DNA of 64,000 nt from an uncultured Oscillibacter sp. (GCA_947365245.1 CANAWG010000006.1:1-64000), one strand, 5' to 3'. Numbered from the stretch's first letter, positions 1 to 64,000 are shown. Made by a program: numbers and translations. The notes: generated from the letters alone by a model not told the origin.

Positions 1-46
1 CCCCCCTCGGTGTTTCCTTATATCCTCCCCCCCACATCTTTTGTTT

Positions 47-91
47 GGGGGGGGGGGGGGGGGGGCGGGCCCCCCCCCCCCCCCCCCCCCC
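47..91. repeat. G19-C-GGG-C22 homopolymer palindrome just upstream of the first CDS
   Basis: Direct reading: G at 47-65, C66, GGG 67-69, C 70-91. Confidence 0.95.
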
Positions 92-124
92 GCCTCTCTA
101 TTTCAGAGAGAGAGGAGCGATTCC

Positions 125-997
125 ATGCGCAGCCCAGGCCGCAGCCGGTTTATTGCCCTGTGCGTCGCCCCCGCGACCATCCTGTTCTTCATTTTTATGG
201 TCATGCCCACTTTCAACGTCTTCCGCATGTCCCTCTTTGAGCGGGGGGCCTATTCCCCCACCGAGACCTTCGTGGGGCTGAACAACTTCAGGATCCTCTT
301 CAAGGATGTCAAATTCATCACCTCCATGCAGAACACCATCCTGCTGATTGTCACCGTGACCATTATCACGTTCTTTTTCGCCATCGTGTTCGCCGCCATC
401 CTCACCCGGGAGAAGATCAAGGGGCAGAATTTCTTCCGCATCGTCTTCTATATCCCCAACATCCTCTCGGTGGTGGTCATCGCCGGCATTTTCTCCGCCA
501 TCTACAAGCCGGACAACGGGATGCTCAACAGCATCTTCTCCCTGTTCGCCGGCCGGGAGATTATGGTTCTGTGGAAAGACCAGCCCATGGTCATCGTCAG
601 CGTCATCATCGCCATGGTGTGGCAGGCCATCGGCTACTACATGGTGATGTACATGGCCTCCATGTCCGCCGTCCCGGTGGACCTGTACGAGTCCGCCAGC
701 CTGGACGGCGCGGGGCGGCTGAGCCAGTTCTTCGAGATCACCCTGCCCCTGATCTGGACCAATATCCGCACCACCCTCACGTTCTTCATCATCTCCACCA
801 TCAACATGGCTTTCCTGTTTGTCAAGGCCATGGTGGCCAAGGGGATGGCCGACGTGGGTCTGAGCTTTATGTACGCCCAGAAGGACGAGGGCCTGTACGG
901 CTACGCCATGGCCGCCGGCGTCATCATCTTCCTGTTCTCCTTCACCCTGTCCGCCGTGGTGAATCGGGCCACCAGGCGGGACGTGCTGCAGATGTGA
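125..997 (+). CDS. Carbohydrate ABC transporter permease (MalF/UgpA-like)
   Basis: Multi-TM protein with the EAA-like segment ESASLDGAGRLSQFFEITLPLI; ATG at 125 preceded by a GA-rich RBS; the ORF upstream of it is homopolymer-encoded. Confidence 0.9.
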   Translation: MRSPGRSRFIALCVAPATILFFIFMVMPTFNVFRMSLFERGAYSPTETFVGLNNFRILFKDVKFITSMQNTILLIVTVTIITFFFAIVFAAILTREKIKGQNFFRIVFYIPNILSVVVIAGIFSAIYKPDNGMLNSIFSLFAGREIMVLWKDQPMVIVSVIIAMVWQAIGYYMVMYMASMSAVPVDLYESASLDGAGRLSQFFEITLPLIWTNIRTTLTFFIISTINMAFLFVKAMVAKGMADVGLSFMYAQKDEGLYGYAMAAGVIIFLFSFTLSAVVNRATRRDVLQM

Positions 998-1013
998 GAG
1001 GAGGGACGGAAAC

Positions 1014-1898
1014 ATGAAAAAAGCAAGCTCCGCCGATACCCTGTACAAGGTGTTTATCTACGTGGTGCTCATCACCCTGGCGGTTGTCATCATCGTGCCG
1101 GTGGGATGGGTATTCCTGGCATCCGTCAAGCAGAACAGCGAGTTCTACGGCAACCCCTGGACCCTGCCCGCCACTTTCTACTGGCAGAACTTTGTGGACG
1201 CCTGGACCGCCGCCAAGATGGGCAGCTACATGCTCAACTCCGTCATTGTCACCGCGTTGTCCCTGGCCATCCTGCTGGTGGTGGCCCTCCCCGCGGCCTA
1301 CTGCCTGTCCCGCTTCCACTTCCGGGGCGGCAAATTCCTGAACACCGCTTTCATGGCGGGGCTGTTCATCAACGTCAACTACATCGTGGTGCCCATCTTC
1401 CTCATGCTGCGGGACTGGGACAGCTGGATGAACTACCTGTTCAGGCTGAACAACGTCTTTATGAACAACCTGGTGACTCTGGCCGTGGTCTACGCCTCCA
1501 CCGCCCTGCCTTTCACCATCTACCTGCTCTCCGGCTACTTTGCCACCCTCCCCCACGACTTTGAGGAGGCCGCCTACATCGACGGCGCGGGCTACGGCCA
1601 GGCCATGATCCGGGTGATCTTCCCCATGGCCCAGCCCTCCATCCTCACCATCATCCTGTTCAACTTCCTGTCCTTCTGGAACGAGTACATCATCTCCATG
1701 ACCCTGATGAACAGCGCCACCGGACAGAAGACCCTCCCGGTGGGCCTTTTGAACCTGATGCAGGCGTCCCAGTCCGCGGCCCAGTACGGGCGGCTGTACG
1801 CCGGTCTGGTCCTGGTGATGCTGCCCACCCTGATCCTCTATATGTGTGTGCAGAAGAAGCTGACCCAGGGCATGACCGTGGGCGGACTGAAAGGATAA
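1014..1898 (+). CDS. Carbohydrate ABC transporter permease (MalG/UgpE-like)
   Basis: EEAAYIDGAGYGQAMIRVIFPMAQP EAA loop; directly follows the first permease. Confidence 0.92.
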   Translation: MKKASSADTLYKVFIYVVLITLAVVIIVPVGWVFLASVKQNSEFYGNPWTLPATFYWQNFVDAWTAAKMGSYMLNSVIVTALSLAILLVVALPAAYCLSRFHFRGGKFLNTAFMAGLFINVNYIVVPIFLMLRDWDSWMNYLFRLNNVFMNNLVTLAVVYASTALPFTIYLLSGYFATLPHDFEEAAYIDGAGYGQAMIRVIFPMAQPSILTIILFNFLSFWNEYIISMTLMNSATGQKTLPVGLLNLMQASQSAAQYGRLYAGLVLVMLPTLILYMCVQKKLTQGMTVGGLKG

Positions 1899-1901
1899 CC
1901 C

Positions 1902-1923
1902 GCTTTTTCTTGAAAGAAAAAGC
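1902..1923. repeat. Short inverted repeat GCTTTTTCTT-GA-AAGAAAAAGC
   Basis: Direct reading; intra-operon, possible attenuator/terminator. Confidence 0.5.
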
Positions 1924-2015
1924 AGGCAAAAAGAACTTTATTGCCGCTTCGATACCCTGAATATTGCGGATACATTTCCGCCCGGTAACGAAGCATTCAC
2001 ATTGATGGAGAGGAC

Positions 2016-2225
2016 GTGTATTTTATGATTTTTTGGAAAGAGCACGCCGGCCTGCGGATGATTCTGATGGCGGTCACCTTTGTGCTGGGCATGGTCCTGG
2101 TCATCCGGGGCTGGATGATGACCGGCCGGATGGCCGGCCTGGGGCTGATGCTGCTGGGCGTGGCCCTGCTGCTGGTAACCCTGTACCTCTATAACGCCCG
2201 CTTCGCAGACCGAAAAAAGCACTGA
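2016..2225 (+). CDS. Small two-TM membrane protein (possibly DUF6903-like)
   Basis: 69-aa hydrophobic ORF between permease and gnpA; an ATG at 2025 is an alternative start. Confidence 0.65.
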   Translation: MYFMIFWKEHAGLRMILMAVTFVLGMVLVIRGWMMTGRMAGLGLMLLGVALLLVTLYLYNARFADRKKH

Positions 2226-2236
2226 GAGGAAACACT

Positions 2237-4405
2237 ATGACCGATACACACAAGACGGGCCGGGTAACCATCCCCACCGACGTGGACGTGGTGCCGGAAA
2301 CCTTGGAGCTGCTGAAGCGCTGGGGGGCGGACGCCATCCGGGACTGCGACGGCACCGACTACCCTTCGGAGCTGAAAAGCGTAGACGCCAAGGTCTACTC
2401 CACCTACTACACCACCCGGAAGGACAACGCCTGGGCCAAAGCCAACCCCGACGAGATCCAGCAGTGCTACATACTGACATCCTTCCACACCGCCGCGGGC
2501 GGCCCGCTGTCCATCCCCCTGATGAAAGGGATCAGCACGGAGCTGATGGAGGTCAACACCCGGGACGACATCAAACGCTGGTGGGAGGTGGTGGACCGTA
2601 CCACAGGCGCGCCCCTCTCTCCCGACGCCTGGACCTATGACGCAGCCTCCGGCTGTGTGACGATCCCGGTCCCCGAGGAATTCCACGACTACACAGTCAG
2701 CTTTCTGGCCTATCTGATCTGGGACCCGGTCCACATGTACAACGCCGTCACCAACGACTGGCGGGACTTCGAGCACCAGATCACCTTTGACGTCCGCCAG
2801 CCCAAGACCCGGAAGTTCACCATGGAGCGCCTGCGGAAGTTCATCGCGGACCACCCCTATGTGGACGTGATCCGGTACACCACCTTCTTCCACCAGTTCA
2901 CCCTGGTCTTTGACGAGCTGAAACGGGAGAAGTACGTGGACTGGTACGGCTACTCCGCCTCCGTCTCTCCCTATATCCTGGAGCAGTTCGAGCGGGAGGT
3001 GGGCTACAGGTTCCGGCCCGAGTACATCATCGACCAGGGGTACTACAACAACCAGTACCGGGTGCCCTCCAGAGAATTCAAGGATTTTATGGCTTTCCAG
3101 CGCCGGGAGGTGGCCGCATTGGCCCGCGAGATGGTGGACATCACCCACGAGCTGGGCAAGGAGGCCATGATGTTCCTGGGGGACCACTGGATCGGCACCG
3201 AACCCTATATGGACGAGTTCAAGTCCATCGGCCTGGACGCGGTGGTGGGCAGCGTGGGCAACGGCTCCACCCTGCGGCTCATCTCCGACATCCCCGGTGT
3301 GAAGTACACCGAGGGCCGCTTTCTGCCCTATTTCTTCCCCGACACCTTCCACGAGGGGGGCGACCCCGTCCGGGAGGCCAAGGAGAACTGGGTCACCGCC
3401 CGCCGGGCCATCCTGCGCAAGCCCATCGACCGCATCGGCTACGGCGGCTATCTCAAGCTGGCCTGCCGGTTCCCGGAGTTTATCGACTATGTGGAGTCCG
3501 TCTGCAGCGAGTTCCGGGAGCTGTACGACAATATCAAAGGAACCGCCCCCTACTGCGTGAAGACGGTGGCCGTCCTGAACTGCTGGGGCAGGCAGAGGTC
3601 CTGGGGCTGCCACATGGTCCATCACGCCCTGTATCAAAAGCAGAACTACTCCTACGCCGGGGTCATCGAGGCCCTGTCCGGGGCCCCTTACGACGTGCGG
3701 TTTATCAGCTTTGACGACCTCAAGGCCGACCCCGGCCTGCTGGACGGGGTGGACGTCCTCCTGAATATCGGCGACGGCGACACCGCTCACACCGGCGGAG
3801 CCGTCTGGGAGGATCCGGAGATTTCCGCGGCGGTAAAGCGGTTCGTCTGGAACGGCGGCGGCTTCATCGGGGTGGGCGAGCCCTCCGGGCACCAGTACCA
3901 GGGCCGCTATCTCCAGCTGGCCGGGGTGCTGGGGGTGGAGAAGGAGACCGGCTTCACCCTGAACTACGACAAGTACAACTGGACCGAGCACCCCGAGCAC
4001 TTCATTCTGGCCGACTGCGCCGGGGAGGTGGACTTCGGCGAGGGAAAGAAGAGCATCTACGCCCTGCCCGGAGCCCAGGTGCTGGTCCAGCGGGACAAGG
4101 AGGTCCAGCTGGCGGTGAACGAGTTCGGCTCCGGCCGGGCGGTGTACCTCTCCGGCCTGCCTTATTCTTTCGCAAACAGCCGCCTGCTCCACCGGGCCGT
4201 CCTCTGGTCCGCCCACAGCGAGAATCAGCTTCAATTGTGGCTGTCCTCCAACTGCAATGTGGACGTCCACGCCTATGTGGAAAGCGGCAGGTTCTGCGTG
4301 GTCAACAACACATACCAGCCTCAGTCCACCACTGTCTACCGCGGGGATGGCTCCAGCTTTCCTCTGGACCTGGAGGCCGACGAGATCCGCTGGTACGAAA
4401 TCTGA
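2237..4405 (+). CDS. gnpA: 1,3-beta-galactosyl-N-acetylhexosamine phosphorylase (lacto-N-biose/galacto-N-biose phosphorylase, GH112)
   Basis: Protein recognisable over its full length (e.g. RVTIPTDVDVVPET, FLGDHWIGTEPY, GNGSTLRLISDIPGVKYTEGRFLPYFFPDTF). Confidence 0.93.
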   Translation: MTDTHKTGRVTIPTDVDVVPETLELLKRWGADAIRDCDGTDYPSELKSVDAKVYSTYYTTRKDNAWAKANPDEIQQCYILTSFHTAAGGPLSIPLMKGISTELMEVNTRDDIKRWWEVVDRTTGAPLSPDAWTYDAASGCVTIPVPEEFHDYTVSFLAYLIWDPVHMYNAVTNDWRDFEHQITFDVRQPKTRKFTMERLRKFIADHPYVDVIRYTTFFHQFTLVFDELKREKYVDWYGYSASVSPYILEQFEREVGYRFRPEYIIDQGYYNNQYRVPSREFKDFMAFQRREVAALAREMVDITHELGKEAMMFLGDHWIGTEPYMDEFKSIGLDAVVGSVGNGSTLRLISDIPGVKYTEGRFLPYFFPDTFHEGGDPVREAKENWVTARRAILRKPIDRIGYGGYLKLACRFPEFIDYVESVCSEFRELYDNIKGTAPYCVKTVAVLNCWGRQRSWGCHMVHHALYQKQNYSYAGVIEALSGAPYDVRFISFDDLKADPGLLDGVDVLLNIGDGDTAHTGGAVWEDPEISAAVKRFVWNGGGFIGVGEPSGHQYQGRYLQLAGVLGVEKETGFTLNYDKYNWTEHPEHFILADCAGEVDFGEGKKSIYALPGAQVLVQRDKEVQLAVNEFGSGRAVYLSGLPYSFANSRLLHRAVLWSAHSENQLQLWLSSNCNVDVHAYVESGRFCVVNNTYQPQSTTVYRGDGSSFPLDLEADEIRWYEI

Positions 4406-4469
4406 CCCGCTGCCCTCCAGGCAGCACACACCCCTCGCTTTCTTCAAGTCCGAACAGGCACACGTTCTG

Positions 4470-4502
4470 CGCAGGTCCTCCGCAAAAGGCGGGGGACCTG
4501 CG
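4470..4502 (+). terminator. Hairpin terminator after gnpA
   Basis: CGCAGGTCC...GGACCTGCG followed by TCTTTGT. Confidence 0.7.
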
Positions 4503-4539
4503 TCTTTGTAAAAGCTTTAAAGATCCTCGGGTCCGCCGC

Positions 4540-4572
4540 TTGGGCGTTTTGGCATTTTTCAAACAAGGCCTA
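4540..4572. repeat. Dispersed repeat copy 1 (TTGGGCGYTTTGRCATTTTTCAAACAAGGCCTA)
   Basis: 31/33 identity with 38191-38223. Confidence 0.85.
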
Positions 4573-4746
4573 ATCAGTGGTTCCCTAGTTTCGCCTGAAA
4601 TATTGAAGACGGAGGAGGCATTTCCCCAGACAGCATCTGCACAAGAGAGACTGTGATCGATGCGACAGAATAGAAGCAGCATTCATCAAAGGTTCATCCG
4701 TTGGCGCAGAAAAGGTATTTGGGAAAAGCGTCCGGAAAGGCGAAAG

Positions 4747-4777
4747 AGTACCGGGCAGGATTTCCCTGCCCGGTACT
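4747..4777. terminator. Perfect 13-bp inverted repeat AGTACCGGGCAGG-ATTTC-CCTGCCCGGTACT
   Basis: Direct reading. Confidence 0.7.
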
Positions 4778-4799
4778 GCTATTTGGAGGCGCTCTCCTT

Positions 4800-4995
4800 T
4801 TTACATCTGACTGCCGATCACCGCTCCGACGGCATCCGCCGCATCCTGCTTCATCTGTGCTGTGGCGGGGTGTAGTGTTGAACGTGAAGCCTGCGGAATA
4901 GAACAGAGTGTCTTCACGTCCACACCGTTCTCCAGCGATAAGGTGGCGAACAGATGCCGCATATCATGGAACCGCCAGCGTCCGTATGAAGTTCT
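4800..4995 (-). pseudogene. Tyrosine recombinase/integrase C-terminal fragment, frameshifted
   Basis: Minus-strand WRFHDMRHLFATLSLENGVDVKTL, then YSAGFTFNT in another frame, then QMKQDAADAVGAVIGSQM-stop. Confidence 0.8.
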
Positions 4996-5260
4996 GCGTC
5001 TCCTTTTTCTCCAGCTTCGGCAGTTTGCAGCCTTGAGCAGGGCAGCCGCTCTGACGCCGCCTGATCCAGGCAGTTGCTGCTGCCCTCCCGCTGAGAGCGG
5101 GTAAGCCTTGTGAGGAGCGGTTTAACATGAGGAAAGAGCTCTGTATAACATCCGATTTTGGGGGCATATCTGGATTTTCAAAAGGCTGTGTGCGCTCCAT
5201 GTTCAGGCTAAGTTTTAATTTGTCTGAATACCAACGTCCCGAATCCGCAGACTACCATGC

Positions 5261-6113
5261 TCAGTGGAATGGCTGTGCAGGCCTCTCTCTTTCTTTGAGA
5301 ACAGCGTTGCTTATTTCGCGGAAGCGAAAAAGCTCTGCATCCAGCCCCAGGCTGTTTACCCCGTCCGCCATGGTATTGCGGGGGATGCAGAAAGGTACAG
5401 TGGTCTTGCCGCTGAGATTTTCGCTTTCCAAAAAAGTATAGATAATACGGGGTGCATCGTTGTTCCAGCTGGGATAGCCCAGGAAGATCACGTCATACCG
5501 CTCCATGTCCGCCGCGCTGTTGGCAATGGCGGGATTTGCATGGCGGTCATAATTCATCAAAGCATCGGCGGCCTGGGCGCGGGCGGCGTTGGTCTTGGGG
5601 GAGAACACACCGCCGGAGGTGGGACGCACGATGCCGTTGGCACCGGCCCAGGCTGCGGCGGCGGCATAAGCGGAGATTGTGGAGGCGTCGCTGTAAGTGC
5701 CGTTCCCACCCGCTGCCGGGCTGCCCGCGCCGCGCCGGAGGATCGCGGCCATCTGCTCACGGAAAACCGGATCGTTGGGGCCGAACAGCCCGCCGCCATG
5801 GCCGCTTACAAGGTTCTGCCGGGAGGCCCGCAGCGCCGCATCAGCGTACCATGCGCCATCGGGCGTATCGGTAAATGCGTCCCTGCCGGTGACTGCCGGA
5901 GAACCGGTAGAGGACGGCCGCCGGCTGTGCGCGGGTCAGATTGCTTTCGGGGGCAAACGCAGTGTCAGAGGTTCCGAACATCAGGCTGTGTTCCCGGCAG
6001 TACATGACGGCCTCGGCATACCAAAAATCGGCACTAACATCGGAGACGCCGGTATCCGTCAGATTGGCAGAGGCCGTGACCGGCAGAACGAGGGTCAGGG
6101 TGGCCGCCATCAT
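5261..6113 (-). pseudogene. SLH-domain plus flavodoxin-like surface protein, frameshifted and internally deleted
   Basis: NLTDTGVSDVSADFWYAEAVMYCREHSLMFGTSDTAFAPESNLTRAQ (SLH) in one frame; SLH plus MERYDVIFLGYPSWNNDAPRIIYTFLESENLSGKTTVPFC in another; FMN-binding N-terminal half of the flavodoxin missing. Confidence 0.8.
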
Positions 6114-6232
6114 CAAAGCGGCCTCGATCTCCCGATCCCCTGCCCCGCCGATGGATCTGGTACCCAGGCCCAGGACACCGAGCTGGTCTTCCCCATGTGG
6201 GAGCTGTATTTTGCAAATGACATTTCTCCTTT

Positions 6233-7603
6233 TTATTGAGCGATTACACCGGCCGTCCGCCAGACCTCCCGGCGATAACGCCAGACAAAGCACGCCGACC
6301 GGGCCAGCCAGTCCATGCCCATGGCGATCCACACGCCGATGACCCCCAGCTCCAACACCACGCCGAACAGGTAGGCCGACCCCAGGCGAAACACGACCAT
6401 GGAGAACACGCCCACATACATGGTGTACTTCACGTCCCCCGCCGCCCGCAGGCTGTTGGCAAGATTGAAAGACGTGGGGTGAAGGGCGATGGCCAGCAGA
6501 TTGTGCATGACAATGAGCAGCGCGGCCAGCCGTAAGGTCTCCGGTTCCAGGTTGTAAAACCGCAGAATCAGGGGGAGCGACAGGCAGACAATGCCGCTGA
6601 GAACAGCCGTGGCGATGTAGGAAATTTTCATCAGCTTTTTCGTGTAATACTCCGCCTGCTCATATTCTTTGGCCCCCACACACCGGCCCACCACGGTAAT
6701 CACCGCCAGATTCACGGCGCTCACCACGATAATGGCAATCTGGTTGATGGAGTTGGACACGCCGTTGGCGGCGATCTGCACCGTCCCGAAGCCGGAGACA
6801 ATGCTGGTGACCAGCACTTTCCCCAGGGCAAACAGGCCGTTCTCCACCCCGCCGGGGACGGCAACCCGGAGAATACATCCCACTGTGTCCCGCTCCAGAG
6901 TCAGGATATTGCCCCAGCGGAGCCGCACCTCATGCCCGGACCGGAAAGCCAGGGCGGACATGATAACCGCCGCCGAGGCCCTGGCGATCAGGGTGGGGAC
7001 GGCCACTCCCAGCACCCCGGCGCGGAGGATGGCCACTCCGATAAAGTCCCCCGCGATGTTGATGGCGTTCATAATAAGGGAGACGTACATGGTCATGCTG
7101 GTGCGCCCCAGGCTGCGGAACTGGGCCGCCGCCGCATGATAGACGCCCAGGAAGGGAAAGGAACAGGCGGTCACCAGGAAGTAGGTCAGGGCGGCGCCCA
7201 TTACGTCCGGCTCCACCGATCCGAAAAACAGATGGAGAATGGGTACCCGGAACGCCGCGCACACCGCCATGATTCCAGTGGAAAACAGGGCGGAGACGGC
7301 CACCAGCTGTCCCGCGGAAAACGCCGCCCGGTCCGGTTTCCCGGCACCCAGATACTGGGACAGCACCACCGCGCCTCCGGTGGTCAGGGCGGTGAGGACG
7401 GTGATGACCAGATAATTGACCATGTCCACCAAGGCCACGCCGGACACCGCCGCCTCCCCCACGCTGGACACCATCACCGTGTCCGCCATGCCCACCAGCA
7501 TCACGAGGATCTGCTCAATGACAAGAGGACACAGGAGCTTTTTTAAGTCGCGGTTTGAGAATAACAAGGCCTCGATTCTTTGAATTTGACAATGATGGGT
7601 CAT
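6233..7603 (-). CDS. MATE family efflux transporter
   Basis: 12-TM MATE-like sequence (LVIEQILVMLVGMADTVMVSSVGEAAVSGVALVD). Confidence 0.9.
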   Translation of the reverse strand: MTHHCQIQRIEALLFSNRDLKKLLCPLVIEQILVMLVGMADTVMVSSVGEAAVSGVALVDMVNYLVITVLTALTTGGAVVLSQYLGAGKPDRAAFSAGQLVAVSALFSTGIMAVCAAFRVPILHLFFGSVEPDVMGAALTYFLVTACSFPFLGVYHAAAAQFRSLGRTSMTMYVSLIMNAINIAGDFIGVAILRAGVLGVAVPTLIARASAAVIMSALAFRSGHEVRLRWGNILTLERDTVGCILRVAVPGGVENGLFALGKVLVTSIVSGFGTVQIAANGVSNSINQIAIIVVSAVNLAVITVVGRCVGAKEYEQAEYYTKKLMKISYIATAVLSGIVCLSLPLILRFYNLEPETLRLAALLIVMHNLLAIALHPTSFNLANSLRAAGDVKYTMYVGVFSMVVFRLGSAYLFGVVLELGVIGVWIAMGMDWLARSACFVWRYRREVWRTAGVIAQ

Positions 7604-7811
7604 GGTTCTGCCGCACACGGATACATACAAAAGTCAGTCTGTTTTATGGCGAATCACCGCGGCCTCCCTGCCGGTTCCGCTCTCTGTCAGGGTAAACGCA
7701 TGTTCCAGGCCCTGGGTCACGCACCCCTGTCCTCCAAGGAGAGCCGTCCGGCTCTGGGTCGACTGCCTGAATATTTCCGCCCAGGTTCAATACACTTTTT
7801 TACGCATGGCC

Positions 7812-8555
7812 TCAGTATTTAAGACCCTCCAGCCATGTCTCCACTGTGGCCCGCGCCGTACTGAGCGGGGCGTCCATCCCCGGCCTCTGAACGCCCGCCG
7901 CATCCAACACCGTAACAGCGGGAAGGGCCGCTCGGATGTCCCTCACACTGGAGGCAGGGCCGCTGGTTCCATGGGCGCAGAACGGAATCACCGTTTTCCC
8001 TGTGAAGTCATAGCTGTCTAAAAAAGTGAATACCGCCATGGGGCAGGCGGCCCGCCAGTCCGGGCAGCCCAGGAACACCACATTGTATTCATCCATATTC
8101 CCCACGGAGCCGGACAGGGCGGGTCTTGCGTTGTCCGCCTTCTCATCGGCGGCCCGGTCCAGGCATTCATCGCAGCCGCTGGAATAGGGATCTGCCGTAA
8201 TGATCGAGAACAAATCGCCTCCGGTCTTCGCCTGTATCCACGCGGCCATCTGTGCCGCATGACCGAAAGCCAGAACGCTGGCCGAGGCGGCGGCGTCCAC
8301 ATCCACAGCGGAGGGGTCGTCTGCCACCGTGTTTTCCGCCCAGGTAAAATAGGCGATCAGGATTTTCGTGCGTTCTTCCGCCGCGCTTTCCGGCGGATTT
8401 TCCGGCTTGGCCGGCGAGGGGGCATTTTCCTCCGGTTGGGCCGGCGGTGAAAGCACTTCTGCGGAAAGCACTGTATTCGCGGTTCCGCAGACGGACAGGG
8501 CTAAACCTGCAGCCACGCATATTGGAAGTATGAACCGTTTATATTTCACTTTCAT
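7812..8555 (-). CDS. Secreted flavodoxin-like protein
   Basis: N-terminal signal-like segment, Pro/Glu linker, KILIAYFTWAENT, YNVVFLGCPDW, SYDFTGKTVIPFCAHGTSG. Confidence 0.88.
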   Translation of the reverse strand: MKVKYKRFILPICVAAGLALSVCGTANTVLSAEVLSPPAQPEENAPSPAKPENPPESAAEERTKILIAYFTWAENTVADDPSAVDVDAAASASVLAFGHAAQMAAWIQAKTGGDLFSIITADPYSSGCDECLDRAADEKADNARPALSGSVGNMDEYNVVFLGCPDWRAACPMAVFTFLDSYDFTGKTVIPFCAHGTSGPASSVRDIRAALPAVTVLDAAGVQRPGMDAPLSTARATVETWLEGLKY

Positions 8556-8600
8556 CGCTTCTCTCTCTTGAATCTATTGTAACTGAGGGTTTAACAAAGG

Positions 8601-8643
8601 TAAAATACCTAATATGGATTACCTACCATGCTCTAGCCGCATG
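8601..8643 (-). promoter_or_regulatory. 43-bp regulatory box copy 1 (TAAAATACCTAAT...CATGC-N7-GCATG)
   Basis: Shared with 13061-13103 and 14217-14259; lies just upstream of the flavodoxin at 7812-8555. Confidence 0.8.
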
Positions 8644-8940
8644 ATTGTTGGTGCAATAATACGACAGCCGCTTCAGGGACAGCTGTCGCATTATTGGGAG
8701 AAAAGAGGGAAATTCTATGCACCTGCAGGAATACATGTGAGCGTGTCAAACATTCGGAGGAAACCGATAAAGTGTAGACATTGTGTAAAGCGTTTTCTTT
8801 TCAAATACGTAATTCTATATCAGAAAACCGATCAACCACACCAGCAGAGAAGCGGTTGGAAGATTTGGGAGGATTGAACGCCGGGAGGAGATTGTATCTG
8901 AGACAACTCCCTCTCGGCTCGGACAGCGAACACGATCCTA

Positions 8941-9354
8941 TCAATTCTGATCCAGCCTGCCGTATTCCTCGTCTGTCACCGGCTCCAGCCACTCGTTGGA
9001 GATATTCTCGCCGGGGATCTCAATGGCAATATGGGCAAACCAGCTGTCCGCCGCCGCGCCGTGCCAGTGCTTCACGCCCGCAGGAATCGCCGCCACATCA
9101 CCGGCGCGGAGTTCCTGAGCGGGCTTCCCCCACTCCTGATACCAGCCGCGTCCGCCTGTGACCAGCAGAATCTGACCGCCGCCCTTGTCGCCATGATGGA
9201 TATGCCAGTTATTCCGGCAGCCCGGTTCAAAGGTCACGTTGGCAGCGCCAACGCCGTTAAGCTGCGTTAACAGAGCCAGATAGGACTGTCCGATAAAATA
9301 TTCACCAAAGGGATTGGGTTCGCCCTTTTCAAACATCGTCTCAAATTCATTCAT
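8941..9354 (-). CDS. Cupin domain protein
   Basis: NVTFEPGCRNNWHIHHGDKGGGQILLVTGGRGWYQEWG...IPAGVKHWHGA. Confidence 0.9.
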   Translation of the reverse strand: MNEFETMFEKGEPNPFGEYFIGQSYLALLTQLNGVGAANVTFEPGCRNNWHIHHGDKGGGQILLVTGGRGWYQEWGKPAQELRAGDVAAIPAGVKHWHGAAADSWFAHIAIEIPGENISNEWLEPVTDEEYGRLDQN

Positions 9355-9372
9355 AAGACATACCACCTTTGT

Positions 9373-10056
9373 TTATTTTGTTCTGTAGCGAATGAAAACC
9401 GCGCCGGAATCGCAGGCTTTTGCCTCGATCAGCTCTAAGGGCGTTGGCTCACCGCGGCCGTTGTCCCTGCGGTTGAAAACAGGCGGGAAGGAGGCCCGGC
9501 CATCGATCCCGGCTCCGATCAGCACGATTACCTCGTCCAGGAGCCCCGCGTCCAGAAATGCCGTGTTGACGGCGGGACCGCCCACAATACCCAGCCGTTC
9601 AATGCCGAAAGTCTCCTTTAACACCGCGCAGGCAGCGGCCAGGTCGATCCGGGTATCGCCGGTCACGATGCAGGAAATGTTCCTCTCATCCAGATAGGCC
9701 AGATATTCCAGGCTGACCTGCTTGGAGGTAATGAGGATGTGGGGCTTGTCATACTGGCTGTCATGCTTCCAAAGCAGAGTACCCTTGGTATCCACCACAA
9801 TGTTGTAACCATTGCCGCTGTCTGCTTTCTTGGAAACCATGTCTTTCCCGGCGGGCACACTGTGTTCCGGCTTAAATTCACCCGGCTCCGCCAGCTCCAG
9901 TCGGGCGGTGGTCTTTCCACTGACCGCCGACTGAAGGCCCAGTTCCGCAAGCAGGGGGTAATAATCCTCCACGCCCGCAAGCCGGCCTACCATGTCGCAG
10001 TCAATCCTCCCATCAACGGAGGTCATCATGTAACATACGATATACGGTTTGTTCAT
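9373..10056 (-). CDS. RibD C-terminal / dihydrofolate-reductase-like family protein
   Basis: MTSVDGRIDC...GIVGGPAVNTAFLDAGLLDEVIVLIGAGIDG. Confidence 0.88.
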   Translation of the reverse strand: MNKPYIVCYMMTSVDGRIDCDMVGRLAGVEDYYPLLAELGLQSAVSGKTTARLELAEPGEFKPEHSVPAGKDMVSKKADSGNGYNIVVDTKGTLLWKHDSQYDKPHILITSKQVSLEYLAYLDERNISCIVTGDTRIDLAAACAVLKETFGIERLGIVGGPAVNTAFLDAGLLDEVIVLIGAGIDGRASFPPVFNRRDNGRGEPTPLELIEAKACDSGAVFIRYRTK

Positions 10057-10074
10057 CTAAATCGTTCCTTTCAA

Positions 10075-10594
10075 TCATTTTGCTGAGATATCGTTCTCCG
10101 CCGGCCAAGCGGCTACGTCTCCTGACAGGCTGGAGCCGCCGGAACAGGAGACGGCCAGCCCCTCGCCTAACGCAGCGTCAGGCGCCAGCTCTGTAATCGC
10201 CGTCAGGCTCTGCCCAAAACCGTCCGCCGCCGCGGGTGTTGCAATACTGGATGGCGTCCGTCCAGGAAACGCCTTCCACAGGGAAATCATCCCCAGTGAA
10301 GGAGCTGGGATTCTCTCCCATGGCAGCCTGATACTCAGCCCGGGTCACTTCATACCGGCTGATATAAAAGTCGCTGAGTGTGACCGTGCGGGCGGTTTCG
10401 TCCTCTGAACGCCACGGCTCTGATTCCGGACTGCCCATCTGGAAAGTTCCGCCGTTTATCAGAATAAATCCCTCTGGCGGCGCGATTTCAGGGGATGTGG
10501 GATCCGCAGGCGCAGCGTCAGCCCGGCTCGGCGTCTGGTTTGTTTCAGAGAGAGCGAAGGGCTCCTCCTGTTCGGCGTCTCCGCATCCCGCCAA
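10075..10594 (-). pseudogene. Chimeric remnant: formylglycine-generating-enzyme (SUMF1)-like lipoprotein 5' half joined to a flavodoxin C-terminal tail
   Basis: GFILINGGTFQMGSPESEPWRSEDETARTVTLSDFYISRYEVTRAEYQAAMGENPSSF...VEGVSWTDAIQYCN, then in a shifted frame GFGQSLTAITELAPDAALGEGLAV...DVAAW. Confidence 0.72.
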
Positions 10595-10706
10595 CGCAAG
10601 CGCCAGCAGGATAATACTGAAATACGCTTCATGTGCTTTCCAACTCCTGTTTCATACGAAGAGGCCCCACCCCAGCCGGGATGGGGCCTCTCTCAGCATC
10701 CAATAT

Positions 10707-11861
10707 TTAAGCCGCGGGGGTCAGTGCCAATCCCAGGCCGTTCACCCAGGTCTCCACCGCGGAGCGGGAGGCCCCGCCGCTGAACCTCTGGCCATACAGC
10801 CATGTGGCGGAACCGGCGAGAGTGTGGAGATTTGCGGCGCTGGAGCCAATGCCGCTGCTGCCGGAGGTGCAGAAAGGCACAATGGTCTTGCCGCTCAGGT
10901 CATAGCTCTCCAGGAAAGTATAGATGATCTTCGGAGCCTGCCCCCACCAGATGGGGTAGCCCAGGAAAATCACATCATACTGCTCCATGTTGTCCACACT
11001 GCCGGAGACAGCGGGGCGGGCGTTCGGATCGTTCTGCTCCTGATTGGCGCGGCAGTCGGCATGATTGTAGTTCAGGTCGGCGCTGGTGTAGGGCTGCTCC
11101 GGCACGATCTCATAGAGATCGGCGTCCAGAATGGCGTCCAGGTGGTTTGCAATAGCTTCCGTATTGTTGGTGGCGGAGAAATAAGCGACCAGGACCCTGC
11201 CGCCGGCAGAGGAGGTATCCGGCGTTTCGGAAACGGCCGGGGTTTCGCCGCCGGAGGAACGGTTCATGTACTGATACAAAGCGGAGACGATCTCCACGCG
11301 GGCGGCGGGAGCGGCGGGGTCAAAGCGGCCATCCTCCCGGCCCGCCATGATGTTGTTGGCTCTGGACCAGTCCACGGCGGTCTGGGCATAGCCGGAAATG
11401 GCGCCGTCGTCTGTATAATCCTCAGCGGAGGCGTCCGGGCTCCCCGCCCAGCGCCAGAGAATGGCAATCACCTGCTGGCGGGTCACATTGTCGCCCACGC
11501 CGAAACGGCCGTCCTGGTATCCGTTGATGAGCCCGTTGTCCGCCGCCCAGCTGGCGGCGTCCACATAGTAAGCCCCTGCCGCCACATCGGAAAAACGGGT
11601 GGTGCCGGAGGCGGCGGGACTGCCTGCCGCGCGGTAGAGGATCGCGGCAAGCTGCTGTCGGGCCACATTGTCATGGATTCCGAAGCGGCCGTCGTTGTAG
11701 CCGTTGACGTAGCCCTGCTCCGCCGCCCAATTGACCGCTTCGGCGTAGGACGCACTGTCAGGCACATCGGAAAAACGCTCCGCTGCAAAGGCCGGGACGG
11801 CCAGGGACAGCGACAGAACCAGGGTCAGGAGCAAAGCTCCAAATCGTTTCAGATTTTTCAT
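10707..11861 (-). CDS. SLH-anchored flavodoxin (signal peptide, three SLH repeats, flavodoxin domain)
   Basis: RFSDVPDSASYAEAVNWAAEQGYVNGYNDGRFGIHDNVARQQLAAILYR (SLH x3) followed by VLVAYFSATNNTEAIA...YDVIFLGYPIWWGQAPKIIYTFLESYDLSGKTIVPFCTSGSSG. Confidence 0.92.
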   Translation of the reverse strand: MKNLKRFGALLLTLVLSLSLAVPAFAAERFSDVPDSASYAEAVNWAAEQGYVNGYNDGRFGIHDNVARQQLAAILYRAAGSPAASGTTRFSDVAAGAYYVDAASWAADNGLINGYQDGRFGVGDNVTRQQVIAILWRWAGSPDASAEDYTDDGAISGYAQTAVDWSRANNIMAGREDGRFDPAAPAARVEIVSALYQYMNRSSGGETPAVSETPDTSSAGGRVLVAYFSATNNTEAIANHLDAILDADLYEIVPEQPYTSADLNYNHADCRANQEQNDPNARPAVSGSVDNMEQYDVIFLGYPIWWGQAPKIIYTFLESYDLSGKTIVPFCTSGSSGIGSSAANLHTLAGSATWLYGQRFSGGASRSAVETWVNGLGLALTPAA

Positions 11862-11900
11862 GGTTGTGATCTCCTTTTTGTTTTTTATTTAATTGATCGT

Positions 11901-12240
11901 CAGTGTGCGGCGTTTTCCAGCCACTCGCTGATTTCCGCTCTGTCATAGGAGGAGCAAGTGACCTCCGGGCTTTCTTTGATGACGCGGGTGGAAGCGAGCT
12001 TTGCAATCGCGCTGATGGGCTGGCCGAGGTATCCGCCCCCATACAGAGCAGAAAGGGACGATGGTCTTGCCGCTGAAGGCGTACTGATCCACCGCCTGGG
12101 ACGCCTCCGTTTTTGCCATGTGGAAGCTGCCACCTGCTGCGCTGTGCCGGGTTTCGTCAGAACTGCGCTCCACCGGCCGGACCGCCCTCGATCCGGTAGA
12201 GGGCCGCGGCAAGCCGCGCTCGGGTCAGGCTGTTCATGTT
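11901..12240 (-). pseudogene. Decayed SLH-flavodoxin remnant
   Basis: LTRARLAAALYRIEGG (SLH end), YAFSGKTIVPFCS and GGGYLGQPISAIAKLAS...ISEWLENAAH in different frames. Confidence 0.72.
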
Positions 12241-12253
12241 TCCCGCCCCCTTT

Positions 12254-12790
12254 CTATTTCAGGGAAAGGCCCAGCTGATAGGCTTCCTGGGGAAACCGTG
12301 AGCGTTCAATGTCGGGACGGGCGCCGCAGCCCACCGCCAGTACCCGGCCGCTGTCCTGCCAGCGCATATACCGGGCCAGCGTCTCGTAGTGGGCTGTCAG
12401 GGCCGACATGGTCCAGTCGCTGCTGTCGTAGGCGGTTGCCATCAAAAACACTTTCTTGCCGCCGGTCAGCTTGCAGCTGTCGGCGTAGAAGCGGTCAATC
12501 ACTGTTTTGATCTGGGCGGAGAAGCCGAAGTAGTACAGCGGCGTCACCAATGCCACCGCCTGGGAGGCCAGCAGCTCCGGCATCAGCTTCTGCATGGCGT
12601 CTTTCTGGACGCAGGGGGCCGCGCCGATCCCGCAGCGGTTACAGCCCAGGCAGGGAGCTGCCTGCTCAAAGGCGGCATCGAAGCGGAAGGTTTCCCATCC
12701 GGCCTCCCGCGCGCCCCGGATAAACTCATCCGCCAGCAGAGCGGAGGTTCCCTTTTTGTGAGGGCTTCCTGTGATAATGGTTGCTTTCAT
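12254..12790 (-). CDS. NAD(P)H-dependent FMN reductase / flavodoxin-family protein with Cys cluster
   Basis: IITGSPHKKGTSALLADEFIRGA...APCLGCNRCGIGAAPCVQKDAM. Confidence 0.9.
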   Translation of the reverse strand: MKATIITGSPHKKGTSALLADEFIRGAREAGWETFRFDAAFEQAAPCLGCNRCGIGAAPCVQKDAMQKLMPELLASQAVALVTPLYYFGFSAQIKTVIDRFYADSCKLTGGKKVFLMATAYDSSDWTMSALTAHYETLARYMRWQDSGRVLAVGCGARPDIERSRFPQEAYQLGLSLK

Positions 12791-12801
12791 ATCCCCCCTC
12801 C

Positions 12802-13011
12802 TTAAATACCGGGCTTCACGAACAGGATCTTATCGGGAAATTGCTTCATGGACTCGGCCCACTTCTCCTTGGGGATGTCCTGGACGGACACAGAGACAAA
12901 CTTGGGATCCATGCCCAGCTCTCCCGCCAGGAACGCCTGCGTTTTCGATGCAAGAGCCTGTTTCGTCTCATTATCCCGTCCCGGAATCATCGTAATGGCG
13001 ATATGCGGCAT
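12802..13011 (-). CDS. 4-oxalocrotonate tautomerase family protein
   Basis: MPHIAITMIPGRDNETKQALASKTQAFLAGELGMDPKFVSVSVQDIPKEKW; Pro after Met. Confidence 0.88.
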   Translation of the reverse strand: MPHIAITMIPGRDNETKQALASKTQAFLAGELGMDPKFVSVSVQDIPKEKWAESMKQFPDKILFVKPGI

Positions 13012-13060
13012 ATTCAAAACCTCCTTGATGGGTTCATTGTAGCGAAAAAGAATATAAATG

Positions 13061-13103
13061 TAAAATACCTAATCCGGATCATTTATCATGCCTTTTCTGC
13101 ATG
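13061..13103 (-). promoter_or_regulatory. 43-bp regulatory box copy 2
   Basis: TAAAATACCTAATCCGGATCATTTATCATGCCTTTTCTGCATG. Confidence 0.8.
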
Positions 13104-13169
13104 ATAGGAAATGATACGACAGCTGTCAAAAGATTGCTGCCGTACCATTCGCAAAGAAAGGAAGTACTA

Positions 13170-13943
13170 TTAACCGGCCAGTCCGAGCCGGGCCAGCCAG
13201 TCCGTCACGTCATCCGCCGCCTGGGGAGAACGGCTGTCACGCAGCGAGAGGCCCTCCAATACCGCGGCATCCGGTTCCGCATTTTCAATGGCTTGAATCG
13301 TGCCGGAAAAACCGCTGCCGCCCGAGGTGACGAAAGGAATGATGGTCTTGCCGCCGAGGTCGTATTCATCCAAAAAACTGTAAACTGCCATAGGCATATC
13401 GCCCCACCAGTTGGGGAAGCCCAGAAATACTGTGTCGTAGCTGTCTAAATTGTCAATATGGGATATCAGTTCCGGGCGGGCATTGGCGCCTTTCTCCGTC
13501 TGCCCCACGTCGATGGTGTCGTTGTAGTTGTCCGGGTACTGTTCCGCCGTCAGGATGGAGAACAGCTCGCCGCCGGTTGCCTCGGCGATCATATCCGCTA
13601 CAAGTCCGGTATTTCCGGTAAGAGTGCCGTCCGTTCTCAGCTGGATGCTGGCGGAAGTGGAGGCGTCCACGTCGTCAGACAGAGGAGCGTTTTCCCCATA
13701 GGCAAAGTAAACAATCAGGACACCGTTTCCGGCATTCCCCGCCGGCTCGGTCGTTTCGGGGGTATCCGCAGGGGCGGAAGTATCGGGCGGCTCTTGGGGC
13801 TGGGAGCTGCCGGGTGTTTCTTCAGGCTGGGATGCTGCAGGCGCAGAGGGGACGCCGCCGCTCGCCGCGCTCCGGCCGCCTCCACAGGCGGTCAGAGCGC
13901 AGCAAAGGACAAGGACCAACAAAAAAGAGAGGGAATTTTTCAA
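13170..13943 (-). CDS. Flavodoxin lipoprotein
   Basis: Lipobox LTACGG, Pro/Thr/Glu linker, GVLIVYFAYGEN, YDTVFLGFPNWWGDMPMAVYSFLDEYDLGGKTIIPFVTSGGSGF. Confidence 0.92.
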   Translation of the reverse strand: MKNSLSFLLVLVLCCALTACGGGRSAASGGVPSAPAASQPEETPGSSQPQEPPDTSAPADTPETTEPAGNAGNGVLIVYFAYGENAPLSDDVDASTSASIQLRTDGTLTGNTGLVADMIAEATGGELFSILTAEQYPDNYNDTIDVGQTEKGANARPELISHIDNLDSYDTVFLGFPNWWGDMPMAVYSFLDEYDLGGKTIIPFVTSGGSGFSGTIQAIENAEPDAAVLEGLSLRDSRSPQAADDVTDWLARLGLAG

Positions 13944-13959
13944 GCAAAAGCTCCTTTAC

Positions 13960-14150
13960 TGAACGATTTCAGATGTAACCTTTCCGATGGGATAGATCCG
14001 CATGGTCAGATTGGGATTGCCGGACTGGCTGTAAAAGATGGCGGCGGTGTTGTTGCCGGGGCAGTAGGTGATGTATCTTCAAAGCGGAGCCGGGCGACAA
14101 ACTGCCGGGCCATGCCGCTGTGAGTAATAAGATTCGTTTCATCTATGGTT
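13960..14150 (-). pseudogene. Remnant of a cyclophilin-like-fold protein
   Basis: Minus-strand YCPGNNTAAIFYSQSGNPNLTMRIYPIGKVTSEIVQ-stop; no intact 5' part. Confidence 0.5.
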
Positions 14151-14216
14151 CCTCCTTACTGCCGCCGGTTCTCTCCCCGCCGGATGCGGTCATTCTATCC
14201 GAAAGCAAAAAGAATG

Positions 14217-14259
14217 TAAAATACTTATTTTGAATTATTTACCATGCTTATTATGTATG
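14217..14259. promoter_or_regulatory. 43-bp regulatory box copy 3, in the LysR upstream region
   Basis: TAAAATACTTATTTTGAATTATTTACCATGCTTATTATGTATG. Confidence 0.75.
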
Positions 14260-14342
14260 ATAAAATAAGAACGCCGGCTTGACATGATCCTTTAAACCGC
14301 AGATAATAGAATAGAAAACAGGCATAGAGAGGTGTTCATGAT

Positions 14343-15227
14343 ATGGATATTCGATTGTTAGAATACTTCCTGGCAGTGGCAAAATACGGGAATATTACCC
14401 GCGCTTCAGAGCAGCTCCACGTCACCCAGCCCACCATCAGCCGCCAGCTGATGGACCTGGAGGAGACGGTGGGGACGCCGCTGCTGATCCGGGGCAAGCG
14501 GCAGGTGACGCTGACGGAAGCGGGCGTCCTGTTCCAGCAGCGGGCGGAGGAGATCGTGTCCCTGATGGAAAAGACCATGCGGGATGTGATCGGCCAGAAC
14601 GACCTGTTGGGCGGGACTGTCACCATTGGATGTGTGGAGACCCGTGCGTCCCGGATACTGCCGAAAGCGTTGAAAGGGTTTTCAGAGCAGTATCCCAAGG
14701 TGCAATATGAAATTTACAGCGCGGACGGGGACGACATCCGGGAGAAGCTGGATCTGGGCGAGCTGGACTTCGGCGTTCTGGTGGAGCCGGTGGAGTCCGC
14801 CAAATACGACTTTTTCCGTCTGCCCTACTGGGAGACCTGGGGGGTGCTGATGCGGAAAGACGATCCGCTGGCCCGGAAGCCATGCCTTGAAAAAGAGGAC
14901 GTCCTGCCGCTCCGCCTGATTATGCCCCGGCGGGAGATCGTACAGGATCACATTGCCGGCTGGTTTGGCGTGGAGCGCGGACAGCTGAACGTATTTGCCA
15001 GCCATAACCTCATCAATAACGCCGCCCTTTTGGTGGAGGCGGGCCTGGGCTGTGTGGTCTGCACCGGGGGCTGCTTTGAAATACGGGGCGGGGAAAACCT
15101 GCGTTTTGTCCCCCTCTCCCCGGAGCGGACCACCGGCCATGTGCTGGCCTGGAAAAAGAACCGGGTGTTCCACTCGGCGGCCAGCCGGTTCCGGGACTAT
15201 ATTCGGGAGACGGAAGCCGCGAAATAA
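14343..15227 (+). CDS. LysR family transcriptional regulator
   Basis: MDIRLLEYFLAVAKYGNITRASEQLHVTQPTISRQLMDLEETVG. Confidence 0.95.
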   Translation: MDIRLLEYFLAVAKYGNITRASEQLHVTQPTISRQLMDLEETVGTPLLIRGKRQVTLTEAGVLFQQRAEEIVSLMEKTMRDVIGQNDLLGGTVTIGCVETRASRILPKALKGFSEQYPKVQYEIYSADGDDIREKLDLGELDFGVLVEPVESAKYDFFRLPYWETWGVLMRKDDPLARKPCLEKEDVLPLRLIMPRREIVQDHIAGWFGVERGQLNVFASHNLINNAALLVEAGLGCVVCTGGCFEIRGGENLRFVPLSPERTTGHVLAWKKNRVFHSAASRFRDYIRETEAAK

Positions 15228-15309
15228 TACAATTCAGGCATGATAAGCCATTCAATCAAAGCATTAGACTATTAAACTGTTTTGACTTATGATAGTGCCA
15301 AGGGTAGAA

Positions 15310-15344
15310 AAAACCGGCAGACGGGGTGGCCCGCTGCCGGTTTT
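15310..15344 (+). terminator. Rho-independent terminator after lysR
   Basis: AAAACCGGCAG...CTGCCGGTTTTCTGTCT. Confidence 0.75.
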
Positions 15345-15375
15345 CTGTCTATTTGATCATCAGGGAGGCAATCAA

Positions 15376-16554
15376 ATGAGCTATATGATGTACGCACCCA
15401 CCCGTGTTTTGTTTGGAGCCGGACAGCTGAACCGCCTGCATGAGCAGGCTTTGCCGGGGAGGAAAGCCCTGCTGGTCATCACCGGCGGGAAATCCGTCCG
15501 AGAGAACGGAGCGTTGGACCGCACTTTGGAGGAGCTGGCCCATGCTGGAGTCCAGACTGTCTTGTTCGACAAGGTCCAGGCCAATCCGATGAAATCCACT
15601 GTTATGGCCGGGGCGAAGGCGGCCCGTGAAAATGGCTGCGACTTCGTTGTGGCCCTTGGCGGCGGCAGCGTCATGGACGCGGCAAAGATCATGGCGTTGA
15701 TGGCGGCCAACGAGGGCGACCTGTGGGATTACGTCAGCGGCGGCACCGGAAAGGGACAGACGCCGCCCAATGCGCCCCTGCCCGTGGTCTGCATCACCAC
15801 CACCGCGGGGACGGGCTCTGAGGTAGACCAGTGGGGTGTGGTCAACAATGAGGAGACCCAGGAGAAAATCGGCTGCGGCGGGCTGGACAGCCTGTTCCCG
15901 GTGCTGTCGGTGGTGGACCCGGAGCTGATGGCCTCCGCCTCCGTGCCGCCCCAATTCACCGCCTATCAGGGCTTTGACGCGCTGTTCCACTCCACCGAGG
16001 TCTATATCGGCAAAATGGCAAATCTTATGAGCGACATGGCGGCGTTGACGGCCATCGAAAATGTGGGCGGCTATTTGGTTCGCGCGGTAACGGACGGCGG
16101 CGACAAAGAGGCGCGGGAGCATGTGGCTTTTGCCAACACCATGTCCGGCTACTCTATGGTCACCGGCTGCTGCACCAGCGAGCACTCCCTGGAGCACGCC
16201 ATGAGCGCCTGCCACCCCAATCTCCCCCACGGCGCGGGCCTCATCATGATCTCTCTGGCCTACTATCAGCACTTCGTGGACAAGGGCTGCTGCCCGGAGC
16301 GGTTTGTCCGCATGGCAAAGGCGCTGGGAAACGCGGATGCGCAGAAACCCCAGGACTTCATCTCAGCCCTTGCCCAGCTGCAAGGGGCCTGCGGCGTGGA
16401 TGCCCTCAAGCTGTCCGACTATGGCTTCAAGCCGGAGGAGTTTGACGGCATTGCCCGCAGCGCCAGAGAGACGATGGGCGGGCTGTTCTTTGCCGACCCC
16501 TGCGAGCTGACCCACGAGGACTGCGTGGAGATCCTGAAAAAATCTTATCGCTGA
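15376..16554 (+). CDS. Iron-containing alcohol dehydrogenase
   Basis: MMYAPTRVLFGAGQL...VALGGGSVMDAAKIMAL...STEVYIG; conserved His motifs. Confidence 0.92.
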   Translation: MSYMMYAPTRVLFGAGQLNRLHEQALPGRKALLVITGGKSVRENGALDRTLEELAHAGVQTVLFDKVQANPMKSTVMAGAKAARENGCDFVVALGGGSVMDAAKIMALMAANEGDLWDYVSGGTGKGQTPPNAPLPVVCITTTAGTGSEVDQWGVVNNEETQEKIGCGGLDSLFPVLSVVDPELMASASVPPQFTAYQGFDALFHSTEVYIGKMANLMSDMAALTAIENVGGYLVRAVTDGGDKEAREHVAFANTMSGYSMVTGCCTSEHSLEHAMSACHPNLPHGAGLIMISLAYYQHFVDKGCCPERFVRMAKALGNADAQKPQDFISALAQLQGACGVDALKLSDYGFKPEEFDGIARSARETMGGLFFADPCELTHEDCVEILKKSYR

Positions 16555-16565
16555 GAGGTGCGGTC

Positions 16566-17045
16566 ATGTCGAAGAAAAGTTTGGTCCTGTATTACTCCTG
16601 GTCGGGAAATACCCGGAAAATAGCGGAACTGATTGCTCAGAAAACCGGCGCCGATCTACGGGAGCTTCAGCCGGAAAACGCCTATCCGCAGAATTATAAT
16701 GATGTACTCACCCAGGCCAAACGGGAGATTCAGGGCAAGTGGTATCCCGCCCTGCGTCCCATCGACATGGACTGGAGCGACTACGGGACTGTCTACCTGG
16801 GGACCCCCAACTGGTGGTCCTCCATCGCCCCGCCTGTGGCCTCCTTTTTGAACCAGGTCATGCCGACAGAAAAAGCCATCGCTCCTTTCTGCACCCACGG
16901 CGGGGGCGGTGCGGGACATATTGCCAAGGATATTGCAAAATTCTGTATCGGCTGCGATGTTCTGCCCCTGCTGGCCGTTCAGGAGGACGGAGGGACAAAT
17001 GCGGGAAAGTTGGTGGATCAGTGGCTGAAACAAATCGGAGCGTAA
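16566..17045 (+). CDS. Flavodoxin (cytosolic, no signal peptide)
   Basis: LVLYYSWSGNTRKIAELIAQKTGADL...YGTVYLGTPNWWSSIAPPVASFL...TEKAIAPFCTHGGGGAG. Confidence 0.92.
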   Translation: MSKKSLVLYYSWSGNTRKIAELIAQKTGADLRELQPENAYPQNYNDVLTQAKREIQGKWYPALRPIDMDWSDYGTVYLGTPNWWSSIAPPVASFLNQVMPTEKAIAPFCTHGGGGAGHIAKDIAKFCIGCDVLPLLAVQEDGGTNAGKLVDQWLKQIGA

Positions 17046-17083
17046 AGAAAAAACAGGCTCTGCGCCACTTGGCAGATTTTGCG

Positions 17084-17734
17084 ATGACGCTCCTTGTGCC
17101 GGCCTTGATGGCCTACTCTGTCACCGGACAGATGGTTCATGAGTGGATGGGTGTCGGGATGCTTGTGCTGTTTCTCCTCCACCACGGACTGAACGCAGCG
17201 TGGCTGCGCTCTTTGACCAAGGGCCGCTATACACCGCTGAGAACACTTCAAACCGCATTGGTATTTCTCCTGTTTGTCAGCATGGCGTCGCAGATTGTCA
17301 GCGGCTTTGCTATGTCTCGCTGTGCCCTGCCATTCTTGAACATTCCTATTTCCACATCCACCGCCCGCCTTTTGCATTTAGCCTGCGGGTATTGGAGTTT
17401 TCTTCTCATGGGACTCCACCTGGGTCTGCATTGGAGCGCGTTTCTTGGCTTAGGCAGAAAATTGAGAGGGGGCCAGCCCCTCCCCTCAGCGGGACGCTGG
17501 TGCCTGAGAATACTGGCTGGAGCGGCGGCGACATGGGGTGCAATCTGCTTTATCCGGCAGAATATCGCGGACTATCTGTTTCTGCGGACGGAGTTCGTAT
17601 TTTTTGACTATGAAAAGTTCCCTTTGCTGGCACTGGGAGAGCTGGCCGCAATCATGGCGCTGTGGACACTGGTTGGGCATCGGCTTCAGCGGCTGGCGAT
17701 GCGATACGGAAAGTCATCGCACAGCAAAGACTAA
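17084..17734 (+). CDS. DUF4405-type membrane protein with conserved TM histidines (putative b-type cytochrome-like)
   Basis: VHEWMGVGMLVLFLLHHGLN and HLACGYWSFLLMGLHLGLHW; paralog of 45893-46567. Confidence 0.8.
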   Translation: MTLLVPALMAYSVTGQMVHEWMGVGMLVLFLLHHGLNAAWLRSLTKGRYTPLRTLQTALVFLLFVSMASQIVSGFAMSRCALPFLNIPISTSTARLLHLACGYWSFLLMGLHLGLHWSAFLGLGRKLRGGQPLPSAGRWCLRILAGAAATWGAICFIRQNIADYLFLRTEFVFFDYEKFPLLALGELAAIMALWTLVGHRLQRLAMRYGKSSHSKD

Positions 17735-17965
17735 ACCGCAAGGTCAGTCCTTTTTTGCCGTTTTTCTTTGGAGGTATCAGCGCAAGTAGCGCTCCATAGA
17801 AATCACCAGATTTATACCCGCGAAATCCCCCAATAACTCCTCAAATTCCTCTGCTTCTGCAGCCTTTTTCTCTCATGTCCCTTATGAATCTTTACCCTAT
17901 GACCATATATTTGCCCACAGACGGAAAACGCCGGTCTGCCGGGATGTTCTGGTGGGCCGCGGTTC

Positions 17966-18545
17966 TCAGCTTGCCCTGTTCTCCACACTCAGCCGCTCCC
18001 TTTCAGCAGCCGCCTCCGCTCTGCCGATGCCCCGGTCGATTTTGGCGGCGGCCTGCCTCTGCATTTTATCAGTGATGTGGGCGTAGATATTCAGAGTTGT
18101 GGCGCTGGAGATGTGACCGATGATAGTAGACAGGGTCTTGACATCCACCCCTTGCTCCAGAGCGTTGGTAGCGAACATATTTCCCAAGCCGTGGAACCGG
18201 ATGCTGGGGAGACCGGCCTGTTTCAGGAGAGTTTTCAGACGGCGATAGACAGAGCCAGGGTCAGCAGGCTGATCTGGTCTCAGCGGGTTGGGCCGCAGCG
18301 TGTCCGCCATACTCGCCAGCCACTGGTCGAGCCACTCGCCCAAGGTCATCCTGCTCTGCTCCGTCAGGTCAGCACTCTGGCAGCTGTCGATTTGCTGACG
18401 GAGCTTTGTGGATCACTCTTTTTGTGTTGGAGCGTAGACATAATTTCCCTTGTGTTCCACTACGATGCGGCCCTCTCAGCGGCCGTCGTCCCGCTTGCGC
18501 ACCATGCCGTCGCCGGACGGCCTGCGCTTTGCCATAATTCACCTC
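17966..18545 (-). pseudogene. Tyrosine integrase, frameshifted, central region deleted
   Basis: MTLGEWLDQWLASMADTLRPN joined to VYRRLKTLLKQAGLPSIRFHGLGNMFATNALEQGVDVKTLSTIIGH; catalytic HxxR region degraded; N-terminal part in another frame. Confidence 0.85.
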
Positions 18546-18811
18546 CCTTTCTGATATCGCCGTCGTTTTCATCCATGCACTCCGCCATCAGTCTGACGCC
18601 GAATCGGAAATCAAGGATGAAATTTTTGGCTGCTGTGATGCTGTTGATCTCATGCTGTGACCGAATGAGTTTTGCAAGAGTCTCTTGCCCAGCTTCCCCA
18701 AACTGCTCCAGGAGCTGTTTGGGGAGGCTGGCGACACGATCCGCTGCTTTCTTCATCTCTGAGCCAGGCGTCACCCTCTGTTCGGCAGAGATTTTCCAGA
18801 ATTGTTCTCAT
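18540..18811 (-). pseudogene. Small mobile-element-associated protein (DUF6809-like), frameshifted
   Basis: MRTILENLCRTEGDAWLRDEE in one frame, then MKKAADRVASLPKQLLEQFGEAGQETLAKLIRSQHEINSITAAKNFILDFRFGVRLMAECMDEND in another. Confidence 0.55.
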
Positions 18812-19029
18812 GTCTACCGCCACCTCTGCAGCACCAAGACATACCACTCTTTTTTCAGGACTTTTATTCCTTGTTCTGCGGCGCAATATTTGCGTATATC
18901 CCCGCCTGGACCCGTCAGTATTGCGGCAGCTGTAAGGTGCGAGGAAAAACAGGCCCCCGCGCCGATTCTCACAGCAGAGCAGGTACGAATCACGTTTAGA
19001 CCACTGCTTGTACTTCACCCCGCACCTCC

Positions 19030-19190
19030 CCGGGTGTGCCGAGACACCCACACCGCGAATCTCTCCTTGGGCACCACCATCCGGCTGCCGATTTTCAGAA
19101 TGCTGCAGAAAAATCACCCGCCAGAGCTGGGCCTGGCGGGTGATCGCATTGGAAGATTTGAGGGGTATCTGATGATGGGGCCGTACTTCT
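19030..19190 (-). pseudogene. Excisionase-like HTH protein remnant
   Basis: Minus-strand IGSRMVVPKERFAVWVSRHTR, out of frame with its upstream part. Confidence 0.5.
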
Positions 19191-19331
19191 TTGTTTAGGA
19201 GAAGCGGAAACGGAGTCTTCAAAACCAGACCGCTTGACGAGAACTTCAGCACGAAACAAAAAACTTTTCTTTTTTCCGCAGCGATGATACCCTGTCATAC
19301 GAATATATCAACAGGGAAAGGCGGTGAGGCC

Positions 19332-19868
19332 ATGGAGCAGGAGAACAAATGGATACGGGACATCCAGCGCGGCGGCTCCCGTCAGGCGGCGGAACGGCTG
19401 GTGGAGCGGTACTACGACGAGATCTACGTCTTTGCCTGCCGCCAGACCGGTCAGAAAGAGGACGCCATGGACCTGACCCAGAGCATCTTCCTCGCGGTAC
19501 TCCGGGCGCTCCCCTCCTACGACCCGAGGAAAGCCGCTTTCCGCACCTGGCTCTACCGCATCGCCGCCAACAAGGTTATCGACGCCCACCGCCGGTTCCG
19601 CCCCGCTGTCACGCCCCTGGAGGAGACGGAACTGCCCATTCAGGAGGACTTTGTCTCTCAAATCCATGACCGGGAGCTGCTGGGGCGGATTGAGGGCTAC
19701 GTGTCCGGCCTGGACCCGGCGGTTCAGTCTGTCTTTCGCCTGCGGCTCTATGGGGAGCGGAGCTTCGGGGAGATCGCCGCCGCCCTGGGCCAGTCGGAGG
19801 CGGCGGTGAAGAGCCAATACTACCGCCTGTTGGGGCGGATCAGAGAGGAGTTTGATCCCGATGGATGA
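19332..19868 (+). CDS. ECF-type RNA polymerase sigma factor
   Basis: AERLVERYYDEIYVFACRQTGQKEDAMDLTQSIFLAVLRALPSYDPRKAAFRTWLYRIAANKVIDAHRR. Confidence 0.93.
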   Translation: MEQENKWIRDIQRGGSRQAAERLVERYYDEIYVFACRQTGQKEDAMDLTQSIFLAVLRALPSYDPRKAAFRTWLYRIAANKVIDAHRRFRPAVTPLEETELPIQEDFVSQIHDRELLGRIEGYVSGLDPAVQSVFRLRLYGERSFGEIAAALGQSEAAVKSQYYRLLGRIREEFDPDG

Positions 19869-20577
19869 AAAAATTCCCATGCCCACAGGCGAGGAGCGGC
19901 AAGGGGCCATCCGGCGCATTGTGGAACTGAGTGAGGCGGAGCAGCATCTCCGGCGGCGGCGGGTCCCCCTTTCCGTGGTGTTTTTCGGGGTGGAGGACTG
20001 CCTGTTCCTCCCTGTGCTGGCGGCGCTGCTGTGTCTGATTCCAGGGGCGGCTGCGACCCGGTTTTCCCCTGCGGTCCCGCTGCTGTTTCTGTTCTCCCCC
20101 GCCCTGTACGCCGCCCTCCATCTGCTGACCACATGGAAGGACAAAATGAGCGGCATGGCGGAGTGGCGGCGGAGCTGCAAGCTGTCGGCATGGACCATTC
20201 TGGCCCTGCGGATGCTGGTGTTTGGGGGACTGGCGGCGGCCCTGTGCGTCCCCGCCAATATCCTGCTGTGGCTGACCTCCGGACGGGTCTGGTCTCTGCC
20301 CTGGATGCTGGGGCTGTCCTTCTCCAGCCTGTTCCTCTACGCCGCCCTGACCCTGTTCTGTCTGAGGCTTCGCCGGGGGATGGTGCTGCCCCCCGCCGTG
20401 TGGGGTGCTGTTGGACTGCTCCTGGTTGTCTGGGAGGGGAGTTCCCGGTTACTGCTCCAAATCCCGGTGCTGGTCCTCTTTTCCCTAGCGGCGGCCGGAC
20501 TGGCCTGCTGTCTCCATATTTTGGGGCGGATGCTCCGCTATCCCAACCGGGGAGGTCGTTTTTATGCTTACAGTTGA
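19861..20577 (+). CDS. Multi-TM membrane protein, possible anti-sigma/accessory factor
   Basis: ATGGATGA overlap with the sigma gene; six-TM-like hydrophobic profile. Confidence 0.75.
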   Translation: MDEKIPMPTGEERQGAIRRIVELSEAEQHLRRRRVPLSVVFFGVEDCLFLPVLAALLCLIPGAAATRFSPAVPLLFLFSPALYAALHLLTTWKDKMSGMAEWRRSCKLSAWTILALRMLVFGGLAAALCVPANILLWLTSGRVWSLPWMLGLSFSSLFLYAALTLFCLRLRRGMVLPPAVWGAVGLLLVVWEGSSRLLLQIPVLVLFSLAAAGLACCLHILGRMLRYPNRGGRFYAYS

Positions 20578-21415
20578 ACACGTCACCAAGCGCTACGGCA
20601 GTTTCACCGCCCTGGAGGACGTCTCTCTGCAATTCACCCCTGGGGTCTACGGCCTGCTGGCCCCCAACGGGGCTGGAAAGACCACCCTCATCAAAATGCT
20701 CACCACCCTGCTGTTCCCCACCTCCGGGCAGATTCTGTGGGAGGGGGAGGACATTCACGCCCTGGACGAGAGTTACCGGGGCCTGCTGGGCTACCTGCCC
20801 CAGGAGTTTGGCTACTACCCCGGCTACACGCCCCGGCAGCTTTTGCGCTACGCCGCCGCCCTCCAATGTATCCCACGGCAGGAGGCGGACCGGCGGATCG
20901 GCGAGCTGCTGGAGCTGGTGGGCCTGTCTGACGCGGAGCGCAAGAAAATGCGGCAGCTCTCCGGCGGGATGCGCCAGCGGGTGGGCATCGCCCAGGCCAT
21001 GCTCAACGACCCCAGGCTGCTGATCCTGGACGAGCCCACCGCCGGATTGGACCCCCGGGAGCGGGTGCGGTTCCGCAACCTGATCCACTCCCTGGCGGCG
21101 GACCGGATCGTCATCCTCTCCACCCACATCGTCTCCGACATCGAGACCATCGCCGGGCAGATCGTCATGCTCCGGGACCACAAGCTGTTCTGCTGCGACA
21201 GCCCGGCGGGCATCTGCGGCAAGCTGAGAGGCCGGGTGTTTGAGGTCCCGGCGGGGACGGCTTTGGAGCCGGAGCAATTTCTTCTCAGCGAACGGCAGGG
21301 GGAACAGGGGACAGTCCTGCGTATCTTTTCCGACACTCCGCCCCAGGGGGCCGTCCCGGTGACGCCCGGTCTGGAGGACGCCTTCCTGGCCATCTACCGG
21401 GAGGGGCAGGTATGA
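20564..21415 (+). CDS. ABC transporter ATP-binding protein
   Basis: LLAPNGAGKTTLIKML, LSGGMRQRVGIAQAML, LLILDEPTAGLDP. Confidence 0.95.
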   Translation: MLTVEHVTKRYGSFTALEDVSLQFTPGVYGLLAPNGAGKTTLIKMLTTLLFPTSGQILWEGEDIHALDESYRGLLGYLPQEFGYYPGYTPRQLLRYAAALQCIPRQEADRRIGELLELVGLSDAERKKMRQLSGGMRQRVGIAQAMLNDPRLLILDEPTAGLDPRERVRFRNLIHSLAADRIVILSTHIVSDIETIAGQIVMLRDHKLFCCDSPAGICGKLRGRVFEVPAGTALEPEQFLLSERQGEQGTVLRIFSDTPPQGAVPVTPGLEDAFLAIYREGQV

Positions 21416-22557
21416 GGCTGCTGAGATACGAGTGGAGCAAGCTGGCCCGCCTGCCCGCCCTGTGGGGATTTCTGGCCCTGTGCCTGGCCTTCAACTGCCT
21501 GCTCATCGGCAGTGGGGACCGCTGGCGGTGGGAGTGGAATGAGGCCGCCGGTATAACTGACGGTTTGGGCCAGCGGGTGGGCCGGGAGTTCCTGGACGGA
21601 CTGGGGCGGCACTCCCGGTCGGACTACCGGGACTATCTGCTGTCCGCCGCGGAGGGTATGACGGACATCTATGCGGACTACGACCTGAAAGCCCTCTCCG
21701 GCTTTTACAACGGCTATGTCAAGGGCTCTCCCGCCGCGGCGGCCCTGATGGAGCGCAAATATGACCGGCTGGCGGAGCGGGTCGCCCATCTGTCCCAGGC
21801 GGGGGCGGCCATGGACTGGTACGGCGGGCCGGTGACCCATTACGTCCACCAGTTTCTCTACGGGACCCTGATGCGGGCCGTCCTCACCGAGGGGGCGGTG
21901 CTGGGGATGCTGTCCATGCTGTTCCTGCTGGGCTACGAAAATCAGCAGCGGACGGCGGCGGGGGTCTACGCCTCCCGCACCGGGAGAAAGCTGTGCCGCC
22001 GTAAAATCCTGGCCGGGGTGAGCTGGGCCCTGGCGGCGTATCTGCTGCTGGCGGCGGTCACGCTGGGAATATTCCTGCTGTTCTGGGACTGGAGGGGCGT
22101 CTGGAGCGGCAGTGTCTCCGGCCAGTTCAACTACGTCATTGATCTCTTTTATCCCCGCCCGTTTTTCACCTGGGCGGACTTCACCGCGGGGGGGTATCTT
22201 GCGGCGGTCGTGGGGCTGGGCGGTCTGCTGACCGTGGTGTTTACCCTGCTGGCGGCCATCTGCGGGACGCTGATGCAAAATGTCTACCTGTCCGCCCTGC
22301 TGCTGGCCCTGCTGCTGTGCGGCGGCACGGCGGTTCAGGCGCTCTGCGCCCAGGCGGGACTGTGGATGGGGTACGCCCTGCTGACCTTCCAGCCCGTCAG
22401 CATCTGGCTGACGGTCAACGGCTGGTTTACCGAATTGGGCTTGAACGCATTCGTCCCCTGGCAGGAGACCATCGGTACAGGGCTGGGACTGGCGGTCTGC
22501 GGCCTGGGGACGGCCTTGGCGCTGAGACGCTTTGGGCGAAAGGACGTGATGACATGA
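21412..22557 (+). CDS. ABC-2 type exporter permease-like membrane protein
   Basis: ATGA overlap with the ATPase gene; multi-TM. Confidence 0.75.
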   Translation: MRLLRYEWSKLARLPALWGFLALCLAFNCLLIGSGDRWRWEWNEAAGITDGLGQRVGREFLDGLGRHSRSDYRDYLLSAAEGMTDIYADYDLKALSGFYNGYVKGSPAAAALMERKYDRLAERVAHLSQAGAAMDWYGGPVTHYVHQFLYGTLMRAVLTEGAVLGMLSMLFLLGYENQQRTAAGVYASRTGRKLCRRKILAGVSWALAAYLLLAAVTLGIFLLFWDWRGVWSGSVSGQFNYVIDLFYPRPFFTWADFTAGGYLAAVVGLGGLLTVVFTLLAAICGTLMQNVYLSALLLALLLCGGTAVQALCAQAGLWMGYALLTFQPVSIWLTVNGWFTELGLNAFVPWQETIGTGLGLAVCGLGTALALRRFGRKDVMT

Positions 22558-23714
22558 GCCTCTTTTGGCAGGAAATCAAAAAAATCTGGCGCCCCGGCCT
22601 GATGACGGGTATCATTCTGCTGGGGCTGGTCTATTACTACATGTTCCCCAGCTTCTATATTGAGCACTTTTCCAACGGCCCCTCAGCACAAGTCGAGTTT
22701 GATTTATCAGTGGAATGGGTGGCGCGGTACGGCCCCACCCTGGAGCCGGAGGAGCGGGCGGAGCTGGACAGCCGGCTGGCGGAGGAGCTCGCCAAATTCA
22801 ACCGGCAGCTGCAGGAGTTCCCCGGGGCCGCGGCAGAGGGGATCACAGACTATGAGAGTTTTCGTGCCGCCTCCCAACAGAACAAGGGGGATGCCCGCTT
22901 GATGTGGGATATCCGGGAGGGGACCAACTGCTATACGATTGAAAATATCCGGCGGATGATGGAACGGTGTGACCTCCAGAGGGACTATCTCGGACAACCG
23001 GAGTTCTTCCAGTATTACACACCAAAGGAGCGGGCGCAGATGCTTGCGGTGGAAAGCTGGCCCAAGAGCCTCCTGTCCAGCTCCGTTATGGATTCCACCA
23101 ACAGCTATATTAAATATCTGGCCCAGTGGACAGCCATCAGCGTGATTTTGCTCCTGTCCCCCACCCTGGTGCGGGACCGGCTGCGGCGGATGCGGCCCAT
23201 CCAGTGGTCCAGCCGGCGGGGGCGGCGGGTGCTGCACACCCAGCTGGCGGCGGGGCTGGTCTCCGCACTGCTGCTGAGTGTGGTGAATGTGACGGCCTAC
23301 GCCGTCCCGTTTCTGGCACAGGGCCCCCTTGCACTGAAAGGCTGTCCTCTGGGCAACTCCGTCTGGGGCGGCGGAACGCCCTGGTTCAACTGGACCTATG
23401 GGCAGTATCTGGGCATTTTGGCCGGGATGGTGCTGGCGCTGGGGATCGGCGCCGGCGCTGTGACCCTGTTCCTGTCCCGGTTCAGCGAGAGCTATGTGTC
23501 CATGCTGCTCAAGGCGTTCCCGCTGTTTGTGGCCATGGGCGGATTTTTCGCCACATGGGTGATGAGTTATGCGTTCTTCTTCCGCCCCGCCTGGGATTAC
23601 GCGGATTTCTTCGTAACAAAGGGAGCGGAGGCGGTCTGTATCGCGGTGCTGCTGCTTGCGGGCGCGGCGCTGACGGGGTGGAGCTGTCTACGACAGAGAA
23701 AGCTGGAGTGCTGA
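22554..23714 (+). CDS. Second ABC-2 type permease-like membrane protein
   Basis: ATGACATGA coupling with the upstream gene; multi-TM. Confidence 0.75.
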   Translation: MSLFWQEIKKIWRPGLMTGIILLGLVYYYMFPSFYIEHFSNGPSAQVEFDLSVEWVARYGPTLEPEERAELDSRLAEELAKFNRQLQEFPGAAAEGITDYESFRAASQQNKGDARLMWDIREGTNCYTIENIRRMMERCDLQRDYLGQPEFFQYYTPKERAQMLAVESWPKSLLSSSVMDSTNSYIKYLAQWTAISVILLLSPTLVRDRLRRMRPIQWSSRRGRRVLHTQLAAGLVSALLLSVVNVTAYAVPFLAQGPLALKGCPLGNSVWGGGTPWFNWTYGQYLGILAGMVLALGIGAGAVTLFLSRFSESYVSMLLKAFPLFVAMGGFFATWVMSYAFFFRPAWDYADFFVTKGAEAVCIAVLLLAGAALTGWSCLRQRKLEC

Positions 23715-23751
23715 GCGGCGCTGGCTGTGCCGGTGAAGCATGAATCAGCAT

Positions 23752-24585
23752 TTATTCTGCTAACCGCACCGAGATCATCGACACCGCGTTTTTCTCCACC
23801 GAGTTGAGGATAAACCCGGCCAGGTCGCAGGCGTAAAAATCTCCTGTGGTTTTCAATCCCTCTTCCAGGATGTGATGTTGAAGAGCGGCATAACCTGCGG
23901 AAATGTCCCAGCGGCCACGGCAGCAAAGGTATAGATAATTCCCGGCGGGCTTCTCCAGGTAATAGGGGAAGTCCGCCTTTTCTTTTATTCTGGTATAGAG
24001 ATGGCTAATGGCCCCTGGCCCGCCCTGCTCCCCTGGCTGGTGGATGGCCCCCAGCTGAAAGTCTGTCTGTATCCTGTACCGCCCGCACAGCGCCTGACAC
24101 CGTTCCAGTACGGCAATCAGCATTTCCTCCTCGCTGGCAGCTGGGGTCATCAGGCCCTCCAGTTCCTCCACTGGGAGGGCCAGCAGATGCTCCGCGTCAA
24201 ACCACGCGGTCTGGGGCGCCATGTCGGAAGCCGGCCCAAATTCCAGATTGTGCAGAGCACTGGACAGTACAAAGTCCATACGCTCCAGTTTCTGCCGTTC
24301 CGCCTCCAGACGGCCCCGCTGCTCCCGCAGCAGCGTCAGCGTCTGAGCAGTATCCTGTTCACACAGGCAGCGGCGGATCTCCTCCAGGGGCGTCCCCGTC
24401 TGGCGGAAGATGGAGATGGCGTAAAAATCGTAGAATTGTTCCACATCGTAGTAGAAATATCCGTTGTCCCCCTGGCGGGCCGGGGAGAGGAGGCCAATGT
24501 CCTTGTAGTGCCGCAGCGTCTCTTTCGTTGTACCACACAGAGCAGCGAAAGCCCCGGAGGTCAGCCGGCTTTTTTGACGTTCCAT
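23752..24585 (-). CDS. MerR family transcriptional regulator with C-terminal effector domain
   Basis: LTSGAFAALCGTTKETLRHYKDIGLLSPARQGDNGYFYYD. Confidence 0.9.
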   Translation of the reverse strand: MERQKSRLTSGAFAALCGTTKETLRHYKDIGLLSPARQGDNGYFYYDVEQFYDFYAISIFRQTGTPLEEIRRCLCEQDTAQTLTLLREQRGRLEAERQKLERMDFVLSSALHNLEFGPASDMAPQTAWFDAEHLLALPVEELEGLMTPAASEEEMLIAVLERCQALCGRYRIQTDFQLGAIHQPGEQGGPGAISHLYTRIKEKADFPYYLEKPAGNYLYLCCRGRWDISAGYAALQHHILEEGLKTTGDFYACDLAGFILNSVEKNAVSMISVRLAE

Positions 24586-24710
24586 AAAAATTTCCTCCCA
24601 AAACGAAAACGCCTCTTGACTGCGTGGCAGCCACACGGTTTATGATACCCTCTGTCAGAAATAAATGCAAGTCCACAGGACAACACTAGAGAAAACAGGA
24701 GGTTTTTTAT

Positions 24711-25709
24711 ATGGATTTTGGATGCAGCAGCTTTTCCTGGGAGACAAAAGACTGCCTTCACCTTTTGGGCCGGACCTACGATCAATTTGGGGACTTAGCC
24801 GCCAACCGGGTAATCAGCGTTCCCCGGGGGTATCCCTGTTCCCCGGCGCTTCACGGGGAGGGGGCCGTCCCCGGCGAGTATGGCTTTACCGGCATGGCGG
24901 TGCTGGGCTTCGGGGAGCCCATCCTGGTGGACGGGGTGAACTCCGCCGGCCTGACGGGGGCGCTGCTCCACTACCCGGGGTACGCGGTCTATCGGGACGG
25001 GCCGGAGAAAGGGACCAGGGCGGTCCACCCCGGCCGCCTGCTGGCCTGGCTGCTGGGCCGGTGCGCTGGAGTGGAGGAGGCGGTGGAGGAGCTGTCCCGC
25101 CTCACCCTGGTGGACGAGCCCATCCAGGGCAAGCCCCTGGCCGCCCACTATATCCTCAGCGGCCAAAAGGGCGAGGCCGTCATTATCGAGCCGGACGAAA
25201 CCGGTCTGTCTATTCACCGGAACACCATCGGCGTGCTGACCAACAGCCCCGACTATCTGTGGCACAGAACGAATCTGCGCAACTTCGTGGGGGTCACCAA
25301 TCTGCCCAAGGCGCCTCAGACCATCGCCGGTCACGAGCTTCGGGAGTTTGGCGAGCGGCTGGGAGGCGGCTCCGGCCTGCCGGGGGACTACTCCTCCCCC
25401 TCCCGCTTTGTGCGGCTGGCCTTTATGAAGGAGTTCGCCGTTCCGGGAAAAGATGAACTGGAGGGGGTCTCCCGCATGTTCCGGGTCTTCGCCCCGGTGG
25501 ATATCCCCGAGGGGCTGGCCAAGGCCGACCCCAATTACGACGTGTATGAGCAGACTCTCTGCACCAGCGTCATGTGCGCCGAGAGCGGCGTCTACTACTT
25601 CGCTCCCGCCTGGAACCGGCGCGTCTCCGCCGTCCGGCTTCCGGCGCAGGGAAATGAGATACAGTATTTCGACCTGGGGGACTGCCAGGACATCGACTGG
25701 AGGAATTAA
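24711..25709 (+). CDS. Choloylglycine hydrolase / penicillin V acylase family (bile-salt-hydrolase-like, Ntn)
   Basis: MDFGC...GRTYD: Cys5, Arg21, Asp24 spacing equals Cys2/Arg18/Asp21 of BSH; GLPGDYSSPSRFVRLAF. Confidence 0.88.
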   Translation: MDFGCSSFSWETKDCLHLLGRTYDQFGDLAANRVISVPRGYPCSPALHGEGAVPGEYGFTGMAVLGFGEPILVDGVNSAGLTGALLHYPGYAVYRDGPEKGTRAVHPGRLLAWLLGRCAGVEEAVEELSRLTLVDEPIQGKPLAAHYILSGQKGEAVIIEPDETGLSIHRNTIGVLTNSPDYLWHRTNLRNFVGVTNLPKAPQTIAGHELREFGERLGGGSGLPGDYSSPSRFVRLAFMKEFAVPGKDELEGVSRMFRVFAPVDIPEGLAKADPNYDVYEQTLCTSVMCAESGVYYFAPAWNRRVSAVRLPAQGNEIQYFDLGDCQDIDWRN

Positions 25710-25715
25710 AACGCC

Positions 25716-27050
25716 ATGGAGAAACTGAACTCTTACAATCTGCCCGTCACGGGCGGGAACATCCTGCGCTTCGCCTTCCCCACCATCGTGATGACCGTGT
25801 TCAACACCTTCTACACCATGGTGGACGGGCTGTTTGTCTCCAACCTGATTGGCATGGAGGCCCTGTCCGCCATCAACCTGACCGCCCCGGCCATCGCCCT
25901 GATTACGGCGGTGTCCGGGATGCTGGCCACCGGCGGCAGCGCTGTGGTAATGAAGAAAATGGGTGAGCACAAGGAAACAGAGGCCCGGCAGGATTTCACC
26001 CTGCTAATCCTCACCAACGCGGTGGTGGGCGCGGTGATGATGCTGCTGGGCTATACGCTTATGGACAGTTTGCTGGGGGCCATGGGCCTCTCCCCGGCGG
26101 TGTTCGGCTACTGCCACACCTACTTAAGCAATTACCTGCTGTTTACCATTCCCATCCTGCTGATGTATAACTTCTCCCTCTATCTGATTGCCGCCGACAG
26201 ATCCGCGCTGTCCCTGATCTGCACCGTGGCGGGCGGCGTGACCAATATCATCCTGGACTACGCGCTGATCTCCCTGTTTGATCTGGGCATACAAGGCGCG
26301 GCCATCGCCACCGGTCTGGGGTACTCCATTACCGCCGCGGCGGGCCTCCTGGTCTTCCGGAAGAAAGACAGTCTGCTCCATTTTGAAAAGCCGGTGTTCC
26401 GCGGAGGCGTGCTGTTTCACGCCTCCACCAACGGCATGTCGGAGCTGGCGACCTCCCTGGTGTCCGGCATCACCACCCTGCTGTTTAATTTGGCCATGCT
26501 GAAATACATAGGGGAGGACGGCGTGGCGGCCATTACCATCATCATGTATGCACTGATGTTTGTCAGCGCCCTGTTTATCGGCTACGCCTACGGCGTGGCT
26601 CCCATGATCTCCTACTACCACGGGGAGCAGAATCACGAGAAGCTGAAAAAACTGGTGAAGTTCAGCATCCGGTTCATCGTCGGGGCCTCCGTCCTGTGTA
26701 CGGTGGTTTCCATCCTGGCGACGGTACCCCTGGTGAGCATTTTCACCCGGCCAGACAGCCCGGTCTATGAGCTGGCCGTCACGGGAAACCGTCTTTGCTC
26801 CCTGGCGCTGCTGTTCGTGGGGCTGAATGTGTTCGCCAGCGGGATGTTCACCGCCCTGTCCAACGGCGTGGTGTCCGCCGTGCTGGCTTTCTCCCGGTCG
26901 TTTCTGTTCACAGCTGCCAGTATTCAGATCATGCCCGTCCTGCTGGGCGGCGTCACCGGCGTGTGGCTGGCGACGCCGGCGGCGGAGCTGCTGGGAGCGG
27001 CAATGACGGCGGCGCTGCTGCTGAGATACCGGAAGCGGTATGGATACTGA
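25716..27050 (+). CDS. MATE family efflux transporter
   Basis: FPTIVMTVFNTFYTMVDGLFVSNLIGMEALSAINLTAP. Confidence 0.92.
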   Translation: MEKLNSYNLPVTGGNILRFAFPTIVMTVFNTFYTMVDGLFVSNLIGMEALSAINLTAPAIALITAVSGMLATGGSAVVMKKMGEHKETEARQDFTLLILTNAVVGAVMMLLGYTLMDSLLGAMGLSPAVFGYCHTYLSNYLLFTIPILLMYNFSLYLIAADRSALSLICTVAGGVTNIILDYALISLFDLGIQGAAIATGLGYSITAAAGLLVFRKKDSLLHFEKPVFRGGVLFHASTNGMSELATSLVSGITTLLFNLAMLKYIGEDGVAAITIIMYALMFVSALFIGYAYGVAPMISYYHGEQNHEKLKKLVKFSIRFIVGASVLCTVVSILATVPLVSIFTRPDSPVYELAVTGNRLCSLALLFVGLNVFASGMFTALSNGVVSAVLAFSRSFLFTAASIQIMPVLLGGVTGVWLATPAAELLGAAMTAALLLRYRKRYGY

Positions 27051-27100
27051 TGGCACAAACCTGACAGTTACAAAAGCTGGCCGTGTCGAAGAGGGGAAGA

Positions 27101-27430
27101 CGCTATTTCATCGTTTGCTGATACACCGTATTTGACAGGGTATTTTCCTCCGATTGGCAGAAAAGCGGTGCATTCCACTGCCCGGAACGCACCGCTCTGT
27201 TTCATATTTGGCTGCGCATAAAAGTTGACGCTGTTGGGTATCCCGACGAACATGCGGCAGTAAACAATTCCGTCGCACTGGGTCACGCCCGCGCCGATGC
27301 AGTCGCATCTTGGGTCGATCATGGTCCGGACGCGGCCGGGGGAGTTGATCCAGTCATCAACGGCACGCTGGGCGGCGTCGGCTGCGCCGGTGAACACGGT
27401 CAGGATTGTCACCGAACCCTAGGGGCAGCC
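27101..27430 (-). pseudogene. CAP/SCP-domain protein fragment
   Basis: AVDDWINSPGRVRTMIDPRCDCIGAGVTQCDGIVYCRMFVG; no N-terminal half or start. Confidence 0.5.
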
Positions 27431-27639
27431 GGCGTCGACAGCGGCCTTGCTCTCCTCCGGGGAGTGATGCCAGGTGTACCGCCGGTTGGAGCAAATTTGT
27501 GCGGCGTTCATCTCGCGCAGCGAAGAAACCCGTGCTGCACCGGCCACAAAGGATGGATGGGTGATTGCCCGTTCTGCCGGAAGAAGAACATCCCGCATGT
27601 TGGAGCGCGGACTTTGATCCGTGATTTACTCTGGACATG

Positions 27640-28400
27640 CGGAAGATGCGGAAAACCGCGCTTATGAATCTTGACCCGCCTGAGTCAGCGGCCAACGAGC
27701 CCAGCTGTGTGATCTTCGACGAGCTCCGCGCCCAGCCCAGCCGGGACCTGTGGAGCATCATGACCGCCGGCCGGGAAATTCACGAGAAAGCTGCCGCCAT
27801 CCCGGGTGCGGCGAAACGCCACGGCCTCAAAGCGGCGGGCTTCGCCCCCTGCCTCAGCCGGACCACCACCCAGCGGCTTTCCAGGCACGTGACCACCATT
27901 GAGATTCCCCAGGACCTGAAAGCCCGGCATGGGCGGTGCCTGCTGGCCGGGGCGGCTCGGCAGTTGGAGAAAGCTTACTACGAGCGGGACGGCCAGCCCC
28001 TGGGCGTCCTCTCTACCAAAACGGACTCTGGCGGTTACGCCCAGGCCAGCGGCGGCGGAGTGCCGCGGGACCCGGACGGCTCCGCCGTTACCAGGCGGGA
28101 GAAGCTGCGCCGGGAGTGGGAAAAGGTCCACGCCGGGCCCAGCGCCGCCCACCGGATCGCGGTCCTGGACAACGGCCTTTCCTATACCCTGTCGCCGCCA
28201 GCAACCGGGACGCTCAGCTTGTGGGGCGCAGGGAGGTGTCCGCCCTTTCCCCTATTGTCTCCCAGTGCGAGGATGAACAGACCTGGGCGCTGCTTCTTCC
28301 TCTCGGAAAGGCGGGCAGGTCTGGAAATCCGGATCAACCTCATGGCGGAGCTCCAGGGCGGCATCCAGATGCTGGACACTGTCCGGGGGGGCCGTCCTCA
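27640..28400 (+). pseudogene. Fused remnant of terminase large subunit and HK97-type portal protein
   Basis: CVIFDELRAQPSRDLWSIMTAGR (terminase) and LEKAYYERDGQPLGVLSTKT...LRREWEKVHAGPSAAHRIAVLDNGLSYT (portal). Confidence 0.75.
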
Positions 28401-29280
28401 GCGCCTATGCGATCCCGGTGTCAAGGCGGACCGGGGAGCGCTGCGCCGGATGGAGTGCCGAAACCTGGCTGACGGCCCAGGAGGCGGTGGAGCTGGAACG
28501 GGCGGACAGCGTGCTCTATCAAGATGAGACTGTCCCCCAGAACATAATGCACCGCCGGAGCGGGTCTCCGGGGTCCCGGGCTGAGGAGGCATCCTTAATA
28601 TCGCGCGTTTGCGGGCGGAGTGCCGGAAAGCGAAAACCGCCGGAGTCGGCGGTTCCTACTTGGCAAACCAAGTCCCGTTTGGATCTGGAAAAAATCGGAT
28701 TTTGAAGAGAAACAGAAGGAAAGAAAATCTGAGACTGAAGCCCATGGACATGGCGGAGGATCGGGGCGCCCTTTTGATGAAAGGCGAGCCGGCGGCCCTT
28801 TCGGTAAACGAGATCCGGGATCCCCCGGGCAGCGGCGTCGGCTCCATTCTGGCCCCGGTGTCCAGGACCTGACGGGCGCGGGGGCCTTTATGGAGCCCTA
28901 TGTGATCTCGGAGTTGGAGTCCAATTCCGGGAAGTCAGAGACTTTGGCGGGCGCCGCCCGGACTCAGTCCGTCGGCCCCGCTTTCGGCATCGCGGAGATC
29001 AAGCCCCTCGAGCTGAATGTCACCACCCTCGTGGACCGGAACATCTCTCCGCCGAGCCCCGCCAACTACTACGATAAAATCTCCGGCATGGCAATGCGGG
29101 CCATACCGGAGGCTGAAATTGCAGCCCCGCGCCGGAGGCGGCCCCGGGGACGCTTTCCGCCGCCCAGCCCCAAGCCCCGGAGGCGTCACCTGTGCCTCCC
29201 CGCTTCACCCCAGGCGGAGGCCTCTGTGCTGCCGGAACCCGAGCCCTCCGCCCCGCCCCTCATCCGTTTCTGGGGAAAGT
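28400..29280 (+). pseudogene. Phage head/capsid gene remnants
   Basis: TGERCAGWSAETWLTAQEAVELERADSVLYQDETVPQN; LNVTTLVDRNISPPSPANYYDKISGMAMRAIPEA. Confidence 0.6.
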
Positions 29281-29440
29281 GATCTGTTATGGCCACAGGG
29301 AGCACATTCAGGTCCAGTGCCTGACCCGCCGCCCGGAGGCCAAGGCTTTCACTTGGAAACTCGAGCGCAATACCCGGGCGGCGGAAGAGGCCGCCAGGCG
29401 GATTGAGCAGGTCGTGCTGCAGGAACTTGAAAAATAATTT

Positions 29441-30226
29441 TTGATCCTGTCGCACGGTTTTGCACAAATATTGGGGTTGTGCGGCCTCTTATTAGAGCGC
29501 GCTTGCTGTGGGACTTTCTGCGCTTCCTTTCTCTCTGAAAAAAGCCGCGTGTCCAGCGGCATTGTGGCGCTGATCCTGCGGGACGCCAAGGTGAAAGGGA
29601 TCTGGACCATCCGCCGGGAGATCGGCATCCTCACGGAGCTGGCCTCCCTGGTGAAGGCGCAGCGGACCAAGCGGTTTGTGGGCAAGGCGGTGCTGCCGGA
29701 CACCGCCGCGGACGACGAGGGCGTGGTGAATTTCACGGCCTCCGGCATTCAAGCCGGCGGCGAGACCTATACCGCCGCCCAGTACGCCGGCCGGATCGCG
29801 GGAATCCTCGCCGGAACGCCGGCGGACTGCAGCGCCACCTATGCCGCGCTGTCCGAGGTGACGGGAGCGGCGGCCGTTGAGAACCCAGACGCCACCGTGG
29901 AGGACGAGTACCTGGGCAGGTGCGCCAACAGCTATGACAACAAGTGCATCCTCCTGACGGCGTTCCGGGACTTCCTGGACTCTCTGGAGGCCCAGAACGT
30001 GCTGACGAAGGACTCCTCCGGCGCGGAGCTGGACGCGGAGGCCATTCGGACCTATCTGCTGGAGGAGGCCGCCAAGGCGGGGAATATGACGGAGGCGGCC
30101 CGTATCCGGGGCCTCAGCGATGACGCGCTGCGGCGGGAGAGCACCGGGAGCCATGTGTTCCTGAGCCTCTACGGCAGAGTCATGGACGCCATGGAGGACT
30201 TCCACATCACCCTGGAAGCGCAGTAA
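29441..30226 (+). pseudogene. Phage tail sheath protein, probably truncated at 5' end
   Basis: SSGIVALILRDAKVKGIWTI...TYTAAQYAGRIAGILAGTPADCSATYAALSEVTG. Confidence 0.7.
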
Positions 30227-30241
30227 GAGAGGAGAGATTGT

Positions 30242-30670
30242 ATGTCTGACGTATTGGATTCCAAGCTGGTACGGAGCGGCACGTGGGGCGCGCTCTGGAT
30301 GGACGGGGAGCAGGTGGCGGAGTGCTACGGCTTCCAGCTGAAGATCAACAAGAACAAGGAGGACGTGCCCCGGTGCCGGACGCTGGTGAGCGGGAAAAAG
30401 CTGACGGGGGTGTCCCTGACGGGGTCCGTGAAGCTGTACAACGCCACCAGCCGCCTGCTGGAGGCGGAGGGCCGGGCCATGGCCGCCGGAGAGGACATCC
30501 GGCACACCATCATCAGCAACCTGGACGACCCGGACAACCCCCGGAATCAGCGGATCGCCGTCAAGGGCGTGATCTTTGACGATCTGACGCTGGCGGACTG
30601 GGAGGCCGCCAAGCTGGGGACCATCGAGGCCCCCTTCTCCGCGGAGAGCTACGAGATTCTGGACTACTAA
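30242..30670 (+). CDS. Phage tail tube protein (XkdM-like)
   Basis: Position after sheath; SDVLDSKLVRSGTWGALWMDGEQVAECYGFQLKINKNKEDVPRC. Confidence 0.85.
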   Translation: MSDVLDSKLVRSGTWGALWMDGEQVAECYGFQLKINKNKEDVPRCRTLVSGKKLTGVSLTGSVKLYNATSRLLEAEGRAMAAGEDIRHTIISNLDDPDNPRNQRIAVKGVIFDDLTLADWEAAKLGTIEAPFSAESYEILDY

Positions 30671-30812
30671 AAAGGCAAAAGCCGCCCCTGCGGGCGGCAC
30701 GAATTGACAAATTGCGGCGCGGCGTGATAAGATAAGCGCGTCTCGAAAGAGACCCTGGGCGCTGTTACATAAAAGGCGGTTAGCTACTCCCCTGTGAAAG
30801 GGGGTGAGGCTG

Positions 30813-30896
30813 ATGGGCTGGAGGCTTCTTCGCTTCCTGATATGTTTTATCATGGCCTTTCTGGTCATGGTTTACATAGCCCCAAAAGCGTGCTGA
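30813..30896 (+). CDS. 27-aa hydrophobic peptide, candidate holin-like/type I toxin
   Basis: GGGGGTGAGGCTG-ATG; MGWRLLRFLICFIMAFLVMVYIAPKAC-stop, not in the supplied ORF list because of length. Confidence 0.6.
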   Translation: MGWRLLRFLICFIMAFLVMVYIAPKAC

Positions 30897-30921
30897 CTGC
30901 CCGGTGGCACGAGCAGTCAGC
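30892..30921. repeat. Inverted repeat GCTGACTGC-N12-GCAGTCAGC over the small ORF stop codon
   Basis: Direct reading. Confidence 0.75.
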
Positions 30922-31060
30922 GTAGTTCTCTATTCTGATTGTAAGGGCTGACCGTCAGTAACAGCGCCCTTGTATGTTTATGATACCGCCCGGAGACCGC
31001 TTTGTCAAGTATGGCAGGGCGGTTTTTTCATACCTGAACAGATGAAAAAGGAGGAACATT

Positions 31061-31468
31061 ATGGCGGAAGAGATGAAGAAAGAGACGGCGGAGGCATCCG
31101 TGCTGGAGACGCTGCTGGGGGGCGCGGTGCCCAACGTGGAGAAAGAGCTGCCCACCGCGAAATACAAGGTGGACCGGCTGAGTGAGCTGGCGGGGCACGA
31201 CGTGGTGTTTACCCTGCGGGCGCTGCCCTACGGCAAGACCCACGACCTGGCGCGGTTTACCCAGGACGCGGACGTGAACATCCTGCTGGCGGGGTGCGCG
31301 GAGCCGGATCTGAAAGACCCGCGGCTGATGGAGAAGTTCGGCGGGGCCACGCCGGCGGAGGCGGTGAAGCGGATGCTGCTGCCGGGGGAGATCGCGGACC
31401 TCGGCATGGCCGTTGAGAAGCTGAGCGGCTACCGGCGCGTGACCATCACGGAAGTAAAAAACGGCTAG
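31061..31468 (+). CDS. Phage tail assembly chaperone (gpG/XkdN-like)
   Basis: Between tail tube and tape measure; LSELAGHDVVFTLRALPYGKTHDLAR...PRLMEKFGGATPAEAVKRMLLPGEI. Confidence 0.85.
   Translation: MAEEMKKETAEASVLETLLGGAVPNVEKELPTAKYKVDRLSELAGHDVVFTLRALPYGKTHDLARFTQDADVNILLAGCAEPDLKDPRLMEKFGGATPAEAVKRMLLPGEIADLGMAVEKLSGYRRVTITEVKNG
31456..31462 (+). promoter_or_regulatory. A_AAA_AAC slippery heptamer for -1 programmed frameshift
   Basis: 0-frame codons GTA AAA AAC directly before GGC TAG; downstream ORF lies in the -1 frame. Confidence 0.8.
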
Positions 31469-31692
31469 AGGACGGCAGCGACGGGGAATTGGGGCTGCTG
31501 TACTACCTGTTCTCCGTCCACCACTGGGGGCTGAGCGATTTGAAGGCCCTGTGGGAGGGTGAGACCGGGTGGCACGACCTGATTTTCGCGCTGTCGTCCT
31601 ATGAGGTGGAACAGAGGGCGGAGGCATTCAAACATCGCCGGACGCCTAATATAAAAGCATTATATAGAGAGAAAAATAAAGCTCTTCTATAA
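31463..31692 (+). CDS. gpT-like C-terminal extension of the tail assembly chaperone (via -1 frameshift)
   Basis: In the -1 frame continues RLEDGSDGELGLLYYLFSVHHWGLSDLKALWEGETGW. Confidence 0.75.
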
Positions 31693-31704
31693 AAGAAGAG
31701 CTTT
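31678..31704. terminator. Hairpin AAAGCTCTTCT-ATAAA-AGAAGAGCTTT
   Basis: Perfect 11-bp stem with A/T flanks, between convergent genes. Confidence 0.85.
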
Positions 31705-31726
31705 AGAAAGGTAAAAAGACTGCGAA

Positions 31727-31933
31727 TCACATCAACAACAGGAGTAGTGGCAAACTTAATATCAACATCGGAATAAAAGTTAATGCCAAACCCATATATA
31801 GACTCTCTTTGCCGCCAGGAGTTTCCATCCTGCGAGAAAAGCTCTCTGGGCCACTAAATATCAATTGGACACCAACGCCAATGCAGACAAGACCTATCAT
31901 GGTAATGATAAGATAAAAGATCGCAAAGCCCAT
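31727..31933 (-). CDS. 68-aa two-TM membrane protein, probable prophage moron
   Basis: Antisense to tail genes, own promoter, RBS (AGGAGATGATCATATG) and terminator. Confidence 0.75.
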   Translation of the reverse strand: MGFAIFYLIITMIGLVCIGVGVQLIFSGPESFSRRMETPGGKESLYMGLALTFIPMLILSLPLLLLLM

Positions 31934-31953
31934 ATGATCATCTCCTATTTTTT

Positions 31954-31982
31954 AGTATATGTGTTTTGCAGAAGAAAGTCAA
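31954..31982 (-). promoter_or_regulatory. Sigma70-type promoter TTGACT-17-TATACT for the antisense gene
   Basis: Minus-strand reading; 17-nt spacer at 31960-31976. Confidence 0.8.
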
Positions 31983-33993
31983 GATAGAGGTGAGAAAATT
32001 GCCTGAAAGCTCTATTGTTGTTACACTGGTAGACCGCTATTCGGATAGTGCGAAAAAGATGACTACGGTGACCAGGGCATTCAGCAAGGATGTAGATGAG
32101 CTGGAAGATCAGCTTCAGAAACTGAACAAAAATAAATATTCCCTGAAAGTGGACGCCCAAAAGGCCAAACAGGCACTTAAGGAGGCGGAAAAGCAGTTCG
32201 CCGCCACAGGAAAAGAGGCTGACGGCCTGAAAGTAGAGATGGCCATGGCGAATTATGACAATATCGTCAAACAGATCAATCTTGTCTCCAAAGCAGCACA
32301 GGAGGGAGAAAGACGCCTCCAAAAGATGGGGGATGCGGCCAGCAAAGAGGAGAACCGAGCTGGGAAAGGAATGCTGGACAGCATAAAAGGTATATTTAGC
32401 GGAGATGGGATCGGCGGCAAACTGGCTTCATCTGGCATATATAAAATGCTTGGTGATTCTGTGGCAGGAGCCATTGGGATTGGATTTGAAAGCACTGTTG
32501 GGCAGCCCATGGCGACTTTGGGCAGCAGTCTAATATCCGGCGTCACATCCGGTGCCTCTGCCGGCGCTATCTTCGGTCCATATGGAGCCCTTATTGGAGG
32601 TGGAATCGGTGCTTTTTCCGGTCTGATCAGCGGAGGAGCACAAATCTTTGAGGCCAAAGATGATGCCTTCAAGAGCTATGTGCAGGAGGCGTACGAGGGC
32701 CAGATGTCGGCGCAGGAAACCTCCCTGACCAGCGGCTCCGCCCTGGCGGCGCAGCGGGAGACGGACCGGATCTCCTTTGAGACGCTGTTCCGCCGGGGCG
32801 GCGTGGAGGATATGGGGATCGTGGAGACCTACCTTTCCAACCTGGTGGAGATGGCCAACAATACCCCGTTCCTCTACGGCGATCTGACGGCCATGAGCAA
32901 GACCCTGGCGACCTACGGGTACAGCGCCCAGGCGGACCAGGAAAAGGCACTTTCCGGAGAGAAAGACTACAACTACATCCTGGATGTCCTCCAGACCATC
33001 GGCGACGCCGGGGCGGCCCTGGGACAGTCCACCGGCGATATGGAGGCCGTGGCCACGGCCATCGGGCGGATGAAGTCCAGCAACAAGGCCACGCTGGAGT
33101 ACCTGAACATCCTCAACGACCGGGGCATCGGCGCTGTGGGAATGCTGGCGGAGGCCAGGGGTGTAGACCAGGGCGCCATGTACGACATGATCTCCAAGGG
33201 CAAGGTGTCCGGCCAGGAGGCGGCGGAGATCATCCTCCAGGCCATGACGGACAGCTTTTCCGGGTCCATGCTGGCCCAGTCCAGAACATTCTCCGGCCTG
33301 ACCTCCACGGTGGAGGGCCTGACCCAGGAGCTGGACAACGCCATGGGCCAGGGCTACAACGAGGGACGCATGAAAGGGCTGACGGCACAGCGGGACTGGC
33401 TCTCCGGGGAGAGCGGCGAGGCCGTCATGGAGGCCAACAAGGCCATCGGCGCGTGGAAAGCGGAGCTGGAGAACAGCAAAGAGCAGTATATCCGGGACGC
33501 GGTGGACGCCATGATGAAAACCGATGAGTACCGGACCGCCCAGGACACCGGAGACGCCGCGGAGATGGGCCGTCTCATCATGGAGGCCAAGGTCCAGGGC
33601 ATGAACGAGTACAACGCCAGCGAGGGGGCGCAGCTGGCCCTGGAGTCGGAGAAATCCCTGGCAGAGGCCATCCGGAGCGATACCAGCCTGGATTCGGACT
33701 ACTGGGACGCCGGATATGAGAAGGGGCAGTGGTTCACCAAGGGACTGGCGGCGGCCATCGGAGGCGGCAAATACTTTGTAAAGGTGGACATAGATCAAGA
33801 GACTGGTCTCACGGTCTATACCGATTCCTACGGCTTCACAGCGGACGCCATGCTGGTGGACCCCGGTGGGGCCAGCGGCCTGCGCGGGTCCGGCTACGCC
33901 TACGGGCTGGACTACGTGCCCTATGACAACTTCCCCGCCCTGCTCCACCAGGGGGAGCGGGTGCAGACGGCGGCGGAGGCCGGCTGGCCTTGA
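31966..33993 (+). CDS. Phage tail tape measure protein, truncated at its C-terminus
   Basis: Coiled-coil N-terminus, Gly/Ala hydrophobic core, C-terminal GLDYVPYDNFPALLHQGERVQTAAEA then stop; start uncertain. Confidence 0.82.
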   Translation: MQKKVKIEVRKLPESSIVVTLVDRYSDSAKKMTTVTRAFSKDVDELEDQLQKLNKNKYSLKVDAQKAKQALKEAEKQFAATGKEADGLKVEMAMANYDNIVKQINLVSKAAQEGERRLQKMGDAASKEENRAGKGMLDSIKGIFSGDGIGGKLASSGIYKMLGDSVAGAIGIGFESTVGQPMATLGSSLISGVTSGASAGAIFGPYGALIGGGIGAFSGLISGGAQIFEAKDDAFKSYVQEAYEGQMSAQETSLTSGSALAAQRETDRISFETLFRRGGVEDMGIVETYLSNLVEMANNTPFLYGDLTAMSKTLATYGYSAQADQEKALSGEKDYNYILDVLQTIGDAGAALGQSTGDMEAVATAIGRMKSSNKATLEYLNILNDRGIGAVGMLAEARGVDQGAMYDMISKGKVSGQEAAEIILQAMTDSFSGSMLAQSRTFSGLTSTVEGLTQELDNAMGQGYNEGRMKGLTAQRDWLSGESGEAVMEANKAIGAWKAELENSKEQYIRDAVDAMMKTDEYRTAQDTGDAAEMGRLIMEAKVQGMNEYNASEGAQLALESEKSLAEAIRSDTSLDSDYWDAGYEKGQWFTKGLAAAIGGGKYFVKVDIDQETGLTVYTDSYGFTADAMLVDPGGASGLRGSGYAYGLDYVPYDNFPALLHQGERVQTAAEAGWP

Positions 33994-34138
33994 CCATGGC
34001 GGAGAATTGTACAGCGAATGAACCGCCAGGTCCTTTGTAAATGGCGCCTGACAGCCGCCTCGATTCAAAATCGGCGAAATCGGCTTATCGACGATTAGAT
34101 ATAAAATTCCCCCCCTCCCGCGAGACATGATTTTGCAC

Positions 34139-34167
34139 TTGCAAGACGGCGGAGAACTCGCTATAAT
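34139..34167 (+). promoter_or_regulatory. Putative promoter TTGCAA-17-TATAAT upstream of the TetR gene
   Basis: Direct reading. Confidence 0.6.
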
Positions 34168-34255
34168 AGGTCTCGCTGTGACAAAGTGTAACAGGTATCC
34201 GCGGGTTTATCCAGCCCTGATCCGCGCACTGTGGCAAGAACGGGAGATTTGTATC

Positions 34256-34798
34256 ATGGGAAGAGAAATCCGAAACAAGCAGAATCAGCTTGCCAGAGAG
34301 TGCATTACCTCGGCGCTGATCCAGTTGGTTCGGGAGAAGCCCTTGAGCGCGGTCAGCGTCAAGGAGCTGACCGCGCGGGCCGGGGTATCCAGAATGACTT
34401 TTTACCGCAACTACACGTCCACAGAGGACGTTTTGATCTCCCGCATCCAGGACATTCTGGCCCAGTACCGGCAGGATGACGCAGAGCGGGAGCGGCAGGG
34501 CCGTTTCTATGACGCTGAGCGTGTCCGTCACGGCCTCACCTATTTTTACCGGCACAGGGATTTTGCAGACAGTTTGACCCGCTGCGGTCTCAGTGACATC
34601 TTCCTGCGGGAGCTCACGAAATTCGCCCTGGACAAATGGCTTCCCCGACGGGACGACCCGGTGGAGCAGTACCGGCTGGTGTCTTTCGTGGGCATCCTGT
34701 TCAACAGCTATATGACCTGGGTCCAGTCGTCCCAGAGGTTGTCCCTGGAGGACTTGACCGGCCAGATCGCGGCCATCTGCCAAAAGGCTTATCTGTGA
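34256..34798 (+). CDS. TetR/AcrR family transcriptional regulator
   Basis: ECITSALIQLVREKPLSAVSVKELTARAGVSRMTFYRNYTSTEDVL. Confidence 0.92.
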   Translation: MGREIRNKQNQLARECITSALIQLVREKPLSAVSVKELTARAGVSRMTFYRNYTSTEDVLISRIQDILAQYRQDDAERERQGRFYDAERVRHGLTYFYRHRDFADSLTRCGLSDIFLRELTKFALDKWLPRRDDPVEQYRLVSFVGILFNSYMTWVQSSQRLSLEDLTGQIAAICQKAYL

Positions 34799-34834
34799 AA
34801 AGACAGTTCAAAATTTATCATAAGAAGGCACATC

Positions 34835-36112
34835 ATGAAAAAACACATTGAAATTCTGGGCGGGATCGTGGAAAAACAGGCCGCCGTCTCCCCGGAGCGG
34901 GCCAGAGGGCTTCTGTCGGCGGCCTACTCCTGGGTCCGGTTCTCCGGAGAGCACAGGGCCGGGGCGGGCGTCCACCCCGCCTACGACCGCATGAACGGCG
35001 CGGTGGCGGGAACCATCGTGGACTCCTTCCGCCGTCCCAAAGAGACGGTGATGGTCAACATCTTCCTGCCCTGCGAGCTGCTCCACGCCCTGGGCATTCA
35101 GCCCATGTTTCCGGAGGGGATGTCCGCATACGTGGCCTGCACCGCCTGTCAGCGGTTTTTCGGCGAGGCGGCGGAGGCCGGGGGCGTGCCGGAGACTTTC
35201 TGCTCCTACCACAAAACCATGTTGGGAATGGCGGAGAGCGGCGTCCTGCCCGCCCCGCTGATGATCGCCAATACCACCCTGGCCTGTGACGCCAACCAGC
35301 TCTCTTTCCGCCGCCTGGCGGAGCTCTACCAGGTCCCCCACACGGTCATTGACATCCCCCACGACTGCGGCGAGGACGCCGTCCGGTATGTGGCGGATCA
35401 GCTCCGCGCCCTGGGGACGCAGCTGGAGGAGCGGTGCCATCGAAAGCTGGACCCCCAGGCCCTGCGGGAGGCGGTGGGCCGCTCCCGGCAGACCATTGAA
35501 GCCTACCGGGCCTATCTGGCAAGACGGGGCGGCGTCACCCTGCCCGTGACCATGACCGGGGAGCTGTGCTCCATGATCGCAACCCACGTCATGCTGGGCC
35601 GTCCGGAGAGCGCGGACTATGTATCGCGGCTTCTGCATGCGGCGGAACAGGCGCCAAATGCCCCCTCCGGCAAAAAGCGGATCTTCTGGATGCACACCCT
35701 TCCCAACTGGCAGGACTCCATGAAAGACATCCTGGAGACCGGGGGGCGGTGCGAGCTGGCGGGGGCGGACATCGCCTCGGAGGCCCTGCTGGACATGGAC
35801 CCGGACCGGCCCTATGAGAGCATGGCCCGGCGGGTGGTGGAATCCGCCTCCAACGGCCCGGCCGCTCGCCGGGTGGAGGAAACCATCCGAAGGGCCAAGG
35901 AGCTTCGGGCGGACGGGGTGATCCTGTTCTGCCACTGGGGCTGCAAGCAGACCCTGGGGCTCAGCCAGCTGGCTAAGCAGCGGCTGGAGGAGGAGGGGCT
36001 GCCCACCCTGGTGCTGGACGGGGACGGCTGCGACGGCCGCAACGTGGCGGACGGACAGATGATCACCCGGGTCAACGCGTTTTTGGAACAGCTGGAGGGC
36101 AGAAGCGTATGA
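34835..36112 (+). CDS. 2-hydroxyacyl-CoA dehydratase / double-cubane-cluster-protein family subunit
   Basis: VNIFLPCELLHALGIQPMFPEGMSAYVACTACQRFF...VILFCHWGCKQTLGLSQLAKQRLEEEGLPTLVLDGDGCDGRN. Confidence 0.85.
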   Translation: MKKHIEILGGIVEKQAAVSPERARGLLSAAYSWVRFSGEHRAGAGVHPAYDRMNGAVAGTIVDSFRRPKETVMVNIFLPCELLHALGIQPMFPEGMSAYVACTACQRFFGEAAEAGGVPETFCSYHKTMLGMAESGVLPAPLMIANTTLACDANQLSFRRLAELYQVPHTVIDIPHDCGEDAVRYVADQLRALGTQLEERCHRKLDPQALREAVGRSRQTIEAYRAYLARRGGVTLPVTMTGELCSMIATHVMLGRPESADYVSRLLHAAEQAPNAPSGKKRIFWMHTLPNWQDSMKDILETGGRCELAGADIASEALLDMDPDRPYESMARRVVESASNGPAARRVEETIRRAKELRADGVILFCHWGCKQTLGLSQLAKQRLEEEGLPTLVLDGDGCDGRNVADGQMITRVNAFLEQLEGRSV

Positions 36113-37761
36113 TTGGATATAACTGCAAATACACCCCCATTGAGCTGCTGCGGGCTTATGGCGGCCAGCCGGTTCTGCTGGACGGAGAGGAAACGGATTT
36201 CGAGCTGGCGGAGAGCCTGACCCACGCCAACCTCTGCTGCCACGCCAAGGCCCTTATCCAGCAGGGTGCCCGGACGGAGGAGCTGGCGCTGATGGACTGC
36301 TGTGACTCCCTGCGGAGAACATACGATGTGCTGTGCCAGGAGAGCCATCAGGCCTTTTTGCGGCTTGTGGACCTGCCCCACGACGACGGGACCTGCGCCC
36401 GGGAGCGGTTCAAGGAGGAGTTGATCCGCCTTGGGGAGGCCTACGGCGCGTACCGGGGGACCGCCTTTGACCGGAGCGCTTTTCTGGCCGCCTGCCGGGA
36501 GAGTGTCCAGCCCCTGCCGGAGGGACCCTTTCTGGCGGTGCTGGGGGCGCGGGCCAGTCCGCCCCTGCTGGAGCTGATTCAGCGGGGGATGCCCCTGCCG
36601 GTGGTCAATCTTACCTGCAGCGGAAGCCGCGGTCTGGAGGCGCCGCCGGAGGGCGCGGAGGAGATGGACTTTGACGCCCTCATGGCGTGGTACGCCGGGG
36701 CCCTGCTGGGGATGATCCCCTGTATGCGCATGGCCAGCGTGGCGGGGCGCAGGGCGCTGACCATCCACCCCAGGCTGAAAGGCGTGATCTACAACACGGT
36801 CAAATTCTGCGACTTTTACAGTTTCGACTACGCGGCGCTGAGGCGGGAGAGCGATCTTCCCGTTTTGAAGATCGAATCGGACTATATGCCCCAGCCGGCG
36901 GGACAGCTCGCCACCCGTCTGGAGGCGTTTGCCGAGAGCCTGTTCCCCAACGCGCCCGACAGGAGGGAAAAGAGAATGGAGACAAGGGGTCTATACGCGG
37001 GGATCGACAGCGGCTCCACCACCACCAACATGGTGGTGATCAACGAGAAAAAGGAACTGCTTGCCAGCGCCATTGTGCGCACCGGGGCCAAGGCCCAGAA
37101 CGGAGCCGCCGCCGCGCTGGCGCAGGTGTGCGGACAGCTGAACCGCCGCCCGGAGGACTTCACGGCGATCCTCGCCACGGGCTATGGCCGGAACAACATT
37201 CCCTTCGCCACCGGGACGAGGACGGAAATCACATGTCACGCTAAGGGCGCGGCTTTCCTCGATCCGTCCGTCCGCACCATTGTGGATATCGGCGGACAGG
37301 ACAGCAAGGTGATCTGCCTGGACGAGGACGGCGGGGTGGCTAATTTCATCATGAACGACAAGTGCGCCGCCGGAACAGGCCGGTTCCTGGAGATGATGGC
37401 CCGGACGCTGGAGCTGGACATGGAGCAGATGAGCAAGCGCGGCCTGGCCTGGAAGAAAGACCTGACCATCTCCAGCATGTGTACCGTGTTCGCCGAGTCG
37501 GAGGTCATCTCTCTGATCGCCGACAATCACACGGACAGCGACATCATCCACGGGCTCAACAAGTCCATCGCGGTGAAGACCGCCTCCATGGTCAGCCGCG
37601 CCAAGGGAGCGGGGCCCTATATGATGACCGGCGGCGTGGCCCGCAATCAGGGCGTGGTACAGGAGCTGGAGAAGCGGCTGGGGGAGAAGCTGTTCATTGC
37701 GGACGCACCCGACCTCTGCGGAGCCCTTGGAGCGGCCCTCTACGCGCTGGAGGAAAACTGA
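36109..37761 (+). CDS. Fusion: HgdB-like dehydratase domain plus acyl-CoA dehydratase activase (BadF/BcrA-type ATPase)
   Basis: N-terminal MIGYNCKYTPIELLRAYGGQPVLL; C-terminal YAGIDSGSTTTNMVVI, IVDIGGQDSKVI, FIMNDKCAAGTGRFLEMMA. Confidence 0.9.
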   Translation: MIGYNCKYTPIELLRAYGGQPVLLDGEETDFELAESLTHANLCCHAKALIQQGARTEELALMDCCDSLRRTYDVLCQESHQAFLRLVDLPHDDGTCARERFKEELIRLGEAYGAYRGTAFDRSAFLAACRESVQPLPEGPFLAVLGARASPPLLELIQRGMPLPVVNLTCSGSRGLEAPPEGAEEMDFDALMAWYAGALLGMIPCMRMASVAGRRALTIHPRLKGVIYNTVKFCDFYSFDYAALRRESDLPVLKIESDYMPQPAGQLATRLEAFAESLFPNAPDRREKRMETRGLYAGIDSGSTTTNMVVINEKKELLASAIVRTGAKAQNGAAAALAQVCGQLNRRPEDFTAILATGYGRNNIPFATGTRTEITCHAKGAAFLDPSVRTIVDIGGQDSKVICLDEDGGVANFIMNDKCAAGTGRFLEMMARTLELDMEQMSKRGLAWKKDLTISSMCTVFAESEVISLIADNHTDSDIIHGLNKSIAVKTASMVSRAKGAGPYMMTGGVARNQGVVQELEKRLGEKLFIADAPDLCGALGAALYALEEN

Positions 37762-37769
37762 CTGTGCAC

Positions 37770-37816
37770 GGCGGAAAGAGCACCCCTATACCGCATACAG
37801 GAGTGCTCTTTCCGCC
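37770..37816. terminator. 14-bp stem hairpin GGCGGAAAGAGCAC...GTGCTCTTTCCGCC
   Basis: Direct reading. Confidence 0.75.
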
Positions 37817-38190
37817 ATAAATATTTTATATTTTCAGGAATAAGATCCATGATCTTCCGCGGGTTCTGCGGCCCTTTTTGGCAAAGCGCCCGCGGCGCAG
37901 CTTGATCTTTCGTCAACGTATCACCCATTCCGCAGGCGTTGTTGTTAAGGAGCGTATAGGGGATTTTCCGGGAGTACGCTGCAGGTAAATCCCGGTGATG
38001 GTCTGATTTTTGGGCAGTCCGGTGAGATTGCGCAGAATCCGGCCCGGTTCTCCTGACAGGGAACCGTCTGGCGCCGGCTGCTCGCTGGACGCGCCTGCGG
38101 GCGCAGTCGCCGGTCAAGGCGATTTGACGCCGCCATACTTTGTGTATGGCAGGGAAAATCAACGCAGAGCGGCGGAAAAAGATCCGCTGT

Positions 38191-38223
38191 TTGGGCGCTT
38201 TGACATTTTTCAAACAAGGCCTA
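38191..38223. repeat. Dispersed repeat copy 2
   Basis: 31/33 identity with 4540-4572. Confidence 0.85.
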
Positions 38224-38583
38224 TTCTTTCCACTCGCTCCTGTCAGGAAGTCGTTCCATGATTGCCTTCGCATGGGTAAGCATTTGCAAAAGGCCGTTCA
38301 TGGCCTGAGCGTCCGTGTCAAAATAATAGTAATTTTTTGTTCCCTCCCGCCGCATTTTCACAATGCCCGCGTTCTTCAAAATCTGAATATGGTGGGACAC
38401 GGCAGGCCGGGAGAGATGGCTCCGCTCCTTAATCTCCGAGACCCGCGCGCCGCCGCAGCCCTCCATCTCCATCATGGTCAGGATCAGGTGCTGGCGGTTC
38501 TCATCTCCCAGAGCCAGAAGAATTTTCCGGCAGTTCTTGAATTCCTCCGCTAAGCGCAGAATGTCATCCTGTTGGTCCGGCAT
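38221..38583 (-). CDS. ArsR-type winged-helix regulator
   Basis: LALGDENRQHLILTMMEMEGCGGARVSEIKERSHLSRPAVSHHIQILKNAGIVKMRREGTKNYYY. Confidence 0.93.
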   Translation of the reverse strand: MPDQQDDILRLAEEFKNCRKILLALGDENRQHLILTMMEMEGCGGARVSEIKERSHLSRPAVSHHIQILKNAGIVKMRREGTKNYYYFDTDAQAMNGLLQMLTHAKAIMERLPDRSEWKE

Positions 38584-38775
38584 TCGATCACCTCGTCGTT
38601 CATTGGATAAAACCATTATACATGTTTTTCGGTCCCTCGGCGCATTGGTAAAGAAAATCGAGACGAAAGGAAATGGTCTCGACTTTCTTTACCGATGTTC
38701 AGCCGAAGTTTTTTTGTGCTATACTGGAATCGTTCAGCGGTTTCAACCAAGAGGAATTCCACGGGAGGTACCAAC

Positions 38776-39456
38776 ATGGATTTGATGGAAGCGATGAAAC
38801 GCCGCCACTCCGTCCGCGGCTACGAGGACCGGGCCATAGCGGATGACGCGCGGCACGAATTAGAGGAGCTTCTTGCGCAGCTCAACCAGGAGAGCGGTCT
38901 GAACATGCAGCTGGTTTTGAACGAGCCCAAGGCGTTCAGCGGCTTCATGGCCCACTACGGGAAATTTTCCGGAGTGAGGAACTACATCGCCCTGGTGGGG
39001 AAAAAGGGGCCGGAACTGGACGAGACCTGCGGGTACTGCGGCGAAAAGGCTGTGCTGAAGGCCCAGCAGCTGGGACTGAACACCTGCTGGGTGGCGCTGA
39101 CCTACAGCAAGATCAAAAAGGCCTTCCGGGTGGAAGACGGTGAAAAGCTGTGCTGTGTGATCGCCGTGGGCTATGGAACGACTCAGGGCGCGGAGCACCC
39201 GGTCAAGCCTATTGAGTCGCTCTATCGGGCGGACGGTCCCCTGCCCTCCTGGTTCCGGCAGGGCGTGGAGGCGGCGCGGCTGGCCCCCACGGCCATGAAC
39301 CAGCAGAAATTCCGCTTTTCCCTCAAGGACGGCATGGTATTCGCCGAGCCGGGGTCCGGCTTCTATACCAAGGTGGACCTGGGCATTGCCAAATGCCATT
39401 TCGAGATCGGCGCGGGAAATGCGGACTGGCACTGGGCAAAGCAAGGGAACGCGTAA
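38776..39456 (+). CDS. Nitroreductase family protein
   Basis: MDLMEAMKRRHSVRGYEDRAI...LGLNTCWVALTYSK...AARLAPTAMNQQKFRF; divergent from ArsR. Confidence 0.9.
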   Translation: MDLMEAMKRRHSVRGYEDRAIADDARHELEELLAQLNQESGLNMQLVLNEPKAFSGFMAHYGKFSGVRNYIALVGKKGPELDETCGYCGEKAVLKAQQLGLNTCWVALTYSKIKKAFRVEDGEKLCCVIAVGYGTTQGAEHPVKPIESLYRADGPLPSWFRQGVEAARLAPTAMNQQKFRFSLKDGMVFAEPGSGFYTKVDLGIAKCHFEIGAGNADWHWAKQGNA

Positions 39457-39653
39457 AGGCCGGGAGCACCTGGGCCGCGGCGCCGTCGAGGGCCAGGCCC
39501 GGCGTGTCCCAGGGGAATATGAGCGGCTGGATAAGACGCGGGCTGTAACGTCCGCGGCCTCATCCAGCCGCTTTACTTTGGAAACCGAAATTGATGCGGA
39601 TGGCACGGATTTTCCCAACGGAACGCCGGCCCGTCCGCTTCAAGGGTCCGCCA

Positions 39654-40838
39654 TCACAAGCATTCTTTTAAAATTTCAAAAATCTCGTCATGGCTGACGC
39701 CTGCCTGCCCAGTCTGAATCAGGTTGCAGCTGTCAGAAATCTCCCGCAGCACGGAATCTGTCAGCAGCTTTTCCGGCTCCCCTTTCATCCGCAGGTCACG
39801 CAGTCGGAGGGGCAGCCCGCATTTTGCAATAAAGTCCGCCAGGGCTTCCACACCGGCCAGGGCCAGCTCCCGCTCCGTCTTTCCCTCGCCGGAAACGCCC
39901 CAGACATTGACGGCGAGCCGGGCAAATTTCTCCAGAGCCTTTTCGCATACACGGCGGTAGAGGGGAGGGTGGATCACCGCCAGCCCCTGGCCATGGCCGC
40001 AGTCGGTGTAGGCTCCCAGCTGATGTTCAATCTGATGGGCCTGGAAGTCCGTCGCCCTGCCGCACTTCAAGATGCCGTTCTCCGCCATGGCGGAATCCCA
40101 CATCAGATTGCTGCGGGCGGTGTAGTCGTCGGGATTTTGGAGCAGAGCGCGCATACCGCGGATGGTGTTTCGCATGACCGCCTCCGCTATATCGTCGGAC
40201 ACATTGTCCCGGTCAGCCCTGCCGAAGTAGGTCTCCATGGCATGGCTCAGGGTGTCGAAAGCCCCGGAGATCACCTGGGAGAAAGGAACGGACAGGGTAT
40301 ACTCCGGGTCCAGCACGGCAAAGCGGGGGGCCGCGGCGAAGATGCCGGTCTTGATTTTCTTTTCCTCATGGGTGATGACCGCGCCGCCGTTCATCTCGGC
40401 TCCGGTGCCGGAGGCGGTGACCACCGCCCCCATGGGAATGGGCGGCACAGAGGGGAGCCGGTGCCGGACCAGCTCCATGTCCCATATATCCTCCTCCAGC
40501 ACCGCCTGGGCCGCGACGACCTTGCAGCAGTCGATGACGGAGCCGCCGCCCACCGCCAGAATAAAGTCGATCCTTTTCTCCCGGGCCAGCGCCGCGCCCT
40601 CCTGGACCTTGGCGTAGGTGGGATTCGGAGTGATGCCGCGGAACTCAGTGACCGCCTTGTCCGCCGCACGGAGGATTTCCATCATCTCGTCATAGACGCC
40701 GTTGCCCCGGATGGAACCTCCTCCGTAAGCCAGCATCACATTGGGGCCGTAGGCGCTCAGGGCCTTGCCCAGATGTTCTTTCGCCGCGCCTCTGCCAAAC
40801 AGCACCTTGGCGGGGCACTCATATACAAAGTTTTCCAT
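39654..40838 (-). CDS. Iron-containing alcohol dehydrogenase
   Basis: PAKVLFGRGAAKEHLGK...FILAVGGGSVIDCCKVVAAQ...DFQAHQIEHQLGAYTDCGHGQGLAV. Confidence 0.93.
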   Translation of the reverse strand: MENFVYECPAKVLFGRGAAKEHLGKALSAYGPNVMLAYGGGSIRGNGVYDEMMEILRAADKAVTEFRGITPNPTYAKVQEGAALAREKRIDFILAVGGGSVIDCCKVVAAQAVLEEDIWDMELVRHRLPSVPPIPMGAVVTASGTGAEMNGGAVITHEEKKIKTGIFAAAPRFAVLDPEYTLSVPFSQVISGAFDTLSHAMETYFGRADRDNVSDDIAEAVMRNTIRGMRALLQNPDDYTARSNLMWDSAMAENGILKCGRATDFQAHQIEHQLGAYTDCGHGQGLAVIHPPLYRRVCEKALEKFARLAVNVWGVSGEGKTERELALAGVEALADFIAKCGLPLRLRDLRMKGEPEKLLTDSVLREISDSCNLIQTGQAGVSHDEIFEILKECL

Positions 40839-40849
40839 TTACGTCTCCT

Positions 40850-42526
40850 TTATTGTCCCGCCTGGGACATGACCCGATTGATCCAGGGACGGATGCCGCT
40901 TTGACTGTTGGCGGTCAAGGCCTCCGCGATGACCGCGCCGGAGGCCAGCTCCCGGAAGATATGCAGGCTGTTGTCAATGGGGCTGTAGGAGCTGGTGCAG
41001 AAAGGGGCAACGACCTTGCCGCTGAAATCGTTCTCCGCCAGGAACGTGGCGATCATGGCAGGGGCGTCGTCCCACCAGATGGGATAGCCGACAAAGATCA
41101 CACCGTACTTGTCCAGATCATCGGCGTCCACGGTAATGTCCGGATGGGTCCCATTGTTGATCTCCGCCCGGGCCTCATCCTGCAGGCTGCCGTAGGGCTG
41201 CGCCCGTTTGATCTCAGCCAGATCGCCGCCGGTGTACTCCGCGATCTGCCGGGCCACCCCTCGGGTGGTGCCGGTCTGGGAGAAGTAGGCCACCAGGACG
41301 CTTTCCCCGGCGGTGGAATCCGGCGCGGGAAGCGGCTGGCTCTCTGCGGCCTTGGTATAGCCCAGCTCCCGCACCCAGTCTGCAATATCGCCCTTGGCCT
41401 CGGACACGCTGCTGCGGGAGACGGAGAAGCCGCTGCGCTCCACCTGAGCGCCGGGCTCCTGGGAGGCCACGGTGCCGATGGTCCCGGCAAAGCCGCTGCC
41501 GCCGTGGGCGGTGAAGGGAATCACGGTCTTGCCTGATAGATCGTAGGTGTCCAGAAAGCTGTAGACGGGCATGGGCAGGTCGGCGTTCCAGATGGGGTAG
41601 CCCAGAAAGATCACATCATAGTCGTCCAGATTGGAAATGCTGGCGGACAGCTCAGGCCGGGCGTTGGCCCGCATCTCGGCGGCGGCGAAGTCCAGCAGGG
41701 CCTGATGCTCGCCGGGGTAGGTCTGCACCGTTTCGATGGCAAAGACGTCGCCGCCGGTTTCCTCCCGGATCGTGTTGGCGATGAACTCCACGTTGCCCAC
41801 CACCTGGCCGTTCTCCACCACCCGGCTGGCCTGAGCCACCGCGTCCACACCGGAGGTCTCAGGAACGGTGAAATAGGCGATCAGAATTTTGGTGCCGCCG
41901 GCGGCAGGCTGAGACAACCGGTCATAGTTCATAAGGGCCGCCGCGATCTGGGCGCGGGTGGCGGGGCTTTGCGGCTGGAAAGCGCTTCCGGAAACAGCCG
42001 CCACAATGTCGTTGGACGCCGCCCAGTTGACGGCGGAAACGGCATAGGAGGAGACGGAGGCGCTGTCGCTGAGGGACGCGGCTCCCGCCGAGGGGCTGCC
42101 CGCATAGCGCCAGAGGATCGTAGTCATCTGCTCCCGTGTGACGGGATTGTTCGCGCGGAAGGTGCCGTCGCCGTACCCGGTGATAATCCCGTTGGCGTTG
42201 GCCCAGCGGACCGCCTGGGCATAGTAGGCGGTTTCCGGCACATCGGAAAAGGCGGCGGACCCGGCAACGCCGGGGCTTCCGGCGGCGCGGTAGAGGATTG
42301 CCGCCATCTGGCCTCTGGTGGTGGCGGCGTCGGGGGCGAAAGCGGCGGCGGAGGTCCCATTCATGATGCCCTTTTCCCGGACGTAGGCCACCGCCCCGGC
42401 GTACCAGGCGTCAGCGGCCACGTCGGAAAAGCCGGTGTCCTCCACCGCGGCGAGGGAGGGAATGCTCAGTGACAGCGCCAGCACCAAGACCAGCGCCAGG
42501 GAAAGCAGTCTTTTGTAATGTTTCAT
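40850..42526 (-). CDS. SLH-anchored tandem flavodoxin (signal peptide, three SLH repeats, two flavodoxin domains)
   Basis: FSDVAADAWYAGAVAYVREKGIMNG...(SLH x3); KILIAYFTVPETSG...YDVIFLGYPIWNADLPMPVYSFLDTYDLSGKTVIPF; VLVAYFSQTGTTRGVARQIAEYTGGDLAEI...YGVIFVGYPIWWDDAPAMIATFL. Confidence 0.95.
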   Translation of the reverse strand: MKHYKRLLSLALVLVLALSLSIPSLAAVEDTGFSDVAADAWYAGAVAYVREKGIMNGTSAAAFAPDAATTRGQMAAILYRAAGSPGVAGSAAFSDVPETAYYAQAVRWANANGIITGYGDGTFRANNPVTREQMTTILWRYAGSPSAGAASLSDSASVSSYAVSAVNWAASNDIVAAVSGSAFQPQSPATRAQIAAALMNYDRLSQPAAGGTKILIAYFTVPETSGVDAVAQASRVVENGQVVGNVEFIANTIREETGGDVFAIETVQTYPGEHQALLDFAAAEMRANARPELSASISNLDDYDVIFLGYPIWNADLPMPVYSFLDTYDLSGKTVIPFTAHGGSGFAGTIGTVASQEPGAQVERSGFSVSRSSVSEAKGDIADWVRELGYTKAAESQPLPAPDSTAGESVLVAYFSQTGTTRGVARQIAEYTGGDLAEIKRAQPYGSLQDEARAEINNGTHPDITVDADDLDKYGVIFVGYPIWWDDAPAMIATFLAENDFSGKVVAPFCTSSYSPIDNSLHIFRELASGAVIAEALTANSQSGIRPWINRVMSQAGQ

Positions 42527-42546
42527 CGGTGGTTTCTCCTTATCTT

Positions 42547-43089
42547 TCAAACCTTGCGGCCCATCTCATAGGCCTCTTCCATAGCGGGATTGCCCTCGAT
42601 CTCGCCCCGCTGCCATGCGTTGGCCCCATAGATCCGGCCCTTCACCTTGGCGTTTGGAACGCAGTCGGTCAAGCCTTTCAGGCCGTCCATGGTCCGCTCC
42701 AGGGCGGGTTGATCCTCGGCGGCGGTGACGATGAAATAGAACTCCTTGCCCGCCAGGGTCTGGTCGTAGTAGCACGCCATCGTCCGGTCGATCAGCGTTT
42801 TCATCTGCGCGGTCATCTGGTAGAAGTAGACCGGGGTGGACAGCACGATCACATCCGCCGCCCCCATCTTCTTCAAAATCTCCGCCATATCGTCCTTCTG
42901 GACGCAGACGCCGGTCTTCTTGCAGGCGTAGCAGGCGGTGCAGAAATTCAGCCTTTTCTCCTGCAGGCGAACCAGCTCCACCGTGTGTCCGGCCTCCTCC
43001 GCGCCTCTGGTAAACTGTGCGCAGAGGGTTTCCGAGTTTGCGCCTTTCCGGGGACTGCCGGACAGAATCAGAATTTTCTTTCCCATCAT
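42547..43089 (-). CDS. NAD(P)H-dependent FMN reductase / flavodoxin-family protein
   Basis: ILILSGSPRKGANSETLCAQFTRGAEEAGHTVELVRLQEKRLNFCTACYACKKTGVCVQKDDM. Confidence 0.93.
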   Translation of the reverse strand: MMGKKILILSGSPRKGANSETLCAQFTRGAEEAGHTVELVRLQEKRLNFCTACYACKKTGVCVQKDDMAEILKKMGAADVIVLSTPVYFYQMTAQMKTLIDRTMACYYDQTLAGKEFYFIVTAAEDQPALERTMDGLKGLTDCVPNAKVKGRIYGANAWQRGEIEGNPAMEEAYEMGRKV

Positions 43090-43102
43090 GATTGACCTCC
43101 AT

Positions 43103-43882
43103 TTATGATTGATCTGTTTGGGTTTGGTTGTTGGCTTGGATGATCTCGTTGACTGTGATATACGGGTTGCGGTAGCGGGCGTTGGGATTTTTCTCCGGGA
43201 TGTTCAGCTGAACCGCTTTCTGCGGACAGAGGTGGGCGCAGGCCAGGCAGGTCTGGCAGTTTCCGGGAATGTGGACCGCCCTGCCGCCCTCCATGCGGAC
43301 GGAGGCGGAGGGGCAGACCCTGGCGCACAGACCGCAGCCGGTGCAGTCGTCCGTCACCCGAAGCAAGTGCTGCCATGCGTCGGGAGGAAGATGTTTCATC
43401 CCCTCCAAAAACTGCGCGTGAGCCGCCCGGTCCGCGTCCGTCACGGGGGCAATCATCTTCCTGCGGCTTTGAATATCCGCGGCGATCACCGCCAGGTGTT
43501 CCTCCACCCTCTTGTCCAGCTTGATCTGCTCCTCCATATCAAAGCCGGGGAGCCAGTTGTCCGCCATCATCAGCACATTGATGTAGCTGAGCCGGATCCC
43601 GCACGACCTGCACAGCAGATATGCCAGCTCCGCGGCTCCGCCGTGGCGGCTGCCGTAGGTGAGGACCATGTAGAAGTAGTCCGTGTGGAATTTTGCCCTC
43701 CGCAGGAACTCCTTGACCATGTGCGGCACCTCATGTCCATAAATGGGTGCCACGATGCCGATCTGCTCCGCGGAAAAGTCCAGCTCTGTCCCCCGCATCA
43801 CCTGGGGGATGCTCAAAGGATTCTTTTCGATCCCCTTTGCCGCGTAGAGGCTGTTTCCGGTTCCGGTAAAATAGAATAGCAT
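43103..43882 (-). CDS. EFR1-family ferredoxin (flavodoxin domain plus two 4Fe-4S motifs)
   Basis: LFYFTGTGNSLYAAKGI...CTGCGLCARVCPSASVRM...CQTCLACAHLCPQKAVQL. Confidence 0.93.
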   Translation of the reverse strand: MLFYFTGTGNSLYAAKGIEKNPLSIPQVMRGTELDFSAEQIGIVAPIYGHEVPHMVKEFLRRAKFHTDYFYMVLTYGSRHGGAAELAYLLCRSCGIRLSYINVLMMADNWLPGFDMEEQIKLDKRVEEHLAVIAADIQSRRKMIAPVTDADRAAHAQFLEGMKHLPPDAWQHLLRVTDDCTGCGLCARVCPSASVRMEGGRAVHIPGNCQTCLACAHLCPQKAVQLNIPEKNPNARYRNPYITVNEIIQANNQTQTDQS

Positions 43883-43901
43883 CTGTTCGCTCCTTCCTTT
43901 C

Positions 43902-44846
43902 TCAGCGCAGCTGATTGCTCAGATAATCCAAAATGTACTCCATGGCCAGATCGAAATTGCCGCCGCTGAACCCATGGCCAGCACCCTCGATCATCCTCAG
44001 CTCCGCCGCGGGGTACGCCTCTGCGGCTCTCTGGGAATAGGACAGGTCCACCGTCCCATCCCGGTCGCCGTGAAGAATCAGGACATCCCTTTCGTAGGCT
44101 GCAACATCCGCATAGACATCGTAATCCCAGACGTCCTCCACATAGCGGCGGCCGACGGTCAGCCAGGAGAAGAAGGATACCTGCTCCGGGACGCTCTCCA
44201 GCGATGAAAACTGCGCCCTTGCGTTTTCCGGGATGCAGAAGGCGGGGTACAGGAGCATCATCCCCCGGACCTCCTCCGGGTGGGCCGCGCCGGTCATGGC
44301 GGACACCATCCCGCCCTGGCTGGTCCCCATCAGGAAAACACGCTCCTCGTCCACATAGTCCAGCGACCGGATCATCGCCAGAACCGCCTCCAAATCGGCT
44401 TTCTCGGTGAAAACCGACATCTCCAGCGGGGAACCGTCACTGCGGCTTGAATTGCTGCCGCCCCGGAAGTCATAGCAGTAGACCACGAAGCCCTTTTGCA
44501 CCAGGGCCTGGGCGTAGGGCGCGCCGACGGCGTGGGTTCCGCCGTAGCCGTGGGAGAAGATCACGGCGGGCAGGGGCTCGCCGGCTCCATCGGGGATGTA
44601 GATCTCGCCATAGATGGCGCGGCCGTCCACCTGGGCGGGCAGCTCCTGGGTGGTATAGGAATAACTCAGGCTGTCCCAGTCGATGGCGGCATCCTGTATG
44701 CCGTCTGCCGCGGCGGGTACGGCTGTTTCCGCCCGCTGCGAACCGGGAGCCTCCGCCGGGGCGGCCGGCGGCTGCGATCCCCCGCCGCATCCGGCCAGGC
44801 TGAAAGAGAGCACGCAGCTCAATAAAAATGTCCATACTCTATGCAT
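43902..44846 (-). CDS. Alpha/beta hydrolase lipoprotein
   Basis: Lipobox LAGCGG; VIFSHGYGGTHA, LMGTSQGGMVSAM, DVLILHGDRDGTVD. Confidence 0.9.
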   Translation of the reverse strand: MHRVWTFLLSCVLSFSLAGCGGGSQPPAAPAEAPGSQRAETAVPAAADGIQDAAIDWDSLSYSYTTQELPAQVDGRAIYGEIYIPDGAGEPLPAVIFSHGYGGTHAVGAPYAQALVQKGFVVYCYDFRGGSNSSRSDGSPLEMSVFTEKADLEAVLAMIRSLDYVDEERVFLMGTSQGGMVSAMTGAAHPEEVRGMMLLYPAFCIPENARAQFSSLESVPEQVSFFSWLTVGRRYVEDVWDYDVYADVAAYERDVLILHGDRDGTVDLSYSQRAAEAYPAAELRMIEGAGHGFSGGNFDLAMEYILDYLSNQLR

Positions 44847-44861
44847 CGGTTTGATACCTCT

Positions 44862-45896
44862 TTATGTTTCTTGGCGAACGACCTGCACCTCCCGCCCCGC
44901 CCCTGGGGAAAAGGCGTCGGCCAGTCCCTCGGTCACATAGATCGTCCGATCCTCTGTCAGCAGGATCATCTCAAAATCCCGGTGTTCCCGCCAGTATTGG
45001 ACGGCTTTATCCAGTCCCATGACAAAAAGAGCGGTGGAGAGGGCGTCGCAGCGTTTGCTTTCATCACTGACAACAGCGGTCTGTACCAGGCCGCTCCGGG
45101 CGGGTGCGCCGGTGGCGGGGTCCAGGATGTGCCAGTACCGCTCCCCGTCCCCGCCCACAAAGAATTTTTCATAGCCGCCGGAGACCACCACACTCTGGTC
45201 CGCGATTTCCAAAACGCCCAGATTCCCCTCGCTGTCCGGGTCCCGGACGCCCACCCGCCAGAAGGAGCCGTCCGGCTTGGTCCCGACGGTCAGGATATTG
45301 CCGCCGAAGTCCAGCAGGGCGGATGTGACACCGTTCTCCCGCAGAACAGCGGCGGCTTCATCGGCGGCATAGCCCTTGCCCACAGCGCCCAGGTCCAGCT
45401 GCATCCCGTCCGGGACGGTCAGAGTGGCGTCCTGCAGAGAAACCCTGGTATAATCCACCTTTTCCAACAGATGATCAAGCTCCTCCCGCTCCGGGATTTG
45501 AAAGCTGTCCGTGGTAAAGCCCCAGGCGGTCAGCACCGGGTAGAGGGTAGGCTCCAGCGATCCATCGGTCCGCCGCGCCATATCCAGCGCATAGCGGACC
45601 AGATTCGCGGTGTCCCCGCTGACGGCCACCGCCGCCCCTCCGCTGTGATTGGCGGCATAGATCTCGCTGTGTTCATCCGTCGCCGACCAGAGGCTCTCCA
45701 GCTCCCGGACGCGGTTTTGGGCCTGCTCCAGCGCCGCTTCCGCGTCTTCGCCGTAAGCGGTCAAATTAAGGTAAGTATCCATTCCAAACAGTCCGGCGCC
45801 GCCCTCGCCGTTCGGGGCGGCGCCCTCTTGGCTCCCGCAGGCCGCGCAGCTCAGAAGCGGCAAGACTGCGAGAATGGCGGCAATCAGACGTTTCAC
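44862..45896 (-). CDS. apbE: FAD:protein FMN transferase lipoprotein
   Basis: GMDTYLNLTAYG...LDLGAVGKGYAADEAAAVL...SALLDFGGNIL...CDALSTALFVMG; GTG start. Confidence 0.93.
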   Translation of the reverse strand: MKRLIAAILAVLPLLSCAACGSQEGAAPNGEGGAGLFGMDTYLNLTAYGEDAEAALEQAQNRVRELESLWSATDEHSEIYAANHSGGAAVAVSGDTANLVRYALDMARRTDGSLEPTLYPVLTAWGFTTDSFQIPEREELDHLLEKVDYTRVSLQDATLTVPDGMQLDLGAVGKGYAADEAAAVLRENGVTSALLDFGGNILTVGTKPDGSFWRVGVRDPDSEGNLGVLEIADQSVVVSGGYEKFFVGGDGERYWHILDPATGAPARSGLVQTAVVSDESKRCDALSTALFVMGLDKAVQYWREHRDFEMILLTEDRTIYVTEGLADAFSPGAGREVQVVRQET

Positions 45897-46567
45897 GGCT
45901 CCCCGGCTCCCTTTCTATGTTTCCCCGCCAGAGATGCGGCGGCACAGGCAAGCAGGGCGAACAGCGCCATCATGCAGAGATGATCCCAAAAATACAGGGC
46001 CGCCGGGCGGTCAAAATCGAATACAATAAATTCACTGCGGAGGGTCAGGTACTGCCAGATCTGATGGGTCTATACAGCGCAGGCTCCATACAGGCCCGCC
46101 GCCGCCCCGACGCACCGGGACAGCGCGCCCGCCCTGCCGCCAAGCCTGCGGCGGAGCGGCGCCGTTACCGCGCCCCCATGCAGGCCCAGGTGGAACCCCA
46201 TCAGAACAAAGCCCCAATAGGAGGCCAGCATATGCAGCCGCCGGGCCGCGGCGGCGCTGCCCAGGCCGGGCAGAAAGGTGAACACATAGCGGGAGAGCCG
46301 GATTCCGCTGAACATCAGAGCCAGCAAATCCGCCAGCAAGAGAACATCCACAACCGTCTGGAGGATGCGCCGGCCGCTGTATCTCCCTTTCCCCAGCATC
46401 CCAAGCCAGTGCCGATTCAAACTATGGTGGGCGAGAAAGAGCAGAAGCATCCCGGCTCCCACCCACTCATGCACCGCCTGCCCGGTCACCGGATAGGCCA
46501 TCAGCACCACCAGCAGAGCGGTCATGAGTACGTCAATGGTGATCTTCGCTTTTTGTTTCGCTTTCAT
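45893..46567 (-). pseudogene. DUF4405-type membrane protein interrupted by an in-frame TAG (46070-46072)
   Basis: Frame continues after TAG as THQIWQYLTLRSEFIVFDFDRPAALYFWDHLCMMALFALLACAAASLAGKHRKGAGEP to a TGA overlapping the apbE GTG. Confidence 0.8.
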
Positions 46568-46641
46568 GGGTGTGCCCTCGCATTCTATTGGGTCCCTCCG
46601 GCGGCCTGCCGGAGAAGGAGGCCGCCGGAGGGGAAGTTCGG

Positions 46642-47361
46642 TCAGCTGAGGATCTCCAAGGCCCAGTCCATGGCCTCCTGCGCAGCGTTTGGAACACTGT
46701 TCCGGGAGATCGAGAGCCCGTCTGTGAGAACGGCGGCGTTTGGCTGGAGCTCCTGAATGGTGGAGACCGTCCGGGAAAAGCCGCTGCCGCCGTGGGTCAC
46801 AAAGGGGACGATGGTCTTGCCGGAAAAATCATAGCTTTCCAGGAAAGTGTAGAGCGGCATGGGCAGGTCGGCGTTCCAGTTGGGATATCCCAGGAAGATC
46901 ACGCTGTAATCGTCCGGATTCTCAATTTCGCCGGACAGCTCCGGACGGGCGTCCCGCCGCAGCTCGTCATAGGCGAAATCCAGCAGCGGCTGGTGCGTGC
47001 CGGGGTACTCCTGCACCGTTTCAATGGCGAACAGGTCGCCTCCCACCGCCTGCTGGATGGCCTGGGCGATAAACTGGCAGTTCCCCACCACGCCGTCCTC
47101 CGTGGCCACCCGGCTGGCGTTGGCCACGGTGTCCGTGCCGTCTGTCTCCGGTACGCCGAAATAGGCGATCAGGATGCCGCCGTCTCCGGCGGCCGCGGGG
47201 ATGGCGTCAGGCGTTCCGGCATTGCCGGACAACTCCGGGGCAGCTGCGGAACCGGAGTCCGGAGCATTCGGCGGACTGCCGGGGGGATCCGTTTGCCCGC
47301 CGCAGGCCGCCAGGGAGAGCATCAGGGCCAGCGTCAATACCAGAGAGAGTTTCTTTTTCAT
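46642..47361 (-). CDS. Flavodoxin lipoprotein
   Basis: Lipobox LAACGG; GILIAYFGVPETDGTDT...YSVIFLGYPNWNADLPMPLYTFLESYDFSGKTIVPFVTHGGSGF. Confidence 0.93.
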   Translation of the reverse strand: MKKKLSLVLTLALMLSLAACGGQTDPPGSPPNAPDSGSAAAPELSGNAGTPDAIPAAAGDGGILIAYFGVPETDGTDTVANASRVATEDGVVGNCQFIAQAIQQAVGGDLFAIETVQEYPGTHQPLLDFAYDELRRDARPELSGEIENPDDYSVIFLGYPNWNADLPMPLYTFLESYDFSGKTIVPFVTHGGSGFSRTVSTIQELQPNAAVLTDGLSISRNSVPNAAQEAMDWALEILS

Positions 47362-47415
47362 CGTGAGATTCCTCCGTTTTCAGAGATTTGCCTCGGTCAT
47401 TACTCTACCGGGAAT

Positions 47416-47455
47416 TTGTGAGAAAAGTGTGAGGAAATTCGCAGAATTTTGTGAG
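47416..47455 (-). promoter_or_regulatory. Phased CTCACA direct repeats upstream of the flavodoxin lipoprotein
   Basis: On minus strand CTCACAA-N15-CTCACAC-N4-CTCACAA (offsets 22 and 11). Confidence 0.8.
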
Positions 47456-47460
47456 AAACA

Positions 47461-47504
47461 AAAAAGCCGGCTATCAGCGGGGATGAACTGATAACCGGCT
47501 TTTT
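47461..47504 (-). terminator. Hairpin AAAAAGCCGGCTATCAG...CTGATAACCGGCTTTTT
   Basis: Direct reading, one mismatch. Confidence 0.85.
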
Positions 47505-47505
47505 C

Positions 47506-48252
47506 CTATCCTATTTTGCTGTATTGTTCCCCATCCACCGGCTCGCACCATTCGGTACGGGAATCTTCGCCGGGGACCTCGAGGGCCAGATGCTGAAACC
47601 AGGAATCCCGGGCCGCGCCGTGCCAGTGCTTCACTCCGGCCGGAATGTTTACCACATCGCCGGGACACAGCGCCCGCGCCTCCCGGCCCCACTCCTGATA
47701 CCAGCCCCGGCCGCCGACGCAGATCAGCATCTGCCCGCCGCCCTTGGAGGCGTGGTGGATATGCCAGTTGTTCCGGCATCCGGGTTCAAAGGTCACGTTG
47801 AACACCGGCACCTGCCGGGTGGACAGCGGGGCAAGGTAGCTCTGTCCAATAAAATACTGTGCAAACGCGTCGTTTTTCTCCCCCACGGGAAAAGCGGAGA
47901 GGCCGGCGGGATCGGTCGCTGCATCCTCGCCGTCTCCATAGACCTCCCGAATCAGCGGGAAGGTGCTCCACGCCTTGGGCCAGCCGCAGTAAAAGGCCAG
48001 CTGCGTCACGATCTCCACGGCCTCCTGTTTGGTGATGCCGTGGGTCTTGCCCAGATTCAAATGGGACTTGAGCTGGGGATACAGGCCCGCCGAGAACAGC
48101 GCCGCAATGGTAATCATGCTGCGGTCCCGGAGAGAGAGCTGCTCCTCCCGGGACCACACCTCGCCAAAGAGAACATCGTCGTTCAGCTGCGCGAATTGGG
48201 GTGCGAGATCGCCCAGATTATCCCGGCCCGCCGTCTGCTTTTTCGCCGTCAT
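47506..48252 (-). CDS. Carboxymuconolactone decarboxylase (AhpD-like)-cupin fusion protein
   Basis: N-terminal DVLFGEVWSREEQLSLRDRSMITIAALFSAGLYPQLKSHL...GITKQEAVEIVTQLAFYCGWPKAWSTF; C-terminal cupin NVTFEPGCRNNWHIHHASKGGGQ. Confidence 0.93.
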   Translation of the reverse strand: MTAKKQTAGRDNLGDLAPQFAQLNDDVLFGEVWSREEQLSLRDRSMITIAALFSAGLYPQLKSHLNLGKTHGITKQEAVEIVTQLAFYCGWPKAWSTFPLIREVYGDGEDAATDPAGLSAFPVGEKNDAFAQYFIGQSYLAPLSTRQVPVFNVTFEPGCRNNWHIHHASKGGGQMLICVGGRGWYQEWGREARALCPGDVVNIPAGVKHWHGAARDSWFQHLALEVPGEDSRTEWCEPVDGEQYSKIG

Positions 48253-48285
48253 TGTGATTCCTCCTGTATGTTGTAATGGATTTGA

Positions 48286-49731
48286 TTATAGAGAGACCGC
48301 GGAGCAGCGGAACCAGAAGCAGGTCAGCCCGTCCCGGCAGTCCACACCGCAGGTCATACCGTGGGCGTCCAGGATCGTTTTGACGATGGACAGGCCGATG
48401 CCCGTTCCCTGCCGCCGTCCGGCCTGGTGCTGGCTGCGCTGGTAACGCTCCCAGATAATCGCGCGGTCCTCCTCCGGGATCGGCTCACCGGGATTGACCA
48501 CCCGCACCAGACAGCCCTGCCCGTCTTTCGCCACCGAGACGGTAATCGTCTCCCCGTCTCTGGTGTGATTGATGGCGTTATTGAGCAGATTGCGCACCAC
48601 CTGGCTGATCTTCAGGGCGTCCACCTGGACGTTCAGTTCCTCGCCGGGGCCGTCAAAGGACAGCGCAAGGTGATTTTCCTGGGCGCTCTGCTCGCAGCGG
48701 CGCACCTCATTCTCCACGATTTCACATAAATCGTATATCCCCCGGTTCAGCTGGAGACAGCCGGACTGGAGCTGGGAGTAATCCAGAATATCGCTGACCA
48801 TGACGCTCATACGCCTGGCCTCGCTGATGATCAGATTCAGGTTTTCCTCCCGCTGGGCTTCGTCCTTCCAGGTGATGTCCCGCACCATCTCCGCATAGCC
48901 GCCAATGAGAGCCAGCGGGGAGCGCAGCTCGTGGGAGACATTGGCGATGACCTCTTTCCGCAGGACGTCCACCCGCTGGAGAGCCTGCCCCAGCTTCTCC
49001 ACGGAACAGGAGAGCCGGCCGATCTCGTCCCGCCGCTTCAGCCCCGGCTTGGCCGTCAAGTCCCCCGCCGCCAGAGCGTCCACCGTTTTTTTGACGGTCA
49101 GAATGGGGCTGGTGAACAGCTTCGACAGCACCCCCGCCAGAATTGCGGAGATCAGCGTCAGCAGGATCGTGAGCATCACCAGCTGCTGGCGGTTCATGTC
49201 CAGCACGGTATACAGCTCGCTGAAAGAGTGGTAGAGAATCAGGTAGGCGTCGGCGCCGTAGTACCGCACCGGCACGCCCTGCTCGTAGGAGACGATGCGG
49301 TTCCCCTCAACAGTTTCATGGCAGTAGGTCTCTCCCGCCAGAACGGAGGCGTAGTTTTCCCCGTCCGCGATCCGCTCCCACACCAAAATGTCCGTGCGGT
49401 TTTCCCTCAAATCAATCGGGTGTCCCAGGGTATAGAGGTCGATCAGCTGGCCGCTACCGTTGACAATCAGCAGTTTTCCGTCCGCCGCGTGGCTGAGGGA
49501 GGAGAGAAGCTGCTCATTATAGGCCAGATCCTCCGTTTTCAAGTCGTCCAGCACCGCCTCCACCTGGGCCTGCACCTCTGAGATATTGGATTCGATGTAG
49601 TTGCGCTCCATGAAATGGATCTGGAAGATCCACATAAAGGCCACTGTCACCAGCACCAGCACCATCATGATCCCCCACAGGAGAATCGCCATGCTGACGC
49701 AGCGGCAGTTCTTCTTATTCTCTGTACTCAA
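48286..49731 (-). CDS. Sensor histidine kinase (HAMP, HisKA, HATPase)
   Basis: NVSHELRSPLALIGGYAEMV, NNAINHT, GTGIGLSIVKTI. Confidence 0.95.
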   Translation of the reverse strand: MSTENKKNCRCVSMAILLWGIMMVLVLVTVAFMWIFQIHFMERNYIESNISEVQAQVEAVLDDLKTEDLAYNEQLLSSLSHAADGKLLIVNGSGQLIDLYTLGHPIDLRENRTDILVWERIADGENYASVLAGETYCHETVEGNRIVSYEQGVPVRYYGADAYLILYHSFSELYTVLDMNRQQLVMLTILLTLISAILAGVLSKLFTSPILTVKKTVDALAAGDLTAKPGLKRRDEIGRLSCSVEKLGQALQRVDVLRKEVIANVSHELRSPLALIGGYAEMVRDITWKDEAQREENLNLIISEARRMSVMVSDILDYSQLQSGCLQLNRGIYDLCEIVENEVRRCEQSAQENHLALSFDGPGEELNVQVDALKISQVVRNLLNNAINHTRDGETITVSVAKDGQGCLVRVVNPGEPIPEEDRAIIWERYQRSQHQAGRRQGTGIGLSIVKTILDAHGMTCGVDCRDGLTCFWFRCSAVSL

Positions 49732-50386
49732 ATTTATATCCTACCCCCCACACAGTCTCAATCAATTTCCGATACGGCCCCAGGTGTTCCCGCAGGGCCT
49801 TGACGTGGGTGTCCACCGTTCGGGCGTCCCCGAAGTAGTCAAAGCCCCACACCTGATCCAAAAGCTGATCCCGCGTAAAGACCATGTGCGCATTCTCCGC
49901 CAGCTTCAGCAGGAGGTCAAATTCCTTGGGCGGCAGGCTGACGGCTCTGCCGTCCACCGTCACGGTCCGGGCCTCTTTCCGGATCGTCAGGCCGCCGAAG
50001 GTCAGCCCGGCGGGACGCCTTTGCCCTCCCGCCCGTTTCAGCACCGCCCCCGCACGGGCCATCAGCTCCTTGGGGCTGAAAGGCTTGGAGACATAGTCGT
50101 CCGCCCCCAGATTGAAGCCCAGCAGCTTGTCGTACTCCTCGCCCCGGGCGGTGAGCATGATAACCGGGGCCTGGGTGAACTGCCGCAGCTCCCCCAGGGT
50201 CTCGAAGCCGTCCTTTCCCGGCATCATCACATCCAAAACAATAATGTCGGCCTCCGCCTCCCGGAGCAGGGCCAGCGCCTGGTCCCCGTTCTCCGCCTCC
50301 CGGCATTGGTAATTCTCCATCTGCGCGTAAGTCAGCACCAGCTTGCGCAGGTGGAGATCATCGTCTACGATCAGCATACTTGGCAT
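49715..50386 (-). CDS. OmpR/PhoB-family response regulator
   Basis: MLIVDDDLHLRKLV, IIVLDVMMPGKDGFE, winged-helix C-terminus. Confidence 0.95.
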   Translation of the reverse strand: MPSMLIVDDDLHLRKLVLTYAQMENYQCREAENGDQALALLREAEADIIVLDVMMPGKDGFETLGELRQFTQAPVIMLTARGEEYDKLLGFNLGADDYVSKPFSPKELMARAGAVLKRAGGQRRPAGLTFGGLTIRKEARTVTVDGRAVSLPPKEFDLLLKLAENAHMVFTRDQLLDQVWGFDYFGDARTVDTHVKALREHLGPYRKLIETVWGVGYKFEYRE

Positions 50387-50434
50387 GGAACGCCCCCCTC
50401 TTTTGCCGGTATGATACCACAGGATAGCGTATAG

Positions 50435-50458
50435 TTGTGAGGAAAGTGTGAGGAAATC
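50435..50458 (-). promoter_or_regulatory. CTCACAC-N4-CTCACAA direct repeat upstream of the response regulator
   Basis: Matches 47416-47433 and 54842-54859. Confidence 0.8.
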
Positions 50459-50666
50459 CACAAAAACAAAAAATTTTGTTTGGGAAGTCCCTGCGAAACC
50501 GCAGTCTCCCCATGCTCTTATCGCGCTTCATCCCGGCTTCTTTTGGCAGAAAAATTATTTAATCATTCTCAAACAATTCTAAAACGCCGCAAAAACAATG
50601 GACTGCTATGATAGGCGCATCAAGTAAAGCACAGCTTGAAATCAAAACTTTGGGAGGTTCCCCGAC

Positions 50667-51035
50667 ATGAAGAAGAAAGACTTTGTAACCCTGCTGCTGA
50701 GCACGGTGGGCGGCATCCTGTTTGCCCTGGGTATGTGCATGGCCCTCCTGCCGGAGTGGGGGGCGATGACGCAGGGGATCGTGATCGGCATGATCGGTCT
50801 GGCGGTGCTGCTGGTCATGGTCATGGTGCGCCGCAAGATGGACGGCAAGCCCGCTATCGTGTTCAACGGCAAGGCGATCGCCGTCACTCTCTTTGCCATT
50901 GCCGCGGCCGTGGTGTTCGGTGTCGGTATGTGCATGACGATGGTCTGGAACATGATGGTTCCCGGCATTGTCGTTGGTATTGTCGGCATCGTCCTGCTGC
51001 TCTGCCTCATTCCCATCTGCAGGGGCTTGAAGTAA
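50667..51035 (+). CDS. Four-TM small membrane protein with internal duplication
   Basis: FALGMCMALLPEWGAMTQGIVIGMIGLAVLL / FGVGMCMTMVWNMMVPGIVVGIVGIVLLL. Confidence 0.8.
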   Translation: MKKKDFVTLLLSTVGGILFALGMCMALLPEWGAMTQGIVIGMIGLAVLLVMVMVRRKMDGKPAIVFNGKAIAVTLFAIAAAVVFGVGMCMTMVWNMMVPGIVVGIVGIVLLLCLIPICRGLK

Positions 51036-51066
51036 CAGCACTGTGTGCGGAAAGGAGACGCCCAGC

Positions 51067-51189
51067 ATGAAGAGAGTATTTTCCATCGGTGCGGCGATTG
51101 CCGCTGCCCTCGCCGCAGCTGCCGCCGCCGTCACAGCAGTGATCCATTTTCACAAAAACAACCAAGCAGGAGGCAACACACATGGCTGA
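51067..51189 (+). CDS. 40-aa single-TM peptide
   Basis: MKRVFSIGAAIAAALAAAAAAVTAVIHFHKNNQAGGNTHG; overlaps the start of the next gene. Confidence 0.55.
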   Translation: MKRVFSIGAAIAAALAAAAAAVTAVIHFHKNNQAGGNTHG

Positions 51190-51490
51190 TCTGGAAAAGA
51201 AAACGGAAGAAATCGCGGAGGCCGTCACCGGCGGTTTCCAGAAAATCGAGGACGGCGTTGTCGGCGGCTATCAGAAAATCGAGAGTACCGTTGTCGGTGC
51301 GTATCAGAGCCTGGAGGAGAGGTTTGTCGCCCGCTATCTGCTCCACGAAGGGGAAACCGTGGAGCAGGCCAAGGAGCGGCTGGCCCGGGAGCAGGCCGCC
51401 CGCGAGGAAGCGCGGAGGGCGGAGGCGGAAAAACGCGCCGCGGAGCAAAGGTCGCGAATGGAGGCCGGCAAACATATTGAAAGGCCGTAA
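51182..51490 (+). CDS. Small amphipathic repeat protein
   Basis: GGFQKIEDGVVGGYQKIESTVVGAYQSLEE about 11-residue repeats. Confidence 0.7.
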   Translation: MADLEKKTEEIAEAVTGGFQKIEDGVVGGYQKIESTVVGAYQSLEERFVARYLLHEGETVEQAKERLAREQAAREEARRAEAEKRAAEQRSRMEAGKHIERP

Positions 51491-51502
51491 TGGCCGCCCG
51501 TT

Positions 51503-51533
51503 TGACCCATGCCGCCGCTGACGGCATGGGTCA
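51503..51533 (+). terminator. Terminator TGACCCATGCCG...CGGCATGGGTCA-GCTTTTC
   Basis: Direct reading. Confidence 0.85.
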
Positions 51534-51626
51534 GCTTTTCAAAAAATCCGCAAATCGAGAAAACGCAAACAAAACTTTAACAGTTCTGTGGTACAATGAG
51601 AAAAACAGCTCGCGGAGGTTTGCACT

Positions 51627-52298
51627 ATGTTCAAAATATTGGTTGTCGAGGATGACAGGGACCTGAATCGGGCGGTGTGCGCGTTCCTCAATCAAAGCGG
51701 CTATGAGGCCTCCGGCTGTCTGAACGCCAGTGACGCCTATGACGCGATGTACCGCGGCACCTTTGATTTGATTGTGTCCGACATCATGATGCCCGGTATT
51801 GACGGCTATGAATTCGCCAGGACCGTGCGGGAGCTGGATGAAAACATTCCCATCCTGTTCATGACGGCGCGGGATGACTTCGCCTCCAAGCAGCGGGGCT
51901 ACCGGGCGGGCATTGACGATTACATGGTAAAGCCTATCGACCTGGAGGAGCTGATTCTGCGGATCGGGGCGCTTTTGCGGCGGGCCGGGATCGCCAGCAG
52001 CCGCAGGCTGGAAGTGGGACGGCTGGTACTGGACGCGGAGGAACGCACCGCCCGTCTGGACGGCGAGGAAATCTCCCTTACCATGCGGGAGTTCAATATT
52101 CTCTACAAGCTGCTGTCCTATCCCAGAAAGGCCTTTACCCGCACACAGCTCATGGATGAATTTTGGGACGCGGACACCTCCACCGCGCCAAGAGCGGTAG
52201 ATGTGTATATGACAAAGCTGCGGGATAAGCTGTCCGCCTGCGACGATTTCGAGATCGTCACGGTGCGGGGACTGGGCTATAAGGCGGTGCTGAAATGA
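51627..52298 (+). CDS. OmpR-family response regulator
   Basis: ILVVEDDRDLNRAVCAFLNQSGYEA, LIVSDIMMPGIDGYEF. Confidence 0.95.
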   Translation: MFKILVVEDDRDLNRAVCAFLNQSGYEASGCLNASDAYDAMYRGTFDLIVSDIMMPGIDGYEFARTVRELDENIPILFMTARDDFASKQRGYRAGIDDYMVKPIDLEELILRIGALLRRAGIASSRRLEVGRLVLDAEERTARLDGEEISLTMREFNILYKLLSYPRKAFTRTQLMDEFWDADTSTAPRAVDVYMTKLRDKLSACDDFEIVTVRGLGYKAVLK

Positions 52299-53386
52299 GC
52301 CGGAAGCAAAGCGGGGCGCCGCGCTGGCTGGGTACGCTATGGCAGTATCTTGTGTTTTTCCTGCTGATTGCCTTTGTCGTCACCTGCTGTATGCTGCTGT
52401 TTTTGGAGATCCTGCAGGCCAATATGGAAATGCCGCTGACCCAGGAGATGATCGAAACCGCCGCCAGGCTGACGTTTGGGAATGTGGTGCTGATCAGCTT
52501 TCTCTGCACGGTCATCGACAGCGCGCGGCGGTGGTTCCTGGTGACAAGGCCCGTTCAGCGCATCGCGGACGCCGCCGAAAAAATCATGCGGGGCGATTTT
52601 TCGGTGCGCATCCGGCCGGTTCTCACCATGGGCGGACAGGATGGATTTAACACCATCATTCACGCGTTCAATCGAATGGCCGAGGAGCTCTCCGGCATTG
52701 AGACCCTGCGGACTGATTTTATCTCCAATGTATCCCACGAGCTGAAAACGCCCTTGGCGATCATCCAGAATTACGGGACCATGCTCCAGCAGCCCGGCCT
52801 GGCGGAGGAACAGCGGCGGGAGTACGCAAGGACCATAACAGATGCCTCCCGCCGGCTGGCGGACCTGATTACAAATATCCTGAAACTCAACAAGCTGGAA
52901 AATCAGCAGATTTATCCGGAAAAAGAGGCGTTTGATTTGGGCGAACAGCTTTGCGAGTGTCTTCTGGGGTTTGAGGATATCTGGGAGGAAAAGAACATTG
53001 AGCTGTGCACCGACATTGCGGAAGATGTCATCGTAAAATCAGACCGCTCCCTGTTATCCCTGGTATGGAACAACCTGTTTTCCAACGCCCTCAAATTTAC
53101 CGCGGCGGGGGGCCGCGTCTCTGTCAGCCTGAGGGCGGATGGGGCGCTTGCCGTCGTGCAGATCAGCGACACCGGCTGCGGCATCAGCCCGGACGTGGGG
53201 GCGCACATCTTTGAGAAGTTTTATCAGGGGGACACGTCCCACGCCGCACAGGGAAACGGGCTGGGCCTCGCCCTGGTCAAGCGGGTGATGGACATTGTAG
53301 ACGGCGGTATATCGGTCAGCAGCGAGGTCGGCAGGGGCAGCATTTTTACGGTGACGGTCAGGAGCGCGGAGAATGGAGCTGGCTAA
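52295..53386 (+). CDS. Sensor histidine kinase
   Basis: NVSHELKTPLAIIQNYGTML, NNLFSNALKFT, GNGLGLALVKRVM. Confidence 0.95.
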   Translation: MSRKQSGAPRWLGTLWQYLVFFLLIAFVVTCCMLLFLEILQANMEMPLTQEMIETAARLTFGNVVLISFLCTVIDSARRWFLVTRPVQRIADAAEKIMRGDFSVRIRPVLTMGGQDGFNTIIHAFNRMAEELSGIETLRTDFISNVSHELKTPLAIIQNYGTMLQQPGLAEEQRREYARTITDASRRLADLITNILKLNKLENQQIYPEKEAFDLGEQLCECLLGFEDIWEEKNIELCTDIAEDVIVKSDRSLLSLVWNNLFSNALKFTAAGGRVSVSLRADGALAVVQISDTGCGISPDVGAHIFEKFYQGDTSHAAQGNGLGLALVKRVMDIVDGGISVSSEVGRGSIFTVTVRSAENGAG

Positions 53387-54281
53387 GAAAATTCTGAAAC
53401 GGGTATTTTTCCCGCCGCTCCCTCTCACTGTCTTCATCGCTGTACCGGCCTTTGCCGCGGTGTTTTATGTGCTGGCAAAGGAAATTGGCGGTCCGCCGGC
53501 CTATTTGTCTTATCTCGCCTCCGCCTATGCGCTGACGATATTGGTGCTGGGGCTTCCGGGCGCTGTTCGCTCCGCCCGCCGCTGGACGGATTGTCACCCT
53601 TTGGCAAAAAAAATACGGAGCATCCCCCTGAGCCGCCGCTATGTCGAGGATATAACCTTCCGTACAGAGGTATCTTTGGGCGTCGGATTTGCCGTCAATC
53701 TGCTGTATATCGCAATGAAACTGGTATCCGGCATCTATTACCGCTCAGCCTGGTTGATTGCCCTTGCGGTGTATTATACGCTGCTTGCCGTTATGCGCTT
53801 TCTGCTGCTCTGCCGCAAAAGATGGCCGGAGGGCAGAGCCCGTCAGGAATTGGAGCTGCGCCGGTATCGCCTTTGCGGCTGTGTACTGCTGCTGATGAAC
53901 CTGGCCCTCAGCGGAATTGTCGTTTTCATGGTGCGGTACGACAGGGGCTATCAATATCCGGGAACGCTGATTTACGCCATGGCGGCGTACTCCTTTTATG
54001 CCGTTATCAGCGCCGCAGTCAACGTAATCAAATTTCGCAGGTACGAAAGTCCCATACTCTCAGCGGCAAAGGCGATCAGCCTTGTGGCGGCATTGGTCTC
54101 AATCCTCTCCCTGGAAACCGCCATGCTGGCGCAGTTTGGGAGCGGGGACGACCCGCTGTTCCGAAAAGCCATGACGGGGGCCACGGGAGGCGGCGTCTGC
54201 GTCATGGTATTGGGAACGGCACTGTTTATGATTGTGAAGGCGTCCAGGCAGCTCAGGCAAAGCACTACCCAGAACACTTGA
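53373..54281 (+). CDS. Multi-TM membrane protein of unknown function
   Basis: Overlaps the kinase gene end; hydrophobic segments. Confidence 0.75.
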   Translation: MELAKKILKRVFFPPLPLTVFIAVPAFAAVFYVLAKEIGGPPAYLSYLASAYALTILVLGLPGAVRSARRWTDCHPLAKKIRSIPLSRRYVEDITFRTEVSLGVGFAVNLLYIAMKLVSGIYYRSAWLIALAVYYTLLAVMRFLLLCRKRWPEGRARQELELRRYRLCGCVLLLMNLALSGIVVFMVRYDRGYQYPGTLIYAMAAYSFYAVISAAVNVIKFRRYESPILSAAKAISLVAALVSILSLETAMLAQFGSGDDPLFRKAMTGATGGGVCVMVLGTALFMIVKASRQLRQSTTQNT

Positions 54282-54295
54282 AAGGACAAAACAGG

Positions 54296-54676
54296 ATGGA
54301 AGAAAAACGGGAAACCTTTATCTACACCTACTCCGCCGCCCAGCAGGAGGAGATTAAACGCATCCGGGAAAAATACGCCCCTCCGACCCGGGAGGAGGAT
54401 AAAATGGAGCGGCTGCGGAAGCTGGACAAGGATGTGACAAAGCCCGGTTTGATCGCGGCCCTGGTTGTTGGCATCGTCAGCACATTGGTCATGGGGTTTG
54501 GAATGTGCTGTACGATGGTATGGGGCGAGGGCCTTTTTGTTCCCGGCATTGTGATCGGCGTGATCGGCATCTTTGGCGTATGCGCCGCCTGTCCGCTGTA
54601 TATCCGTGTGACAAGACGGCAGCGGGAGAAGCTGGCTCCCGAAATTATGCGATTAACGGATGAGCTGATGAAATAA
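54296..54676 (+). CDS. Two-TM small membrane protein, paralogous motif to 50667-51035
   Basis: GFGMCCTMVWGEGLFVPGIVIGVIGI. Confidence 0.8.
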   Translation: MEEKRETFIYTYSAAQQEEIKRIREKYAPPTREEDKMERLRKLDKDVTKPGLIAALVVGIVSTLVMGFGMCCTMVWGEGLFVPGIVIGVIGIFGVCAACPLYIRVTRRQREKLAPEIMRLTDELMK

Positions 54677-54819
54677 GTCTCTGTGCGCAAACCGGACATT
54701 TCCCGCTTGGGGGTGTCCGGTTTCATCGTCTCCAATGGCCAAGGCCTTTTCTTACCGGGAGCCTGCCTCACGATCATCACAGCCGGCCCGCATTTTTGCA
54801 GCGGCCTCCACGTGAAATC

Positions 54820-54859
54820 CTCACAAAATCCTGCTTTTTTTCTCACACTTTTCTCACAA
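54820..54859 (+). promoter_or_regulatory. Phased CTCACA direct repeats upstream of the cyclophilin-like lipoprotein
   Basis: CTCACAA at 54820, CTCACAC at 54842, CTCACAA at 54853 (22 and 11 nt). Confidence 0.8.
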
Positions 54860-54939
54860 ATGAACAGTAGAGTGTGACCTGCGAAATTCAAAAGGGCGCA
54901 TGAAAACTCCATAATCAAGCAGAAAGGATTTTGATTTTG

Positions 54940-55905
54940 ATGATGAAACGGAAATTCTATGCCCTGCTCCTGGCAGGAGCGATGATGCTGTCCCTGGCCG
55001 CCTGCGGGTCGAATTCTGCAAGTCCGTCCAGCAGCGAAACGGACGACGGCGCCGGTATTTCCCAGGCCCCCGTCACAGCACCGGACACAGCCCCCGCACA
55101 GACCGGCACAGCTGTCACGGCCGGCGGCCGGACCATCAGGCTGACCCTGGAGGGGGATGCGGGAACCCGGGAGATCACCGCCGCGTTGATGGATACTCCC
55201 GCCGCAGCGGAGTTCGCCGGACATTTCCCCTTCACCGTGGAGATGCACGAACACCTGGACCGGCAGAAAGAGGTCTATCTGGACTTCTCCCTCAGCGAGG
55301 AGAGCCAGACCAACAGCGTCCATGAGTATGAGATCGGCGATATTGTCTACTGGCATCCCGGTCCCACGATGGGCATCTTTCACGCCCACGATGGCCGCTC
55401 CATCAGCGCCGGCGTGGAAGTTCTGGCCAAGCTGGACGAGGGGGGCGTTGAGGCGATTGCCTCCTACGCCGACCTTGTGAGCGTGACCTTCGAGATGGCG
55501 GAAAGCGGAAACAGCGTCCCCGCCGGAGCGCAGCTGGAGATCGCTCTGTCCGGCGCGGAGGGTGACCACACAATCACCGCCGCTCTGCTGGATACCCCCG
55601 CCGCCGCGGAATTTGCCGCTCACCTTCCGCTGTCCTTTCACATGACGGACTACGCCAATCGGGAAAAACACGCCCACATGGACTTCTCCATTGACGATTC
55701 CCTGCTGGAGAACATCACAGTGGACTATGCAATTGGGGACATTATCTACTATCCCCCCGGCCCCACCTACGCCATATATTACGACCACGACGGCCGCACC
55801 ATCGCCGCAGGGATGGAGGTTATCGCCCGGATGGATCAGGCGGGGATTGATGCGCTGGGATCTTATGCCAACGATGTGGATGTAACGGTCTCCCTCGTCA
55901 GCTGA
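54940..55905 (+). CDS. Lipoprotein with two tandem cyclophilin-like-fold domains
   Basis: Lipobox LAACGS; two homologous halves (ITAALMDTPAAAEFAGHFPFTVEMHEH... / ITAALLDTPAAAEFAAHLPLSFHMTDY...). Confidence 0.88.
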   Translation: MMKRKFYALLLAGAMMLSLAACGSNSASPSSSETDDGAGISQAPVTAPDTAPAQTGTAVTAGGRTIRLTLEGDAGTREITAALMDTPAAAEFAGHFPFTVEMHEHLDRQKEVYLDFSLSEESQTNSVHEYEIGDIVYWHPGPTMGIFHAHDGRSISAGVEVLAKLDEGGVEAIASYADLVSVTFEMAESGNSVPAGAQLEIALSGAEGDHTITAALLDTPAAAEFAAHLPLSFHMTDYANREKHAHMDFSIDDSLLENITVDYAIGDIIYYPPGPTYAIYYDHDGRTIAAGMEVIARMDQAGIDALGSYANDVDVTVSLVS

Positions 55906-56305
55906 GCGGATCGATGTACCCATCGTTTTCCGAGAAATTCCTCAATATTCATCAGTTTGCCTCTGCGGAGCAGTCCAGATAAGCAGCAGGTTCTGTCTTG
56001 AAACGCTCCGCGGAATCAAAGCTCTGCGGGCAGAACAGCTCTGATTTGAGAAGCTCTCAATTACAACGTTATCCGGACAATGGCCTCTCCGGATCATACT
56101 CTGCCGGATTTTCGGCGTCGACGGTTATTTGCGGCGGGCCGCGCCGTCCACGGCGCGGATGCCCTTTCCGCGCTGCGGAACCGGCCGCAGGTCCCGCCGG
56201 AACCGCCTCGTCCTTTGAGTCGGACTTCCCTGGGCAGGAGCTCTTATCCAAAGTCGAATTCGCTTTGGCCGAACTCAAATAACGGAAATCGGATAGAGGG
56301 CGGAG

Positions 56306-56354
56306 AAAGCGAAAACTCCGGCGGGAAATTTGATCCCGCCGGAGTTTTCGCTTT
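56306..56354. terminator. Perfect 21-bp stem hairpin AAAGCGAAAACTCCGGCGGGA-N7-TCCCGCCGGAGTTTTCGCTTT
   Basis: Direct reading. Confidence 0.88.
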
Positions 56355-56477
56355 GCAGCGCCGGAATAGCGAATACGATATATCCGTGCTTTTTGACGGT
56401 ATCCGGATCTGCTCAATCCATCATCATCCGCCGGAGCTCCCCTCCCTGTTCAGCGCTTTCGCTCCGGTCTGCCGGAG

Positions 56478-59400
56478 TTACAGTCCGAACAGTTCCGCGT
56501 AACGCATGATGATGACGGCCACCTGCGCGCGGGTCGCGCTGCCCTGAGGCTCCAGCGTTGTGGGTGTGACGCCCTTGATCAGGCCGGCGCCAACGGCCCA
56601 GGACATGGCGTCGACCGCGTAGCCGCTGACGCGGTTCGCGTCGGCGTAGCCCCGCAGGTCCGCGCCTGTACCGCGCAGCTTGCCCGCAAGGACGGCGTAG
56701 CGGTAGATGATGGTTATCAGCTGCTCACGGGTGATGTTGTTGTCCAGGCCGGTCCCATCGGACAGGCCGTTGGCCACAGCCCAGGCGGCGCCTTTCTCGT
56801 GCCATGTGGCTCCGCCCACGGTATCCACGTCCGCGTAGCGGGCCAGCACCGTGACCAGCATTCCGCGGGTCATCTTGGCGTTGGGAGAGAACGCGTTGAC
56901 TCCGGTGCCGTAGAACAGCCCGCGGGCGGACACGAAATTCACCGCGTCGGCGGCCCAATGGCCCCTGGTGTCCGCAAAGGACATGCTGTTGTCCAGAATT
57001 TTAATGGTATCGCCGCTGTTCACCCGGATGGCGATGCCGTCCCGGGTGGGGATCGTATTCCGAATGATCCGCTCTGTGCCGTCGGATTCCATCAGGACCG
57101 CCACAATCCCGGCGCTCTTGCCGGCCAGGGGAATGTCCACCTTCACCCCTTTGACGCCGGAGGCGTTTATGGTCACAGTGGGCGCCCTGCCAATGTTCTG
57201 GGACGCGTAGACGCCCTGAATGGGCAGGGTCACCGCACCGCCTCCGTTCGCCGCCTTGCCGGCCACAGAGGCGGGCAGCCGGACGGTGGCCGTCGTCTGG
57301 CCGGAGGGGGCTATGACCGTGACGCCGCTGCTGCCATCCTTATTCTGCACGGTAGTGACCACGGTGCCGTCCTTTTTGGTCTCAACCGTGACCTTGCCGC
57401 CGTCCTGGGTGACGGTGGTGGTGCGGTCGACAGTGGGGTTATTGTCGAAGCCGCCGCCGCCTCCGCCGCCGCTGTTTCCGCCTCCATTGCTTCCGCCGCT
57501 GCCGCCGGACGCCTTGGGTATGCCGGCGGCCGTGCCCGGCTCGCTGTAGTCCATTTTGTTGAAGGCCTCCACGCTGACGTCGTATTGCGTGCTGTTGGTC
57601 AGGCCCTCCAGGGTATACGAAACCACGTTTGCGGCCAGGGTAACATCCAGAATGGTAATCGGCGTATCGCCCGTTGTGACCGTAAGCTTGTAGCCGGTAA
57701 TCGGCGCGCCGCCGTCGTCGGGAGCGGTCCAGCTGACAGTGAGCCTCCCGTCGCCCGCCGTGACCGAGACGCCGGGCTTGCCGGGCGCGACGGCCGGGAT
57801 CGCCGTGCCCTCGGAAACCAGCTCGCCGGTGCAGCCGTCCGCTGTCACTTTCACGCTGATGGTCCTGCCCCGGTCCGCGGCGGCGACCGTGTACTCGGCG
57901 CCGGCCGCGCCGGAGATGGGCCGGCCGTCCCGCAGCCAGGCGTAGGCAAACGTTTTGCCCTCCTCGAGCGCCGGGCCGCCGGTGACGCTGGCGGTCAGCC
58001 TGCTGCCGACAGAATCTCCCGTGCCGGCAATCGATACCTTGCCAGCAAGCGGAATCCTGCCCACCTCGATCTTGGCGGACTCAATGCTCCCGGCGTAGTT
58101 ATCGTTGGGCGTAAACACGGCGATAATCTCCCTGTCGCCCTCCGCGACGGTGTAGACAGCGCTATTGGCGTCTGTTCTGACCGTTCCGTTGACCTTCCAC
58201 GACCAGGCGCCGCCGATCTTCGCGGCGTCGGGGGTCACGCGGACAGCGGCGGTCAGCGTGGTGTTGGCCGCGATCCTGCCGTCCGCATCGGTATTGGTCG
58301 CCGTGATGGTCACGGCTCCGGCAACCGGGAACTTCGCCACGGTCACACCGTTGCTGACCCCGGATTCATCGCTGTAGTTGCCGTCCGCCTTGGCCCTTGC
58401 CGCAGCGGTAATGACCTTGTTGGAGTCCTCGGGCTCGACCTCGTAGCTGGCGGCCGTGCAGCCGGCGGCCTCGGCGCCGCCCACCGTCCAGGTCCACTCC
58501 AGCTCAGCGGCGTCCACGTCGGCCAGAGAGGCACTGAGCACCTGGCCGACGGCGGCGCTGCCGCTGACAACCGGCAGCTGAGCTTCGGTCAACGCCAGCT
58601 TCCCGATCACAAATCCCACAGTTTTTGTGCCGGTGTAATTGCCCACACCTGTGAAAGTAACCTTGGCAGTCCCGGCGTTGGTGTTATCGCTGTACTCCAC
58701 CGTGTAATCCGTGTTCTTTCCCAGCACCGTCGCGCCGTCCTTTACGGCATACTCCGGCGTCTGGGGCCGCTTGTTGTAAATCAGGCGCATGTTCTCCGGC
58801 GGAGTGAAAGCAAAGCCGTCCATGCTTTTGGCCTTAATCTCAAACCCCTTCAACGCAGACGCGCCAGAGTGGGTCCGGCTGTTGAGAACGGCCTGCACCT
58901 GATAAGCCCCCACGTCCGTGGGCTGCTGATCCAGCCTGGTGGTTCCATCGGCTTTGTAGTAGACGTAATCCCACTGAAATGTGCCGGTCTCATCAACGCC
59001 CCCGCCGTCTTTCTCCGTCTGCTTCGGCGTGCCGAGTTCCAGCTTCTCTCCATAGGTAATCGGACTGGCAGGACCGCTCCACGTCACATCCACCGGAATC
59101 TTAGGCGTGATGGTCAATTCAAACGTCGGAGGCGCGCCTTTGACCGTGGCCCAGGCGAGGGGGGTATAGGCGGGGGTCAGATTGACCTTCACTTCCCTGT
59201 TGGCGCTGGCGGCGCTTTCGGCCTTACTCTTGAGGGCGGCCAGCGTAAGAGCCCTGCCGTCCATCCTCCAGCCGGTGATGCCGCAGCCGGTCTGCCGGTC
59301 TGTCTCTTTGAATTTGTCCTTGGGATCCTGCTCTTCGACCTCCTCCGCGGGTTCGTTTTGGAAAACCAGCTCTGACGGCAGGCCCAGGGCGGTTTTCCAG

Positions 59401-62400
59401 TTTTGCTCCGTCAGGGCCCTGATATCCTCCGCCTTCACGGTTTTCCCGCTGCCGCCGGCGAGCTGAAACGGCTTGGAATTGACGGGGATCACCCGGACAT
59501 ACGCCCTGGGGCTTTCTCCGTTTGCCGGACTGAGAGCGGCTGTGTAGGAGTACCATACGTTCTCCTCGTAGCCCTTGGGCTCGAAAACCGCGTTGTTGTC
59601 CGCGCGCCAGGCGGCCGTGTAGGTCTTTCCGCCAACCGTATAGCTTCCCTTTCTCGTTTTTACAAGATTTAACAGCGATTCTCCCCTCTGATTATGCTGG
59701 CTGTTGGCGAAAATGGTTATGAAATATCCATTTTTCAAGTAGTGCTCATCCGTATCGTCATCGCCGCCCCCCGGTTCGTTGATCCTGAACTCGGGGACAG
59801 AAACTCTCACCTGATACTTCGTGCCGTTGTCGGCGGTAAACCAGACATCGACGGACCAATCCGTATACGTGTCGGGCCCTGTCAGCTCCTGATCGGGGTT
59901 CACCAGGGCGAACTCGCCCGCGGCCGGGACGTTGTTTACGGTGGCCGTGCAGCCGCTGAGGTCGACGATGCGGGACAGGACTGTGCCGGATGGGAATACG
60001 GCTTTATCGCCCTTGAGCTGCGCGCCGGTGACCACGACATGATCGTTGTAGACGGTCACGCTGACGTTCACCGTCTCATAGTTGTCGGACGTAAGAACAA
60101 GGGTGAACGTCTGCGTACTGCCGTTGGGCGCGTCATTTTTTGACTTCAGCGTAAATTCCGCCGCGCCGGCCGGGGCGGTGCATGATTCAATCAGACCGCC
60201 GCCGGGGTCCATGGCGGGCGCCGTCTTGATCTTCGCGCCCTTGGCCATGTTGCTGTTAATAAACGTCTCATCTATCTTGATCGTTTTTGTCTCGCCGTTG
60301 GGCACGGAGATGTACGCCTCGTCGGCGGCGCTGGCGGCCTTGGCGATGGTGAACGCGGCTTTGACCTGTGCTTCACCGGTATACTCCTGATCCGTACTGG
60401 TGAACGTCACCAGCAAAGTATAGTCTTTATACTCGCCGGAATTAAAAATTGTCTCCGCTTCCTTCAGGGCAAACGTACCCGGAATCTCCACGCCGCCCAC
60501 CGCGGCGGAACCGCCCTCCAACACAAGAATGTTCTTCAAGGGAGTGCCGTATGGGGGCGGAGCGCCAACTCCTCCGCCTCTCACGCTCGCTTTTGGCGGG
60601 GTAATAACCAGCTCTCCCACCTGGATCGTGACAAAAACGGTGACGTCCAGATCGTAGTTGTCGGAGGTCAGCGGAAGCAAAAACTGATCCGATGCGTTTT
60701 CCAACGTCGGCCTCGCGGTCACAGTGAAGCTGGAGTCGCCAGCCGCACCTGTGACTGTAACAAGCCCCTTGCCTCTGGTCAGTTCGAGCTTTTCCCTGAG
60801 CTTGGGGCCTGAATATATTTGAGTATTAACCAAGCTGTACAGGCTGAACCATTCCCTCTCGTTGGAAACCACGGTCATCCCGGCCTCGGCGGCGGCTTTG
60901 GCCTTGTTGATAATCAGGCGGCCGGCCTCGATATTATCCGCGTAGGCGAAATTCTCCCCCTCCTCGAAAGAGACATACACCACATACTCGCCCGCGTTCA
61001 CGGGCACTTTCGTGTCGGCGTACCCGGCGTAGCTGCCGTACCACTTGCCGTAGGTGACCGTGTACGCGCCCAGGCCCTCGCTTCTTGGCGTAACGGCGGC
61101 CGCGTGGGGCTGCCCGTCATAGGTGTGGCTTGGGATATCCACAGTGAAATCGGTGCCCAGCGCGGGTGCGGATTTGCCGCTGGTAATTTCGGCCCTCGTA
61201 AACTCATAAGTGGGATCGATCGTGTAGTTGTTCACGTCGTAGCCGAACAGCGTAATGTTGGACAGGGTCACGGTCTTGTTCCTGCCGACCTCGGGGTCAG
61301 TATATGGACCCACGGTCACTTTATCGTTGTCAACGAAGATGTTGTCATTTCCTGTTCTGTCCGTCATATCCAGTTTGCCCGACTTCGTACCGGGGCTGGT
61401 CGTGCCGTCATACTGTTTCGTCACTGAAAAATTTGTGTCATTGACGCCCACTTTTTTGGGGGTAATATTGGCGTAGGCCCATCTCTGGCTGTTTGAGACG
61501 TCAATTTTGTAGTTGGGGGCGTCCTTGCCGGTCAGACTATAGGTGCCGTATTGGATTGTAACATACTTATGTTCGCCGACATTTTTGTCATCAAATTTGG
61601 CATCGACGGAAACCTCCAGCGTGTCCCCGTCCTCCTTGTCGTTGATGACGGCGCTTTTCATTTCGGCGGACAGGTAGCCGTCGTATACCTTGTCCTTGAT
61701 GGTGATGTCAGAGATGGTGACGGGTTTGGGGTTGATGGTGAACGACGTGGTGGAGGTGCTTTTCCCGCTGTAGGTGTCGTGAATCAGCGTGGCGATTACC
61801 TTATATTCGCCCGCCTGGGTGGGCGGGGTTTCGCTGTCGTACGATGAGCCGCCGTAATAGGCGTTGATATGGTATCTGCCTGTATACCGGTACTCGAACC
61901 GGGCGTCCGTCAACAGCACACCGTTGACCGTCGCCGCCGCTGTCGGTTCCCCCAGCACACTGCCATAAGTGATATCAGCGGGCGGCGTGACCGTGATTTC
62001 CGCCGGACTGCCCTCGCCGACGGTCAGGGTAAACTGAGGCTTTTCCTCCAGCGTGGCCCAGACGGGGACGGCGTTTTCGCCGCCTGTGGCGTAGACGGGG
62101 GTCAGTTTGAGGTCCTGATATCCGCTGCTGCCGGCGGCGGCCCTGAGAGTCTCGACAGTGAGGTCCTCGCCGCCTATTTTCCAGCCGGTGATCCTGTACT
62201 GACCGTCCTCCTGGTGAAACTCCCCGGCAACCTTGTCCGGATCAAATCCCCCCTGCCCTTCGCGATAAGGGGCATAGGTGACGTCGACCGTCTCGGGCAG
62301 ACCCAAGTCGTCGATTTGAAAAGTATCCTTTCGGATGATCTCCCTGTCCACGGTCTTGTAGGTTGTTTCGAAAGTCTGGGCGGCCATGACGGCGACTACC

Positions 62401-62888
62401 AGAAAGTCTTTACTGCGCCATCCACTCGTAAATTGGAACGTGTACCCGGGAGGGGGAGCGGCAGTCGTAGAAAAGGAGGCCGGGTAATAATATTGGGCTC
62501 CGCCATGCAGCCATCCCTGGAAACCCTGGGGATTGAATGGCTTAGGGCCGCCGCCCTGATATTCGGGGTCGCCCCATGCGGCGGTTATCGGGACTGTCAC
62601 CGTGCTGCCGTTATGTGTGTAAGTGCCTGTAAAAGTGTATGAACCTACGACATAGTTTTTCAGCGATTCCGCGCTCGCATTGGCCGGATTGTTGGCGAAA
62701 ATATTTTTTAGGTTGCCGCTGCTGGTCACATTCACCGTAATTGGGGTATCGGCGGACGCGGGCGCCTCGTCAGGGCTTTGCGGGACGAAATCCTCCTCCG
62801 CCGCCGCGGGCGCCACGGCCAGAGAGCACACCATCACCAACGCCAGCAGCAGTGATATCAGTCTCTTCGTACCAAGTCTCATTTCCAT
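56478..62888 (-). CDS. Giant (2136 aa) SLH-anchored multidomain surface protein (YDG/MBG-like, Big/Fn3-like modules, Gly-rich linker, C-terminal SLH)
   Basis: Signal peptide RLISLLLALVMVCSLAVAPAAA; VYDG and YDG-type modules; GGSGGSNGGGNSGGGGGGGF linker; three C-terminal SLH repeats. Confidence 0.93.
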   Translation of the reverse strand: MEMRLGTKRLISLLLALVMVCSLAVAPAAAEEDFVPQSPDEAPASADTPITVNVTSSGNLKNIFANNPANASAESLKNYVVGSYTFTGTYTHNGSTVTVPITAAWGDPEYQGGGPKPFNPQGFQGWLHGGAQYYYPASFSTTAAPPPGYTFQFTSGWRSKDFLVVAVMAAQTFETTYKTVDREIIRKDTFQIDDLGLPETVDVTYAPYREGQGGFDPDKVAGEFHQEDGQYRITGWKIGGEDLTVETLRAAAGSSGYQDLKLTPVYATGGENAVPVWATLEEKPQFTLTVGEGSPAEITVTPPADITYGSVLGEPTAAATVNGVLLTDARFEYRYTGRYHINAYYGGSSYDSETPPTQAGEYKVIATLIHDTYSGKSTSTTSFTINPKPVTISDITIKDKVYDGYLSAEMKSAVINDKEDGDTLEVSVDAKFDDKNVGEHKYVTIQYGTYSLTGKDAPNYKIDVSNSQRWAYANITPKKVGVNDTNFSVTKQYDGTTSPGTKSGKLDMTDRTGNDNIFVDNDKVTVGPYTDPEVGRNKTVTLSNITLFGYDVNNYTIDPTYEFTRAEITSGKSAPALGTDFTVDIPSHTYDGQPHAAAVTPRSEGLGAYTVTYGKWYGSYAGYADTKVPVNAGEYVVYVSFEEGENFAYADNIEAGRLIINKAKAAAEAGMTVVSNEREWFSLYSLVNTQIYSGPKLREKLELTRGKGLVTVTGAAGDSSFTVTARPTLENASDQFLLPLTSDNYDLDVTVFVTIQVGELVITPPKASVRGGGVGAPPPYGTPLKNILVLEGGSAAVGGVEIPGTFALKEAETIFNSGEYKDYTLLVTFTSTDQEYTGEAQVKAAFTIAKAASAADEAYISVPNGETKTIKIDETFINSNMAKGAKIKTAPAMDPGGGLIESCTAPAGAAEFTLKSKNDAPNGSTQTFTLVLTSDNYETVNVSVTVYNDHVVVTGAQLKGDKAVFPSGTVLSRIVDLSGCTATVNNVPAAGEFALVNPDQELTGPDTYTDWSVDVWFTADNGTKYQVRVSVPEFRINEPGGGDDDTDEHYLKNGYFITIFANSQHNQRGESLLNLVKTRKGSYTVGGKTYTAAWRADNNAVFEPKGYEENVWYSYTAALSPANGESPRAYVRVIPVNSKPFQLAGGSGKTVKAEDIRALTEQNWKTALGLPSELVFQNEPAEEVEEQDPKDKFKETDRQTGCGITGWRMDGRALTLAALKSKAESAASANREVKVNLTPAYTPLAWATVKGAPPTFELTITPKIPVDVTWSGPASPITYGEKLELGTPKQTEKDGGGVDETGTFQWDYVYYKADGTTRLDQQPTDVGAYQVQAVLNSRTHSGASALKGFEIKAKSMDGFAFTPPENMRLIYNKRPQTPEYAVKDGATVLGKNTDYTVEYSDNTNAGTAKVTFTGVGNYTGTKTVGFVIGKLALTEAQLPVVSGSAAVGQVLSASLADVDAAELEWTWTVGGAEAAGCTAASYEVEPEDSNKVITAAARAKADGNYSDESGVSNGVTVAKFPVAGAVTITATNTDADGRIAANTTLTAAVRVTPDAAKIGGAWSWKVNGTVRTDANSAVYTVAEGDREIIAVFTPNDNYAGSIESAKIEVGRIPLAGKVSIAGTGDSVGSRLTASVTGGPALEEGKTFAYAWLRDGRPISGAAGAEYTVAAADRGRTISVKVTADGCTGELVSEGTAIPAVAPGKPGVSVTAGDGRLTVSWTAPDDGGAPITGYKLTVTTGDTPITILDVTLAANVVSYTLEGLTNSTQYDVSVEAFNKMDYSEPGTAAGIPKASGGSGGSNGGGNSGGGGGGGFDNNPTVDRTTTVTQDGGKVTVETKKDGTVVTTVQNKDGSSGVTVIAPSGQTTATVRLPASVAGKAANGGGAVTLPIQGVYASQNIGRAPTVTINASGVKGVKVDIPLAGKSAGIVAVLMESDGTERIIRNTIPTRDGIAIRVNSGDTIKILDNSMSFADTRGHWAADAVNFVSARGLFYGTGVNAFSPNAKMTRGMLVTVLARYADVDTVGGATWHEKGAAWAVANGLSDGTGLDNNITREQLITIIYRYAVLAGKLRGTGADLRGYADANRVSGYAVDAMSWAVGAGLIKGVTPTTLEPQGSATRAQVAVIIMRYAELFGL

Positions 62889-62897
62889 CGCTCCTTT

Positions 62898-64000
62898 TTA
62901 AGGCTGTGCGTTTTCATCCGGCGTGATGGTCAACGCAAACGTCGGAGTGTCGGTGATGGTGGCCCAGGCGGGGACGGCGTTGTCACCGTCCGCGGCGTAG
63001 ACGGGGGTCAGCGGGATTTTTACATCCCCGCTCACGGCGCCGGCGGCCTTGGCCTTCAGAGCCGCGAGGGTGAGATCCTCGCCGTCCAGCCGCCAGCCGG
63101 CGATGTCATACACGCCGTCGGGCGTCGGGACGTACTCATCCGACCACGCGGGCCGCTCCACCGGCTCGTAGTGGACGGCGGCCGTCTCGGGCAGGCCCAG
63201 AGCGGTCTTCCAGTCTTCCTCCGTCAGGGCTGCGACAGCGGCCGCGCTCACGATCTTCAGGCTGTCCCCGTCCAGCTCCGCGGCGGCGATGACGGGGACC
63301 ACCCTGACGTACGCCTTGGGCTGGACGCCGCCGGCCGACAGGTTTTTCACGTTGACCCTCCAGGAGGACAGGGCGGCGGTATAGGCATACCAGTCGTACC
63401 AGATCACCTCTCCCGCCTGATGCGGCCTCTGGCCCCGGGGCTCAAAGGGCGGGCTGCCGCTGTCCGCGCTCCAGGCGGCGTCCAGTGTGATCCTCCTGCT
63501 GCCCCGGGAGACTGTGAAGGTCTCCTTTCTGTCCTGGACAAGCTCTCTGAGTTTCTCCGCGCTTACGTTATACGGGCTGTTGGCATAGGTTGTGATCCAG
63601 TAGCCGTCCCGGATGAACGCCTCGTCCCAGCCCAGGAACGTCACGCTGGCCGGCTGGATGGTGAATTCGGCGGGGACCGTCTTCGTATACTCCTGGCCGC
63701 CGCTGACAAACCGGAGCGCGATTCCCGTACTCTCCCCGACGCCATAGCACTTCTCAGGCTCCATCAGGGCAAACGTGCCCGGGGCGCTCTGGCCGTTCAG
63801 CGCGGCGGCGCAGCCCGTCAGGTCGACCATATCTTTCAGGGCGGTGCCGTATGCAAAGGCGCCCGGCGCCCTGACCTTCAGGCCGGTGATTTCCAGGTCG
63901 TCCGCCGCGGCGGACGCGGCGGCGGTAACGATGGCGGTCAGCTCCTGATAGTTGTCGGACGCGAGGGTGAACCGGAAGCTCTGGGATTTGCCGTCCTGCG
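62898..64000 (-). CDS. Second surface repeat protein, 5' part beyond the window; C-terminus lacks SLH
   Basis: Open frame to the window edge (RKSQSFRFTLASDNYQELTAIV...); shares modules with 56478-62888. Confidence 0.85.
   Translation of the reverse strand, partial: QDGKSQSFRFTLASDNYQELTAIVTAAASAAADDLEITGLKVRAPGAFAYGTALKDMVDLTGCAAALNGQSAPGTFALMEPEKCYGVGESTGIALRFVSGGQEYTKTVPAEFTIQPASVTFLGWDEAFIRDGYWITTYANSPYNVSAEKLRELVQDRKETFTVSRGSRRITLDAAWSADSGSPPFEPRGQRPHQAGEVIWYDWYAYTAALSSWRVNVKNLSAGGVQPKAYVRVVPVIAAAELDGDSLKIVSAAAVAALTEEDWKTALGLPETAAVHYEPVERPAWSDEYVPTPDGVYDIAGWRLDGEDLTLAALKAKAAGAVSGDVKIPLTPVYAADGDNAVPAWATITDTPTFALTITPDENAQP

Follow-up and report, generated by a model that had tools for sequence, protein, structure and literature searches.

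A predicted LysR regulon with one rigid double-dyad promoter layout in an uncultured Oscillibacter sp. and its relatives

In the textbook promoter controlled by a LysR-type regulator (for instance, those of PltR and PnpM), a T-N11-A box lies at about -65, a second site near -43 overlaps or abuts the -35 hexamer, and the regulator gene is divergent. CidR is known as the activator of cidABC. In Acinetobacter baylyi, the sequence bound by BenM is ATAC-N7-GTAT, and its Site 2 adjoins the -35 hexamer; at PbenA, the imperfect second dyad lies beside a -35 that is sub-optimal, TTGAAC (PMC6628147). Here, a locus in an uncultured Oscillibacter sp. is compared with these systems, using a stretch of 64,000 nucleotides (GCA_947365245.1 CANAWG010000006.1:1-64000; hereafter the window). 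Four sites in it, S1 to S4 (Table 1), are very probably activator-controlled, sigma-70-type promoters of a single regulon switched by the LysR protein encoded at 14343-15227.

A sequence-only reading of the window had reported three copies of a 43-bp operator. All three were located where it had placed them, with the letters that it had quoted, and the offset of 26 nt from TAAAAT to the inverted repeat is constant in all of them. With up to three mismatches allowed, 0.00 matches to the 43-mer consensus are expected by chance (100 dinucleotide shuffles of the window), and the whole-genome motif search proposed in that reading found the three-copy pattern (≤3 mismatches) only at S1-S3 in 2.82 Mb, with no match for the pattern read backwards. 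The count of three fell short: a fourth, weaker copy, S4 (AATACAATTCAGGCATGATAAGCCATTCAATCAAAGCATTAGA), had been overlooked and first came up when scanning related loci showed looser letters. A pattern loosened to admit S4 finds exactly four sites in the 2.82-Mb genome and none in the control. All four fall inside a 7-kb region surrounding lysR (8.6 to 15.3 kb in the window), and the position of S4 is kept in many relatives. The direction of the copies had also been misread, as S1, S2 and S3 are all oriented toward minus-strand genes.

Each of the four copies is a complete promoter unit, in which conservation continues past the 43 bp as far as a -10 hexamer, whose offset is fixed. Read toward its target gene, the unit consists of dyad 1 (ATRC-N7-GCAT), dyad 2 (ATYC-N7-GYAT), the -35, 17 bp and the -10; the dyads are 23 bp apart from centre to centre, the -35 directly abuts dyad 2, and the spacer to the -10 is exactly 17 bp in all four copies. 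A scan blind to the dyads called sigma-70-like promoters at 4/4 sites, with sub-optimal -35 hexamers that are one or two bases off TTGACA. Both dyads satisfy T-N11-A, and AT(G/A)C-N7-GCAT is present in 4/4 copies. Among 41 non-identical sites, most of them from related loci, the A-T and A-T columns of that dyad are invariant and the dyad letters in general are invariant or nearly so, with N7 cores that vary. The role of TAAAAT had been misread: on the coding strand (ATTTTA) it is the end of dyad 2 joined to the -35 (GTAT-TTTACA), and it was dropped as a -10 because a better -10 (at least four of six positions) lies downstream at one exact offset in 38 of the 41 sites (9 sites at the next best offset). 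Transcription starts about 7 nt downstream of the -10; with the start predicted there, the dyad centres would fall near -66 (dyad 1) and -43 (dyad 2), a sequence geometry that matches the textbook layout of a regulatory site (RBS) and an activation site (ABS).

Table 1. Features of the locus, with coordinates in the window
Feature	Coordinates	Strand	Details
Operator S1	8601..8643	-	Dyad 1 CATGC-N7-GCATG (8643-8627), dyad 2 ATCC-N7-GTAT (8619-8605)
Operator S2	13061..13103	-	Dyad 1 CATGC-N7-GCATG, dyad 2 ATCC-N7-GTAT
Operator S3	14217..14259	-	lysR divergent region; dyad 1 CATAC-N7-GCATG, dyad 2 ATTC-N7-GTAT
Operator S4	15226..15268	+	Overlaps lysR stop codon; dyad 1 ATAC-N7-GCAT, dyad 2 ATTC-N7-GCAT
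S1 promoter	8576..8604	-	-35 TTTACC, 17-bp spacer, -10 TACAAT; promoter scan
S2 promoter	13036..13064	-	-35 TTTACA, 17-bp spacer, -10 TACAAT; promoter scan
S3 promoter	14192..14220	-	-35 TTTACA, 17-bp spacer, -10 TAGAAT; promoter scan
S4 promoter	15265..15293	+	-35 TAGACT, 17-bp spacer, -10 TATGAT; promoter scan
Secreted flavodoxin (Flavodoxin_4)	7812..8555	-	Gene 1 behind S1
MATE-family transporter	6233..7603	-	Gene 2 behind S1
Small 4-oxalocrotonate-tautomerase-like protein	12802..13011	-	Gene 1 behind S2
FMN_red / flavodoxin-fold NAD(P)H oxidoreductase	12254..12790	-	Gene 2 behind S2
Flavodoxin-cyclophilin-like fusion pseudogene (secreted type)	13969..14142	-	Directly behind S3; blastn, translations
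Flavodoxin lipoprotein	13170..13943	-	Next gene behind S3 after the pseudogene
Iron-containing alcohol dehydrogenase	15376..16554	+	Gene 1 behind S4
Flavodoxin_4 protein	16566..17045	+	Gene 2 behind S4
DUF4405 / cytochrome-b561-like membrane protein	17048..17734	+	Behind S4
LysR-type regulator, presumed binder of S1-S4	14343..15227	+	HTH_1 + LysR_substrate
lysR promoter, near consensus	14279..14307	+	TTGACA, 17 bp, GATAAT
Conserved hairpin, S4 leader	15308..15344	+	6/15 pairs with compensatory changes, 9 sequences

On these promoters, a LysR tetramer would bind as two dimers, one on dyad 1 as the RBS and the other on dyad 2 as the ABS, roughly two turns of the helix further downstream and in contact with the -35, and the second dimer would recruit RNA polymerase upon effector binding. 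The promoters would need this second dimer because their -35 hexamers (TTTACA, TTTACC or TAGACT) are weak alone. S3 would probably be common to lysR and its target, with dyad 1 serving the autoregulation of lysR. The same sites could instead work mainly by repression, effector-free LysR on dyad 1 and dyad 2/-35 blocking the polymerase and the effector merely releasing it. Dyad 2 does adjoin the -35, and BenM and CatM, when no effector is bound, act as repressors from Sites 1 and 3 (PMC6628147); however, -35 hexamers one or two bases off consensus, set against a divergent lysR promoter near consensus, fit activation, and dyad 2 stops upstream of the -35 and does not cover the -10. We consider a mainly repressive regulon unlikely.

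S1 stands upstream of the secreted flavodoxin gene and faces it, and S2 faces both the tautomerase and the FMN reductase genes, behind which more minus-strand genes follow. S3 lies between lysR and the flavodoxin lipoprotein gene, but the pseudogene stands first and the lipoprotein gene next. The pseudogene has retained its start and C-terminal end, most of the middle being deleted and the frame broken; intact flavodoxin-cyclophilin relatives, on which the Pfam assignment was made, are found in three related loci (L039, L042 and L061), and L037, a very near relative, shows matches to the same pieces. In other loci, a MATE gene lies directly behind a matching operator (L037, L043, L045 and L059), the FMN_red gene is the first behind one (L039), and a homologue of the DUF4405 protein is the first gene behind an S4-type site (L042). 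The target set (flavodoxins, tautomerase, FMN reductase, Fe-alcohol dehydrogenase and MATE) suggests a redox or electrophile response, and it may be guessed that the inducing signal is redox-related or electrophilic (quinone- or aldehyde-like).

Several other elements lie in the same cluster. More incomplete flavodoxin_4/SLH gene pieces are present on the minus strand (11943-12212 and 5261-5752), and the flavodoxin genes of this cluster seem to multiply and decay. At 10710-11861 (minus strand), S-layer homology domains are fused to a flavodoxin, the product of which is probably held outside the cell, and SLH-flavodoxin-cyclophilin fusions are present in L059 and L068. Immediately upstream of S1 (8658-8700) and of S2 (13110-13150) stand two similar inverted repeats (CGACAGC...GCTGTCG), likely the ends of preceding transcripts; the second also contains a promoter-like site (TTGACA-17-TATCAT, 13129-13101) that extends into S2.

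The presumed regulator scores over the cut-off for both HTH_1 (80.7 bits) and LysR_substrate (103.5 bits). It falls short of the cut-off of every curated LysR subfamily model shown; CidR scores best but was rejected (the 144 bits stay below the cut-off of 415, and the targets do not resemble cidABC), as was the CatM/BenM subfamily (67.8 bits against a cut-off of 580 on the curated CatM model). In this genome, one protein only matches it at E ≤ 1e-40, and more distant LysR proteins are likely also present. S3 sits between lysR and the minus-strand genes as a divergent, shared operator region, and the distance between the centre of S3 dyad 1 and the start of the -35 of the lysR promoter is 28 bp, compared with 24-28 bp in six relatives. 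Behind lysR, a strong hairpin lies between the S4 promoter and the alcohol dehydrogenase gene, so that a transcript from S4 must cross it. In L060, a natural variant that counts in favour of the proposed regulon and in which the LysR protein is 89% identical, the divergent operator retains dyad 1 and the lysR promoter, without dyad 2 and the -35/-10, and the S4 operator has decayed. The hairpin is retained there, for which reason it was rejected as a leader attenuator of S4; its persistence where S4 decayed makes it more likely a lysR terminator than an S4 control element, and a lysR terminator is most likely what it is.

Several points count against the proposed regulon. Transcripts from S4 meet the putative lysR terminator hairpin before the alcohol dehydrogenase gene, so that read-through is required; the first gene behind S3 is a pseudogene; and S1-S4 could in principle be read by another LysR protein sharing the box.

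The unit is conserved well beyond this genome. Related loci whose LysR proteins are 74-96% identical to this one (L037-L045) mostly carry matching units next to lysR, and also before flavodoxin, flavodoxin-cyclophilin, MATE, FMN reductase, aldo-keto reductase or GH3 genes. At up to five mismatches, 375 kb of related loci give 51 matches, some of which are one site counted on both strands; the reversed sequence gives none. A unit with 2 to 5 mismatches lies within 500 bp, on one side, of many LysR homologues at about 40% identity, whereas the backward control and most shuffles have at least 7. Some units stand before other kinds of genes. In L039 (unit at 10214) and L040 (unit at 11224), the gene concerned unexpectedly encodes a family 3 glycoside hydrolase whose ends look membrane-like, and in L061 (17444-17486) a unit of the same grammar stands before a gene of the ApbE family (FMN transferase family), a target that would be consistent with the maturation of secreted flavoproteins.

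The full grammar, including the -10, was then scanned with at most one mismatch in 397 genomes of the order. It occurs at 82 sites in 51 of the 397 genomes, representing 37 genera, against one site in the backward control. A relative of the LysR protein (scored at E ≤ 1e-50) is present in 118/397 genomes, namely in 49 of the 51 with the motif and in 69 of the other 346 (Fisher p ~2e-27, with independence overstated because the genomes are related). Forty of the 82 sites are no more than 120 bp away from such a lysR gene, 18 of them divergently upstream and 22 directly after the stop codon; these two arrangements are the positions of S3 and S4, no other was found among the 40, and position alone predicts adjacency for about 0.0003 per site. 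Many families of the order have the same grammar next to lysR genes, the identity of the LysR relatives going down to about 37-40%. Of 30 loci fetched from the scan, 12 have a LysR relative within 1.5 kb and 28 have a match near the site to LysR or to MATE, aldo-keto reductase, cupin, flavodoxin, FMN reductase or RibD_C, although six of these 28 show no more than a weak aldo-keto reductase match, perhaps to a different member of that superfamily.

This distribution also bears on whether the operators might be read by a different regulator, of the same or another family, encoded elsewhere. The remaining 42 of the 82 sites are away from any lysR of this clade, and two genomes (G156 and G240) have the motif with no LysR match at E ≤ 1e-50. 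Against these stand the co-occurrence of the LysR protein with the motif in nearly all motif genomes, the contact of half of the sites with a lysR gene in two fixed arrangements, and the dyad itself, which is the T-N11-A box of LysR proteins; a different regulator is quite improbable. The earlier claim of an operator set for the adjacent LysR protein is well supported in computation by the T-N11-A box, by the confinement of the sites to the neighbourhood of lysR and by the grammar beside LysR relatives, although it was incomplete, as each of the four copies is a double dyad with a whole promoter.

A further reading takes the 43-mers as a mobile or duplicated repeat, that is, as promoter cassettes copied together with flavodoxin genes and lacking a current common regulator. 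Several flavodoxin paralogues and decayed gene pieces do share the cluster, but the copies match in operator and -10 and have unrelated flanks (identity by 20-bp blocks), their dyad letters are fixed while the N7 centres vary, and the grammar recurs beside LysR genes across many families; the order-wide scan largely refutes this reading. The genome-wide repeat that had been named as a possible refutation is not what is seen, as there are four sites only in 2.82 Mb; with unrelated flanks and no copies in the rest of the genome, a repeat or mobile element was ruled out as the source of the pattern and is very unlikely as an account of it. That the palindrome acts as an RNA element, a small leader hairpin CATGC..GCATG, is scarcely credible: a terminator scan lists CATGCTCTAGCCGCATG as a weak stem, but the palindrome lies upstream of the predicted start in every copy, the stem is just 5 bp, and the spacing to the -35/-10 is the feature that is conserved.

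By every feature that can be tested in sequence, this set of promoters is a LysR regulon, and its mechanism would be the ordinary LysR one. The regulon is apparently undescribed, as no paper on it was found in the open-access literature. Taken across the order, it is likely that a LysR clade and one rigid promoter code, in which 23 bp separate the two dyads and 17 bp the -35 from the -10, control a set of redox and electrophile-response genes in many families of gut Clostridia, a set that would be predictable from sequence and includes flavodoxins, flavodoxin-cyclophilin fusions, aldo-keto reductases, Fe-alcohol dehydrogenase, cupin, FMN reductase and MATE. To our knowledge, the control of transcription in gut bacteria of the Oscillospirales type has been little studied, and we know of no physiology assigned to the secreted flavodoxins, aldo-keto reductases and Fe-alcohol dehydrogenase found here. 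The order-wide code is the part of most interest: its specificity (82 sites against one in the control, 397 genomes) links these orphan enzymes with a single regulator and opens both the regulon and the signal that induces it to direct testing.

Among known systems, BenM is the closest worked example for the proposed activation. PbenA and PcatB, the promoters of BenM and CatM, share with S1-S4 the T-N11-A dyad and a second dyad at a sub-optimal -35, and the DNA-binding domain of BenM can be aligned with that of the LysR protein, the recognition segment differing at two positions (QPPLSRQ in BenM, QPTISRQ here). In contrast to BenM and CatM, the targets here are not genes of aromatic catabolism, and several promoters follow one rigid layout. 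CidR, the best-scoring NCBIfam model, is similar over the full length of the LysR protein (residues 1-289). In layout, there is correspondence with the textbook RBS/ABS promoter, which likewise has a box near -65, a second site near -43 at the -35 and a divergent regulator gene; the locus described here differs in that the dyad-dyad and dyad-promoter spacings are invariant in four promoters and throughout the order, and in that an extra conserved site lies directly after the stop codon of lysR.
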